This document shows positions 1 through 64,000 of a stretch of DNA of 64,000 nucleotides, one piece after another. Below the pieces are notes generated by a model. That model was not told the origin of the DNA, did not search any database, and saw only the letters and a program-made list of their open reading frames with translations. The position numbers and the translations under genes were made by a program. The stretch is from Quercus robur (lineage: Eukaryota; Streptophyta; Magnoliopsida; Fagales; Fagaceae), in the NCBI RefSeq assembly GCF_932294415.1, contig NC_065536.1:930001-994000 (forward strand), read 5' to 3'. Positions within the stretch are counted from its first letter, which is position 1, and every line of letters begins with the position of its first letter.

Positions 1-390
1 TGATAAAAAATTTTGTCGTCGAATAAGAGATCCGGAGTTCGATCTTTGACTACACCAAAAACCAATTGATATCTTAATTTGATAATAAAAAGAAAATATC
101 AGGAGTGGACACAAATTCTATCTCTTGGCTTTTAAAGGAATTAATTTGAAATTAAATACTGTATATTTAGGGTTTAAATTCACCTTCCCCATTTTAACTA
201 TTAAATTACCATAATAAATAAATAAACTATACATCAAAAAATTTTAATTAAATTTTGAACTTCTAATACTCCTCTCATGTTCTTCAAAAAAAAAAAAAAA
301 AAAAAAAACACTCCTCTCATGTAGATTTGTGGAATTTAGTGAAGCAAAAAATTATTAGGACTAAAACAACAAATATTCACAAATAGATTA
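1..390. other. AT-rich intergenic sequence
   Basis: No coding potential is visible. The stretch is AT-rich and holds one A tract near 286-308. I see nothing else that can be named. Confidence 0.5.
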
Positions 391-714
391 CGGTCCGTTT
401 GGATACAGCTGAAAACTGAAAACTGAAAAACACTGTAGCAAAATAATTTTTAAATGTGTGAATAGTACTATGGGACCCATTTTTAATGAAAAAGTTGTTG
501 AAAAGTGAAATTTGTGGGTCCGTAAATAGTATATGATATGCACTGATTGACTGAAAAAAGTTAGAAAAGTTAAACTTTGCAGCTACTGTTCATTGAACAG
601 TACATGAACAGTAGCCGCAAGTCTCAAAAACGCGTGAAAAAAAAAAAAAAAAAAAAAAAAAGAAGGAAAAAATGCAGATACAGATGCGCTGGAAATCAGC
701 CCAATCCAAACGTA
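391..714. mobile_element. MITE with GTCCGTTTGGAT-type inverted ends (copy 1)
   Basis: The left end reads GGTCCGTTTGGATAC. The right end, read on the minus strand, gives GTACGTTTGGATT, so the ends are inverted repeats. The interior shares long stretches with a second copy at 30281-30523, including GTGGGACCCATTTTTAATGA. No protein is encoded. A target duplication could not be fixed, so the superfamily is left open. An A tract of about 25 bases (636-661) lies inside. Confidence 0.65.
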
Positions 715-1467
715 CTCTAAATGAAAGAAAAAGAGTAGATAGTATTTGGCTAATAGTCCTAGACTTAGTAAAATTAGACTCAGACACGTTAACCTGACCC
801 AAACTCGAACGAAAATACTAAACCCAATTCAAGATTTTTAACCCAAGTAAAAAAAAAAAAAAAAAAAAAATTGGTCAACCCAACCGACCTGATTAATTTT
901 CGAGAGGGGTCAAGTCAATTTGACTAAATTGTCAAAAGCGACTATTCACTATATTAACATCACATTCATAAAGTCTTATTTGTTTCGCACACTAGCTTAA
1001 TAGTTTAGTACACCACCCCACTATTAATTTTTTTTTTTTTTTAATTCTTTAAACCTAAACCTTTACATTTGAAATGTTATTGTCTTTGTATGTGCTTCTC
1101 GTTCTCACTCTCATATCTCAATTCTCAAGTATGAAGAATTTCAATGCTAAATTTTACTACAAACATTGAGTAGTGAAATTCATATTAAATATTTACATAT
1201 TTTTCTTTAATTTTTTTTAAGAATATTTCACTTTTTATAATATATTATGATTTATTCTTAAAGGTTTTTTTAGTTACTTTCTAGTTAATTTAATTTTATT
1301 ATTATTTTACATACAACAGATCGAAACAAGTGAACTTAAGAACATTGATAACTTGACATGACCCACAAAAACGTCTTTTTAAAATTTCTCTTGTCAATGT
1401 GCCAGCTACCATCTTCTTTGATGATACGTAATCAATGAAAATTATATTTTTAGTACCATATCAAATA
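715..1467. other. AT-rich intergenic sequence
   Basis: Low-complexity AT-rich sequence with A and T tracts near 849-870 and 1029-1042. No open frame of interest and no recognisable repeat. The last nine bases (TATCAAATA, 1459-1467) are the left target duplication of the next element. Confidence 0.5.
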
Positions 1468-2187
1468 GGGCAAAATTTAGATACACTACCTTAGATTTCT
1501 TATTTAAAATTTTGACATCTGTCCAATTTAACAATCCAAACAAATAGCGTTAAAACTAAAAATTCTTTCTTTTTTTTTTTCTTTTTTTTTTTTTTTTCCT
1601 TCTTTCCTCTTTTTCCTGTACCACAACTGCAAGAGAACCCACTGCTTCAGATTCAGATCTTTCGGATTGTAAGATTTGTGCCTTCCGCTGAAGAATAAAT
1701 AGATGAGCTATGCTTTCTGCTCCAAATAAATCCAAATAAAGTAAAAAGCAAAAAGCACCGTGGGAAATCCAATAGTCACTACAACTAAAACCATATAAAA
1801 CAATAAAAATAAGGAAAAAATGCAAAACTGATCCTCTAACTTTCACTGTTTTTCATTTCAGTCCTTTAACTTTCAATTTTGTCAATTCAGTCCTCTAACT
1901 TTCAATTTTTGTCAATTTAGGACTCCGTTACAACTCAATTAGTGACTGTCGTTAAAACTCCTAAAACGACGCCGTTTTGCTTTTTCTTTTTCTTTTTTTT
2001 TTAATTCGGAATTAAAAGAAAATAAGAAAAATCTGAAATAATAATAATAATAATAATAAATATATATTAAGGACGTTCCCCTTCCCCTGAATCAAAACTA
2101 CACAGTGCACATGTAGAGCACCCAAACCCCCAAATCTCAAAAACTTCTTTTTCACACACTCTTCACAAACTCATCACTCAACTCTCC

Positions 2188-2352
2188 ATGGAGTTTTACG
2201 AAGGAGCTTGCGAGATGAAACTACTCCAAACTCTCGAAGGCCACACTGACAGAGTATGGAGCCTCGCTTGGAACCCGGCCATTGGCACCGCTGAAATGCC
2301 TCTCTTCTTCACCACTTGCAGCGGCAACAAAACCGTTCGAATCCACTACTAA
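2188..2352 (+). pseudogene. Captured 5' exon of a CIAO1-like WD40 protein
   Basis: A 54-codon frame starts at ATG 2188 and ends at TAA 2350-2352. Its product contains LEGHTDRVWSLAWNP followed by TCSGNKTVRI, which I recognise as the N-terminal first WD40 blade of CIAO1/Cia1, the cytosolic iron-sulfur assembly targeting factor. The full protein has seven blades, so only about one seventh is here. About 90 bases of leader-like CT-rich sequence before the ATG look like captured 5' UTR or promoter. The frame runs off the conserved part after TVRI, where the original exon probably ended. It cannot make a working CIAO1. Assignment is from recalled family motifs and was not searched. Confidence 0.75.
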
Positions 2353-2530
2353 CCCAATTCAATTCCTGATTATTCCTACTCTTACAAATACAATTCCACA
2401 GATTGATTACCAGATTCCCCCTCTCAACTTATTTAAGTTATTTATAAATAATTTTTTTTAAGGATAAAAAGAATCTTGAGCCTTGACGCTTTGCAGTATG
2501 TAATGGACAAACTAAACCAAGTTCACTGGT

Positions 2531-2638
2531 TCAGGCTTTAACCAGAGGAGAAAGAGGATCTCTAAACTGAGCTGCAGTATCATCGAAGTTCGAGCTCGGC
2601 CACCGAGAAAAATCAATCTCACCGTTCGTGGCTTCTAT
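2531..2638 (-). pseudogene. Second captured exon-like fragment, unidentified
   Basis: On the minus strand an open stretch of about 34 codons ends at TGA (2531-2533). Its product is rich in Ser, Asp and Phe and contains FSRWPSSNFDDTAAQFRDPL. It is preceded by AAACATAG, which could be a splice acceptor. GC content is higher than in the surrounding MULE DNA, as in captured coding sequence. I do not recognise the parent gene. Confidence 0.4.
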
Positions 2639-3379
2639 GTTTTGCTCCCTCTCTCTATCCCTTTCTTTGTGTTTGGTTGCTAAGAAAAACCTGCAGAAAA
2701 ATGAAAACATATTGGAGATTTAGACAAACACAGAGACAAATCGAACAAAATCCTTCTCCCTTTTCTTCCTCTTCTTCCTATTCCTCTTGGAACTGCAAGC
2801 TCCTTCTTTGTTTTGTTTTGATTTGATTTCAGGGGACACGTTTTTTTTTTTTTTTAGATTTTTCTTATTTTCTTTTAATTTCGAATTTAAAAAAAAAAAA
2901 AAGAAAGAAAAAAAAACCAAAATGGCATCATTTCAGTAGTTCTAACGGCAGCCATTAACTGAGTTGTAACGGAGCCCTGAATTGACAAAAATTAAAAGTT
3001 AGAGGACTGAATTGACAAAACTGAAAATTAGAGTACTGAAATGAAAAACGGTGAAAGTTAAAGGGTCAGTTTTGCATTTTTGCCTAAAAATAACCATGAA
3101 AATAGTGGAGGTACTCCTTTTGAGAGAACAAAAAGGAAAACAAAGAAGTCCACTTATATTAAAAGCTAAAACAACTTTCAAGGAACTTACGTGTAGTAAA
3201 GATTATTTGTAAGGGACTGTAGCCCATCAACTATAAACTTGTTCTCATCTCAGCCCATCAAAGGCTATGCTTTCTGCTTTCCCACGGTGCTCATCAAAAG
3301 CAAACAAAAAATCCCTAGCAAAAAAATAAAGAAGAAAGGAGAAAATAAAGAAGCTGGCGGTTTTTTATCGCTGGAGAAA

Positions 3380-3575
3380 CTATGGAAACCCTAACTTTAA
3401 CTATTCTAACACTATATCTAGTCGAAAATCAGTGGTCCGGCAAGAGATGAAGAGGTATGTCACCACGATGGAGCCATCGATCTCGAAGAGGTTGAGCTCT
3501 GCGGACGATCTGAGAGTGGCGAAGATCAGTCCGATGATGGAGAAGGTTTCGATTTTGATAAGAGGTGAGTCGTTG
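3380..3575 (+). other. Exon-like segment inside the outer MULE
   Basis: This stretch is more GC-rich than its surroundings and is open in more than one plus frame. One frame gives an acidic peptide with EDQSDDGEGFDFDKR followed at once by AG/GTGAGT, a good splice donor. This fits an exon captured by the outer MULE, but I cannot name the parent gene. Confidence 0.35.
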
Positions 3576-3894
3576 GACTTAAAGATCAAGAGCGAGTCTA
3601 GGAAGGAAGCTTTCTGCTTTTATCCCCCTTTCTTCCTTATTTTTTTTGCTGGGGCTTTTTTTGTTTGCTTTTGATGATGATATCTATTTATTCTTTAGCA
3701 AAAGGCATAGATCCTACCATTTGAAAGATTTGAAGTCGGGGGTTCTCTTGTAGTTGCAGTACAAGAAAAAGAAAAAAAAAATAGTTTTAACACCATTGCT
3801 TTGGTTGTTAAATTGAATAGATATCAAAATTTTAAGTAAGAAATCTAAAGTACTGTATTTATGGTACTGTACTTAAATTTTTCCCTATCAAATA

Positions 3895-4314
3895 ATAGTA
3901 ATATTAACGACTAATATGTTGACCTCTTGTGCCGAGACCATTTTTAATTGCAAATATTGCAACTTGTTTATCACAAATGATTTTATAGACTCCTCTGGTA
4001 TATTTTAAATTTAGATTTTGAAGAAAACCTTTTAATGCTTACAACATGCAGTAAATATAAAATACAAATACATTTTTTTAATGCATCTAACGTTGCATTA
4101 CTTCCGGGTATACTTCTACAGATTTCAAAACAAATATAAAAATATTGCTGTTAATAATGTATCTCACCCATAGTGTAAGGCTATCGTGTAACCTTTCAAG
4201 ATTTGTAGGTAGAAGGATGAATAAATATTAAATCCCTTTATTACGGCTCGGAAACATTTGTTTTTCACAAAAGAAAAAACGCATACGATCTTTTAAATTA
4301 CCTTTCCAACAACA
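3895..4314. other. 3' flank of receptor kinase pseudogene 1
   Basis: AT-rich and non-coding. Bases about 4155-4205 (TAATGTATCTCACCCATAG and following) closely resemble 55260-55310, so this flank belongs to a duplicated segment. Confidence 0.5.
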
Positions 4315-6665
4315 TCATTCCTCATGGCTTAAAAGCAATTTTACAACCCGGTTCATGGTGGGTCTATCATCCTTTTCTTCTGCCACACATTGCAAAGCAA
4401 CTTTGATCAGAAGTTCCATCTTAGCCTTATCATATTTACCAGCCATCATGGGATCTATAATTTCCTCAATCCATGACATTTTAGCATTCTCAATGTCAAT
4501 AGTCTCTCTTACTAATGTGACCCACCTCTTATGGTCTCTTGTCTCTCCACTGTCAGAGGTATGCAAGCCCTTTGGGCTCTTTCCAGTTACCATTTCTAAT
4601 AGCACAATCCCATAACTGTACACTTCCACTTTAGAAGTAATGGGAAGATTGTAAACCCATTCAGGAGCCATATAACCTCTAATCCCCCTCATCTTGGAGA
4701 AGCTTAAATGATCAAAGGGCTTTAGTTGATAGTTAGCATCTAGAAGTATGTTTTGAGGTTTTACATCACAATGCAAAACCCACTCCAAGCACTCTTCATG
4801 TAGATAAGCTAGGCCTTTTGCAGTTCCCACAGCAATTTCAAACCTCTTTTTCCAATCAAGTGTATTAGAACTAAGATTTTCAGCTAAAGATCCATGCTCC
4901 ATGTACTCATACACCAGAAGCTTATGATTTCCCTCTACAAAATATCCCCACATCTCAATTAAGTACGTGTGGTTCAACATCCCATGGTGTTCACTTCTGC
5001 TAGAAATTCAGCTTCTCCTTGGTTGGCTTCATTGAGTCGCTTGATTGCTGCAACCCGCTGATCAAGCAGTACACCTTTGTATACTATCCCTCCTGCTCCT
5101 TGTCCAATCACTTCTTTAAATCCTCACGTTGCCTTCCTTAGCTCATCAAAGGTGAATCGTTGAATTCTATTAGTCAGGAGGTAACCTTGTGCTGCTGAGT
5201 TTGAATCTTTTCTACTTCTTGACAAGAAAAGCCAAACCAGGACAATACAGGCCACCACAATACCTCCCACAGCAGTGGCAAACCAAAGCAAAAGCTTTAC
5301 CGTCATATTTTCGTATGTTATTCTTTGTTGCTTGGAATTTTTGTCAGAACATTCTAACCTCAATTCATCACCAGGAGTCTTGTTATAGGTAAGACCAATT
5401 CTGGGTAATCTTAAATAAAAATCTCCTTCAAAATTTGGTGATTGGTGACCATTTATTAGCAGAAACTTGGGGTAACAATTATATGCACCAACAGTACCGT
5501 TGCTGCTAAATTTAAATTGAAAACCTTTGCATTTACACCAATTCATGCATATATCTTGACATTGCTGCAAGGTAACATTAGGATAGTAGTTTAGATCTGA
5601 GCCATAGTATTCGAGATGTTCAAATTGGACAAAGCTTGCCTCATCTGTACGGTTGCATGAGAGACTGAATTCTGGTTCACACCCGTAAGACCAATCAGTA
5701 TGATCTTTCATCTTGAAGCCCTGCAAGCAAGAGCATCTCCTGCCAGAAACATGATCATAAGTACACAGACTATTGGGTCCACAGATTCCATGAATGTGGC
5801 AAGGTTGAGAGAAGGCTTGCCATGTGACAACCCAATCCCAACTCCCATTCATCTTTTGCAAACTGTATAATCGAAGATTGCCATCAGGATCAAGCGTTAA
5901 TCGTCTGTGTGTTACTGCACCAAAATCTGTTGCAAAGAATGTGAAATCATCAGATGACCAGAAATAGCCTGAGTCATCTAGTAGTGTTTGTGTACTTGTA
6001 TTGTACTTAGACCTTCCAACTTGTCCGGGGTCTTCAACCCAAGGGTCCGGCCAGTACAGACTAGTCATTGTTGGACTTTGAAAGAGCAGGCGGAGCACAT
6101 TATCATTGCCAAAAAAGAGCTTGCAGTAGCCAGAGGAATAGTCATCTTGGCTTCTTCTTGAGATAAGGCTTGAAACCATGGTGAGTGTTTGGTGGGGAAG
6201 AAGAGTATCTGTTGGTGAATTAAAGCTTTGCCAGATGACAACACTTTTGGAATTATGAAGAACGAGATTGCCTGTGTTCAGGAGATGTAGTTGCAAATTG
6301 GTGGCCTCGGATGAGGTCAAGGCTGGTGCTATAGTGGTCCAAACGGTGATACCGAGTTGGTACAGGATAAGTTTTCCTTCGTTCAAAACTGAGAGTTGTG
6401 AACCTCTTCCATCAACAGGACCATCTCGATTTGCCATCCAAACCACGGTGGAAACTGTGGATTTGTTGAACCATATAGCAAAGCAGAATGCGTTGTCCCC
6501 AACTTAGAGAAACCCTGCTGAGTATTCACCATTTGCTGAAACCAATATGTCATTTGGGTTCTCAACAGATAGAGAAGTGCCTCTGAGTGTGTCAAAAGTA
6601 TTAGAGGAAGATAGAGGAAGAGTTTGTAATAGACATAGAAAAAGGAAGAAAAATGAGGTATCCAT
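4315..6665 (-). pseudogene. S-domain (G-type lectin) receptor-like kinase pseudogene 1
   Basis: Single-exon receptor kinase of the ZmPK1-like S-domain class: signal peptide from ATG 6663-6665, B-type lectin domain (VVWMANRDGPV), EGF-like (CHIHGICGPNSLC) and PAN modules, a transmembrane segment (LLLWFATAVGG...) and a cytoplasmic kinase domain with HCDVKPQN. Intact relatives act as plasma-membrane receptor kinases. This copy is dead several times over. TAA replaces codon 54 (6504-6506). TGA follows the juxtamembrane KAT (CGA/CGG to TGA type change, stop at about 5124-5126). A one-base deletion shifts the frame near 4981-4985. An in-frame deletion removes the DFG magnesium-binding motif and the start of the activation segment. 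The end at 4315 matches the other copies. Neighbouring pseudogenes at 31.7 and 36.7 kb are paralogs. Confidence 0.93.
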
Positions 6666-8560
6666 TAGAAATGCAAGAGGCATTGCACGATCGAGATCAA
6701 TCTACTTGTTAAATATTATTCATTCATACCGTATATATATATAATTGAAGATAGCAAATGCTCACAAGTCAAAACCAGAAGTCATTGTTTTCCTTGCTTG
6801 GCAAATGGCAAATAACGAAACCTTTGCAGTTTGCAGAACAAGACTTGGAATGTAATGTTAGACAAATGAGAAAAATTAATGAAACAAGGAGATATTGATA
6901 GCATAGGATATCCTACTTGTCATTGGAAGACTTTGTTTAATATTACCAAATATTGTAATTTTGTTTCTGCGAGTACTTCATCTAGAGACTTTTGCTATTG
7001 GAAGAGTTAATCAAGATTAAGTCTAGGTCTTGAGGGGGGTTTTGTTTTATTTTTTCATTTTTGAGACCATTAATTGCTTAAAATTTTGGATCTAGGTGTA
7101 AGAGGTTATGCATGTTTATCACAATGGTCAGACTTCGTAGTGGTATATCAATGTGGGAAGATGGTTTCATTACTCAAGACAAAGAGAAAAAGTTTGCTCA
7201 AAAAAAAAAAAAAAAAGACAGAAAATGGGAGTTGTTAGTAATATTATTTTCAATGTGCTAGTGACATTATTTGACCACTGATAATATAATAATCATTTTA
7301 AGCCCTTCCCTGAATGATTTTCTTGGTCAGTTGTTGAATAATGGTTAAGTTTATCCAAATTCTCTTTCTTTTGGGATAGATTTCAAAGTAAACACAGTAC
7401 ATTGTAAAGTTTCAATTGAACTTCTAACTATCCTCTAACATGGATATATGTTATTGGAGGATCACAATTCGGTTCCCTTCGACTATTCTAATAACAGGCC
7501 TCCAAGACACGATGTTGAATGTCATAAATGACTTGAGTATGCCTCCATTACTTATCACCAATTAATTGATTTTAAAGTAAAATGGTACATCTCATGGTCT
7601 AACATACGCATTTTACATTGATCAATTTCACATATGACAGCCATTGCAAACACCTGTTACCAAAAATGTCAGTAAACTTTTGACAAACTAACTTCTTGAT
7701 TTGTTAAATAAGCAACTTGCTCTAAAATAATTTTCAATATATTGGTCAATAGTATAGCCCATTGTGGTTTGCTAATTAATTTTTCCTATTGGCAGCTGGA
7801 ATTCAGGCAGGTGGGATCTACTTCTAACTTCAAAATGCTCTCACTTGGGATTTGGGGGCAAAACGTAAACTGTCTTTGATGGGGACATAATATCTTGGGT
7901 GGCTTCCAATTAAATAGTTTTTTTTTTTTTTTTTTTTTTTGAGTTATCCAATTAAATAGTTAATAAAAATACACTATTTGATCTAAAAGACTTAAACTTA
8001 TGAGTTTTGGCTCAATTATATTATAATATCGCTTACTCTTATCATTATTTATTCAATTGTAGACCTCACTCACTCGTGTATTCTTAACAAATTTATTATA
8101 TTTTTATAGAAATTTTCATGAATAAGAAAACAGTTTTTTATTTGTAGATTTAAAGGGTATACAAACATAACAAAATTCTTAATAAAATTCTAAAACATTT
8201 GAATATTGTAATCTTTTTATAATAGGTTTTATATATGGGCTTTTTTATTAGCCTTGAATCAAGGACAATAGTGACAAGCACCATTATTGGGCAGGTGATC
8301 CCACGCCATGTATGACAAAGATAATGACCACACGAGTCTCACATGAAACTAAAAAATATTATATTGATAGCATAAGATATCATACTTGTCTTTGGAATAC
8401 TTTGATTTTTTTTTTTTTTTTTTACTTTCTGAATTTTTATGGCGTATTTACTTGTTTTTCCTTGGAATTTATATTGTTAAGGCTATTGAGTGAAAGACTA
8501 ATTGAAAAGAGAAAAACGGAAACAAAAATATAACATAATTTACATCTACATTGAAAAGCT
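6666..8560. other. 5' flank of pseudogene 1, duplicated segment
   Basis: Non-coding. A TATA-like run (about 6731-6742) lies some 70 bases upstream of the pseudogene start. Parts of this flank are similar to DNA around the Helitron array: about 6950-7030 resembles 12640-12710, about 7630-7720 resembles 26690-26780, and about 8230-8320 resembles 26925-27000. There is an A tract near 7200-7216 and a T tract near 7918-7940. Confidence 0.55.
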
Positions 8561-8760
8561 CTTGACAACTATATCTTTGTTATTCATATTTTTATAAATA
8601 TAAACACAATGTGGGATTTACATACAATAAAATCCTAGGCTACTCTTACATTAAACCTAGGATTTGTGTACTTACTCTACAAATATATGGGCGCGTTTAC
8701 AAATGGTTTGGTTTTATTGGGCCATAATACTTACAAGTTCTAACACACCCCTCAAACTTA
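8561..8760 (-). mobile_element. Possible LTR end with polypurine tract (remnant)
   Basis: Read on the minus strand, bases 8758-8745 give a GTTTGAGGGG/TGTTAGAAC junction. That looks like a polypurine tract followed by the TG of a 3' LTR, and the LTR would run left of 8745. The other end and a second LTR were not found, so this is tentative. Confidence 0.3.
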
Positions 8761-8906
8761 AAATGAATCCTTGAATTTGAAATATCTTGAATGAATAACA
8801 TGACCAATCTGGAAAAGCAAAAACGAACGTCGGTGATAGCGAATGGCCACAGTTGATGGTCGACAGCAACTATTGAAAATTGCATCCACAAATGGAAGGA
8901 AGTAAA

Positions 8907-9311
8907 TGGGCAAATGCCCTTTTCAAAAAAAAAAAAAAAAAACTAGCATTTTGCCCCATTTCCCAAACTAATTAGAGAAATGTCCCTCTTTTACAACTCA
9001 ATTTACTCAAAATCGAATTAAGCCCTATAATGGCGTTTTTAAGGAGCCTATAGTGACGTTTCAAAACTCGAGCTCCATGAAATCAAGACATAGTCAAAAA
9101 AAAAAAAAAAAAAAATTACATGTAACTCGAGTTCATGAAGCTCGAGTTACAAAACGCCACTATAGGGCTTCAGAATTTTTTTTTTTTTTTTTTTTTAACT
9201 CGATTTTGAGAAAATCGAGTTTCAAAAGAGAGGTATTTCCCTAATTAATTTGGGAAATGAGACAAAATGCTGGATTGTTTTTTTAAAAAGAACAAAGGCC
9301 AATTTTGTCCC
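8907..9311. repeat. Fold-back (long inverted repeat) element, copy 1
   Basis: The two halves are imperfect inverted copies: CATTTCCCAAACTAATTAG near 8960 pairs with CTAATTAATTTGGGAAATG near 9241-9259. The arms carry CTCGAGTT/AACTCGA and CACTATAGG-type motifs that recur in the hairpins at 41349-41820 and 41919-42293. It is non-coding, and long A and T tracts interrupt the arms. Confidence 0.65.
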
Positions 9312-9538
9312 GAATGGAAGTATCATATTAATGCTACTAGTGGTTGTACGACATATGGTTCACAAGATGTGTCTACCCTCAAAAGGCTTAAGATTGATCA
9401 TGGTTATGGGGTTATGTGAGATGCTTGTGCATATGAGCAAACATCATCATGATGGCACGTGGTCATGCATGATGCACGTGGTCATCTTCTCATCCTTTTT
9501 TTAAATTTTTTTTTTACATTTATATGTATTTTTTATGC

Positions 9539-9577
<39 letters not shown>

Positions 9578-10147
9578 TAATAAAAGAAAGTTCATTGAAT
9601 AAAGAGCAATAAAGTGTTCCTATTTATCAATCATTTTTTAGGGTTGAGAAGTTATAAAAAAGCGTAAAAATAGAAAAATAAAATAAAAATAAGTTTACTT
9701 GTTTTGTATTCCAGTGTTTATTACATTGAGCACTTGAATAGAAGAGCAACATATTTTAATATTCAAGTGTTTATTATAATAAACTCAATATAGAGTTCAT
9801 ATACTTGAGAATTTTAGACAAACTCTAAGATTAGTTTATTTGTTTTATAAATGTCTGCGCCATCAATATTTGGATCTCTTAGACTATCACCTCTCAAATA
9901 GTTTTTTTAAAAGTTTTTAAATTGGTGTCTATAATTTAATTAAAATAAAATAAAAATTGGTCCATCAGCTGTAAACAATAATTCAGAAGTCTCAATAAGC
10001 AATAATAATAATAATAATCATTAAAAAAAAAGTCTCAATAATATTCTTTATATCTTGTGTTAAAAATAAAATTTTCTTTATATCTCTAGTGGGTAAGAAT
10101 TCTAAGTATTTCATGACCAAAGAAAAAAACTAAAAATATATATTTTT
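9312..10147. other. AT-rich intergenic sequence with a TA microsatellite
   Basis: A pure TA run of about 30 bases lies near 9546-9576, with a short AAT run near 10005-10017. No coding sequence is recognised. The sequence before 10148 ends in TTTTT, the possible target duplication of the solo LTR. Confidence 0.5.
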
Positions 10148-11220
10148 TGTAAAGTTGTAATTTACAACTATGTTTTATGTTTGTTTTATTCCATGATAAA
10201 AAGTGTAGTAATTGTTTTAATTTTGTTCCTTGTATTTTGTGGGATTTTATTGTATTGGGTTTAGTATTAAGTTGGTGAAGACTCAAGCTTATCTGAAGAT
10301 CAGTGCATTTTGCGACTAGCTCGCGAGATGTTTGCAAGAAGAGTTCCCACGAAAAGGCATGTGAGAAGCACATGACTGAAAGCTGAAAAGTCGTGCCAGG
10401 CTGTCGTTTTCGCGAGTGTCTCACGGTTAAGGCCTTCCCGCGAGGTACTGGCGAAACATTCTGCCTGGAGGATTTTTAAGTGAGACTTTCATACCCTTCA
10501 CCCATACTATATATACCCTCATTACCCACAAATGTAAAAGAGACCAATCAGAGAGAAAAACCCTAGATAGATTTTCTACAACACATACACCCATCTTTTA
10601 GAGAGAGCTACTCATCCTTAGTGAGAATTCATTATAACCTCTTCTCCTTCCCTCTCCCATTATCATACATTGAGAGGAAATTTGTATCCAAACACAATCC
10701 ATACCTTTTCAGAATGTAGTGAGTGTTTTTGGAGTTGTTAGGAAGCATTGGAAGAAGCCAAGGATGGCAGATGCAACATGGAGCTTGTTGCAGGATCTGG
10801 AGAGCTAGACAAGACATAGTTCCAAGAAGCCTTGTTGGAGTAGGAGCTTGGAGGGCCTAGGTACAGCGAGTAGATTAGGCTTGGAAGGTCTCTTGCTAAC
10901 CCATGTATCCCAACTGATTGTCTAGTGGATTGATTACCGCTTGGAGGGCAGCGGAGAGGTTTTTTGCCGAGTTCTTCGGTTTCCTCTTCGATAACACATC
11001 GGCGTGTTATCTGTGTTTGTATTCTTCTTCCCTACTCTTTTACATTTCATTTTATTGCTATGATTATATGAATATGTGTTAGAGTAGATTGTTTGTTTAT
11101 CCGCTCACATTTACACTATTCCGCACTTAGAATTAAGATAGTGTAAAATTTATCGAGCCGTAACTTTTATTCGGGGGTCTAAACAACTCTTGTGTTTTTT
11201 AACACATTTTCAAGCTTTCA
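10148..11220 (+). mobile_element. Solo LTR of the gag-only LTR retroelement group
   Basis: It starts TGTAAAGTTG and ends AAGCTTTCA. Throughout it is a diverged, opposite-strand relative of the LTRs at 19657-20789 and 24886-25981: for example CTTCGATAACACATCGG and GCTTGGAGGGCAGCGGAGAGG match them in reverse complement. A TATA box (CTATATATACC) lies at 10507-10517, with CGCGAG motifs upstream near 10321, 10410 and 10439. TTTTT flanks both sides, a weak 5-bp duplication because it is low complexity. No internal region is present, so LTR-LTR recombination is the likely origin. Confidence 0.75.
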
Positions 11221-11775
11221 TTTTTTTAAACATTAATTTCAACTGTTATGCCTATTGTGGAAATAAATATGTGAATTTCTTACTTTTACTCAACAGCTAA
11301 GTACAATCGTAGAAATTTAAAGCTTTTAATAACATTTTTTTAATGATAGTAGATAAAAATATGTTAAAAAAACTTAAGTTAGTTATAGTGCGGCAAGACC
11401 CATGCACCCTTGTGTTTCACGCTGCGTAAACTAGGGGTGGCTAAGTAAACCAAAACCCATTTACCCACCCACTCTAATTGAACCCAAACCTACCTAATTA
11501 TTAGTTAGGTTAAATAGGCATCAACCCAATTAGACCCAGTGATTGTTGGGTTTTAACTAAAAACCCATTGAGACTCGTTTAACCCAAAAACAATATACCC
11601 AAATTTAACCCAGCCCCTCCCATAAAATAAAATAAAAAGAAAGAAAGAAAGCAGTATATGAACAATCAAAGTATAAATTTATATTTTTCATAGGGATTAT
11701 TTTCTCAACAAACAATCATAGAAATCAAAACCCTACGAATCAAACAAAAGTAGTATGAGTTTCTAGACTAGATAA

Positions 11776-11818
11776 GGTACCATTCTTGACCAGCAGTGTC
11801 CCAGATCTGAGCCTTGAC
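11776..11818 (-). pseudogene. Captured Rab GTPase fragment (G3 motif)
   Basis: The minus strand reads VKAQIWDTAGQEWY. WDTAGQE is the switch II/G3 nucleotide-binding motif of Rab GTPases, and KAQIWDTAGQE is characteristic of the plant RabA (Rab11) class that works in membrane traffic. Only about 14 codons are present. The fragment joins the DUF538 piece directly at a shared GTCAAGGC, which suggests a microhomology junction. Confidence 0.75.
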
Positions 11819-12110
11819 GGTGACCATGCCGACCTCGAACACCAAGTCTTCGCCGATGGATCAAATCCCAGTGATGGGACCACCACTTGAATAATGCACG
11901 GACCCGAATCCCATCGAGCTCAGCGATCTTACCTGAAACGATCTTTCCCTTGACTGTCTTGGAATAGGTGGCGAGGTAGTTGTTCGGCGGGAGATTGATC
12001 TTGCAGTCGCCGAAGGTCTTGTTTATGGAGCAGCCATGGACTGAGGAGGGTAAGAGTCCGACTGGGAAGCCGTAGTTGGTGAGCTCAGTGTGGGTATTTG
12101 TTGCACTGTC
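11811..12110 (-). pseudogene. Captured DUF538 protein fragment
   Basis: Minus-strand translation gives TELTNYGFPVGLLPSSV, then CKINLPPNNYLATYSKTVKG, KIAELDGIRVRALFKWWS and, after a frameshift at the 'GGGATTTGATCC' stretch, EDLVFEVGMVTVKA. These are the successive conserved blocks of plant DUF538 proteins, a small family of uncertain biochemical role. The piece covers most of the domain but is frameshifted (near 11875-11885) and then runs into the Rab fragment. A functional product is unlikely. Confidence 0.78.
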
Positions 12111-12469
12111 TGGTTGCCAAGAAAGTGAGAGAAAATAGAGAAGAAAAGAAAATATTTTTTTATTTGGATTTTTAATATAATTGCTGATGTGGATGTGCTT
12201 ATGTGGAATTTTTTAATTCCAAGAATGGAGCCTAGAGAGAGTGGAAAAGGGAATCCAAGAAAGTATTGGGGTTTTCACTTTAATGGAATTTTGGTAATTT
12301 TGATAATTGAGTAATTGGGTGAGTTGGGGTTTTCCATAATAATTGGGTTGTGTTAGATTTGGGTTAGAAGCAATTAGTTAAATGGATTTTAACGAGTAAA
12401 TGGGTTTTATATACCTAACCCAATTATGCCCACCCTAAACCCACCCATTTGACACCCCCTAGCGTAAAC

Positions 12470-12716
12470 TGACTAGTGACCAACAGAGTATAAGCTCAAT
12501 AAAGAATAACAAGCTCTCTATAGTAATATATTTGCCGAATTGATGCCTAATTGAAATAATGAGTCCATGCACAATATTGAGTCCACGCACAACTTGAGGA
12601 TAGTGTTTAATAATTAATATAATTAATATGCCAAATATAGTAATTTTGTTCCTGCGAGTACGGCATCTTGGAGACTTTGTTATTAGAAGAATTAATCAGG
12701 TCCAAGTCTAGTCGAA
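12470..12716. other. Left host flank of the Helitron array
   Basis: Non-coding. Bases about 12635-12712 (TAGTAATTTTGTTCCTGCGAG and following) resemble about 6950-7030, so this is part of a duplicated receptor-kinase flank. It ends ...GAA directly before the TC of the first Helitron. Confidence 0.5.
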
Positions 12717-14346
12717 TCTATATATTACTAAAAGCTGAAGCGTAGCGTTTAATATTGCTGCTCTCACATTGTGCCACATCAGCTGCCACGTCATTCTTTT
12801 TTTTTTTTTTTCTTTTTTAAAATTTAATTTGTCCTACAATTTTAAAATGGTTTTTACAATTTTGAACCCTATAAATGTAGCCCACTACTTATTTATTTAA
12901 TTCCATTATTACCCTATAATAAATCTATATAATTAATCCAGCCCACCTCTTATTTATTTAGTTTCACAATCAAGACCAACCCAAAGCCTTTTCAGTTCAG
13001 TTTTAGGGTTTTATGTGAGCCTTTTCAGCTTAAAAAAACAAAAACAAAAACAAAAAAAAAAAAAAAAAAACAAAAACAAAAACAAAAACAAAAACAAAAA
13101 CAAAACAAAACGTTGAAACCTTTCAAGCTTTAGGGGTTTTTTTTTTTTTTTTTTTCCAATTTTCTTATAATTATTTTTAACATTTATTTTTTTAATATTT
13201 ATACTTCTCCAACCTTTCTCTCTCTCTTACCATTTCATCTCCCCACTACTTCAATCTTTCTCCCTCCCTTACCTTTTCATCTCCCTACTACCCTCTACAT
13301 TAATATCATTCTTCCTCTTTCTCTTCATCCTCTTTTATTTTTGTCTCTTCTTATTCACATCCCCTTACTATAAATTTGTCATTATCTCTTCTATTCTTTG
13401 CATAATTTTCCCTCACAAAAAAAAAGGTCCCCTCTCTCTCTCTCTCTCTAAATTTTTTGGTAGATTTTTTTATTTTTCTTGCATCTCTACTTTAGGTTGA
13501 TAATTTTTTATATTCTTTAAAACTCTATTTTGGGTTACTGCGATTTAGTTTTGTTGTTAAAATTATGATTTAGTTTTGTTTTTTAAATTGTTGTTGTTGT
13601 TTTTTTTTTTTTTTTTTTTTTATTCTCTTTGATTGTTAAATGTTATCCTATTGCCTTCTAAAGAATTAAATATAGCATATAAAAATATAATATTATTCTA
13701 TTACATAGCATGATTTGGATAATTTGGTATTTATTCGGTTACATAGCATGATTTTTTATAGTGCTCAATTTAGATGTCAAACTATGAGACTTTACTAATT
13801 TTTGTTTATTTTCTAATCCTTTGTGGTTGACAAAGACTCTTAATAGTTGTATTAGAAGTACTCTATAATGCCATTTATTTAAAGAAAAGCAAAGGTTAGC
13901 CAAACGAAAATAATTGGATAGGTGAAAAATTTTAACTTTTGCAATTTTATTTTTATTATTATTATTTTATAACAATGCATGTATAGAAATATAATTCTTA
14001 GGTTTTGCTAATAATTGTTTATTTGATAATATGTTTTGGGTGAACGAAATTATAATTTCTACAAAAAAAAATAACCTTAATAGATTATCAAAAAATAAAA
14101 TTTATCCTAATATTAGTTCAATTAATTATTGTTAAGTTTTATTAATTTTTTTTTTTTAGTTTACGTTTTTTTGTTGTTTTGGATTGTTCTTATATTATAT
14201 TTATGATTGTTCTTATAATAAATAAAAATATGACTATGAAATACATTACTCATTATTAGATTAGTTTAAATTGTAAAAAAAATAATAATAATAATAAAAC
14301 CACCATAAAAATAATTATCACGCGCAACGCACAGGTTCGCGGCTAG
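12717..14346 (+). mobile_element. Non-autonomous Helitron, array copy 1
   Basis: It has the 5' end TCTATATATTACTAAAAGC and 3' end TTCGCGGCTAG, inserted between A and T with no duplication, as Helitrons are. Just before the end, CGCGCAACGCACAGGTTCGCG can fold: CGCG and AAC pair with GTT and CGCG around a short loop. No Rep/helicase is encoded. The interior has (CAAAAA)n, T tracts, a CT-rich block and ATTATT runs. Confidence 0.9.
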
Positions 14347-14709
14347 TAAAATATAAAAAACAAACATTTGGTAATGACTTCATATATCATGACAAGTGAT
14401 TTCATATGTCCTAACACATTGTATTATCCTTACTGTCACGTGACGTGAGGTTGATGAGTCCACACCAGAAACTTCTTTTTGTTGTTTAGCCAAAAATAAA
14501 GAGAAAGTGATTTCATATTATAACTTGCAAGTAAGAACAAAGAAAAATGAAAAGAAATTGATTTGATATATAACCTAATGTAGAAGAGACCTGGACAACC
14601 TTCAATTATTCATATGCTTGTAGCCAATTTATCTTGAGGGTTTAACTTTTTTTTTTGCTAAATCTCGAGGGTTAACTTAATAGTTATCTTTTTCTACAAG
14701 TTAGAGTAA
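14347..14709 (+). repeat. Inter-Helitron spacer, copy 1 (363 bp)
   Basis: It begins TAAAATATAAAAAAC and ends TTAGAGTAA, and is repeated almost unchanged at 16311-16674 and 18324-18687. It has no coding frame. It differs from the DNA on the outer left and outer right of the array. Confidence 0.9.
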
Positions 14710-16310
14710 TCTATATATTACTAAAAGTTGAAACGTAGTGTTTAATGCTGCTGCTCTCACGTTGTACCACATCAGCTGCCACGTCATTCTTTTCTTTTTC
14801 TTTTTCTTTTTTAAAATATAATTTGTCCTACAATTTTAAAATGGTTTTTACAATTTTCAACCCTATAAATGTAGCCACTACTTATTTATTTACTTCCACT
14901 ATCACCCTATAATAAATTTGTATAATTAATTCAACCCACCTCTTATTTATTTAGTTCCACAATCAAGACCAACCCAAAGCCTTTTCAGTTCAGCTTTAGG
15001 GTTTTAAGTGAGCCTTTTCAGCTTAAAAATAAAAAATAAAAAAAAAACAAAAAACAAAAAAAAAAAACCAAAAACAAAAACAAAAACAAAAACAAAACAA
15101 AACGTTGAAACCTTTCAAGCTTTAGGGTTTTTTTTTTTTTTTTTTTTTTTTTTTCCAATTTTCTTATAATTGTTTTTAATATTTATTTTTTTAATATTTA
15201 TACTTCTCCAACCTTTCTCTCCCTCTTACCATTTCATCTCTCCACTACTTCAATCTTTCTCCCTCCCTCACCTTTTTATCTCCCTACTACCCTCTACATT
15301 AATATCATTCTTCCTGTTTCTCTTCATCCTCCTTTATTTTTGTCTCTTCTTATTCACACCCTCTTACAATAAATTTGTCATTATCTCTTCTATTCTATGC
15401 ATAGTTTTCCCTCACAAAAAAAAAAGGTCCCCTCCCTCTCTCTCTCTAAATTTTTTGGTGGATTTTTTTTATTTTTCTTGCATCTCTACTTTAGGTTGAT
15501 AATTTTTTATATTCTTTAAAACTCTATTTTGGGATAATGCGATTTAGTTTTGTTTTTAAAATTGTGATTTAATTTTTTTTTTTTAAATTGTTGTTGTTGT
15601 TTTTTTTTATCTTTTATTCTCTTTGATTGTTAAATGTTATCCTATTGCGTTCTAAAGAATTAAATATAGTATATAAAAATATAATATTATTCTATTACAC
15701 AGCATGATTTGGATAATTTGGTATTTATTTGGTTACATAGCATGATTTTTTATAGTGTTCAATTTAGATGTTAAACTATGAGACTTTACTAATTTTTGTT
15801 TATTTTCTAATCCTTTGTGGTTGACAAAGACTCTTAATAGTTGTATTAGAAGTACTCTATAATACCATTTATTTAAAGAAAAGCAAAAGTTAGTCAAACG
15901 AAAATTATTGGATAGGTGAAAATTTTTAACTTTTGCAATTTTATTTTTATTATTATTATTTTATAACAATGCATGTATAGAAATATAATTCTTAGGTTTT
16001 GCTAATAATTGTTTATTTGATAATATGTTTTGGGTGGCCGAAATTATAATTTCTACAAAGAAAATAACCTTAATAGATTATCAAAAAAAAATTATTCTAA
16101 TATTAGTTCAATTAATCATTGTTAAGTTTTATTAATTTTTTTTTTAGTTTACGTTTTTATGGTGTTTTGGATTGTTCCTATAATAAATAAAAATATAATT
16201 ATGAAATACATTACTCATTATTAGATTAGTTTAAATTGTAAAAATAAAAAAATAATAATAAAACCACCATAAAAATAATTATCATGCGCAACGCACGGGT
16301 TCGCGGCTAA
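14710..16310 (+). mobile_element. Non-autonomous Helitron, array copy 2
   Basis: Same 5' end and interior as copy 1. It ends CTAA instead of CTAG, which still fits the CTRR rule, and its terminal hairpin has one change (ATGCGCAACGC). No protein is encoded. Confidence 0.9.
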
Positions 16311-16674
16311 TAAAATATAAAAAACAAACATTTGGTAATGACTTCATATATCATGACAAGTGATTTCATATGTCCAAACACGTTGTATTATCCTTACTTT
16401 CACGTAATGTGAGATTGATGAGTCCACACCAGAAACTTCTTTTTCTTGTTTAGCCAAAAATAAAGAGAAAGTGATTTCATATTATAACTTGCAAGTAAGA
16501 ACAAAGAAAAAGGAAAAGAAATTGATTTGATATATAACCTAATGTAGAAGAGACCTGGACAACCTTCAATTATTCATATGCTTGTAGCCAATTTATCTTG
16601 AGGGTTTAACTTTTTTTTTTTGCTAAATCTTGAGGGTTAACTTAATAGTTATCTTTTTCTACAAGTTAGAGTAA
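16311..16674 (+). repeat. Inter-Helitron spacer, copy 2 (364 bp)
   Basis: Near-identical to the spacer at 14347-14709, with scattered substitutions such as TCCAAACACG for TCCTAACACA. Confidence 0.9.
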
Positions 16675-16983
16675 TCTATATATTACTAAAAGCTAAAGCG
16701 TAGCGTTTAATGCTGCTGCTCTCATGTTGTACCACATCAGCTGCCACGTCATTTTTTTTTCTTTTTCCTTTTTAAAATATAATTTGTCCTACAATTTTGA
16801 AATGGTTTTTACAATTTTCAACCCTATAAATGTAGCCCACTACTTATTTATTTACTTCCACTATCACCCTATAATAAATCTGTATAATTAATTCAGCCCA
16901 CCTGTTATTTATTTAGTTCCACAATCAAGACCAACCCAAAGCCTTTTCAGTTCTGCTTTAGGGTTTTAAGTGAGACTTTTCAG

Positions 16984-17023
<40 letters not shown>

Positions 17024-17544
17024 AAAAAAACAAAAAAACAAAACAAAACGTTGAAACCTTTCAAGCTTTAGGGTTTTTTTTTTTTTTTTTTTTTTTTAAT
17101 TTTCTTATAACTGTTTTTAACATTTATTTTTTTAATATTTATACTTCTCCAACCTTTCTCTCTCTCTTACCATTTCATCTCTCCACTACTTCAATCTTTC
17201 TCCCTCCCTTACCTTTTCATCTCCCGACTACCCTCTACATTAATATCATTCTTCCTCTTTCTCTTCATCCTCCTTTATTTTTGTCTCTTCTTATTCACAC
17301 CCTCTTACCATAAATTTGTCATTATCTCTTCTATTCTATGCATAGTTTTCCCTCACAAAAAAAAAAGGTCCCCTCTCTCTCTCTCTCTGTGTAAATTTTT
17401 GGGTGGATTTTTTTATTTTTCTTGCATCTCTACTTTAGGTTGATAATTTTTTATATTCTTTAAAACTCTATTTTGGGTTAATGCGATTTAGTTTTGTTTT
17501 TAAAATTGTGATTTAGTTTTGTTTTTAAAATTGTTGTTGTTGTT

Positions 17545-17609
<65 letters not shown>

Positions 17610-18323
17610 CTCTTTGATTGTTAAATGTTATCCTATTGCGTTCTAAATAATTAAATATAGCATATAAAAATATAATATTATTCTATTACATAGCATGATT
17701 TGGATAATTTGGTATTTATTCGGTTACATAGCATGATTTTTTATAGTGCTCAATTTAGATGTTAAACTATGAGACTTTACTAATTTTTGTTTATTTTCCA
17801 ATCCTTTGTGGTTGACAAGGACTTTTAATAGTTGTATTAGAAGTACTCTATAATGCCATTTATTTAAAGAAAAGAAAAGGTTAGCCAAACGAAAATAATT
17901 GGAAATGTGAAAAATTTTAACTTTTGCAATTTTATTTTTATTATTATTATTTTATAACAATGCATGTATATAAATATAATTCTTAGGTTTTGCTAATAAT
18001 TGTTTATTTGATAATATGTTTTGGGTGGCCGAAATTATAATTTCTACAAAGAAAATAACCTTAATAGATTATCAAAAAAAAAAAAAATTCTAATATTAGT
18101 TCAATTAATCATTGTTAAGTTTTATTAATTTTTTTTTAGTTTACGTTTTTTTGTTGTTTTGGATTGTTCCTATATTATATTTATGATTGTTCCTATAATA
18201 AATAAAAATATGATTATGAAATACATTACTCATTATTAGATTAGTTTAAATTGTAAAAAAAAAAAAATTAATAAAACCACCATAAAAATAATTATCACGC
18301 GCAACGCACGGGTTCGCGGCTAG
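16675..18323 (+). mobile_element. Non-autonomous Helitron, array copy 3
   Basis: Same ends as copy 1 (TCTATATATTAC...CGGCTAG). It contains an A tract of about 34 bases (16988-17022) and a T tract of about 64 bases (17546-17609), the longest homopolymers in the window. No protein is encoded. Confidence 0.9.
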
Positions 18324-18687
18324 TAAAATATAAAAAACAAACATTTGATAATGACTTCATATATCATGACAAGTGATTTCATATGTCCTAACACGTTGTA
18401 TTATCCTTACTGTCACATGACGTGAGGTTGATGAGTCCACACCAGAAACTTCTTTTTGTTGTTTAGCCAAAAATAAAGAGAAAGTGATTTCATATTATAA
18501 TTTGCAAGTAAGAACAAAGAAAAAGGAAAAGAAATTGATTTGATATATAACCTAATGTAGAAGAGACCTGGACAACCTTCAATTATTCATATGCTTTTAG
18601 CCAATTTATCTTGAGTGTTTAACTTTTTTTTTTTGCTAAATCTTGAGGGTTAACTTAATAGTTATCTTTTTCTACAAGTTAGAGTAA
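18324..18687 (+). repeat. Inter-Helitron spacer, copy 3 (364 bp)
   Basis: Third near-identical copy of the spacer between Helitrons, again starting TAAAATATAAAAAAC right after a CTAG end and finishing AGAGTAA before TC. Confidence 0.9.
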
Positions 18688-19014
18688 TCTATATATTATT
18701 AAAAGCTGAAGCATAGCGTTTAATGCTGCTGCTCTCACGTTGTACCACATCAGCTGCCATGTCATTCTTTTTTTTTTTTCTTTTTCTTTTTTAAAATATA
18801 ATTTGTCCTACAATTTTAAAATAGTTTTTACAGTTTTCAATCCTATAAATGTAGCCCACTACTTTTTTATTTACTTCCACTATCACCCTGTAATAAATCT
18901 GTATAATTAATTCAGTCCACCTCTTATTTATTTAGTTCCACAATAAAGACCAACCCAAAGCCTTTTCAGTTCAGCTTTAGGGTTTTAAGTGAGCCTTTTC
19001 AGCCTTAAAAAAAC

Positions 19015-19046
<32 letters not shown>

Positions 19047-19656
19047 AAAAACAAAAACAAAAACAAAACAAAACGTTGAAACCTTTCAAGCTTTAGGGTT
19101 TTTTTTTTTTTTTTTTTTTTTTCCAATTTTCTTATAATTGTTTTTAACATTTATTTTTTTAATATTTATACTTCTCCAACCTTTCTCTCTCTCTTACCAT
19201 TTCATCTCTCCACTACTTCAATCTTTCTCCCTCCCCTACCATTTCATCTCCTTACTACCCTCTACATTAATATCATTCTTTCTCTTTCTCTTCATCCTCC
19301 TTTATTTTTGTCTCTTCTTATTCACACCCTCTTACTATAAATTTGTCATTATCTCTTCTATTCTATGCATAGTTTTCCCTCACAAAAAAAAAGGTCCCCT
19401 CTCTCTCTCTCTCTAAATTTTTTGGTGGATTTTTTTATTTTTCTTGCATCTCTACTTTAGGTTGATAATTTTTTATATTCTTTAAAACTCTATTTTGGGT
19501 TAATGCGATTTAGTTTTGTTTTTTAAATTGTTGTTGTTGTTGTTGTTGTTTTTTTTTTTTTTTTTTTTTATTCTCTTTGATTGTTAAATGTTATCCTATT
19601 GCGTTCTAAAGAATTAAATATAGCATATAAAAATATAATATTATTCTATTACATAG

Positions 19657-20789
19657 TGAAAGTTCAAAAACGTGTACAAAACACCTTTGAACGTTTAGAC
19701 CCCCAAATTACAACTTAACCAATTCAAGTAATATGTCAAACAACTAGTGTGCAGAAACTTAACATATGCTATAATACGAAATTGGTTAAAAACTATCTAA
19801 GCCAAAACAAAATATAATCCACAGCAAATAATAAAAAGGCAAAGATAGAGAGGAAGGAAGATGCAAACACAAAGACAACACGCGATGTGTTATCGAAGAG
19901 GAAACCGAAGCTCTCGGCGTAAAACCTCTCCGCCGCCCTCCAAGCGGTAAACAATCCACTAGAAAATACAGTTGGGATACAAGGACAGCAATAGACCCTC
20001 CAAGCCTAATCTACCCAGTGCACCTAAGCCCTCCAAGCTTCTTGCTCCAACGAGGTTGCGCCGAACCTTTTTCTTTTCTAGCTTCCCGGATTCCGCTACT
20101 AGACCGTAGCATCAACCAATGAAGATTGGTTCCTTCCTAACTACTTCCCAGAAATCCAAACAACTGTCTCACAGTGATGATGATGGTGAGAACCAGGTTT
20201 GGTATAATACCTCTCAAGGATTTGACAATGGAGAGGAAGAGAGTTGAGGAATTTGAAGAGACTCTAATGTATAGATTGTGGGTGAATCAATCTAGTTTTC
20301 CTTTAGGGTTTCTCTCTCAAAATTCTCTCTGGACGCTCTCTTTCAATCGTGGGTAAAAGGGGTATTTATACTGGAGTGGGAGAGGAATGTGAAACGTTAG
20401 GTTTTACAAAACAGGGGTGGCTCGCGGCTTGACCTCGCGGCTTGACTAAGTCGCGAGATCCAGTCGCGAGTTAACCGTATGGCCAGTTGTCTTGTTTTGT
20501 CCTGTAGTGCTCCAGCTAGCATGACTGTTCATCTTCCAGCATGCTTGGCACGTGTGCTGCTTCTGGCGGTTTGCAGCCGCGAGTCACCCGCGAGTCACCC
20601 GCGAGTCCCAGCCGCGAGTCCCAGCCGCGAGTCTCTGTTTTCTTGCACACTCTTGAGCAATCTTCACTCTATTTCACTCACTACCCTTACAACAAACCCA
20701 CCTAAATACAGGGTTACTAAATGCTGAATTACAAGCAAATTTGGCACGGAATAAAGCCAATTAGATGGTTGAATAAATTCAACCTTACA
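19657..20789 (-). repeat. 3' LTR of the gag-only element
   Basis: Left LTR, 1133 bp, bounded TGAAAGTTC...CCTTACA on the plus strand. The TATA box, read on the minus strand as TATAAATAC, lies at 20362-20370. Upstream in U3 are clusters of CGCGAG/CTCGCG repeats at 20421-20470 and 20576-20632. The second cluster has five units against three in the other LTR. Confidence 0.9.
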
Positions 20790-23700
20790 ATCTCCCCCTT
20801 TGGCTATTCCGTGACAAAACCCTAAAACAGACTCTAGACTTAACATGTGAGTTGGGAACAGTTGAACAAAACTCACTCACACCTAACTCTAGAAGCTGTG
20901 AAGCACTTGAATCATATGAACATAATACTCCTGAAACACAACAATACACCATGATCATTGTAAGCAGAAAATTATAAATGCATATGAAACAGGCAATATG
21001 TGATCAAGCAAAGATGGAGTTAAGAAACAAACCATGGCTTGATCAACCAAGTGAACACCACAAGGTAGTGATCACAGTGCTCATTCACACTTGGAATGAA
21101 CACAAGGACATACAAGTTAACAAGCACAAGGCAAGACACTTGTATGCTCAACACTCAACCAATGCATAACACACAAGGCATATGCATCTAGGAACAATCC
21201 TACAAGGGCACAAGAGTGACAGTACATAAATCAAAATGCAAGACATTTAGATTAAAGTACTGATTTCAACAAAGCATAAAGGCTGCATTAAGCAAGGTAC
21301 ATACCATAAAGCCTACAAATTATGCATAAAAACATTAACCCTAAAAGCTTACATAAGCACATGGGTACAAAGCACAAAATACTGAATATAAACTTAAATA
21401 ATATAAACTAAAAGTGCTTAAAGTTTCTCCCCTTCAAAGTGATGAGAAGCTATGATGCACTTGGAACATATATACTTGTAACCTGAAACACTTGCACAAA
21501 ACACATTAGACCCTCAAGGTAAAGCAAGTAATAAAAGGACAAGTATAACTCAAAGCACCATAAAGCCAACAAGAAAACAAACAAAACAAAGTTTTCTTAT
21601 TATTTCAATGTCTTCTCCCCCTTGGTATATGCATCTCCCCTATGGAATATCTCTCCCCTTACAAATGTGCATGAGAAATAGAATTTCTCCCCCTAAGGAT
21701 GTGCACAAGAGTCATATAGAAATGACAAAATACTCTGGTATATTCTCTAGAGAATACTCTCCCCCTTTTTGTCAGGAATAGACAAAGGATCAAGAAGAAA
21801 CGAGGGCAAGAGATGAAGGTACGAACAATGCTAATAATACATGAGGGGTGCGAGATGAATGAGAAAATGAAGGTCAAACCCAAGACAAAGTAAAATGCTA
21901 CAAAGCATAAGGTAGACATGACATGCTAGGATGAAGAAGCAAGGTAGACCAATGCATGACAAGGGTAGCAAAGGTGTGTGCAAGAGGTGGCTAAGTGCAA
22001 TGCATGACCAATGCATGAAAAATGCACATGTGGGGTAAGGTGTGTTAAATACACAACCAATGAACCAAACATGTTCCTAATGAGGAAACATGAGAAACCC
22101 CAAAGTTTGGTACTCATCGGAGTCCAAACAAGCGAGAAAATGTCTAAGAGGCATTTTATCAAACACCTAGCATGAACACTATGAACAAAAATGTGAAACA
22201 ATGCATGAACATCATGAAATCCACCCTTAATACATGTTCTTTCTGCCACAAAGGGCCAACATCCAATGCATATCAACAAAAGAAACCAATCCCATGAAGA
22301 AATTTGACAAAAATTAAGTTTTCCCAACCCCAATGATAAAAATCTCAACCAAAAGCACAAAACTCTCCAAAACATAATCCAAGGATAAAAAATAATGAAA
22401 AGAATTTATAATTACCTTAGAAATGTTAATGGATTGAAAAACCATTCAAATTGGTTGGGTTTTGATGTAAAAATATTGAAAGAGGGGTTTTAGAGAGGAT
22501 GGGAGAGGTTTAAAACAAGTTTTCCACGAAAAAGCTCTTTAAAAAGCTGATTCTGGGCGGCGAGTCGCGAGCCAAGTCGCGAGTGAGCCGCGAAACCTTT
22601 CTGTATGAACTCGCAGCTTAAACTCGCGGCTTGCAAGCCGCCAACCCGAGTAGCCAAAACTGGCAGCTTGCTGGCAGCTCACGCAAGTAGCCAAAATGAG
22701 TGGCCAAAAATTCTGACACTTGTTTTTCAAACCAGAACATGTTTAAACATTGAAAAACAAAGTAAGCACTAAACATAAACACAAAAAGTGATAAAAATCA
22801 CTTTCAAAAACATATAAAATGATCAAAAATCTTTTTAGATTAATCCATATAAGATTGAGCACACACACATCACATTTAGACAAGTACAATCTAACAAATG
22901 AATAAGACATTCATTGAATATTAGGCATGTGTGTTGTGTGTGTGTATCAAATGTGGAATAGTCCTTAGTCTAGAGTGAAGCTTCAATGATCAATTCAATC
23001 AAGTCATACATAACTAGTGCTAAGTCAAGTGGTCTATCTCAATTATAGAAATGAGTATATATGACCTCCTACAAGAAAATGATTACATATGATGAAGCTT
23101 TTCATTTGGCTTCTTTACAATTCATAACATTTGATAATTTTGAATCAAAACATCTCATTTTGAAATCGATGCCTGAAATTTGTGATATTTCAATTTGATG
23201 AACAAGCCTTTGGCTTTTTGGGCATCATACAATTTCATTTAAGTCGCTTTCCCTTTTTCTTAGTCGAATACTAGTATGTGCGACGGCTTTTGCAGCTCAT
23301 TATCTCTTTTCATTTTGAGATTTACATTTATTGAGCTCTTTAAGCAATAAAAATAAAAGAGTGGGAAGAGATATAAGCACAAGTCTACGCATGTATCAAA
23401 ACCAACATGACTATTGACAAATCATTCATGACAAGCTTGAAGATCGATTTACAACAATCACACAAAGATGTCAAGATTTTTCCCACAAAGATATAAGTGC
23501 AAAAATAACAAGCTAAGCTCGAAAATGCACAAAGTCATTTGTACAAAGGTACAAGGCCAAACTCACATGTGATATGTGCTCAAACATATACGATCAAACT
23601 TTTTGAATTTTTCACTTTTTATGTGGTTTTGGATTTTTTACTCACACAAAACAGAAATATAAAAGTAAGATCAAAAACAAAACAATGCATATAAATGAAT

Positions 23701-23796
23701 GCAAGATGCACAAAATGCATGAAGATATGACATTTAATGCATGAAGGGTCCTACAAAGATCGAAAGAATTAGATCAAGGACCAAAAGAGCAAAAGC
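20790..23796 (-). other. Non-coding internal region of the gag-only element
   Basis: About 3 kb with no credible protein. It begins next to the left LTR with the polypurine tract, and A-rich tracts and CACA/ATGCAT-rich sequence follow. A cluster of TCGCGAG-type motifs at about 22556-22640 resembles those in the LTR U3. This is where pol would lie in a complete element. Confidence 0.7.
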
Positions 23797-24822
23797 TCAA
23801 CCATAGGAACCCTTCCTCATCCAAACGGAACGATTGTTTGGAATGAGTGTCTCAAGAGAAGTGAGATGAGGGTTGGAAGAATGAGAACCGGAGATGCATA
23901 TAGACAAGGAGGTAAGAGCATTAACCACTTTCTTCAACAACTTACCATTTTCCATCCAATCTGGTTTAGCTTTCAAAGCACAACTTCCAAAAAACTCAAG
24001 TTTCTCTTTTCTTTTGATTTTCTTAAGAGCTTGAAACTTAGAGCAATGAGGTCTTAGATGACCAAAGGCACCACAATGGTGACAAACAATGTATTTAGGT
24101 CCATTAGGCTTTTTGGGAAGGGATCTAACAACAAAGGTTTGTTCTCTTTTTAACTTGGGGCATTGGGGTCTTATGTGACCGATCACACCGCAATGGTGGC
24201 AAGTAGGAACAAACTTAGATCCACTCAAATCCCTAGATTGGGACCTAAACAGAGGCTTAGGCTTAAAAGCCTTTCTCTCCACTTTTTGATTTCTTTTGTG
24301 TGGAGGAATGTACACCGATTTATCCTTTGAGGTAGAACACACAATAGGCACAAAATCGGGTACCACAACATGATTGCAACATATATTTTCTTCCATTTTA
24401 GCTATAGGTTCAGCAATCAAACACTTGGCATGCATCTTAAGAGATTCATTTTCAGATTTAAGATCATCAGCAAGTTTGTTAGACAAAACAAGTTTAGCAT
24501 CCAAGTCCTTATTTAAACATTCAAACTCTTTCAGCTTTTCAAGAGAAATTTCAGCAAGATTCTTATATTTCTCAACCAATGTGTTGGATTCATTGAGTTT
24601 AGCAATCAAATCATCCTTTTCACAAACTAAGTTGCTCAAATTCTTTTGAAACTTCTTAGCTCCTTTCTTCAAGAGTTTGTCAACAACACCCATAGATTCA
24701 ATTAACATGTCATCACAATTATGAGGATTAGCACTCATAGAGGCATTTTCACAAACACATGGCATGTTCCAATCAACAATATCCATAGAAGCATACAAAA
24801 CATTATCCATGGCAAAACACAC
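23797..24822 (-). CDS. Gag-like coiled-coil/zinc-knuckle protein of the LTR element
   Basis: An uninterrupted frame of 341 codons whose start lies about 45-60 bases from the primer binding site. The internal Met at codon 5 (MDNVLY) is as likely a start as the first. Residues about 45-135 are rich in Leu, Lys and Glu with heptad spacing and look like a coiled coil. Two CX2CX4HX4C zinc knuckles sit at about 208-221 (CHHCGVIGHIRPQC) and 247-260 (CHHCGAFGHLRPHC), which in Gag proteins bind RNA. The usual Copia gag N-terminal domain is missing, so this looks like the C-terminal half of a Gag. It could help package the element's RNA into particles supplied by an autonomous relative. A related, broken copy lies at 61296-62097. 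The intact frame agrees with recent insertion. Confidence 0.8.
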   Translation of the reverse strand: MCFAMDNVLYASMDIVDWNMPCVCENASMSANPHNCDDMLIESMGVVDKLLKKGAKKFQKNLSNLVCEKDDLIAKLNESNTLVEKYKNLAEISLEKLKEFECLNKDLDAKLVLSNKLADDLKSENESLKMHAKCLIAEPIAKMEENICCNHVVVPDFVPIVCSTSKDKSVYIPPHKRNQKVERKAFKPKPLFRSQSRDLSGSKFVPTCHHCGVIGHIRPQCPKLKREQTFVVRSLPKKPNGPKYIVCHHCGAFGHLRPHCSKFQALKKIKRKEKLEFFGSCALKAKPDWMENGKLLKKVVNALTSLSICISGSHSSNPHLTSLETLIPNNRSVWMRKGSYG

Positions 24823-24865
24823 AAGGGGTCAAGGATCACACTTAGGTAATAAAACCAAAACAAGT

Positions 24866-24883
24866 GTACCCGCTCTGATACCA
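24866..24883 (-). other. Primer binding site (initiator tRNA-Met)
   Basis: Minus-strand TGGTATCAGAGCGGGTAC, two bases from the end of the 5' LTR. It begins with the TGGTATCAGAGC complement of plant initiator tRNA-Met and primes minus-strand synthesis. Confidence 0.88.
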
Positions 24884-24885
24884 AT

Positions 24886-25981
24886 TGAAAGTTCAAAAAC
24901 GTGTACAAAACACCTTTGAACGTTTAGACCCCCAAATTACAACTTAACCAATTCAAGCAATATGTCAAACAACTAGTGTGCGGAAACTTAACATATGCTA
25001 TAATACGAAATTGGTTAAAAACTATCTAAGCCAAAACAAAATATAATCCACAGCAGATAATAAAAAGGCAAAGATAGAGAGGAAGGAAGATGCAAACACA
25101 AAGACAACATGCGATGTGTTATCGAAGAGGAAACCGAAGCCCTCGGCGTAAAACCTCTCCGCCGCCCTCCAAACGGTAAACAATCCACTAGAAAATACAG
25201 TTGGGATACAAGGACAGCAATAGACCCTCCAAGCCTAATCTACCTAGTGCACCTAAGCCCTCCAAGCTTCTTGCTCCAACGAGATTGCGCCGAACCTTTT
25301 TCTTTTCTAGCTTCCCGGATTCCGCTACTAGACCGTAGCATCAACCAATGAAGATTGGTTCCTTCCTAAGTGCTTCCCAGAAATCCAAACAACTGTCTCA
25401 CAGTAATGATGATGGTGAGAACCAGGTTTGGTATAATACCTCTCAAGGATTTGACAATGGAGAGAAAGAGAGTTGAGGAATTTGAAGAGACTCTAATGTA
25501 TAGATTGTGGGTGAATCAATCTGGTTTTCCTTTAGGGTTTCTCTCTCAAAATTCTCTCTGGAAGCTCTCTTTCAATCGTGGGTAAAAGGGGTATTTATAC
25601 TAGAGTGGGAGAGGAATGTGAAACGTCAGGTTTTACAAAACAGGGGTGGCTCGCGGCTTGACTAAGTCGCGAGATCCAGTCGCGAGTTAACCGTATGGCC
25701 AGTTGTCCTGTTTTGTCCTGTAGTGCTCCAGCTAGCATGACTGTTCATCTTCCAGCATGCTTGGCACGTGTGCTGCTTCTGGCGGCTTGCAGCCGCGAGT
25801 CACCCGCGAGTCCCAGTCGCGAGTCTCTGTTTTCTTGCACACTCTTGAGCAATCCTCACTCTATCTCACTCACTACCCTTACAACAAACCCACCTAAATA
25901 CAGGGTTACTAAATGCTGAATTACAAGCAAATTTGGCACGGAATAAAGCCAATTAGATGGTTGAATAAATTCAACCTTACA
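24886..25981 (-). repeat. 5' LTR of the gag-only element
   Basis: Right LTR, 1096 bp, the transcribed end. The TATA box lies at 25591-25599 (minus strand). CGCGAG clusters are at 25650-25688 and 25791-25825, shorter than in the other LTR, which accounts for much of the length difference. Confidence 0.9.
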
Positions 25982-26627
25982 CATAGCATGATTTAGATAA
26001 TTTGGTATTTATTCGGTTACATAGCATGATTTTTTATAGTGCTCAATTTAGATGTTAAACTATGAGACTTTACTAATTTTTGTTTATTGTCTAATCCTTT
26101 GTGGTTGACAAAGACTCTTAATAGTTGTATTAGAAGTACTCTATAATGTTATTTATTTTAAAAAAAAAGCAAAGGTTAGCCAAACGAAAATAATTGGATA
26201 GGTGAAAAATTTTAACTTTTGCAATTTTATTATTATTATTATTATTTTATAACAATGTATGTATAGAAATATAATTCTTTGGTTTTGCTAATAATTGTTT
26301 ATTTGATAATATGTTTTGGGTGGCCGAAATTATAATTTCTAAAAAGAAAATAACCTTAATAGATTATCAAAAAAAAAAAAATTATCCTAATATTAGTTCA
26401 ATTAATCATTGTTAGGTTTTATTAATTTTTTTTTAGTTTACGTTTTTTTGGTGTTTTGGATTGTTTCTATATTATATTTATGATTGTTACTATGATAAAT
26501 AAAAATATGATTATGAAATACATTACTCATTTTTAGATTAGTTTAAATTGTAAAAAAAATATATATATATATTAATAAAACCACCATAAAAATAATTATC
26601 ACGCGCAACGCACGGGTTCGCGGCTAG

Positions 26628-27120
26628 TATATATAAACAATGGACTCCTTGGGGCAACGTTCGCTTTCTTCAATTGATTTTCGAGCAAAATGTAAGACAG
26701 CCATTATATACACACCTGTCACCAAAAATATCAGTCAACTTTTGACAAACTAACTTCTTGTTTCTTACATGCGCAACTCGCTCTAAAATGTAAGTTCAAA
26801 ATTTTGGTCAATAGTACAGTGCATTGTGCTTTGCTAATTAATTTTCTCTATTAGCAGCTGGAATTCAAGCAGGTGAGATCTGCTTCTAACTTCAATAGTA
26901 CAGTGCATTGTGGTTTGCTAATCTTTATATGGGTCTTTTTGTTAGCCTTGACAATAGTGACAATCACCAATATTGGGTAAGTGGTCCCATTCCATGTATG
27001 ATTTATTAAGCATTGCATTTGGATTGAAAAATAAATTCTAGTGAATGTGTGTGGATGGTGATAACCTAGATTCAATGATTTGAAAGAATTATTAAACAAA
27101 CATATTTTTCATATTTTTTA
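26628..27120. other. Right host flank of the Helitron array
   Basis: Non-coding. About 26690-26780 and 26925-27000 resemble 7630-7720 and 8230-8320, so this is a duplicated receptor-kinase flank. A short internal repeat AGTACAGTGCATTGTG occurs near 26813 and again near 26898. Confidence 0.5.
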
Positions 27121-28404
27121 TGTGGATTTAAGATTAAAACTAGTGATATGCATGAACATGTGAAGAACAATCAAGAACATGTAAAGAACACATAAGAGCA
27201 ATTAAGAACATTCAAACATATTCAAGGGAATTTAAATAATTACTATTATGCTTTAATCTTAAATTCTCATCTTGGCAACATAAATAAACAGTTAGGGAAG
27301 GGGATTATATATTCATGCAAGATCCATATGGTGGAGGAGGGGACTCTTGATGGAGGTCCTAAGGATGGAGGAAAAGAAGAGCTAGGAGAGGGAAAGTGAG
27401 TCTCACTCGATACCTTGAGTCTCAGGAAGACCAGGATATGACAAGATTACTCAACTTCACTAGAACTCAAGAGAAGAGAAGAGATGAGGTTTTTGTGTGC
27501 CTTGGAATGAAGGAAGGGAGGGGTTTATATAGTAGTGGTGAAGGAAATATGAATGGAATGTCATTTAATGAAGGTTGACAAAGAATTATGAACCTAGACC
27601 TTATTTTAGCCTTTAGGGAAATCTGATGCATTAAATGTAAAGATTGGTGGGAGTAAGGAGTAAGCCAAATTTCGGTTTTCCTGTAGCTGTAGTAACAGCC
27701 TGTAAAGTCAACTTCGAATAATCATATCTGACTCAATTCTGATTGGAATTGTCTCGTTCTTATGCTCAAATTGAAGCCGCAAATGTCTAGTTTCTAGGAA
27801 AATTAACTTTATTCACAGATTCAAAATATTTGGAGAGACATCAACGAAATGGTGAGTAGAGGTCATTTGTTAGAAAATAATTTCAGCATAATTAACATTA
27901 ATAGGTCTCAAATTAGCTCTCAATTAACATTAAATGGCTCCAATCACTCCTATTTCAGACTTAATTAGTTCCAAATTTACCCTAATTAAAAGATAATTTC
28001 ACAAATTACTCATTGAATAATTAATGTTTATCTATCTAATTAATTAGGTGTATGCAACCTCACCATAAAATGTAGTCCTAACCAATCAAATTTTGATAAA
28101 TCATTACCCCAAATTGATTATAATTATAACCAATTGGAATCAATTGTTCATAATCACATATAATTGGACTCAATTTGTGATAGTGCATCTCAGCCATTAA
28201 AACTTGATTTGATGCTAACTTTCAATCTGATAGTCCAATTAGGGTTTATGACCAGTCGATTTGATCGTTACAACATCAAGATCATTTTGGTGAAATGAGA
28301 TTAATGATCTAGTGACCAGAATAAATATGCATATTTCCAAGATGAAATTACCCTTTTACCCTCCATATGAGGTTAAATGCGAGTTGCAAAATGGGGTATC
28401 AACA
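27121..28404 (-). mobile_element. Probable solo LTR or LTR remnant
   Basis: Read on the minus strand it begins TGTTGATACCCCATTTTGC and ends CTTAAATCCACA, so it is bounded TG...CA. A TATA box, ACTATATAAACC, lies near 27522-27533. No convincing target duplication was found, so the boundaries are provisional. Confidence 0.45.
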
Positions 28405-30280
28405 TCTTGAGATCATCACACAAAGCAAAAAGACACTAGTAGAAACCATGGGCCTCGGAGTCGAAATCACATGAAATTTGGCAAACTGAAGTGAAACGAC
28501 CTTCTGAGTAATAAACATTACTTTGCCATGAGGTACCCCTAAAATGGCGAATTCCTTCATTTAAGTCCTGAAAACTGCAATTTTGCCATTTATAGTAATT
28601 TTTATTTCCTTAATAATATTTTTCTCAAAAGTCAGAATAAGGTCCCACTTGTTTTGGGACGACCCTTAAGGTTAGTAGTTTATGATTCTTCATTTAACTT
28701 AATTTTGCCATTTTTGGTAAATTACGATATTTTGTCACCTAATTAGTGCAAATTAGGGTTTTAGACATTTTTCTTAATATTTATATATTTTGTAGCCGTC
28801 AGAGGCAAATTAGACTATTAGCAATAAATACAAACTTTTGTCAAATTCTTACTTCGGTAGATTCTAGTTTATTGCCTTGTGGATTCAGGGAAACCCCTCG
28901 TGGATTTGAGATTTAATACCAGAAGCTAATAGTTTAGTTTCTATTCCATCATGAGAGTATTGTGTGTGCTTTCTTCAAGTTTCTGTGACATCATCTATAT
29001 TATACTTATACTTCTATGCATATATCAAAGGCATTCCTTTGTACAATTTGATACACAATTCAACATTTAGTCTTTTCATTGTATAAGAGTCTGGGCTCTA
29101 GAAAAATTTTCTTCCATCTCTCTAATGTTTTGCCATGTCAAGCACTGCCATCGCCATTCCCATGGTCGTTGTTCCAATTATATATAGACTAATTCAAGCC
29201 AATCATGTATTGATTTGATTGAACAACCACTCGAATCAACAAATTGGAGAATAACAAACCCAACCACATCGGAATCACCCAAAAAGGCTTTAGTTTTTTT
29301 TTTAAAAAAGAAAGATGTATTTTATTCAAATCAGCAATGTAGCTTTAGTATTATTCAAACTAGACCGAATGGACCTAATTGAACTGGAGTGGATCGAAGT
29401 AGACCAAAATGGACTGAAGTAGAATGAATTAGACCAAAGTGGATGAAGTGAACCCAAATAGACCAAAATGAACTGAATGTCGATCTGTAATTAGCATAGC
29501 CAAGATTGTGTTTGGATATAAACTCAAATTCTTACTTCCAAAATTATCAAGTATTAACTCAAAAATAAATAAATAAATCAAACCTGAGAGAGAGAGAGAG
29601 AGAGATACTACTTGTATATGGGGAACTAAAAAATACAACACCAAAACATATGAACCCAAATTAGAGGTTATAAATCACAATGATTCATCAGTATAAAGTA
29701 GAATTGCAAGAAAGAATTTATTATTATTTTTTTTAAATCAAGAGAGAAAGAATAGTTACTTTTTCAATAGAGAATAATAAGAAATCTACAGAAAATAATA
29801 TGAGAAGAAAAAGGTAAAAATAAAAAATATATATATATATATATATATAGTAGTAAACACTAAATTATCCAAATCAGGTTATGTTATGTAATGAAATAGC
29901 ATTATATTCTTATATACTATATTTATAATGCAATATGATAACACCCCTCTATGAAATCAGAGAGAAGAAAAAAGAAAACAACTTAAAAATACAACTTAAT
30001 CAAATCAACCCAAATTAGAATTCCAAATAATACAAAATTTCATTAACCTAAAGTAGAGAATCTAGAGAGGCAAGAAAATTTAAAAAAAAAAAAAAAAAAA
30101 AAATCCACCGAAAAATGGAAAACAAAATTTTGAGAGAGAGAAAGAGGGAGACAACATTTTGTTTGTAGGAAAACTATATATAGAATGAGAGAGATAATTG
30201 TAAATTTATAGTAAGAAAAAGGGAATAAGATAAAGCCAAAAATAAATGAAGGTAAAGGGATAGAGGAAAAGTGATATCAA
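28405..30280. other. Repeat-derived intergenic sequence
   Basis: About 28405-29100 has the look of old LTR-element DNA but no boundaries could be set. A diverged minisatellite built on ACCAAAATGGACTGAAGT lies at about 29360-29480. GA repeats occur near 29586-29604, AT repeats near 29828-29848, and an A tract near 30079-30101. No gene is recognised. Confidence 0.4.
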
Positions 30281-30523
30281 GGGTCCGTTTGGATACCGCT
30301 CATTTTGCTGAAAATTGAAAACTGAAAACACTGTAACAAAATAATTTTTAAATGAGTGAATAATGCTGTGGGACCCATTTTTAATGAAAGTTTTGTTGAA
30401 AAAATAGGTTTGTGGGTCCCGTGAACAGTGCACGGGACCCATTGGAACTCAATTAACGCTATTCTCAACAAAAAAAAAAGTGAAACGCTAAGCGTGGAAC
30501 GCAGATACAGTATCCAAACGGGT
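30281..30523. mobile_element. MITE with GTCCGTTTGGAT-type inverted ends (copy 2)
   Basis: The left end GGTCCGTTTGGATAC and the right end, on the minus strand ACCCGTTTGGATAC, form inverted repeats. The interior matches the copy at 391-714 and includes the internal palindrome GGGTCCCGTG...CACGGGACCC. Confidence 0.7.
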
Positions 30524-31725
30524 AATAAGGTAGATAGTAATAGGAAGATGAAAATGTAAAAGGGAGGGAAAAAGTTGGAGAAAGTATAACAATAATTTGG
30601 GAAATTAATATGAAAAAAAAAAAAAAAAAAAAAAAGAATATGTTGAAAATGGGTGGATAATGTTGCTGTTGATTTTGCTCAACAGGAGCATAGCAACAAT
30701 AAATACTGAACTTCAGCTTTTAGACGTATATAAATAGATAAATATGTATTTTTTTTAAAAAAAATTTACTTGGTTTTTTCTTAAAATAATTAGTGACAAA
30801 TGCAAATGTAAAACCCTTTATCTATGGGAAATTTTCATTAATGGAGTAACTATTTTGAAACTCACTTTGACCCACTCAGGTCATGGTTATCCCAAAGCTA
30901 TCTTAACATTCCTCGAAAAGCCTTTTATCCCTTACTATCATAACCCTAATCACACCACCAGCTCCCTCTGGTCCAAGGCCTTACAAGGAAGAAACACAAG
31001 AGCTTAGGATGTGTACTACTTTATATTCCTATCACTAGTAAGAGGAAGGTTTTCTCAAAACCAATTTCTAGACTCCAAGGAATGAAACTCTATTATAGCA
31101 TGTCATAAAATTTCACAAAACCAATCTTGATCGACATTTGGGCTTGCTTCCCATGAATTTCATAACAGCCTTTTGGAATATACAATGTTATCTATTGCTC
31201 TTCTGCCGAAGATGAAGCTCGCCTGAAATGGATTAATGAGTTCATATGGGAAAGGCTTCATATGTCTGGCCAACAGCTTAGTAACAGCGTTGTAAAGCAT
31301 GTTTAATTAACCAATAGGCCAAAAGCGTCCAACATTTTCTGCTTTCTCTTTTACGTACTTATCAAAGAATAATATAGAAATACAAATTATTTTATAAAAA
31401 TTTTTACAAACTGCTGATACAGTGAGTAATCATTGGTAAATGAAAAAGTTATATTAATTGTGGGCCTTAATGAAAACTAATAAGATATCAACATTTTGTA
31501 AAAATATTGCCAATTAGTTGTCACTATAGCATTACTCCTTATCAAATTTTACATGTTGGAAAAAATCAAAGAAGAGTCTATATACAGTGGAGAGAATATT
31601 AATCCAAAAATTCCTTTATTACAGTTCAGAAATTTCTACTCTTCCACAAAAAAGAAATAGGAATGCATAATGAAATCTTTTTACAACTCAAATTAAACAA
31701 AACTTCTAAATTATTTCAACAAATA
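30524..31725. other. Intergenic sequence 3' of receptor kinase pseudogene 2
   Basis: About 30524-30830 is low-complexity with A tracts. About 30850-31320 is of more even composition but frame-broken, and I could not identify it. About 31320-31725 is AT-rich 3' flank of the pseudogene. Confidence 0.4.
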
Positions 31726-34122
31726 TTAATCCTCATGGCCTATGAGCATCTCTACTACCTGGTTCATGCTAGGTCTCTCATCCCTGTCCTCTGCCACACA
31801 TTGCAAGGCCACTTTGACCAAAAGTTCCATCTTAACCTTGTCATATTTGCCAGACATCTTGGGATCTATAATTTCTTCGATCCATGACTTCCTTGTTGCA
31901 GCTCCAATGTTTATATGCTCTTTTACCAAAGTGACCAACCTCTTATGCTCTCTTGTCTCTCCACTGTTAGAGGTATGCATGCCACCTGGGCTCTTTCCAG
32001 TCACCATTTCCAACAACACAATTCCATAGCTATAAACATCCACTTTAGAAGTAATGGGAAGATTATAAACCCACTCAGGAGCCATGTAACCTCTAGTTCC
32101 CCTCATCCTTGAGAAGCTTGAATGATCACTCATACTTCTACTTACTAGTTTAGACAAGCCAAAATCTGCGACTTTTGGTTGAAAATTCAAATCTAGCAAT
32201 ATATTCTAAGGCTTTACATCACAATGTAAAACCCACTCTAAGCACTCTTCATGCAAATAAGCTAGGCCTTTTGCAGTGCCCACTGCTATTTCAAACCTCT
32301 TCTTCCAATCAAGTGTATTAGAGGTAATATTTTCAGCCAAAGATCCATGTTCCATGTACTCGTACACCAGAAGCTTATGCTTTCCCTCTGCACAATATCC
32401 CCACATCTCTATCAAGTACATGTGGTTCAACATCCCAATGGTGCTTACTTCAGCTAGAAATTCTGCTTCTCCTTGTTTAGCTTCATCAAGTCGCTTGATT
32501 GCTGCAACCCGCTGATCAGGCAGTACACCTTTATATACTGTCCCTCCTGCTCCTCGCCCAATCACTTCTTTGAATCCCCGCGTTGCCTTTCTTAGCTCAT
32601 CAAAGGTGAATCGCTTAAATTTAGCTGTGAGGAGATATCCTTGTGAAGTAGGATCTGGGTTAGGATGTTTACTAGTTCTTAACAAGAATAACCAGACCAG
32701 AAAAACACAAGTCGCCTCCAAGCCTCCCACTGCTGTGGCAAACCAAAGCAAAAGCCTTACCGTCTTATTTTCATACGTTCTTATGATTTGCTTGGATAGT
32801 TTGGCAGAACATTGTAACTTGAATTCTTCACCAGGAGTCTTGCTATGAAAAATACCTGCTTTTGGTAGTCTTAAATAAAAATCTCCGACAAAATTTGGTG
32901 ATTGGTGTCCGTTCATTAGTAGATACTTGGGGTAACAATTATAGTAACCACTACCCTCATCGTATTTATATTGGAAGCCATTGCAATCACACCTATTCAG
33001 GCACTGTTCTTGACAAAATTGAAAGGTAACATTCTGATAGAAGAAGATATCTGACCCATAGAATTCAGCATGAGCAAGTTGGACAAAGCTAGACTCATCT
33101 GTATGGTTGCAAGGGATGCTGAATTCTGGTTCGCACCCATAAGACCAATCAGTCTGATCTAAAGTCTTGAAGCCCTGCAAGCAAGAGCATCTCCTGCCAG
33201 AAACATGATCATAACTGCAAAGACTGTTAGGTCCACATATGCCATGAATCCTGCATGGGTCAGAGAAGGCTTGCCATGTTACATCCCAACTCCCATTCAT
33301 CTTTTGTAGGCTGTATAATCGAAGGTTGCCATCAGGGTCAAGTGTTAATCGTCTGTGAGTTACCACACCAAAATCTGTTGCATTGAATTGAAAATGATCA
33401 GATGACTCAAAATAACCCGAGTCGTGTAGTAGTGCACGTCTACTAGTATTGTACATAGACCTTCCAGCTTGTCCAGGGTTTTCAAGCCATGGATCCGGCC
33501 AGTAGAGACTGGACATTGTTGGACCTTGGAAAAGCAGGTGGAGCACATTATCATTGTCAAAAAAGAGCTTATAGTTGCCAGAAGAATAGTCATCTTGGCC
33601 TTTTTTTGAGATAAGGCTCGACATCATGGTGAGTGCTTGTTGAGGTAGAAGCGTATCTGATGGTGAATCAAAGCTTTGCCAGATGACAACATCTTTGGAA
33701 TTATGAAGAACGAGATTGCCTGTGTTTTGGAGCTGTAGTTGCAAATTGGTGACCTCTGGCTCTAATGAGGTCAAGTCTGCTGCTTTAGTTGTCCAAATGG
33801 TGATACCAAGTGAATTGGTTAGTATAAGCTGGCCGTCTGCCAAAATAGAAAGCACTGAACCTCTTCCATTAACAGGTTCATCTCGGTTTGCCATCCAAAC
33901 AACTGTGGGAGTTGAGGACTTGTTTAGCCATATGGCAAAGCAAAAAGCATTATCTCCAACAGGGAAAAACCCCGCAGAGAATTCACCATTTTCTGAAACC
34001 AATTTGTCACTTGGTTTCTCAACTGATAGAGATGTGCCTTTAAGAGTGTCTAATGTATTAGATGAAGATAGAGGAAGAGTTTGTAGCAGACATAAAAGAA
34101 GGAAGAAAATTGAGATATCCAT
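31726..34122 (-). pseudogene. S-domain receptor-like kinase 2, one nonsense codon
   Basis: The best-preserved of the three copies: 798 codons from the ATG at 34122, chosen because it starts a good signal peptide (MDISIFFLLLCLLQTLPLSS); an upstream in-frame ATG at 34146 exists. Numbered from it, the B-lectin domain is at about 40-160 (VVWMANRDEPV), EGF-like at 290-327, PAN at 337-417 (paired Cys), a transmembrane helix at 455-481, and kinase from about 520 with GRGAGGTVYKG, AAIKRLD, the non-RD catalytic loop HCDVKP, DFG and GYMAPEW. The only lesion I see is TAG (32206-32208) replacing the Gln of HCDVKPQN, codon 639. Everything after it stays in frame to 31726. Without readthrough the product would be a membrane receptor with half a kinase. 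It could also be a functional gene in other haplotypes. Confidence 0.93.
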
Positions 34123-34804
34123 AAGGAAACGCAAGAGGTATTGCACGATCGAGATCTTTCTTCTTCATCATATATAATTGAAGAACGAAATCTGAACTGC
34201 CCACTTGTTGAAATAATCTTTCTACTTGTTTGCCTGGCCACTAGTTGCGCACACCAAGACTTTTTATGATGTATTGCCAAGAAAATATAAACAAAAAATA
34301 AATAAATAAATAAAACAAGGCAAAGGACTCTGCATATGGACCAACTTCTAAATGAAGATTTTCTATACGTGATTTAAATAAATAAATAAATAAAACTCTA
34401 GTTTCTGCATACCGTTTTTTTTTTCTTTTTTCTTTTTTCTTGAATATTTTCTGCAAACCGTTCATTGTATTGTTTCTTTGCCTTTGCCCTAATGTATTGG
34501 GAATACTAGGATGCCCCGTGCCGCATGCAATATGCTACCATATATTATTGTCCTTTTCTTGCTTTTCACTTTCTCTTGCATTATTCACTAGTGGAGATGC
34601 ACGGGATTCATGGAAAACGATATTACATTTATCTATTATTGTATAAGATAATATTATCCAAACTTTTCTCAAGACTTACCAATCAAAAGTTACAGCTGTA
34701 TAGAGAAGATCCAAGCATAACATAAAATCTTAGCTAATTCAAATATTTTAAAAAGATATGGTCAGGTTAATGAATGACCAGCAATAGATTTTGTTATATA
34801 TGAT

Positions 34805-35006
34805 GGGTCTTTTTGGGATCTACTTATTTTACTGAAATTGAAAACGTTTTTTGAAAGTACTGTAAATAAAGGTAAATGCTAGTTGAAATAGTATAGTAGA
34901 ACGTATGAATAGTATCAAAAAGTGCAATGCGACTTATGAATAATAGCAAAAATAAGTTGAATAGTAAAATAAATTGGCAAAAAATAAGCTAGCTAAACAG
35001 ACACGA
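34805..35006. mobile_element. MITE-like element
   Basis: The left end GGTCTTTTTGGGATCTACTT and the right end (minus strand GTGTCTGTTTAGCTAGCTT) are imperfect inverted repeats. The interior (ACTGAAATTGAAAACG, AGTACTGTAAATAAAGG) resembles the GTCCGTTTGGAT MITE type in style. No target duplication was fixed. Confidence 0.45.
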
Positions 35007-35052
35007 AGAATAAAACTTTATAGTACAGACACGAAGAATAAAACTTTATAGT
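34997..35052. repeat. Perfect 28-bp tandem duplication
   Basis: The 28-base unit beginning CAGACACGAAGAATAAAA occurs twice with no visible difference, at the end of the MITE-like element. Confidence 0.85.
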
Positions 35053-35136
35053 ATTTGTAGATTCCAATTAACTCAATTGGTAAAATTTCTATTGGAGAGT
35101 GATAGAAGGTGCTCTTGCATAGAAAATTGATCTTTC

Positions 35137-35330
35137 CTATTATCTCCCCAACATTAATTGGTCTTTCTTATATCTACCTAGCATTATTATTGTTATCTCC
35201 CCAACATTAATTACTGTGTTTCCTATTATCTCCCCCAACCAAATATTAATTGGTCTTTCTGATTATCTCCCCAACATTAATTACAGTGTTTCCTATTATC
35301 TCCCCAACCCAACGTTAATATTGCTGTTTT
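35137..35330. repeat. Minisatellite with unit around TTATCTCCCCAACATTAATT
   Basis: Five imperfect units carry ATTATCTCCCCAACATTAAT or close variants, joined by TGGTCTTTC or ACTGTGTTTCC. Spacing varies between about 30 and 55 bases. Non-coding. Confidence 0.75.
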
Positions 35331-36682
35331 TCCTAGATATTTTGTTCTCTTGGTAATCAAGTTTACGGTCCTTTTATATAGGCCTAGCTACCAGTTAACA
35401 ACTAACTGTAAAACAAAAGGCAAATTTTGGGTTGAGTTTTATAAAATATTTGAGAGAAATTCTCTATTCCTTTGCCTACAAATCTAGTGATCTAGCTGAT
35501 GCCAGATGAAGTCGTTCTTAATCTTAAGATCGTAAATATATTTTATAATTGGTTTATGTGCACTAAATTCATAATCTAGGGTTTGTGTGCACTTTCCAAA
35601 TTTGGTTATTTCTTTTTCCACTAGCAAATCATTTTTCTTGTTGACAAGTTATTCATTAATTTCCTCATTATTTCCCATCTTTGCCACTTCCTTTTCATAT
35701 AAATCATATGATGGTCAATATACTTTTATTATAAACATCATCCCACATTCGTCGAACACTTGTCCCACCATTTTGATCAACACGCTATATACTTTTGAGT
35801 CATGTTAATGAGTGTCCTTATAGGACAATTGTTAATAAATTGTTTTAAGAAATGTTTTACACAACTTTCAAAGAAAATATAAATAAATTAATTAATTGCT
35901 TTATTATTTTCTCATTAAATATTTCTAAACCAATGCCCCTAGGACATTTGTTAACTTTTCCCTAAATTTTTAGTTTTGGATCAAAATTATTCATCATGGT
36001 CTCAAAAATGATAAGATAACAAAAGATCCCTCAAAATGATAGGTTAATGTAAATAGGATCCATGTTCCAAGTGCGATTTAAGATAAAAGCCTAGCTAATA
36101 AACAATACCTAATTAAACAAGACATCTCCCTAATCTTCCCTCTAAACAAGATCATAATTTGTCTTTATACTTAGTGCTTTGACTATACTTTGCTAGTGCT
36201 ATTTTTCCCCACCAATTAGAAAGTATCCATACCGTACGTGTTCAAATCTAACTCTCTTTCTCACTCTCTCAATCTAAATATGGATGAGAATATTATTGAA
36301 AGTGAAAAATGAGTCTTAATGTTACAATGAGGTACACCGTCAAACACAGCATTCTAACTGAAAGGGAAGAAACTAATTAACTAATCTAGCTGTAATGGTA
36401 ATGGCTTAAAGTAAATCGTGTCTTCAATGCACAATCTCAGTTGTTTTGTGTATGCCTTGTGTGAAAGTGTTATTAACACTGCTTTATTAATTTATTCTAT
36501 ATATAGCAAAACACGCAAAAACCTAATACAAATCAATGCAAATTAACCATGTAATAATAACAGTAAAACCAAAGGTGTTCAAAGTGTCATGGTCCAAGAG
36601 TCTTGTTCTGCGCCACTAGGGGGGATGCAAAGGTTTTATTAGTTGAGCAATTTCTTTCCTCTGTTAAATAATAAATATACGG

Positions 36683-36691
36683 TATATAAAG
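36683..36691 (+). promoter_or_regulatory. TATA box of receptor kinase pseudogene 3
   Basis: TATATAAAG lies about 45-50 bases before the ATG at 36735, leaving room for a very short leader. Confidence 0.5.
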
Positions 36692-36734
36692 ATTTAACCA
36701 AAAGAAACATCTTGTTCAGCCTGTTGCATTTCTC

Positions 36735-39129
36735 ATGGATATCTCAACTCTCTTCTTTCTTCTATGTCTGCTGCAAGCTCTTTCTTTATCTGCTTCATCT
36801 AAAACATTTGACACTCTCATAGGCACATCTCTGTCTGTTGAGAAACCAAGTGACAAGTTGGTTTCAGCAAATGGTGAATTCTCTGCAGGGTTTTACCCTG
36901 TTGGTGATAATGCTTTCTGCTTTGCCATATGGATGACAAAACCCTCTGTTCCCACAGTTGTTTGGATAGCAAACCGAGACGATCCTGTTGATTGAAAAGG
37001 TTCAAAGCTTTCAGTTTTGAAAGACGGCAAGCTTCACCTAACCGATTCAGCTGGTAGTGTCGTTTGGAAAACTAAAATAGAAGCCTTGACCACATCAGAG
37101 GCCTCCAATTTGCAACTACAGCTAATGAACACAGGCAATCTTATGCTTTATAATTTCTCAAGTGTTGCTATTTGGCAAAGCTTTGATTCATCTACAGATA
37201 CTCTTCTTCCTCAACAACTACTAACATTTGGTACAAGCCTGATCTCAAATAGAGGCCAAGGTGTCCATTCTTCTGGCTACTATAAGCTCTTTTTCGATGA
37301 AGATAATGCATTCCACCTGCTTTTCCAAGGTCCAAAACTTTCAAGTCTCTACTGGCCAGACCCATCCCTCGAAGACATTTCAGATGCTGGGATTTCTATC
37401 TACAATACTAGTAGAGCTGCACTACTAGATGACTCAGGCTATTTCTGGTCATCTGACTTTTTAAAATTCTATGCAACAGATTTTGGTACTGTGACTCAGA
37501 CGATTAACGCTTGATCCTGATGGCAACCTTCGATTATACAGCCTGCAAGAGATGAATGGGAGTTGGGATTGGGTTGTAACATGGCAAGCCATCTCTGATC
37601 CTTGCAGGATTCATGGCATCTGTGGACCTAATGGTGTGTGTACTTACGACCATGTCTCTGGCCGAAGATGCTTTTGCTTGCAAGGCTTCAATATGAAAGA
37701 TCATAGTGATTGGTCTTCTGGGTGCGAACCAGAATTTAGTATCTCTTGCGACCATCGAGATGAGTCTACTTTTATCCAACTTGCTCATGTTGAGTACTAT
37801 GGCTCAGATATAGACTTCTTACAGAATCTTGCCTTCCAGGATTGTCAAAAAGAATGCCTAAATAGGTGCAATTGCAAAGGATTTCAATATAAATTTAGGA
37901 TGGAAGATGGTGGCTATAACTGTTACCCCAAGTCTCGGCTACTAAATGGACGCCGTTCACCAAATTTTGATGGAGATCTTTATTTGAGAGTACCAAAAGC
38001 TGGTATTTCCAATCACAAGCTGCCTGATGAAGAATTTAGATTGCAGTGTTCAAGCATTGTCTCTAACCAAGAAAGAAGCACATTTGAAAATAAGATGGTA
38101 AAGCTTTTGCTTTGGTTCGCCACAGCAGTGGGAGGTGTGGAGGTGAGTTGTATTGTCCTGGTTTGGTTTTTCTTGTTAAAAACTAGTAAACGTCCAGACT
38201 CCACTGCACAAGGATACCTAGGCCTAACAACTAAATTCAAACGATTCACCTTTAATGAGCTAAGAAAAGCAACCCAAGGATTCAAAGAAGTGATTGGACA
38301 AGGAGCAGGAGGGATAGTCTACAAAGATGTATTGTCTGATCAACGAGTAGCAGCAATCAAGCAACTCAACGAAGCTAACCGAGGAGAAGCAGAGTTCCTT
38401 GCAGAAGTAAACACCATTGGGATGTTGAACCACATGTACTTGATAGAGATGTGGGGATATTGTGTAGAGGGAAAGCATAAGCTCTTGGTGTATGAATACA
38501 TGGAGCATGGATCTTTAGCTGAAAATCTTAGTTCTAATTCACTTGATTGGATGAAAAGGTTTGAAATTGCAGTGGGTGCTGCTAAAGGCCTAGCTTATTT
38601 GCATGAAGAATGCTTAGAGTGGGTTTTACATTGTGATGTAAAGCCTCAGAATATACTCCTAAATGCTGACTATCAACCAAAAGTAGCAGATTTTGGTTTG
38701 TCTAAACTACAAAGTAGAAGTAAGATTGATCATTCAAGCTTCTCGAGGATGAGAGGAACCAGAGGTTATATGGCTCCTGAGTGAGTCTATAATCTTCCCA
38801 TCACTTCTAAAGTTGATGTGTATAGTTATGAAATTATGTTGTTGGAAATGATAACTGGAAAAGGCCCAAATGACATGCATACTGCGGACAATGGAGAAAT
38901 AAGAGAGCATAAAAGGTTGGTCATGTTGGTAAGGGAGAATGTTAACATTGGAACAACTACAAAGAAGTCATGGATTGAAGAAATTATAGATCCCATGTTA
39001 ACTAACAATTATGACAAGGCTAAGATGGAACTTCTAATCAAAGTGGCTTTGCAATGTGTTGCAGAAAAAAAGGACGAAAGACCCACCATGACTCAGGTGG
39101 TAGAGATGCTTATGAGCCATGAGGATTAA
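36735..39129 (+). pseudogene. S-domain (G-type lectin) receptor-like kinase pseudogene 3
   Basis: Full-length relative of the copies at 4.3 and 31.7 kb: signal peptide (MDISTLFFLLCLLQALSLS), B-lectin, EGF-like (CRIHGICGPNGVC), PAN, transmembrane and kinase domains with GQGAGGIVYKD, HCDVKPQN, VADFGLSKL and GYMAPE. Three lesions break it: TGA at 36993-36995 in the lectin domain (GGA to TGA type), a 2-bp deletion near 37497 where the paralogs read ACTCACAGACGA, and TGA at 38782-38784 replacing the Trp after APE. The final 114 codons remain open after that stop. None of the lesions matches those in the other two copies. It is head to head with pseudogene 2 across 2.6 kb. Confidence 0.93.
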
Positions 39130-40254
39130 GGTTGTTGGGAAAGTAATTTAGAAATTTTATGTACTAGAAAATACTTTTAACTTTTTCAATGTATTTTTCT
39201 TTTTCTTTTTTTTTTTTTTGTGAAAATATAGATACGAGTGGACTGTAATAAATGTATTTATCCATTCTTCCTTAATCCTCATTGCACTACAGATTTTTTT
39301 ATACGCTGGTACACATTTTTCTTTTTCTTTTTTTGACACTTTAAAAGTGTTGTTGGAGGGGATAAGCCTGGGCCCTTTAAAGCCCAAGCCTATAGCATGG
39401 GCCTGGAGGATCTTTTTAGTGCAAGTCCATCAAGCATTGAGAAAGTTCACAAGGTTTGTGTCCAACCAATGACATGCTCGATCCAAAACCCCATTTGTGA
39501 CCCCAAGATGGGTTACAGCTTACAATTATGACAAAAAAATTATACATTTCTTAATTAAGTAATGATCAATTGAGAAATATATAATAAGTATATTAATAAA
39601 TTAATTTTAAAAAATGATAAATCTCTAAGTGTATTAAAATTATTAAGCTTATTATATTTGTAATGAATTTATTTAATCTCGAAATATTTCACTTGTTCAT
39701 TTAGTTAATTATGAGTGACGTATGGTATCAACATACTGCCTTTTTTTTGGATAAGGTATCAAGCATCAACATACCTTTTTTTATCTTTATTTTGGGTGTA
39801 AAAGTTTGCTACAATAAAGTAAAATAACATAACCTATGATATAAATAGATAATGCCCGATAAAATGAACCACAAAGTTCTTTTACGATTAACAAATATCA
39901 GTCCTATATCCCATAGAAAAAAAAAAGGTCCTATACCGTATAATGCATGAACACTATAATTTCTATTTTCCATTGTTTACTGTTTAGTATGCAGAAAAGG
40001 AATAACTATTCCATTGAAAATTTAAATCATCATTCGGTATTTTGTTGCATATTTATTATCAAAAGATTCGTAATAGTTATTCTTTAACCCACGTAATAAC
40101 TAAAACAATCCCTAAAAGTCATCTTTGGCTACAGTTGACCAATATTAGTCTGATCAACTTCTATTATACAATGGATATTAATATACATTTTTTTTTCTAA
40201 TGTATAATTTTTAATTTCAAATATTTATCAGAATCAACCTTTTAGGAAACGTGT

Positions 40255-40296
<42 letters not shown>

Positions 40297-41348
40297 TATG
40301 TTAAATATTTTCATAATAATCAAATAAAGCAAATGAAACTGTCAGTCATCAGAATTTAATATTTAGGGGAGATGTTCTTTTTCTCTTTTTCTTTTTTCCG
40401 TTTCTAATATGTATGGGAATAGTTATTTTAAATAAAGAATGATGATATTAATTATAGAATGGTTCAATTTATAAATATTGGCTATTAAGAGAGAATTATA
40501 AAAAGTAAAATTAATTTTGTAAGGTTAAGTTTTGGGATATTTGATTGGAATTTGATTCCATTCCACCATCTTGTATTAATACAGATTCATGGTTTTATTC
40601 ATGTGTTATTAAAAACACAAAATTACAATATTTATAATAATGTACCTTATAAGTTGTAACAAATAAAATGGTTCCTTACCTACTTACCACAATCTGTTGA
40701 CCAACTTGTGCCTTTTGAAATTAGTAGAATATAGCTTGTGTTTATGTGTAATTTTTGTTTTCATTTGGGCAAGTACTATTTCACAACCCTAATTTTACTT
40801 TCTTGCATGCCTACTAATTAGGTGGCATAATATAAAGTTTAAAAAGTAATTCAATTGACACTTTTTTATGCATGTTTTAAATGGAAATATTCAACATTCA
40901 AATCCTCTCATCTCTAACTTTTGAATTATATATCAATAATTTTTCTTAAAATGGTTATGTGTGGTATTGCAACATACAGAAAAGATGCAAAATCTTTTTT
41001 TTTTTTTTTTTTTGGGCTGCCGAAAATAGAGCACCACGAGTTAACCAAACAAAAATAGGTAAAAAATATATATATATACACTATGTCTGAAACAATGCAA
41101 ATATAAACACTCTCTAATACCAACATAGCCAATATATTTGTGTATACAACGATCATAATTAATTCTGACCGCTAATAATATATTATGAGGGTCTGTTTCT
41201 CACTTTCTCATAACCTTCTAGACTAAATCAATTAATTGGTAGTGTCTCTGGAGTCCACTTCTACCACTACTATGTGTGGAAGAGAAAATGTAAAGAATAA
41301 CTGTACAATAAAGCAGCTCAAGCAAGACTTAGTATATATATATATATA
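39130..41348. other. AT-rich intergenic sequence
   Basis: No gene is recognised. There are T tracts near 39208 and 40997-41013, an A tract of about 34 bases at 40260-40293, and TA repeats near 41064 and 41331-41348. Confidence 0.5.
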
Positions 41349-41820
41349 GGACAAAATGGGCTTTTGCCCTTTTCAGGGAAATTAATTAGCCTTTTGCCCT
41401 TCTTCCCAAACTAAATAGGGAAATGCCCCTCTTTTGAAACTCGACTTTTTCAAAATCGAGTTAAGCCCTATATTGACATTTTCAAGGACCTATAGTGACG
41501 TTTTCAAGGACCTATAGTGACGTTTTTAAGGACCTATAGTGGCATTTTGTAACTTGATATCCATGAAATCGAGTTATAGGCAATAAAATTGCCTATAACT
41601 CGATTTCATGGATATCAAGTTACAAAATGCCACTATAGGTCCTTAAAAACGTCACTATAGGTCCTTGAAAACGTCACTATAAAGCTCCAGAATTTTTTGT
41701 TTTTTTAACTCGATTTTGAGAAAGTCGAGTTTCAAAAAAAGGGCATTTCCCTATTTAGTTTGGAAAGAAGGGCAAAAGGCTAATTAATTTTTCTGAAAAG
41801 GGCAGAAGCCCATTTTGTCC
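41349..41820. repeat. Long near-perfect hairpin element (fold-back copy 2)
   Basis: The ends GGACAAAATGGGCTTTTGCC and, inverted, GGACAAAATGGGCTTCTGCC lie within a TATATA flank on both sides. The two arms are about 230 bases each and pair almost throughout, meeting at ATAGGCAA-TAAAA-TTGCCTAT near 41576-41596. Three copies of GACCTATAGTG(A/G)C are mirrored on the other arm. Non-coding. A transcript would form a long dsRNA stem. Confidence 0.9.
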
Positions 41821-41918
41821 TATATATATATGTATGTGTGTGTGTGTTATATCCCCTATGGAATTATTACCACAAAGTCAAAAAACGTGTATTCTAACGA
41901 AATGGTATCTCACATATT

Positions 41919-42293
41919 GGGGGCCAAAATGGGGATATATCACTTTCGCGCAAAATTTTCAGCAAAATGCTCCTGTTCTGAAACTATTTAGAGAAATACC
42001 CCTGTTTGAAACTCGATTTTTTAAAAATCGAGTTCCAATGAAGAACTCGATTCGCCCAAAATCGAGTTATAGGCAAAAACTTGAAAAAATTTACATGGAA
42101 CTCGAGTTTCAGGAACTCGAGTTCCATGTAATTTTTTTCAAGTAACTCGATTTTAGGCAAATCGAGTTTTTCATTGGAACTCGAGTTTTAAAAACTCAAT
42201 TTTTAAAATAAGGGCATTTCCCTAAATAGTTTCAGAACATGGGTATTTTACTGAAAATTTTGCGCGAAAGGGACAAAAGCCAATTTTCTCCCC
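41919..42293. repeat. Long hairpin element (fold-back copy 3)
   Basis: CACTTTCGCGCAAAATTTTC near 41941 is inverted as GAAAATTTTGCGCGAAAG near 42253. The arms meet around GGAACTCGAGTTTC-AGG-AACTCGAGTTCC (about 42095-42125). The outer ends start GGGG and are flanked by ATATTGG on both sides. It carries AACTCGATTTT motifs as in copy 2 but the sequence is otherwise distinct. Confidence 0.85.
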
Positions 42294-42369
42294 AATATTG
42301 GATATAGACATTCTCATTTTCACAACATGTAAGTTCCACCACAGTTATGAGTTCAAGAGGAAGGATGCA

Positions 42370-43050
42370 TATATTTGATTATTGTATTATTAGTAAACAT
42401 TACTAAGGAAACATTCCAACAAATTCACATTCATAACTATTTCTTATAGTTAATGATTTTTACTAGAATGAAAAACATAGTACATTTTATACACTTTTGG
42501 AAGTTTCAAGGAATGTACTAATTTGTTGGAATAAATAAAAAAAAAAAAAAAAAAAAAAACAATGTACTGAGATTATTGTATTTTGACCCAACATTACTAA
42601 TGAAACCGTCCAACAAATTCACAATTAAACTGTTTCTAATATTAAATTATTATTTTTTAGAATGAGAAAAATAGCACGGGTTGGAAGTTTCAAGGAATGT
42701 ACTCATTTTGTAGGAATAACAATACAATGTACAGGAGGCCTTGATGGAAGCAGTCATCACAGCCAAAACCTACGGATTTCGATCTGTTTTTGACAAACAA
42801 CAAGTATCTAGTCCAACTTTTAAACTAGTCTAAGAATCCAGCTTGGCAGGAGAGATACTTGATTGCTGATATGGAGTTTTTGTATCAAAATGGACTTGTT
42901 TATAATCTGTTAGTTGTCCCCAAATGTGTTCTTGATTTTGTTTATGTTGCTGCAAAATTAGCAATCCGAATGCCAATACACCATAGTTGGGTTGATCCAA
43001 CTTTTTTGTAATCTTGATAAACTCTGTGTCTTTCTTAGTAGGTATCAAAA

Positions 43051-43082
<32 letters not shown>

Positions 43083-43940
43083 AATGTACTAATTATTAAT
43101 TTTTTTTATGTGACTAATTATCAAGTTTTAACCCAACATTGCTAATGAAACAGTCCAACAAATTCACAATCATAACTGCTTCTTATATTAAATTATTGTT
43201 TTTTAGAATGAGAAAAATAACACAGCTAAAATACATTTATACACTTTTGGAAGTTTCAATGAATGTACTCATTTTGTAGGAATAATAATACAATGTACTA
43301 ATTATTAATTATTTTTTATGTGACTAATTATTAAGTTTTTACCCAACATTGCTGATGAAAAACTCTAAGAAATTCACAATTATTACTGTTTCTTATATTA
43401 AATTATCATTTTTTAGAATAAAAAAAATAGCACGGCCAGAATACGTTTATACATTTTTTGAAGTTTCAAGGAATGTACTCATTTTGTAGGAATAATAATA
43501 CAATGTACTAGTTATTTATTATTTTTTTTTTTATGTGACTAATTATTACTTTTTGACCCAACATTGCTGATGAAACTGTCCAGCAAAGTCACAATTATAA
43601 TTGCTTCTTATATTATTATTATTATTATTTTTAGAATGAGAAAAATAGAACGGCCCGAGTACGTTTAAACCCTTTTGAAAGTTTCAAGGAATGTACTCAT
43701 TTTGTAGGAATAATAATAAAATGTACTAATTAATGATTCTTTTTTTTTTTTTATGTGTCTAATTATTAAGTTTTGACCCAACATTGCCGATGAAATAGTC
43801 CAGCAAATTCACAAATATAAATGTTTCTTATATATTAAAAGATTTTTAGTAGAATGAGATATCATGGAATAGCCAAAATACGTTAATAAACTTTTGGAAA
43901 TTTCAAGGAATATACTAATTTTTAAGAATAATAATACACG
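42370..43940. repeat. Satellite-like tandem array, unit about 215 bp, six copies
   Basis: Units begin near 42396, 42588, 43128, 43340, 43556 and 43777 with AACATT(A/G)CTxATGAAAC and contain AGAATGAGAAAAATAGCAC and AGTTTCAAGGAATGTACT. The spacing of the last four is about 211-221. The second and third are pushed apart by a 345-bp retroposon. Non-coding. Confidence 0.88.
42733..43077 (+). mobile_element. 5'-truncated LINE-like retroposon with AAT tail
   Basis: It is flanked by a 12-bp direct repeat AATACAATGTAC (42721-42732 and 43078-43089) and ends in (AAT)n. The 5' end translates to an RNase H-like stretch (EALMEAVITAKTYGF) and then a 3' UTR-like region. Both fit an L1-type insertion truncated almost to its tail. 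Confidence 0.75.
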
Positions 43941-44072
43941 GCCTTGTGTGTGTGTGTTGGGGGTGTTTAATTATTGACAGGGGATAGAGATTAAAAAAGT
44001 AAAAAGAAAAAAAAAAAAATCTACTCTTTTACTTTCTTTATAGCTTTATATCATATAATTCAAGTTTGTTTT

Positions 44073-44842
44073 TGTAAGGACTCAATTTGTATCGAACCCA
44101 AACTCGTATTGGGTTCGAACGCTAAAGGCCCAAACAATAAATTTGTAGAACGTAGATATAAAAGAACTAGATTAACTTCAGAAGAAAAACGATTAAACTT
44201 AAAGTTTCTAGATGGATTAATACAAGTGTTACTATCAATTTATCCTTGAAATAAGCTAAGTTCTTTATTTCGTAAGATTTTCTTCTAAGCATCAATTGTT
44301 TAGAAGTTCTGATCTTTTCTTTCTCAATGCATTCTTCCATTTTATATATTGCCCTCTTAGTGTCATTTTCACCATACACGTGTAGGTTAGATTCGGGGGA
44401 TCCCTTTCTGTCCTATCCAACACTTCCTGGAACCTTCAACCAGCAGCTGTAAGGCTGCTTCATCACTGTTCAGGCATCACCTCCACATTAATACGGCCAG
44501 AAAGTTGGTTGAGAGGCAATTAATACTAAGGCAGCAGTTGTTAAAGATATTTGTTTATTTTTTCTTTCTTACCCTTGGCCCCATGTCCCACCTTTAGTGG
44601 TAATGTAGTTTCAAAGTGTGTTTGTAACAATACGGCGTTCAGGTCATCCTCGGACACATATTGTTGAGAAGGATTTTGTCCTCGGACGAATACTGGACCC
44701 ATCTCATGTGATATATATCCCTCTTTTCATTTGGTTTCCCTTATAACCTTATGTGGGCCTCCTCGGATGGTTTAACGTCTTCGGATGGGCCACAGGCCCA
44801 ATTAACACGGTTTTAATAATTATTGATTAACTGGCCCCCACA
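44073..44842 (-). repeat. 3' LTR of the Tat-lineage element
   Basis: 770 bp, plus-strand ends TGTAAGGACTC...GGCCCCCACA. Immediately inside (44843-44856) the minus strand reads TTTTGAGGGGCTAT, the polypurine tract for plus-strand priming. Confidence 0.9.
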
Positions 44843-45082
44843 ATAGCCCCTCAAAATCTTGCTTTTCGACTCCTCGGGAGAAAATGTTGACTTTGATGTC
44901 CTCAGCCCATATCCTTTTATGTTTTGGGCATGCTCCTGACGCTTCAACGTCCCGAGCGCGGCAGCATTAAATTTTGGTGACGCCCCAGTCCCCCACATTC
45001 AACGGTAAGATGTAAATCGAACGGTGGAGGGTCTGTCTCGTTTTGCGAGCAGGAACTTTTCCGCTCATAACCTCTGCACAAC

Positions 45083-45090
45083 TATAAAGG
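45083..45090 (+). promoter_or_regulatory. TATA box for the antisense gene
   Basis: TATAAAGG lies about 220 bases upstream of ATG 45306, followed by a CT-rich leader-like stretch. It points in the opposite direction to the retroelement's own transcript. Confidence 0.45.
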
Positions 45091-45305
45091 AATTTTCAAA
45101 TCAACTCTCTTTCTTACCTTCAGCGATCACACAATTCTAGAACTCATACACTGAACCTGTCTTTCTCCTTTTTCGTTGTTTTCTTGTGCATCTCCAAATA
45201 CTACAATCTGTTCCGAGGACCCTTTTTCAAACTTATAAGTCTTCTTAAAACCTTTTCAGCTTTCATCTTAAACTCGTTAATTTTTCTACAAAACCCTTTG
45301 GGAAA

Positions 45306-47906
45306 ATGGGGAAAGTAAGTAAGTTTCAATGTCTGGTTGAGTCCGAGGAAGGTATGAGAAATTTCCGCGCTAAGTTTAGGATCCCCCCAACAGTAGGTAT
45401 GAGGTACACAGCCCAGGGGGAATGGGCCGGCGCTAGAAGAAAAGGGGAAGTGGTTATTTCCATAATTGCCTTCATAGAAGGCGGGATGACCATCCCCATG
45501 GGTACTATTACTAGGAATTACCTTAGGTTCTTTAGGTTATCCCCCACTCAGTATGCCCCAAACATGTTTAGAGTCCTGAGAAGTATAGAAGCCTTAAATG
45601 AGAGAATGGACCTAAACCTGACCCATCATGATGTGAATTGGGTGTACAACCTCAACCATTTGAAGGAGCAAGGATATTATCTCAAGTCGAGGTATCCCGC
45701 GGTGAGGCTAATTCAGTGCCTTCCCACTTCAAACAAGAACTTAAAGAATGATTTCCTTATCTTTTCTGGGGAATAGCATGATGGTCTGCCATGCCCCATG
45801 GAGGAAGGAGAACCAGGTGGGAATGCAGCCATAGATTCATAACGTTCGGTTTATACATATTTTCCCCCTTTTTTTTTTTTTTTTTGAGTCTCAGTATTCT
45901 TATCCTTAATGACGCTTTATTCCAATTCAATGATTTTGCAGATAGACGTTCTACCAAGCCCAAACTTAGTTTAGTCAACAAAGTAAGTTTGGATAGGATA
46001 TTGCAAACCGAGATATAAATGAACGAAGCTGACAGCCAACTCCGAACAACCCATTTAATTCTCGGATACACCCCCCTCTCGTTTGCTTTCCAAGCACTGA
46101 AGTGCGTGATCAGAGCCCGCGATCCTCGGTTTCGCCATATTAGCATTGCCTACCAGGGGTTCGTCATTCCAGAAGGTGTTCCACTTCCTAAGGACACCTC
46201 CCGCATTAAGCCTCTTTTTGTTGCCGCTATCTCAACAAGAGCCTCTTCATCCCAGCTTGCCCTCAGGGAAGAGGAAGTAGAAGAGAAAGGGGAAGACAAA
46301 GAAAAAGAGGAAGAAGAAGAAGAAAATCCAGAGGAAGTTGTAGAACTATCAGACTCCTCGGACGATTTTGGGATTTTTAATCAAACTACACACTTCGAGG
46401 AAGATCTTGACGAGATGGGAGTACAAAGGAAGCCCCAGAAAAGTCTAATGGAGCTAACAGAGAATCAGCCTAGGAAAAGTGCACTAGGAAAATCAACGCA
46501 ATCCTAGATTCCTCCTTTTCCCATCAGGCCTTCTCCTCCCACTCCTCATCAACCTCCCTAGCCGGTCAGAGCTAATGTTGCCGAACTGAAAAGGTGAAGG
46601 GAGCAGAAAGGGAAAGATGTGGTAGACATTGGAAAGTCTCGTTCGACCCACGAAGAAGATGCCCAACAAGCTGCAAAGCAGCAGAAAACTAGCCATACTC
46701 TTCAGCGAGGCCAGGAGAGGTCTGACACTCAACCTCCTAAGCCACAAGCCTGGCTGCCAGTACCCATACACGGTGGGGAACCCCTACAAGATGATGTATC
46801 TATTAGGGACTTCAACGGTGGCATTGGGTGCCACATAGCCTCGGCTGTCGAGGAGGCTTTATTACTCCCAAAGGACATGGCCGAAATAAAAAAATGTAAG
46901 GAAGAATGAGCTCATCCTTAACAATAAAAGATATTTGGGAATGGTATAGTGCTAACTATCTTCTTTTTCCTTTTACGATCATTACTCACTGATGTGTACT
47001 CTTTACTGACTGTAGTGTTAATTTCTTCCTTTTAGGTTATCCAAAACACTTTTAAACTGGATGAGATGCTCAATAACTGCTATAATTAGTTAGAAGATGA
47101 AAGGAAAAGACGGGCGTCGCTGTACAAACTTTAACAATATCCGAGCAAAACTTGGCGAACACGAAGAAAAAATTAATTGCTGAGGAGCAAGCTCGCAAAA
47201 GCTCTAACTCGGCCTTGGAAGGCTACCAAAAGCAAGCCGAGGACCAGAGAAAGTGCTTGTGCGAAGCAAATGAAGAATTGAAGGCTACCCGGAGCAAGTG
47301 GCGGTCCTTAAAAAGCACTTGGAGGAAACCCAAAAATTAAGGGAGCAAGCTAAAAAATCCAGGGAGGAAGCCAAGAGGGCAAGGGTTGAGGCTGAATAGG
47401 CAACGAACAAGGCCGAACAAAAAGGTTACGACCTCGGGGTGGCTGAGATAGAGGAAACCCTAAAGGCAGAGGTGTCAATGGTGTGTCGCATTTACTGCGC
47501 CCAAACCTAGAATGAAGCCCTTAACCGAGTTGGGGTTGAGGCTCATCTGAGTTAAGAAAGGAAGAAAATGTGTTCTATCCTACAGCAATGCCCCGGATCC
47601 TCCATCCACTCTAGCCGAAGACACCCCCTCAACCACTGATCCTAATCAGGACGTTTTGCCTCAAAATCTTCCTCCCTTTGGCCAACCAAACCAGCTAAAG
47701 ACACCAATGCCCCTCAAGAAGCCTCCTTGGACAAGATTGCAGCAGCTTCTGAGGCAGAGGTAGCCTCTCAAGGCTTTCAACAGGATTTGTCTTCCACAGT
47801 CATGCCAGCTGAGGGGGCTACTAAGAACAAAGAGGGAGTCATTACCTCAGAGGCAGATAAATCAGCCAACCAAGCTCCCAAGCTCCAAATTAAGTTGAAA
47901 AAATAG
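45306..47906 (+). pseudogene. Antisense gene of the Tat element, three exons, decayed
   Basis: It lies between integrase and the 3' LTR but reads against the element. Exon 1 (45306-45816) encodes a basic domain (FRIPPTVGMRYTAQGEW); exon 2 (45942-46895) ends in an acidic stretch of Glu runs with VVELSDSSDDFGIF; exon 3 (47036 on) encodes a charged Lys/Glu coiled coil. Intron 1 (CCAG/GTGGG ... TTTTGCAG) and intron 2 (AAAAT/GTAAGG ... CTTTTAG) both have GT-AG ends, and both keep the reading frame of the next exon by my count. Stops at 45774-45776, 46016-46018 and 46505-46507, and a frameshift near 47305-47315, show it is dead. Antisense extra genes are known in Retand-type elements; their function is unknown. 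Confidence 0.8.
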
Positions 47907-48420
47907 GCCTTATTTTTCAATTTGATTAGGATTTTTGTAAGGACTTTGTGTCTATTTGCTTATTGTTGTTGCCGTTTTATCTTATTTTTGTACTTGTTCG
48001 CTCTGTTATCTTAGCTTGAATGGATTCATCTTGACTGTCTTTCGTTTGCAAGAGAAAAAATAACTTATACACATTAACAGTTGGCAGCTAAAATGGGTGA
48101 TAAACATTAATACTGTGAGATTTCAGGGAGACATTTTGGATACATATGTGCTCCTTCTAATAAATTGAAACTTAAGGGAATGTTCAAAAGTTGGATAAAG
48201 TTAGGTCTAAAACACTTCAGTTATACATTAGATGATGCTCATAGGCTTATTGGGTTTTATATCTTCAATAGATAATTAAAAACCCTGTGATCCTAGAACA
48301 ATATTTGAGAATTTGTTATTCTGGATTGCATAAGCCCAAGTGGCACTAGCATTTTAATAGCGAGAGGCTGTATTAGTTTCCATGGAACCCACTTAATGAC
48401 CTAATAGATTTCACAGGATA

Positions 48421-48830
48421 TTAATTTCCACTAAGTTTATGGTCCGAGGACCTGAAATAACTTAGTTTCTATTCAATACTTCAATAGATGTCATAGGGTA
48501 TTAATTTCCACTAAATTTGTGGTCCGAGGACCTCACATAACTTAGTTTCTGTTCTGTTCAATACTTCAATAGATGTCATAGGGTATTAATTTCCACTAAG
48601 CTTGTGGTCCGAGGACCTGACATAGCTTAGTTTCTATTCAATACTTCAATAGATGTCATAGGGTATTAATTTCCACCAAGCTTGTGGTTCGAGGACATGA
48701 CATAACTTAGTTTCTGTTCAATACTTCAATAGATGTCATAGGGTATTAATTTCCACTAAGCTTGTGATCCGAGGACCTGACATAACTTAGTTTCTATTTA
48801 ATACTTCATAAGATGCCATAGGGTATGGAA
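48421..48830. repeat. Tandem repeat, five units of about 80 bp
   Basis: TTAATTTCCACTAA starts units at 48421, 48501, 48586, 48666 and 48746. Each unit holds GGTCCGAGGACC or a variant, a near-palindrome. It lies between the antisense gene and integrase, where Tat elements often carry tandem repeats. Confidence 0.88.
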
Positions 48831-48871
48831 ACACAAGATGCATGATTAGCATAAATTAAAAGAAACCCAAA

Positions 48872-50034
48872 CTAGATTACTTTTATTAATAATAATACCT
48901 CTTGAGATTGCTTACATTCCAAGGATGGAGTACAGCTTTTTTCATCTAGGTCTTCCAGATAATAGGCTCCTATTCTGGCTACTGAAGTAATTCGATAAGG
49001 CCCTTCCCAATTAGGCCCCAATTTTCCCCAGGTTGGATTCTTGGTGGTTCCTAGAACTTTCCTCAGCACCAGATCTCCTACCGCTAACGGTCTCAACTTT
49101 ACATTAGTATCATAGCCTTGCTTGAGTTTATGCTGGTAGTAAGCCAATTGGACCATTGCATTCTCCCTTCGCTCTTCGATCAAGTCTGAACTTTTCCCCA
49201 ACAGCCCATCGTTATTGTCAGAGGAAAATGTACTAGTCCTTAACGTTGGGAATCTATTTTCTAGAAGGATGACAACCTCGACTCCATAGGTCATGGAAAA
49301 AGGAGTCTCTCCTGTTAATCGTCGAGGCGTTGTTCGATAGGTCCAAAGGACATGTGGCAATTCCTCCACCCATTTTCCTTTTGCATCATCCAGTCTCTTC
49401 TTAAGTCCATTGACTATTACTTTGTTAACAGCTTCAGCTTGCCTATTCCCCTGAGGATAGGCCGGAGTGGAATATCTATTCTTTATACCTAAGTCTAAAC
49501 AGTATTGCCTGAAGGTCTTACTATCAAATTTAAAGGCCGTTATCTGAGACAAGAGTGCGCGGAGTTCCAAATCGCGTAACAATATTCTTCCAGATAAACC
49601 TCTTAACATCTACGTCTCTGATGTTAGTCAAAGGTTCAATTTCGACCCATTTAGTAAAATAATCTGTACCAACCAACAGATACTTTTTGTTTCCTAAGGC
49701 TTTAGGAAAAGGGCCGACAATATCTAGCCCCCATTAAGCAAAAGGCCAAGGGCAGGACAGAGGGTTAAGAATTCCTCTAGGCTGGTGGATGTTTGGAGTG
49801 AACCTCTGACACTAGTCACATTTTCTAACATACTCCTGCGCTTCCTTCTGCATATTTGGCCACAAATATGCTTGAGTAATGGCCTAGTGCGATAAGGACC
49901 TTCCCCCTGTATGACTTCCACAAATGCCTTTGTACAACTCCTCTAGGAGTGACTCTGACATCTCGGAATGTATACAAAGTAGGTACGGCTGAGAAAAATA
50001 GCGTTTTTATAACTTTTTGTCCTCGGATAACCAA
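48872..50034 (-). pseudogene. Integrase region of the Tat element
   Basis: The longest open part (48872-49609) covers the end of the catalytic core and the C-terminal domain: the core glutamate context AYPQGNRQAEAVNK, then ELPHVLWTYRTTPRRLTGETPF, and GDLVLRKV...WEGPYRI, the GPY/F module that binds DNA. Upstream frames (49724-50034) hold remains of the N-terminal zinc-binding part in broken frames. Integrase inserts the element's cDNA. This copy is inactive because of frame breaks. Confidence 0.88.
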
Positions 50035-50336
50035 AACCGAGGAGCTTTCCTTCGTATTTTTTCAGCTTCTATTTTCTCTTCGGGTAAGGTGTCACTTTCG
50101 AGGAATTTCAATATGGGATCCATCCAGGTCAACACTAGATTGATTTGATGAACCTGACGTGCGTCCTTTCCTGGTGGGGTGGGTGTACACAAATCTTCGA
50201 CGATTATCACCCAAGGAAAACTCCGTGCTGAAGAGGTGGCAAGGGTTGCCAGGGAATCGACGTGGGTATTTTCACCTCAAGGGATATGCGACAAGTCAAA
50301 AGATTCAAATTTCGTTTGCATACACCTAACTTGACT

Positions 50337-50735
50337 CTAATATCCCTGCATTCTTGGATCTCGCGCTTCCAGATCTCCTTTCACTTCGCCGACTATCAAT
50401 CTTGAACCCGAGAATAATTCTACTACCTTTCCACCCACTTTCTGGACCATACTCATTCCCATCAACAAAGTTTCATATTCTGCTTCGTTGTTAGTAGTCG
50501 AGAATCCCAACCTCAAGGATTTCTCAATGATGATCTCTTCAGGGGATATTAGAACTAGCCCCAATCCTGCCCCCCGCTGGTTTGTTGCTCCGTCCACATA
50601 TACTCTCCAGGAGGAACCGCCTTGTGTGGTAATCAGACCAACCAACTTTTCATCCATGTCACTTTGCTTCATGTTAGCTTCTTCTGGACATTCGGTGAAC
50701 TCAGCTACCAGATCAGCAAGGACTTGGCCTTTCAA
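50337..50735 (-). pseudogene. Second RNase H domain of the Tat element
   Basis: Contains WRVYVDGATNQRGAGLGLVL, then NNEAEYETLLMGM and GSRLIVGEVKGD, the arrangement of an archaeal/plant-type RNase H with its Asp and Glu metal ligands. The Asp of the third motif reads GSR where Asp-Ser is expected, so one catalytic residue appears lost. It lies between the first RNase H and integrase, as in the Tat lineage. Confidence 0.85.
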
Positions 50736-50840
50736 AGAGGTGCAAGGTATATACTTGATGTCGAAAGCACCAAGGATTGTGCCCCACTTAGCAATTCTCC
50801 CAGTATAATCTGCACATCTAAGTATGGACTTGAGAGGTAG

Positions 50841-51113
50841 CTAAGTTAAAATAACCACAGTATGGGCCTGAAAGTAATGTGGAAGTTTACGTGTTGCATG
50901 AACCACCACCAAAATGGCCTTTTCCAATGATAAGTATCTCACCTCAGCTTCATGAAGGGACTTACTTACGTAATAAACTGGTCTTTGGACACCACTGTCC
51001 TCTTCTATTAAGACAAAACTAACTGCATGAGGGGCAACTGCCAAATATGCAAACAGGACCTCATCCACCTCAGGACTAGACGTGATAGGCAACCTAGACA
51101 GGTACTCTTTCAA
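50841..51113 (-). pseudogene. First RNase H region of the Tat element
   Basis: LFAYLAVAPHAVSFVLIEED, then QRPVYYVSKSLHEAEVRY, then KLPHYFQAHTVVILT match the degenerate RNase H that follows reverse transcriptase in Ty3 elements. The frame is broken on both sides. Confidence 0.85.
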
Positions 51114-51215
51114 TTGCTGAAACGCTACAGCACACTTCTCGGTCCATTCAAATCCTTTCCACTTATGCGATAGAAGGAAAAAGGGACGGCACCTCTCAGC
51201 CGACCTGGAGATAAA

Positions 51216-51931
51216 TCAGTTCAAAGCAGTAGTCATTCCAGTCAGTTTCTGCACCTCTTTCGGATTCCGAGGTGCTTGTAAATCGTTGATGGCCTTAATC
51301 TGATTTGGGTTCACCTCAATTCCTCTATGAGTCACCATGTACCCCAAGAACCTCCTGGAGCCTACACCAAAGGAACACTTTGAAGCATTCAGACATAGCT
51401 TATGCTTTCTCAGTATTCCAAAGATGTTCATAAGATGTTCCACATGCTCAGACACCACTTTACTCTTCATTACCATATCATCGATATAGACTTCAATGTT
51501 TTTGCCCAGTTGCGGTTCGAACATTTTAGTCATCATCCGTTGATAGATAGATCATGCATTTTTCAAACCAAAGAGCATCACTTTATAATGATAATTTCCA
51601 ATAGGGGTGACAAAAGCCGTATTCTCTTGATCTTACAATGCTAGCGGTATGATCTTCCAATGCTAGCGGTATGATCTTCCAATGCTAGCGGTATTTGGTG
51701 ATATCCTTAAAAGGCATCCAAAAAACTCATCTGAGGATGACCAACGGTTGCATCCACCAACTGGTCTATCTTTGGCATGGGAAAATGATCCTTGGGACAA
51801 GCCTTATTGAGGTCCGTGAAGTCCACGCACACTCGCCACTTTCCTGTCTTCTTCTTTACCACCATCATATTGGCTAACCATTGAGGGTAAAAAACTTCTT
51901 TGATAGCCCCAACCTGCTTGAGCTTGGCCAC
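51216..51931 (-). pseudogene. Reverse transcriptase region of the Tat element
   Basis: Two open parts. 51707-51931 has KKKTGKWRVCVDFTDLNKACP and PMPKIDQLVDA. 51216-51536 has the catalytic YIDD box in EVYIDDMVMKS, then LRKHKLCLNASKCSFGV. A short near-repeat GCTAGCGGTATGATCTTCCAAT occurs three times at about 51640-51690, disrupting the domain between the two parts. Confidence 0.9.
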
Positions 51932-52246
51932 CTCACTTCTGACAGCTTCGGCATGCTCTTTTGATGGTCGTCGAGGTGGCTATCTTTTCAGAATAACGGA
52001 AGGATTCACGTTGAGTCGATGAAAAATGAAATTTGGATCTACACCTGGGGCTTCATATGGGCTTCATGCAAACACATCCACATTTTCTCTGAGGAATTCC
52101 ATCAATCGCTCCTTCTCTTGCAAAGGTAGTTTAGCCCCAACCTGGAAAAATCTTTCCGGATCATCAGCAACAATTACCCTCTCCAAATCTTCACATTTTA
52201 CCCCGTTGGCTGGTCCATCTAAGGGTAATGCTGGGGGTTTTAATTG

Positions 52247-52978
52247 CTATAATCTATTATCGGCGGTAACCGAGGTCTCTGCCTCTAGCCAATGTTGTAT
52301 AGCCACTACCAGGCACTGTCGAGCTACAACCTGGCTTCCTACTATCTCCAATACTTGGCCTCTAGATGGGTACTTCACTTTCTGATGTAGAGTAAATGAG
52401 ACTGCTCCTAGGGTATGAAGCCAAGGTCTGCCCATAATAGCCGTGTATGGAGAGAAAACATCTACAACAATGAAGTCCACCTTCACCACATCCATACCAG
52501 TTTGCATAGATAGTCTGATCTATCCTTTTGGAATGACCATCCTTCCCTCAAAACTCACCAGAGGGGAACTGTAGGCTGCCAAGTCCTCAGGCTTCAAACC
52601 TAGCCCCTTATACAAATTTGGGTACATTATATCAACAACATTACCTTGATCAATCATTACCCTTTTTACATCGTACCCACCAATTCTCAACGTGACCACC
52701 AGAGCATCATCATGGGGCTATATGATTCCAATCTTATCCTCATCCGAAAAGCCCAAAATCAGGGGGACGTCCACCTTGGCTTTTTTTGACGCTTGGCAAT
52801 GCTCCTCGGCTGGAGGTCGGAATACCGACAGTACCTTGGAAGGATAAGATCCAGTCCTCCCTGGGGAGGCAAAAATAACGTTTATTGTGCCAAGGAGGAG
52901 TCTGAAAGAAGCGTCCCCACGCATCTCTGAGCCTGCTTGGCCTACCCTACCACTGGAATGATATAAGAGTTGCTTCAA
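52247..52978 (-). pseudogene. Protease and gag-pro linker region of the Tat element
   Basis: VDFIVVDVFSPYTAIMGRPWL near 52400-52480 is the C-terminal half of a retropepsin-like domain (the IMGRPWL strand). The DTG active site is not seen in an open frame. Minus-strand frames upstream to 52978 look like the gag-pro linker, with stops. Confidence 0.7.
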
Positions 52979-53311
52979 TTTTCCCTCTCAGACTAACTGC
53001 TCCAAATGGTCCCATAAATTTCTGCAATCCTCCGTCGTGTGTCCATGATCCTAATGATAGTGGTAATAAAGATTTTGGTTGCGTCTCTTAGGCTCTCTTA
53101 CCATCTTGTTTGGCCATTTAAAAAAGGGCTCATTCTTTATTTTCTCAAATACTTGCTGCACTGGCTTCCGAAACACTGCATGAACCATCTGAGTGTTAGT
53201 AGAACCTGACTGCCCAATGAAGTCTTTCCGAGTTCGGTTACTATTGTAACAATCTTGCCTGAAATCCCTCATCTCCTGAGGGATTATCTTAGTCTTTCCT
53301 TTTCCCTAAAG

Positions 53312-54307
53312 TTAGTCTTCTTCTATTCTTTTGTACTTGTCAATCCTATCCATCAATTGGTGTACACTGGTAACAGGTTTACCAGTTAGAGATTTCCTTA
53401 AATCATGCTCGGCTGGAAGACTAGCCTTGAAAGTACTTATAGCCACATCATCATGCTCTCCCTTTATCTCATTAAACATTTCCCAGTATCTATCTGAATA
53501 AGTTTTAAGAGTCTCGCCCTCTCGCATAGACATAGTCAGCAAGGATCCCAAAGGCCGAGGAACCCTACTGCAAGTGATAAAGCGAGCGCCAAAGGCCCAG
53601 GTAAGCTTTTTGAAGGACTCAATAGAGTTGGCCCTTAAGCCGTTAAACCATCTCATCACCACCAGACCCAAACTTAATGGAAAGACCTTGCACATCAAGG
53701 CCTCATCTCTGGAGTAGATAGCCATCCTTTGGCGAAAATGGCTAGCGCGTTCTACTGGGTCTTTCCGACCGTCATATAGGGTGAATGTAGGCTGATGGAA
53801 TCGTCAAGGAAGAATCGCGTCTTCTATATTTCTTGTGAAGGGTGATTTGGAGACTTGGCTTAACGCTTTGTTCATGGCGTTGTTCCCTAAGCCCCTACGA
53901 GGCGGGCTTTTGCACCTATGTTGATGGTTGCACTCCTCTTCATAGGAAAAAGTCTCACTAGGCAGAGTTCTGGATCTCCGCCTATAACTAGCTCCATCCG
54001 TCTCTTCGAATGATGGTGTGGAGCTAGGCAGGGAACATCCTCGCCAGGCGTGACGCAACTCTCTTTTCAACTCGTCAATTTCACGTTGCAGGTTCCTGTC
54101 ATTCTTTGCATGGGAAACATGACTCTTCCCACGAGAGTGACTTTTGGTGGTATGAGTTATGCGCACACTCCCCTCATGGCCTTCTCTCCGTTCGAGACTC
54201 CGATGCGGATTACCATGCTGAGAACCTCTTGACTCTGCTTGGTGTGGGTTGGCATCTACCTGGTGTGGTCCTGCTGTGTATTGATGTGGACCTGCTTCCT
54301 CCATCAT
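53312..54307 (-). pseudogene. Gag region of the Tat element
   Basis: The start (54307) is a His/Gln/Pro-rich tail. The second part (53312-53725) is a retrotransposon gag (capsid) domain with WFNGLRANSIESFKKL and REGETLKTYSDRYWEMFNEI. The frame is broken between 53804 and 53725. No zinc knuckle is visible. The start sits about 40 bases from the primer site. Confidence 0.85.
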
Positions 54308-54344
54308 GAACGTTGAACCAGATTTCTTTTAATTTAAATCAAGC

Positions 54345-54366
54345 TCTTCCCACAGACAGCCCCAAT
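54345..54366 (-). other. Primer binding site of the Tat element
   Basis: The minus strand just after the 5' LTR reads ATTGGGGCTGTCTGTGGGA. Placement is right for a primer site. The expected tRNA (Asp-type TGGCGCC) matches only partly, so the tRNA is not assigned. Confidence 0.6.
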
Positions 54367-55129
54367 TGTAAGGACTCAATTTGTATCGATCCCAAACTCG
54401 TATTAGGTTCGAACGCTAAAGACCCAAACAATAAATTTGTAGAGCGAGGATATAAAAGAACTAGATTAACCTCAGAAGAAAAACGATTAAATTTCTAGAT
54501 GGATTAATACAAGTGCTACTATCAATTTATCCTTGAAACAAGCTAAGTTCTTTATTTCGTAAGATTTTCTTCTAAGCATCAATTGTTTAGAAGTTCCGAT
54601 CTTTTCTTTCTCAATGCATTCTTCCATGTTATATATTGCCCACTTAGTGTCATCTTCACCACACACGTGTAGGTTGGATTCAGGAGATCCCTTCCTATCC
54701 CATCCAACACTTCCTGGAACCTTCAACTAGCAGCTGTAAGGCTGCTTCATCACTATTCAGGCATCACCTCCACATTAATTCGGCCAGAGAGTTGGTTGAG
54801 AGGCAATTAATGCAAAGACAGCAGTTGTTAAAGATATTTGTTTATCTTTTCTTTCTTACCTTTGGCCCCATGTCCCACCTTTAGTGGTAATGTAGTTTCG
54901 AAGTGTGTTTGTAACAATACGGCGTTCAAGTCGTCCTCGGACACATATTGCCGAGAAGGATTTTGTCCTCGGATGAATACTGGACCCATCTCATGTGATA
55001 TCTACCCCTCTTCTCATTTGGTTCCCCTTATAACCTTATGTGGGCCTCCTCAGATGGTTTAACATCTTCGGATGGGCCATAGGCCTAATTAACACGGTTT
55101 TAACAATTATTGATTAACTGGCCTCCACA
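54367..55129 (-). repeat. 5' LTR of the Tat-lineage element
   Basis: 763 bp, clearly diverged by scattered changes and a 7-base deletion from the other LTR. A TATA-like AATATATAA (minus strand) lies at 54629-54637. Insertion is therefore older than the gag-only element by eye. Confidence 0.9.
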
Positions 55130-55134
55130 GTTTT

Positions 55135-55472
55135 AATTTGTTTTCAATTTCTATTTATTGAGTGAAATGTTGCATAGAATGTATAAATGTTTCAGTGGTT
55201 TTGGTATCATATTCTCTAATAATTTCGATTACTCTACGATTATAAAAATATGTTTTTAATGATGTACCTCACACATAGTGCAAGGCTATCATGTAACCTT
55301 CTAAGATTCGCTAAGTGAGAAAAAAGAAAAGGGAAAGTTATCTTAATTTAAATAGATAATTGTAGGTTTACATTGTATAAATAATGTAACTTTTATATTG
55401 TAAACCAAATAAAAGCATACAGTGTTGTCCACATTTACAAAATATAAAAAATATTGTACATTTTTTACAAAA
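55135..55472. other. AT-rich flank with a receptor-kinase-flank fragment
   Basis: About 55255-55310 (GATGTACCTCACACATAGTG and following) resembles 4155-4205, the 3' flank of receptor kinase pseudogene 1. The rest is AT-rich and non-coding. Confidence 0.5.
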
Positions 55473-55530
55473 AATTTTATATTATTATTTTTTTTTTTGA
55501 GAAACAAGACTGGAATTTCATTAAAGAAAA

Positions 55531-56040
55531 TCAACCATGGTCGGATAACAATACAGAATAGAGGTGTGGAGGAACATCCTCCATCCACACCTTTAAATCC
55601 GCAACATGTCGTGCATGTTTTGCAAGGTTGTGAGCAATAGAATTGCCAAGTCTACGAATGTGGGAAAATGAAATACAACTGACATCTGTTGAGGTTTTGG
55701 TTGCAGCTAGGATGTGACCAAAGGGTGCAAGTGAGTCTTCCTCATTCTTTAGTGCCTTGATTATTAGTTCTGAATCACCTTCCAAGATGTAACTAGAAAA
55801 ACCAAGTTCTGTAGCAAAATAGATAGCTCTTGCCGCTGCCATTGCTTCAACCAGGTCCGATGAGTAGGGTAGTTGAATCTGCTCTGATAGGGATGCCAGC
55901 ACCTGTCCAGACCCATCCCGAATAACGATTCCAAGACCAGCCTTATTGATGTCCTTGAAAGTTGCTCCGTCAAAGTTTATTTTCACGCAGCCATCAGGTG
56001 GGGGATGCCAAGCAACTCGGGTCGATGTTGGGGTGTCCAT
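55531..56040 (-). pseudogene. LINE RNase H domain
   Basis: Open over 169 codons: INFDGATFKD, GLGIVIRDGSGQVLASLSE, LVEAMAAARAIYFATELGF, LEGDSELIIKALKNE and HIRRLGNSIAHNLAKHA. The Asp-Glu-Asp and late His/Asn motif of plant LINE RNase H are all present. It normally removes RNA from the hybrid. It is separated from the reverse transcriptase by frame breaks. Confidence 0.88.
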
Positions 56041-56328
56041 CTAAGTTCTCCGCACTCTGTTTTCCTTTTGGTAATCCAGTAAGCATCGTTGGGAGGTTTG
56101 AAGCACCTGCGATATGGGATTGTCCTTGTTCAATCTCAGTTGGTTTCTACGATACCATATGTTTCACATGATGACTACCAATAAATCCACCTTGCTGCCT
56201 ACATTTGAGACATAAAGAAGCAGGTCCTTTATATCTGCAAATGAGCGAGATTGATGGCATGTGAAGTCAGGTATAACGTCCCATATTGGAGATAGTTTTT
56301 AGCACTCCCAGATTGCGTGTAGAACCGA

Positions 56329-57045
56329 TTATTCAACTTGTCCACATTGTTCGCACTTGTCATCATTCAAGATCTTTCTCTTTTTCATGTTTTTCTTTAC
56401 TGGAATCACATCTCTGCTAAACCTCCACACAAAATTTTTAATTTTGTTTGGGACATCAAGACCCCATATTAGCTTACAAAGGTCATTGTTTTGGTCTGAA
56501 TGGGCAGGTGATTGATTCTGAAGCTCGTCTTTGGCTAAGAACTTGTATCCAGATTTGACAGTGTATGAACCTGAAGCATTGAAAGGCCATGTGAGTGTAT
56601 CAGCAATAGGGGTAGTGCATAAGGGAATACTCTTTATTAAGTTTACCTCCTGATTGTTGAACAAACCTTGAATGAGATTATCATACCAGCTGTGTGTCTC
56701 CGAATCTATGAGGTCTTTTACCTTAATATCTTCAAATCCTTCTAAAATGTGTGATTGTATCCGTGGGTGCTCCAATGATGGCAGCCATGCATCAAGCCAC
56801 ACACTAATGGACTCCCCACTTCCTACTCTCCATCTAGCACCTTTCAACAAAACATCCCAGCCTTTTAGGATACTATGCCAAGCATAAGATCTTGAATGAG
56901 AATTTGAGGCCTCCAAAATCGAGCAATCCGAGAAGAATTTGGATTTGAATACCCTATAAAATAGAGAATTCTGATTGTGCAAAAGCCTCCATGCTTGTTT
57001 TGCAATTAGTGCATCATTGAAAAGGGCCAAGTCTTTGAATCCCAT
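56329..57045 (-). pseudogene. LINE zinc-binding reverse-transcriptase-associated region
   Basis: Contains MGFKDLALFNDALIAKQAWRL, then LTWPFNASGSYTVKSGYKFL and IWGLDVPNKIKNFVWRF, ending in CEQCGQVE, the start of the zf-RVT cysteine motif. The frame breaks right after it. Confidence 0.85.
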
Positions 57046-57367
57046 ACCCCCTTCAGATTTTGGGAGGCATAGAGTTTCCCATTTGACCCAATGAATCTTC
57101 CTCCTGTCTCCTTTCTAACCCCACCAAAACTTTCTTACTAGGCTTTCAATTTCTGAACATAGACCAAAAGGGAGTTTAAACAACTCATGGTGTAGCTTGG
57201 AATTGCTTGGACCACAACCTTGATTAGAATTTCCTTTCCTGCTTGTGATAGAAGTTTCTCTTTCCACCCTTAAATTTTTCTCCATACTCTTTCTTTGATG
57301 TAGTTAAAACTGGCCTTTTTATTTTTTCCAACAAGAGATGGAAGGCCAAGGTACTTCTCATATTGTC

Positions 57368-59071
57368 TTATTTCCTCCATTCCAATGCAAGCTTAATGTG
57401 GTCCCTTGTGTCCTTATCTATGGATTTGCTGAAGAATATGGTAGTCTTATTTCTATTAATCTGTTGACCCGAACACCTGCCATAAGTATCAAGAATTTCT
57501 AGGATTTTTTGACCTTCTTGAATTGTGGACCTGCAAAACAGGAGGCTATCATCTACAAAAAAGAGGTGGGTTAGGCGAGGACTATTTCTAGATGAAGAAT
57601 AGCCTCTAATATCACCCTGTGCAGCTGCTTGACTGATTAGGCCATGAAAGCCTTTTGTGCATAATAGGAATAGGAATAGGGAGATGGGATCTCCTTGTCT
57701 GATGCCTCTTGATGGATGGATTAAGCCTTTGGGTTCCCCATTAACCAGAATGGAGTAGGATACAGTGGTAACACATAACATGAGAAGTTTAATCCATCTA
57801 TCATTGAACCCCAATTTTTTCATGACAGCTTCAAGGTAAGGCCATTCCACCCTATCATAGGCCTTGCTCATGTCAAGTTTGATTGCCATGAAGCCATCTT
57901 TCCCTGTTTGTTTTTGCATGCTATGTAGGGATTCAAAGGCTACCAAAATATTATCTGAAATAAGACAGCTTTTGATGAAGACACTTTGGTGTTCAGTGAT
58001 AATTTTTGGTAGAATGCTTTTAAGCCTATTTGCTAAGACTTTCAAAAAAATCTTGTACAATACATTACAAAGGCTAATAGGCCTAAAGTCAGAAACATGC
58101 TTGGGATTTCTTTTCTTTGGGATGAGAGTAATAAAAGTGTGGTTTAGGTGCTCGGGTACAGATGCAGAATTAAGAAGAGTAAGAACAGAATCAATTACAT
58201 CATCTCCAATCAAATTACAATAATGCTGAAAAAATAAAGGAGGCATACCATCTGGACTTGGTGCTTTTAGTAGGGCCATCTGCTTTATAGCTTGTTGTAC
58301 CTCCCAAGCCTGAAAATCCTGAGAGAGTTGTTCATTCATCTCTCCATTGATCACTTGATTGATTGAGTTTGTGGCTGCTGCACATGGTGGCAAATTTGCC
58401 AAGTTATACAGCTCCTTGAAATAGGTGATTAAGATCTTTGTGAGTTGTTCCATATCCGAGCTCCACTCCCTATCAGTTTTACGGATCTTTAGGATTGAGT
58501 TCTTCCTCTTCCTTTGGGTGGCACGATAGTGAAAGAATTTTGAGTTCTTGTCTCCATTGGCTGCCCACAACGCCTTAGACCTTTGGAACCACATCCTGTA
58601 CTCTTTGTCCACTAGCTCATCAATTTCTTTTTTAAGTTCTCTAACTCGGAAATTCACTCCTGTTCTCATAGCTTCTCTCTCGGCCTCCTTTAGCATTTTT
58701 CTCGTTTTTTCAAGCTCCCTTCTCACATTCCTAAAGTGCTTACGGTTCCATTCTTGGAGTTCTTTCCCACATTTTTTTATCTTCTTGACCACCTTGATGC
58801 TAGGCTTGGCCTCCTCATGGGATGTCCACACTGCCTCCACAACATTTGAGCACCCTCTATCAAATAACCACATCTTTTCAAATCTGAATGGTTTAGTAAT
58901 GCTAGGGATTTCCAAACCGTCCAGGATAATCCATAATGGAAAATGGTCTGAGGCATTGGATGAGAGGTGGTGAATTTTTGTTCTAGCAAATTGCATAAAC
59001 CAATCATTATTTGCAAGTCCTCGATCCAATCTTTCCCAAATGGAGTGTCCATCCAGAAATGCTTCTACCAA
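57368..59071 (-). pseudogene. LINE ORF2: endonuclease end and reverse transcriptase
   Basis: Open for 567 codons. The start is the C-terminus of an APE-type endonuclease, including the catalytic SDH in SNASDHFPLW, then a charged linker, then reverse transcriptase motifs: APSPDGMPPLFFQ, HTFITLIPKKRNP, FRPISLCNVLYKI, LDMSKAYDRVEW, GIRQGDPIS and the catalytic box FVDDSLLF (FADD in most plant LINEs). A stop follows at 57368 and the remaining thumb region is frame-broken. The original start lies upstream of the truncation point near 59170. Confidence 0.9.
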
Positions 59072-59185
59072 GTGAATTGTGACCCAATGAAACCAAGGTC
59101 AATAAATCCACATTCATCAATAACGTCACGGAACAGCTGCATTTGGGCATGACTCCTACAACTTCCCCCTAATTTTACATTATTA

Positions 59186-60282
59186 ATACAACGTAAAGTA
59201 GGAATTTTTCAATTTAAATTAATATGTATATATATAAAAGCAGAGATCTCATGCGAGACAGCATGAGGTTTTGCCAAATGGCACTCTCCATGAATGGAGA
59301 ATTGAACTCTCACCACAATCTTCTAAATTGTCATTACCTTTTTTGAGTGAATGCATCATCATTAATTTACTACTCTTTTTAGATACAACATCAGTAATTT
59401 ACTAATTAAACTTCAAGTAATGAATAAGATAGAGGGGTGTTAATTATTAATGACTCTTCATAACCTTTGGTCTAATTTTCTAAAAGCAAAGGTTTTTTTT
59501 CTAATATTCTTTGTTTAATCATTGATTGTATACATGATCTTATACTAAATAATAATATATGGTAGAAATGATAGTTACAAAATTCTTGGTAAATTGAAAG
59601 AATTATCATAAAATTGTTAATCTTCTAATGTAAGTTCCTGTATTTGAATTTATGAGAAGTAGATGAATCCATTAGAGGTGCATTGGTCCAAGAGAACTAG
59701 GCTGACAAGTTTGTGACATCTTGACAAACAAAGCAAATTGTTAAAAAAATTGTATTTTGGTGCCCAATTTTTCATTTTGTTGACGTTGCACCTAGATTTG
59801 CCATAATTGTACCGGTGGCAGTGACAGTGGTGCCAGTTCTGGCACATGTGGTGACACCCGTGGCAGCAATATCAACTATAGTTATTGCTGTGAGGGCAAT
59901 CTAGAATATGACTTCTGAGTATGAGTATCCATATACATACTTATGTTTGGCAATTTATTATGTATATTTATAGAATGTTCTTTGTATGATGAAGATTTGA
60001 AAGCTTTATAAGGGCATCCATATATATGTTCTAAGAATCACTTTTCAACCATTGTGGTTTTTGGTTGATAAGTGACTGCATATTCCAAAAGGTTATTTTC
60101 ATATTAGTTTGGGATACATATAGAAAATAACAAAAGTGTTGCTAAATTTGAATTTTGCACTAACTGTGCTTACAAGAAAATATTCTCAATTTTGAGCTTT
60201 AACAAGATTTGATTAAACATTGACGTTTGGAGGATAGTGGTACTTTTTTTCTTTTATGTTGATGTCTATAATTTCTTAAATG
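59186..60282. other. Intergenic sequence with a possible coding remnant
   Basis: Mostly AT-rich. About 59800-59910 is open on the plus strand and gives a Gly/Ser/Cys-rich peptide (GGSDSGASSGTCGDTRGS) ending at TGA. It is compositionally unlike its surroundings but I cannot name it. Confidence 0.35.
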
Positions 60283-61295
60283 ATAGGCCAAAAACGAATT
60301 ACCCCTTGTGATTAAAATAATTAATTAATTAGCCAAGTTATTAATTAATCAAATTAACATGCAAAACACGTGGTAGCACAAACAAATCACCAATAAACTA
60401 AATATGCGGCGGAAAATAAATGACACGGTGATTTGTTTACAAATGGGGAAAACCTAACGACAAAAACCCCACTGGGTGATTTTCAAGTCACCACTCCCAA
60501 AACTCCACTATTATCACAACAAGCAGTTACAAGTAAAAGAATCTCAAGTACCTTACTAACCTACAGTTGAACCCTTACCCCAATACCCAATTGGACTTGT
60601 TCTGTAGTGACAGTTCCCCTTTCGTTGCACGACTCCCAAGTACGTGACTAACCAATTGTGCGGATCTCAGTACGCGACTTCAATCACCAACTAAGAAGGT
60701 TGTTGGCTGCAAAGTTCTTTAGTTCATCCACACGATGAAGATCAAGAAGATGCTTGGTTACAAAACTTTACAGTGCACATAAACAGCAACTTCTTCAAGA
60801 GAAAGAGATGAACTAGGGTAAGAACTTTGTCTTCGATCACAATTTGCTTGAACAGAGTTTGCTCAATACTTGTGCAACTTGTGAACTCCTTGACGGCCCT
60901 TAAAATAATCCTTTTATATGTTTAGGGTTAGAAGAAAAGAAGACCTAAACACATAATCACAGATTCCAAGAAATTAGATCAGAATTCTGAATTTCTTAAA
61001 TCTCGACAGATAAGCTGGCAAGCAGGTGTCGAGCCACAGGCTAAACAGCTTCCTTAAACCTCGATAGGTGCAGCTATCGAGACAACTGTCGAGCTTTAAT
61101 GAATTTGCACTTCTCAGCTTGTTGCTTGGACAGACTTGATGACTTCAACACTTGATCTTGAAACTTTGTTTCTTGAAGTATTTGAACACATCCTAGAACT
61201 ACCCAATTACAAGCCACATAGCACGAGGGTGAAAATCCATGAGAAGCAGAGTGTATTTGAGGAATTACACCAATCTTCTGAGGGAGACTGAAATC
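60283..61295 (-). mobile_element. LTR-like sequence, relative of the gag-only element group
   Basis: It begins TGATAGGCC and shares with 62171 on the same order of features: AATTAGCCAAGTT..., then GC(A/G)GC(A/G)GAAA and ATAAAT(A/G)ACAC, and a minus-strand TATA box (CATATAAAAGG near 60912-60922). CTCGATAG/CTATCGAG and CTCGACAG/CTGTCGAG motifs occupy the U3 position. The right boundary is not defined and the family differs in detail from the LTR at 62171. Confidence 0.5.
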
Positions 61296-62097
61296 TTACA
61301 AATTCCTTTCACAAGCCAACAAGCTTAAATTTTTCAAAATAATATGGAACAATTTATTTGGACTTATGGCAGGAGAAATATCATCATATATCCTAGATTG
61401 AAACACAGAATGCTTAAATTTCAATTTATGACAATTAGGATGAATGTGACCAGACACCACAAAAGTGACAAATAGGCACACATTTAGGAACATCAGTATT
61501 CCTAACAGCAAATCTAGTCTCAGATTTCGATTTTTGCCTCAACAAAGAACAATTTGGTCTAATATGACCAACAACACCACAAAGGTGACAAGTAGGCACA
61601 AAAACAGATTTATCATGCTCTCTAACAGTAGGTTTAGACTTAGGTTTAGAAATATCAGCGTCAACATCAGAACTTTTACCTTTGTCTAACCTAGCAAAAT
61701 AAGCTTTTTCTTTATTATTCCACTTAAAAAGAGGGATATAAACTTTCTCAGTTTTAGGCTTAAGAGAGACAGAAACACTTCTGTTATCAACAACAAGCTT
61801 GGTACTAGTTAAATTTTCAATTTTACCTTTAAATTCAACTAACTCTTGTTCCAAGCTTTTCATCTTCTCATCTTGAGAGGAAATTTAATTTCTCAAAAAT
61901 TCATTCTTTTTATTAGATTCATCTAATCTAACAACCAATTCCTCTTTTTCAAGATTAGCCAATTTTAACTATTCCTTGAATTTCTTAGCAATTTTTTTAG
62001 ATTTTAATAATTCCTTACGAAGAGTTTCAATGGCATCAATAAAATCAACATAAGCATGGGCAAAAACATGATCAGAAAGACACTTCAAATTATCCAT
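61296..62097 (-). pseudogene. Gag-like coiled-coil/zinc-knuckle gene, broken
   Basis: The start ATG 62095-62097 (MDNLKCL) lies just past a primer site, as in the element at 19.7 kb. A Lys/Glu/Leu-rich coiled-coil region follows, then zinc knuckles CHLCGVVGHIRPNC and CHFCGV...GHIHPNC. Two in-frame stops (near 61972 and 61889) and a one-base shift inside the second knuckle (about 61440-61450) break it. It has the same domain plan as the intact gene at 23797-24822. Confidence 0.8.
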
Positions 62098-62148
62098 GAC
62101 AACAAGGGTCAAGGATCAGCTCTTAGATCAAAAGATCTAAAACAAAAG

Positions 62149-62168
62149 AGCTACCCGGTCTGATACCA
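62149..62168 (-). other. Primer binding site (initiator tRNA-Met)
   Basis: The minus strand reads TGGTATCAGACCGGGTAGC next to the LTR start at 62171. It matches the initiator tRNA-Met complement except near AGAC/AGAG. Confidence 0.75.
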
Positions 62169-62170
62169 CT

Positions 62171-63077
62171 TGATAGTTTTTAGACCCCTTAAAAAAACAC
62201 AATTGGATTAAGATATGTAATTAGCCAAGTTGTTACTTAGTCCAATTTCAAATCTAGGCTAACACAATCAAACAATCATATCATGCAAAGCAGCAGAAAG
62301 ATAAATAACACAATGATATGATCACCCAAGAAACCAAATTGGTAAAAACCTGGGGAGGATTTAACCTACCTATCCTCAAGGTAAACCTAAATCAACTATG
62401 AAAGAATCGAAGTTGTTCAACAGGAATTAGACCACTAACATCCTATTGCTACCCACTAGTAGAAACTTACTGACATGACCACGTGCAAGCTCCGAAACCA
62501 CGGACTCCTTCTTTCTTGGATTCTCCAGCAAGTACAAGCACACCCGCTTGTATTTCTTTAAATTCTTATGGCAGCAACTGAATGATTATCAAGCTCTTAA
62601 AGAAATCTTCTTCTTGATAATCCTAAGTTTGTGTAAAGGAAAGCTCCTCACAGATCTCACAAGAGATTTACACAAACAGCAATATGAGCAACACTAAAAC
62701 GTGGTTAGGTTTTACCTTATATACCTGGGGCAAAAACACAAAACCCTAAATGTTTTAAATAAACTAGGGCTGAGTTGGAATTCTGCAGAAAAATGCATCT
62801 GACCTAATTTTCAATTGATCGAACCTAAGCTTCGATCGATCGAACCAGGCCGAGAAGCAATATTAATTTCTGCATCAACTTGTTCCAACTTTACATAAAT
62901 GAACCAACTTTGAGCAAGTCTAAATACGACTAAACATCTTATTTTTTATCATGGTTTGCCAACAATACACATTAGAGTTCTAAATACATAAGATCCTAAG
63001 TCTTTAGAACCTAACAAAGGCAATATGTGACAAAACACAACTAAAAGCTCAAAGTTTACAAAGAAAAGCCCTTTACA
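62171..63077 (-). repeat. LTR of a second gag-only-type element
   Basis: The left edge TGATAGTTTTTAGACCCC abuts the primer site. A minus-strand TATA box (GTATATAAGG) lies near 62717-62726, with GATCGATCGAACC palindromic motifs next to it in U3 (62817-62847). The right edge is uncertain; CTTTACA at 63071-63077 is one candidate. Confidence 0.55.
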
Positions 63078-64000
63078 AAAAAAATAATGCTCATAAAACA
63101 AATCCAATCCTAACTACTATCCATCAGTTGCAAGTGTAGACAGCAGCTCAATTGAATCACCCTGTATATTTCTTGAAACACTAAAACAAAAATGCATAAC
63201 CGCATGTGTCACAGAAAAACAAAAACAGTAAATCAACAAATATGCAAGCTAACTCTCCTCCTAAGTTAGATACAAACAAAACAATGTTAACTCCCCCTAA
63301 ACAGAACATTTTTGTATTTTCCACACATATTTCCACATTTCATCTAAAACTCCCCCTTGTTGTCACGAATTGACAAAGATAACTCAAACAAAGAGTAGAG
63401 TGATAGTAAACAAGAGAGAAAAAAGAAAACCAAGGGAACATAAAACAGATTAGCTCTATAAAAAATAGAGGCAAGTCCCCCTATGAAGAGCAACAACTTC
63501 CCCTAAGAACAACAAAGGTTAAAAAAAAAACTTTTCTCCCTTTACAAAAATAGGAAAAATAAAAAACATGTTTTGGGAAAAACAGTTTTGGGGAACATTT
63601 AGGAGGTGGGGAAAAATAAAGACACACAAACCAAACTTAAAAAATTAAGTTGATAAGGTGAGGATACACATGAAGAAAAATATTCTCTCTTTCAATAAAT
63701 GCAAACTCAGCATTATGTGACCCATAAACAATTGCATGAGTAGAGAAAATATTTGCATATTGATTATCCATCATATCTCTTAAGAAAAATATTTTTATGC
63801 AGTTCACACATAAAAATAGCATATACTAAAAAGTACATAGCTCAAAAATTAATCAATCAATTTTTTAAATCAAGTGGAGACTCCATAATTTAGCAAAGTG
63901 TATGCATGCTATGTGTGAAAACAATGAGAGATATGGCTGCAAAACTGCAAGATGGATACAAAAACAATGCAATGCACGTGAATCCTAAACATACATGATG
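63078..64000 (-). other. Internal 3' region of an LTR element, runs off the window
   Basis: Two purine-rich tracts on the minus strand, TTTAGGGGGAGTT near 63290-63303 and CAAGGGGGAGTTTT near 63346-63359, follow TTTGTCAATTCGTGACAA. This resembles the end of the 19.7-kb element's internal region and of SIRE-type Copia elements. No protein is recognised up to 64000. Confidence 0.5.

Follow-up and report, generated by a model that had tools for sequence, protein, structure and literature searches.

Within the window, a stretch of 64,000 nucleotides of Quercus robur contig NC_065536.1, we found an LTR retrotransposon of 11.06 kb on the minus strand (44073-55129). Its 3' LTR (44073-44842, minus strand, TG..CA ends) is 93.3% identical to 54366-55129 and is paired with the 5' LTR (54367-55129, minus strand), the two LTR lengths being 770 and 763 bp, and a 5-bp target-site duplication, AAAAC, can be read from the sequence at 44068-44072 and 55130-55134. 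The minus strand carries a gag region with two open frames (53312-54328), assigned by position and residue make-up, in which the sole gag frame scanned (53315-53803) was without Pfam match. It also carries the RT-linked RNase H (50841-51215; PF17919, E=1e-17, also PF17917), a second, additional RNase H-like domain of the RVT_3 type (50337-50840; PF13456, E=2.7e-5) and the C-terminal end of the integrase/pol (48872-49609). The latter has no Pfam match of its own and was assigned by similarity to a related element (of family E, described below), to whose pol end it is 48% identical and in which rve and Integrase_H2C2 lie upstream. This domain order in pol, that is RT-linked RNase H, second RNase H-like domain and integrase end, is the one given by Neumann 2019 for Ogre and Retand, where the additional RNase H lies between RH and INT (PMC6317226). 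Moreover, LTRs of about 770 bp, an internal region of 9,524 bp and a distance of 4,029 bp from pol to the 3' LTR are inside the ranges published for Retand (315-1,194, 7,380-12,869 and 2,933-6,566 bp, respectively; PMC11963269). We assigned the element to the Tat/Retand type from the paired LTRs, the order of the pol domains and these sizes. Two neighboring features were also observed: a 210-bp tandem repeat of 4.1 copies directly outside the 3' LTR (43072-43938) and, beside the 5' LTR, minus-strand frames matching RVT_3 and zf-RVT (55531-57114), probably from a LINE-type element.

On the plus strand of this element, an antisense gene extends from an ATG at 45306 to a stop ending at 47906, between the pol end (48872, minus strand) and the 3' LTR, and an 80-bp tandem array of 5.2 copies (48403-48826) separates it from pol. 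A first, sequence-only reading had proposed such a gene in a Tat-lineage element, and its placement is borne out by the opposite strands of pol and gene and by the additional RNase H. A TATA box (TATAAAGG, 45083-45090, plus strand) lies 223 nt 5' of the ATG, in the internal region and about 240 bp from the 3' LTR. Exon 1 (45306-45816) contains the TRP28/PF04195 domain and is interrupted in the window copy by a stop at 45774-45776. Then come intron 1 (45817-45941, phase 1), which runs from GTGGGA to TTTTGCAG, and exon 2 (45942-46943), made of a conserved start, a charged linker and a conserved end, with stops and a frame error in the window copy. Intron 2 (46944-47035, phase 0), from GTATAG to CCTTTTAG, precedes exon 3 (47036-47906), a probable coiled coil that is frameshifted in the window copy. 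All these parts are on the plus strand and both introns have GT-AG ends, with donors (GTGGGA and GTATAG) that look weak against what we take to be the consensus. In the window copy the introns have 33% GC and 46-48% T, while the exons have 46-47% GC and 19-25% T. Once spliced, exons 1 and 2 of this copy contain 8 stops, the later ones arising partly from a net frame error. The window copy is a decayed pseudogene. Hence the earlier claim that the frame is kept across the introns holds for each splice join and for less decayed relatives, not for the window copy from end to end.

All comparison of copies was done within one genome (785.7 Mb in 42 contigs). A search with exon 1 returned 6142 first-look candidates, of which 150 were scored, all matching. 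Sixty copies, the window included, were then compared: the best 30, another 20 selected for their long open frames, and 10 more B-type copies, which are the remaining listed hits of that type and have short open frames. They fall into subfamilies A (25 copies), A2 (4), B (23), C (5) and D (3), and the exon/intron boundaries in all tallies were set from the gene model of the window copy. Of 20 relatives for which stretches of 5.2 kb were examined, 17 have the pol end downstream of the antisense gene, on the other strand. Exon 3 was checked in 20 relatives and stays open over 292 codons in 3 of them. Relatives outside this genome were sought in viral contigs and in bacterial and archaeal contigs, with none found in either. 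The TATA box, which the first reading had attributed to the gene as its own, is conserved: 55 of the 60 copies have TATA[AT]A at a distance of about 205-231 nt 5' of the start, and between subfamilies it has changed less than the sequence flanking it.

We tested the introns by comparing these 60 copies. First, the splice dinucleotides proposed from the window alone recur in 55-59 copies at each of the four sites, with GT in 59 and AG in 55 copies for intron 1, and GT in 55 and AG in 57 for intron 2. Both introns are present in all 60 copies, in line with the earlier claim that they are not lost in retrotransposition, and as one would expect of introns that the genomic RNA carries in reverse. 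Second, exon lengths keep to a frame: 58/60 copies have an exon 1 of 502, 511, 514 or 526 nt (1 mod 3), the other two one of 519 nt, and 45/60 have an exon 2 that is 2 mod 3. Intron lengths are free: intron 1 measures 105-199 nt and is divisible by 3 in 36/60 copies, intron 2 measures 60-121 nt and is so in 17/60. In subfamily A, where intron 1 measures 118-199 nt, it contains a T run that is very variable between copies, like a slipping microsatellite. Third, mismatches between subfamilies A and B were sorted by codon position, and those at third positions divided by those at first plus second positions. Exon 1 gave a ratio of 3.2, the first part of exon 2 one of 3.8 and the start of exon 3 one of 1.8; the values for introns 1 and 2 were 1.1 and 1.6. 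Taking all eight between-group comparisons, this ratio ranged from 0.6 to 1.9 in introns and from 1.2 to 4.8 in exon stretches, so that single values overlap.

We also counted, within each group, the variants common to at least two copies. In exon 1 these shared variants were in significant excess at third positions in B (64/87, p=2e-14), A (p=5e-6) and C (p=0.02), and so they were in exon 2 (B, 119/240, p=2e-7; A, p=0.002; C, p=0.004). The excess was weak at the start of exon 3 (B, p=0.066, with 0.15 and 0.036 for its two halves; C, p=0.043; A, p=0.23). By the same within-group test, the introns had no significant third-position excess, the lowest p being 0.095. In B, the level of variation in intron 1 (35%) matches that at the third positions of exon 1 (37%; p=0.80) and exceeds that at its first and second positions (p=6e-7); likewise, intron 2 was similar to the third positions of exon 2 (p=0.55) and more variable than its first and second positions (p=0.003). 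Comparison of the copies shows two predicted introns, of phase 1 and phase 0, separating three exons shaped by protein-level selection. By this comparative evidence the reported introns are real, and from it we infer splicing itself.

The protein was said by the first reading to be of an unknown kind, a view that has to be replaced, since its exon 1 carries the TRP28/PF04195 domain already described in antisense ORFs of Retand. In the window, exon 1 matches PF04195 (Transposase_28, TRP28) with E=1.8e-4 and 22.1 bits, below the Pfam cut-off of 26.2, and 33 of 34 aligned domain sequences match it at E<=0.01 (best, 5.5e-13). A sequence search for relatives of solved structure returned 0. The coiled coil suggested earlier agrees with weak matches of exon 3 to coiled-coil-type profiles, such as Filament in a relative (E=0.006, under its cut-off). 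Within exon 2 lies the sequence VVELSDSSDD (46337-46366, plus strand), which we take to be a SUMO-interaction type of motif. A strict pattern for it was found in 33/60 copies, with variants such as VVDLTESSDEF, and a relaxed pattern, fitted after seeing the sequences, in 52/60 copies and in all subfamilies. This motif is kept inside a poorly conserved charged linker, with a preceding stretch that is acidic in subfamily A and of mixed to basic charge in B. The combination of TRP28 domain, SUMO-interaction-like motif and coiled coil suggests, as far as sequence features can tell, a nuclear, oligomeric regulator. Tentatively, its role might be that of a nuclear trans-acting regulator of the element, in transcription, silencing or targeting to chromatin, which agrees with the regulatory role suggested for TRP28 in Vicient 2025, where DNA binding is suggested as well (PMC11963269).

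A genome search with PF04195 gave 4149 candidates; the 150 that were scored all exceeded the cut-off, and 10 loci were read. Seven of them form a distant family, E, with domain identity to the window of 23-26% for the five aligned. A profile comparison of the window family with family E (29 and 2 sequences) gave a probability of 84% and E=7e-6. The family E gene has three introns, of 84-88 nt (phase 1), 76-85 nt (phase 1) and 63-77 nt (phase 0), whose splice sites are GT in 6/6, 7/7 and 7/7 copies and AG in 5/6, 6/7 and 6/7, respectively; one copy lacks the first intron through a deletion that removed exon sequence too. In six copies, exons had a third-position excess (p from 1e-13 to 6e-6) and introns none (p 0.29-0.63). 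The exon between the first two introns measures 177-180 nt in 6/7 copies and has an excess of its own (p=1e-6). The first intron is within about two residues of intron 1 and of the same phase, in an alignment that is weak at the junction, and the last one lies, like intron 2, directly before the probable coiled-coil part and is also of phase 0. One family E element has RT, RNase H, RVT_3 and integrase downstream of the gene on the opposite strand. The remaining three loci form family F (domain identity 27-29% in the two aligned), with a phase-1 donor at the place of the first intron. After this donor, at about 2200-2700 of the locus L064 (locus coordinates), we noticed by eye repeated units of several tens of bases, by which the presumed first intron of family F seems much longer than in the window family.

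The first reading had named intact relatives that read straight through the introns as evidence against it. Reading intron 2 as coding sequence is ruled out, since none of the copies (0/60) has it open and in phase. Intron 1, by this standard, can be read through in 17/60: 1/25 in A, 0/4 in A2, 11/23 in B, 5/5 in C and 0/3 in D. The B set contains every one of the 22 hits listed for its type and one more copy, so that its share is not a product of choice. Intron 1 could then be an optional "exitron", retained and translated in B and C and spliced in A and D, with intron 2 alone obligatory. Besides these open frames, two observations point in that direction: 20/23 B copies have an intron 1 whose length is divisible by 3, and in 6/60 copies the sequence from exon 1 through intron 1 to exon 2 reads without stop; with intron 1 left out, 8/60 are open. 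However, intron 1 of B has no significant third-position excess (17/38 shared variants, p=0.095) and varies like silent sites, 4 of the 5 C copies owe their inclusion to long open frames, and stops or frame changes are found in 24/25 A, 4/4 A2 and 3/3 D copies. We consider this alternative unlikely.

Less probable still, and in our view improbable, is that two or three separate antisense ORFs, for TRP28 and for the coiled coil, are divided by non-coding spacers and never spliced. Such an arrangement would agree with the Retand survey, which lists antisense ORFs and in whose main text the word "intron" occurs 0 times (PMC11963269), and with subfamily A, where those 24 of 25 copies bring the exon 1 frame to a stop or frame change within intron 1. 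But the coding signature reaches the GT/AG boundaries on both sides and the phases fit, the dinucleotide pairs are conserved while the interiors of the spacers vary like silent sites, and the 177-180 nt exon of family E is short for a separate gene. Finally, although the broken window copy alone could not prove a gene, the idea that chance GT/AG pairs and open frames in a decayed element mimic one has almost nothing left to it, as conservation over 60 copies together with the subfamily-wide codon signature rules out chance GT/AG in a dead element, and the TATA box in 55/60 copies, the PF04195 match and the parallel gene in the distant family E contradict it as well.

We also looked for processed, intron-less copies as a fossil trace of splicing, and none were found in the genome. 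Searched genome-wide, the spliced joins of intron 1 (33 nt, up to 3 mismatches) and of intron 2 (35 nt) gave 0 matches each, while the unspliced acceptor patterns gave 286 matches for intron 1 and 202 for intron 2, and 0 for reversed controls. A 20-nt join match at the locus L061 was rejected as not being the antisense gene, its best exon 1 hit having E=2.5; the reversed control for this search gave 7 matches. The absence of spliced joins fits introns protected in the antisense strand of the genomic RNA; taken alone, it would equally fit introns that were never spliced.

Taking these observations together, the window gene is very probably a decayed copy of the Tat/Retand-type TRP28/Transposase_28 antisense accessory gene, and that gene a spliced one of three exons. 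The antisense transcript would be made by host RNA polymerase II and both introns would be removed by the spliceosome, giving a predicted product of about 790 residues in which an N-terminal TRP28 domain would be followed by a charged linker bearing the SUMO-interaction-like motif and then by a C-terminal coiled coil. The genomic RNA would carry the introns as their reverse complement, unspliced, because of which they would survive retrotransposition. We further lean, with less confidence, towards the view that the TRP28 antisense gene was ancestrally multi-exon and spliced. Its phase-1 intron, behind the TRP28 domain, and its phase-0 intron, ahead of the coiled coil, would be older than the split of families whose domains are now 23-26% identical. 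They would have been carried through countless rounds of reverse transcription by their antisense direction, and some subfamilies may also use intron 1 as an optional coding exitron.

The antisense TRP28 gene class is known, and it is its introns that are less expected. According to Vicient 2025, 97% of Retand clusters have antisense TRP28 ORFs (PMC11963269), and Neumann 2019 gives Transposase_28 in 23% of Retand elements (PMC6317226). Like the window gene, the Retand TRP28 ORFs lie antisense between pol and the 3' LTR, contain PF04195 and occur with a tandem array in elements of corresponding dimensions; they are described as ORFs (PMC11963269), whereas for the window gene we predict the splicing of three exons, and for family E of at least four. 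The uninterrupted ORF published for the TRP28 antisense gene is not the form found here, where comparison gives three exons and two introns. Yet an uninterrupted frame is how the TRP28 gene has been described, not what defines it. For five Retand clusters, the table of Vicient 2025 gives TRP28 only in ORFs under 600 nt (PMC11963269), about the size of the exon 1 frame here, which suggests a link between the two. Antisense ORFs are reviewed by Vicient and Casacuberta 2020, who call for attention to antisense and spliced transcripts and in whose review "intron" occurs 0 times (PMC7264820). Our literature search, judged by titles, abstract openings and single passages and with the primary papers on the extra ORFs and on Grande gene23 outside its scope, found no description of introns in the antisense TRP28 gene.

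Other systems share some of these properties. Grande gene23 is antisense, transcribed from its own promoter and codes for a nuclear protein (PMC7264820). Together with the antisense ORFs of RIRE2 and Retand, it resembles the window gene as an antisense accessory gene with its own upstream promoter, the comparison with the window gene being made by PF04195 alone (PMC7264820). HBZ of HTLV-1 is likewise an antisense gene of a retroelement with a spliced RNA and a nuclear product, as we propose here (Romerio 2023, PMC10186651). Likened by description, it differs in having its promoter within the 3' LTR and in belonging to an animal virus (PMC10186651). The Ogre polyprotein intron is, like those of the window gene, an intron in a Tat-lineage element (Neumann 2019, PMC6317226), but the window-gene introns are antisense. 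In retrotransposition reporters too, the orientation of an intron relative to the element decides its loss on retrotransposition (PMC12786077); the reporter intron is sense to the element and lost, whereas the window-gene introns are antisense and kept.

What these introns would mean goes beyond the decayed copy in the window. Retroelements are expected to lose introns, and a conserved intron-bearing gene in a very large retrotransposon family would show that antisense orientation shields introns from loss. If this is true, surveys of uninterrupted ORFs would cut the TRP28 antisense gene into pieces. The spliced model would put right how the gene for a common accessory protein of plants is drawn and give a complete protein (about 790 residues) in place of fragments. 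It would also make testable, with antisense RNA reads that already exist, both the function of the gene and its origin, perhaps the capture of a cellular intron-bearing gene.
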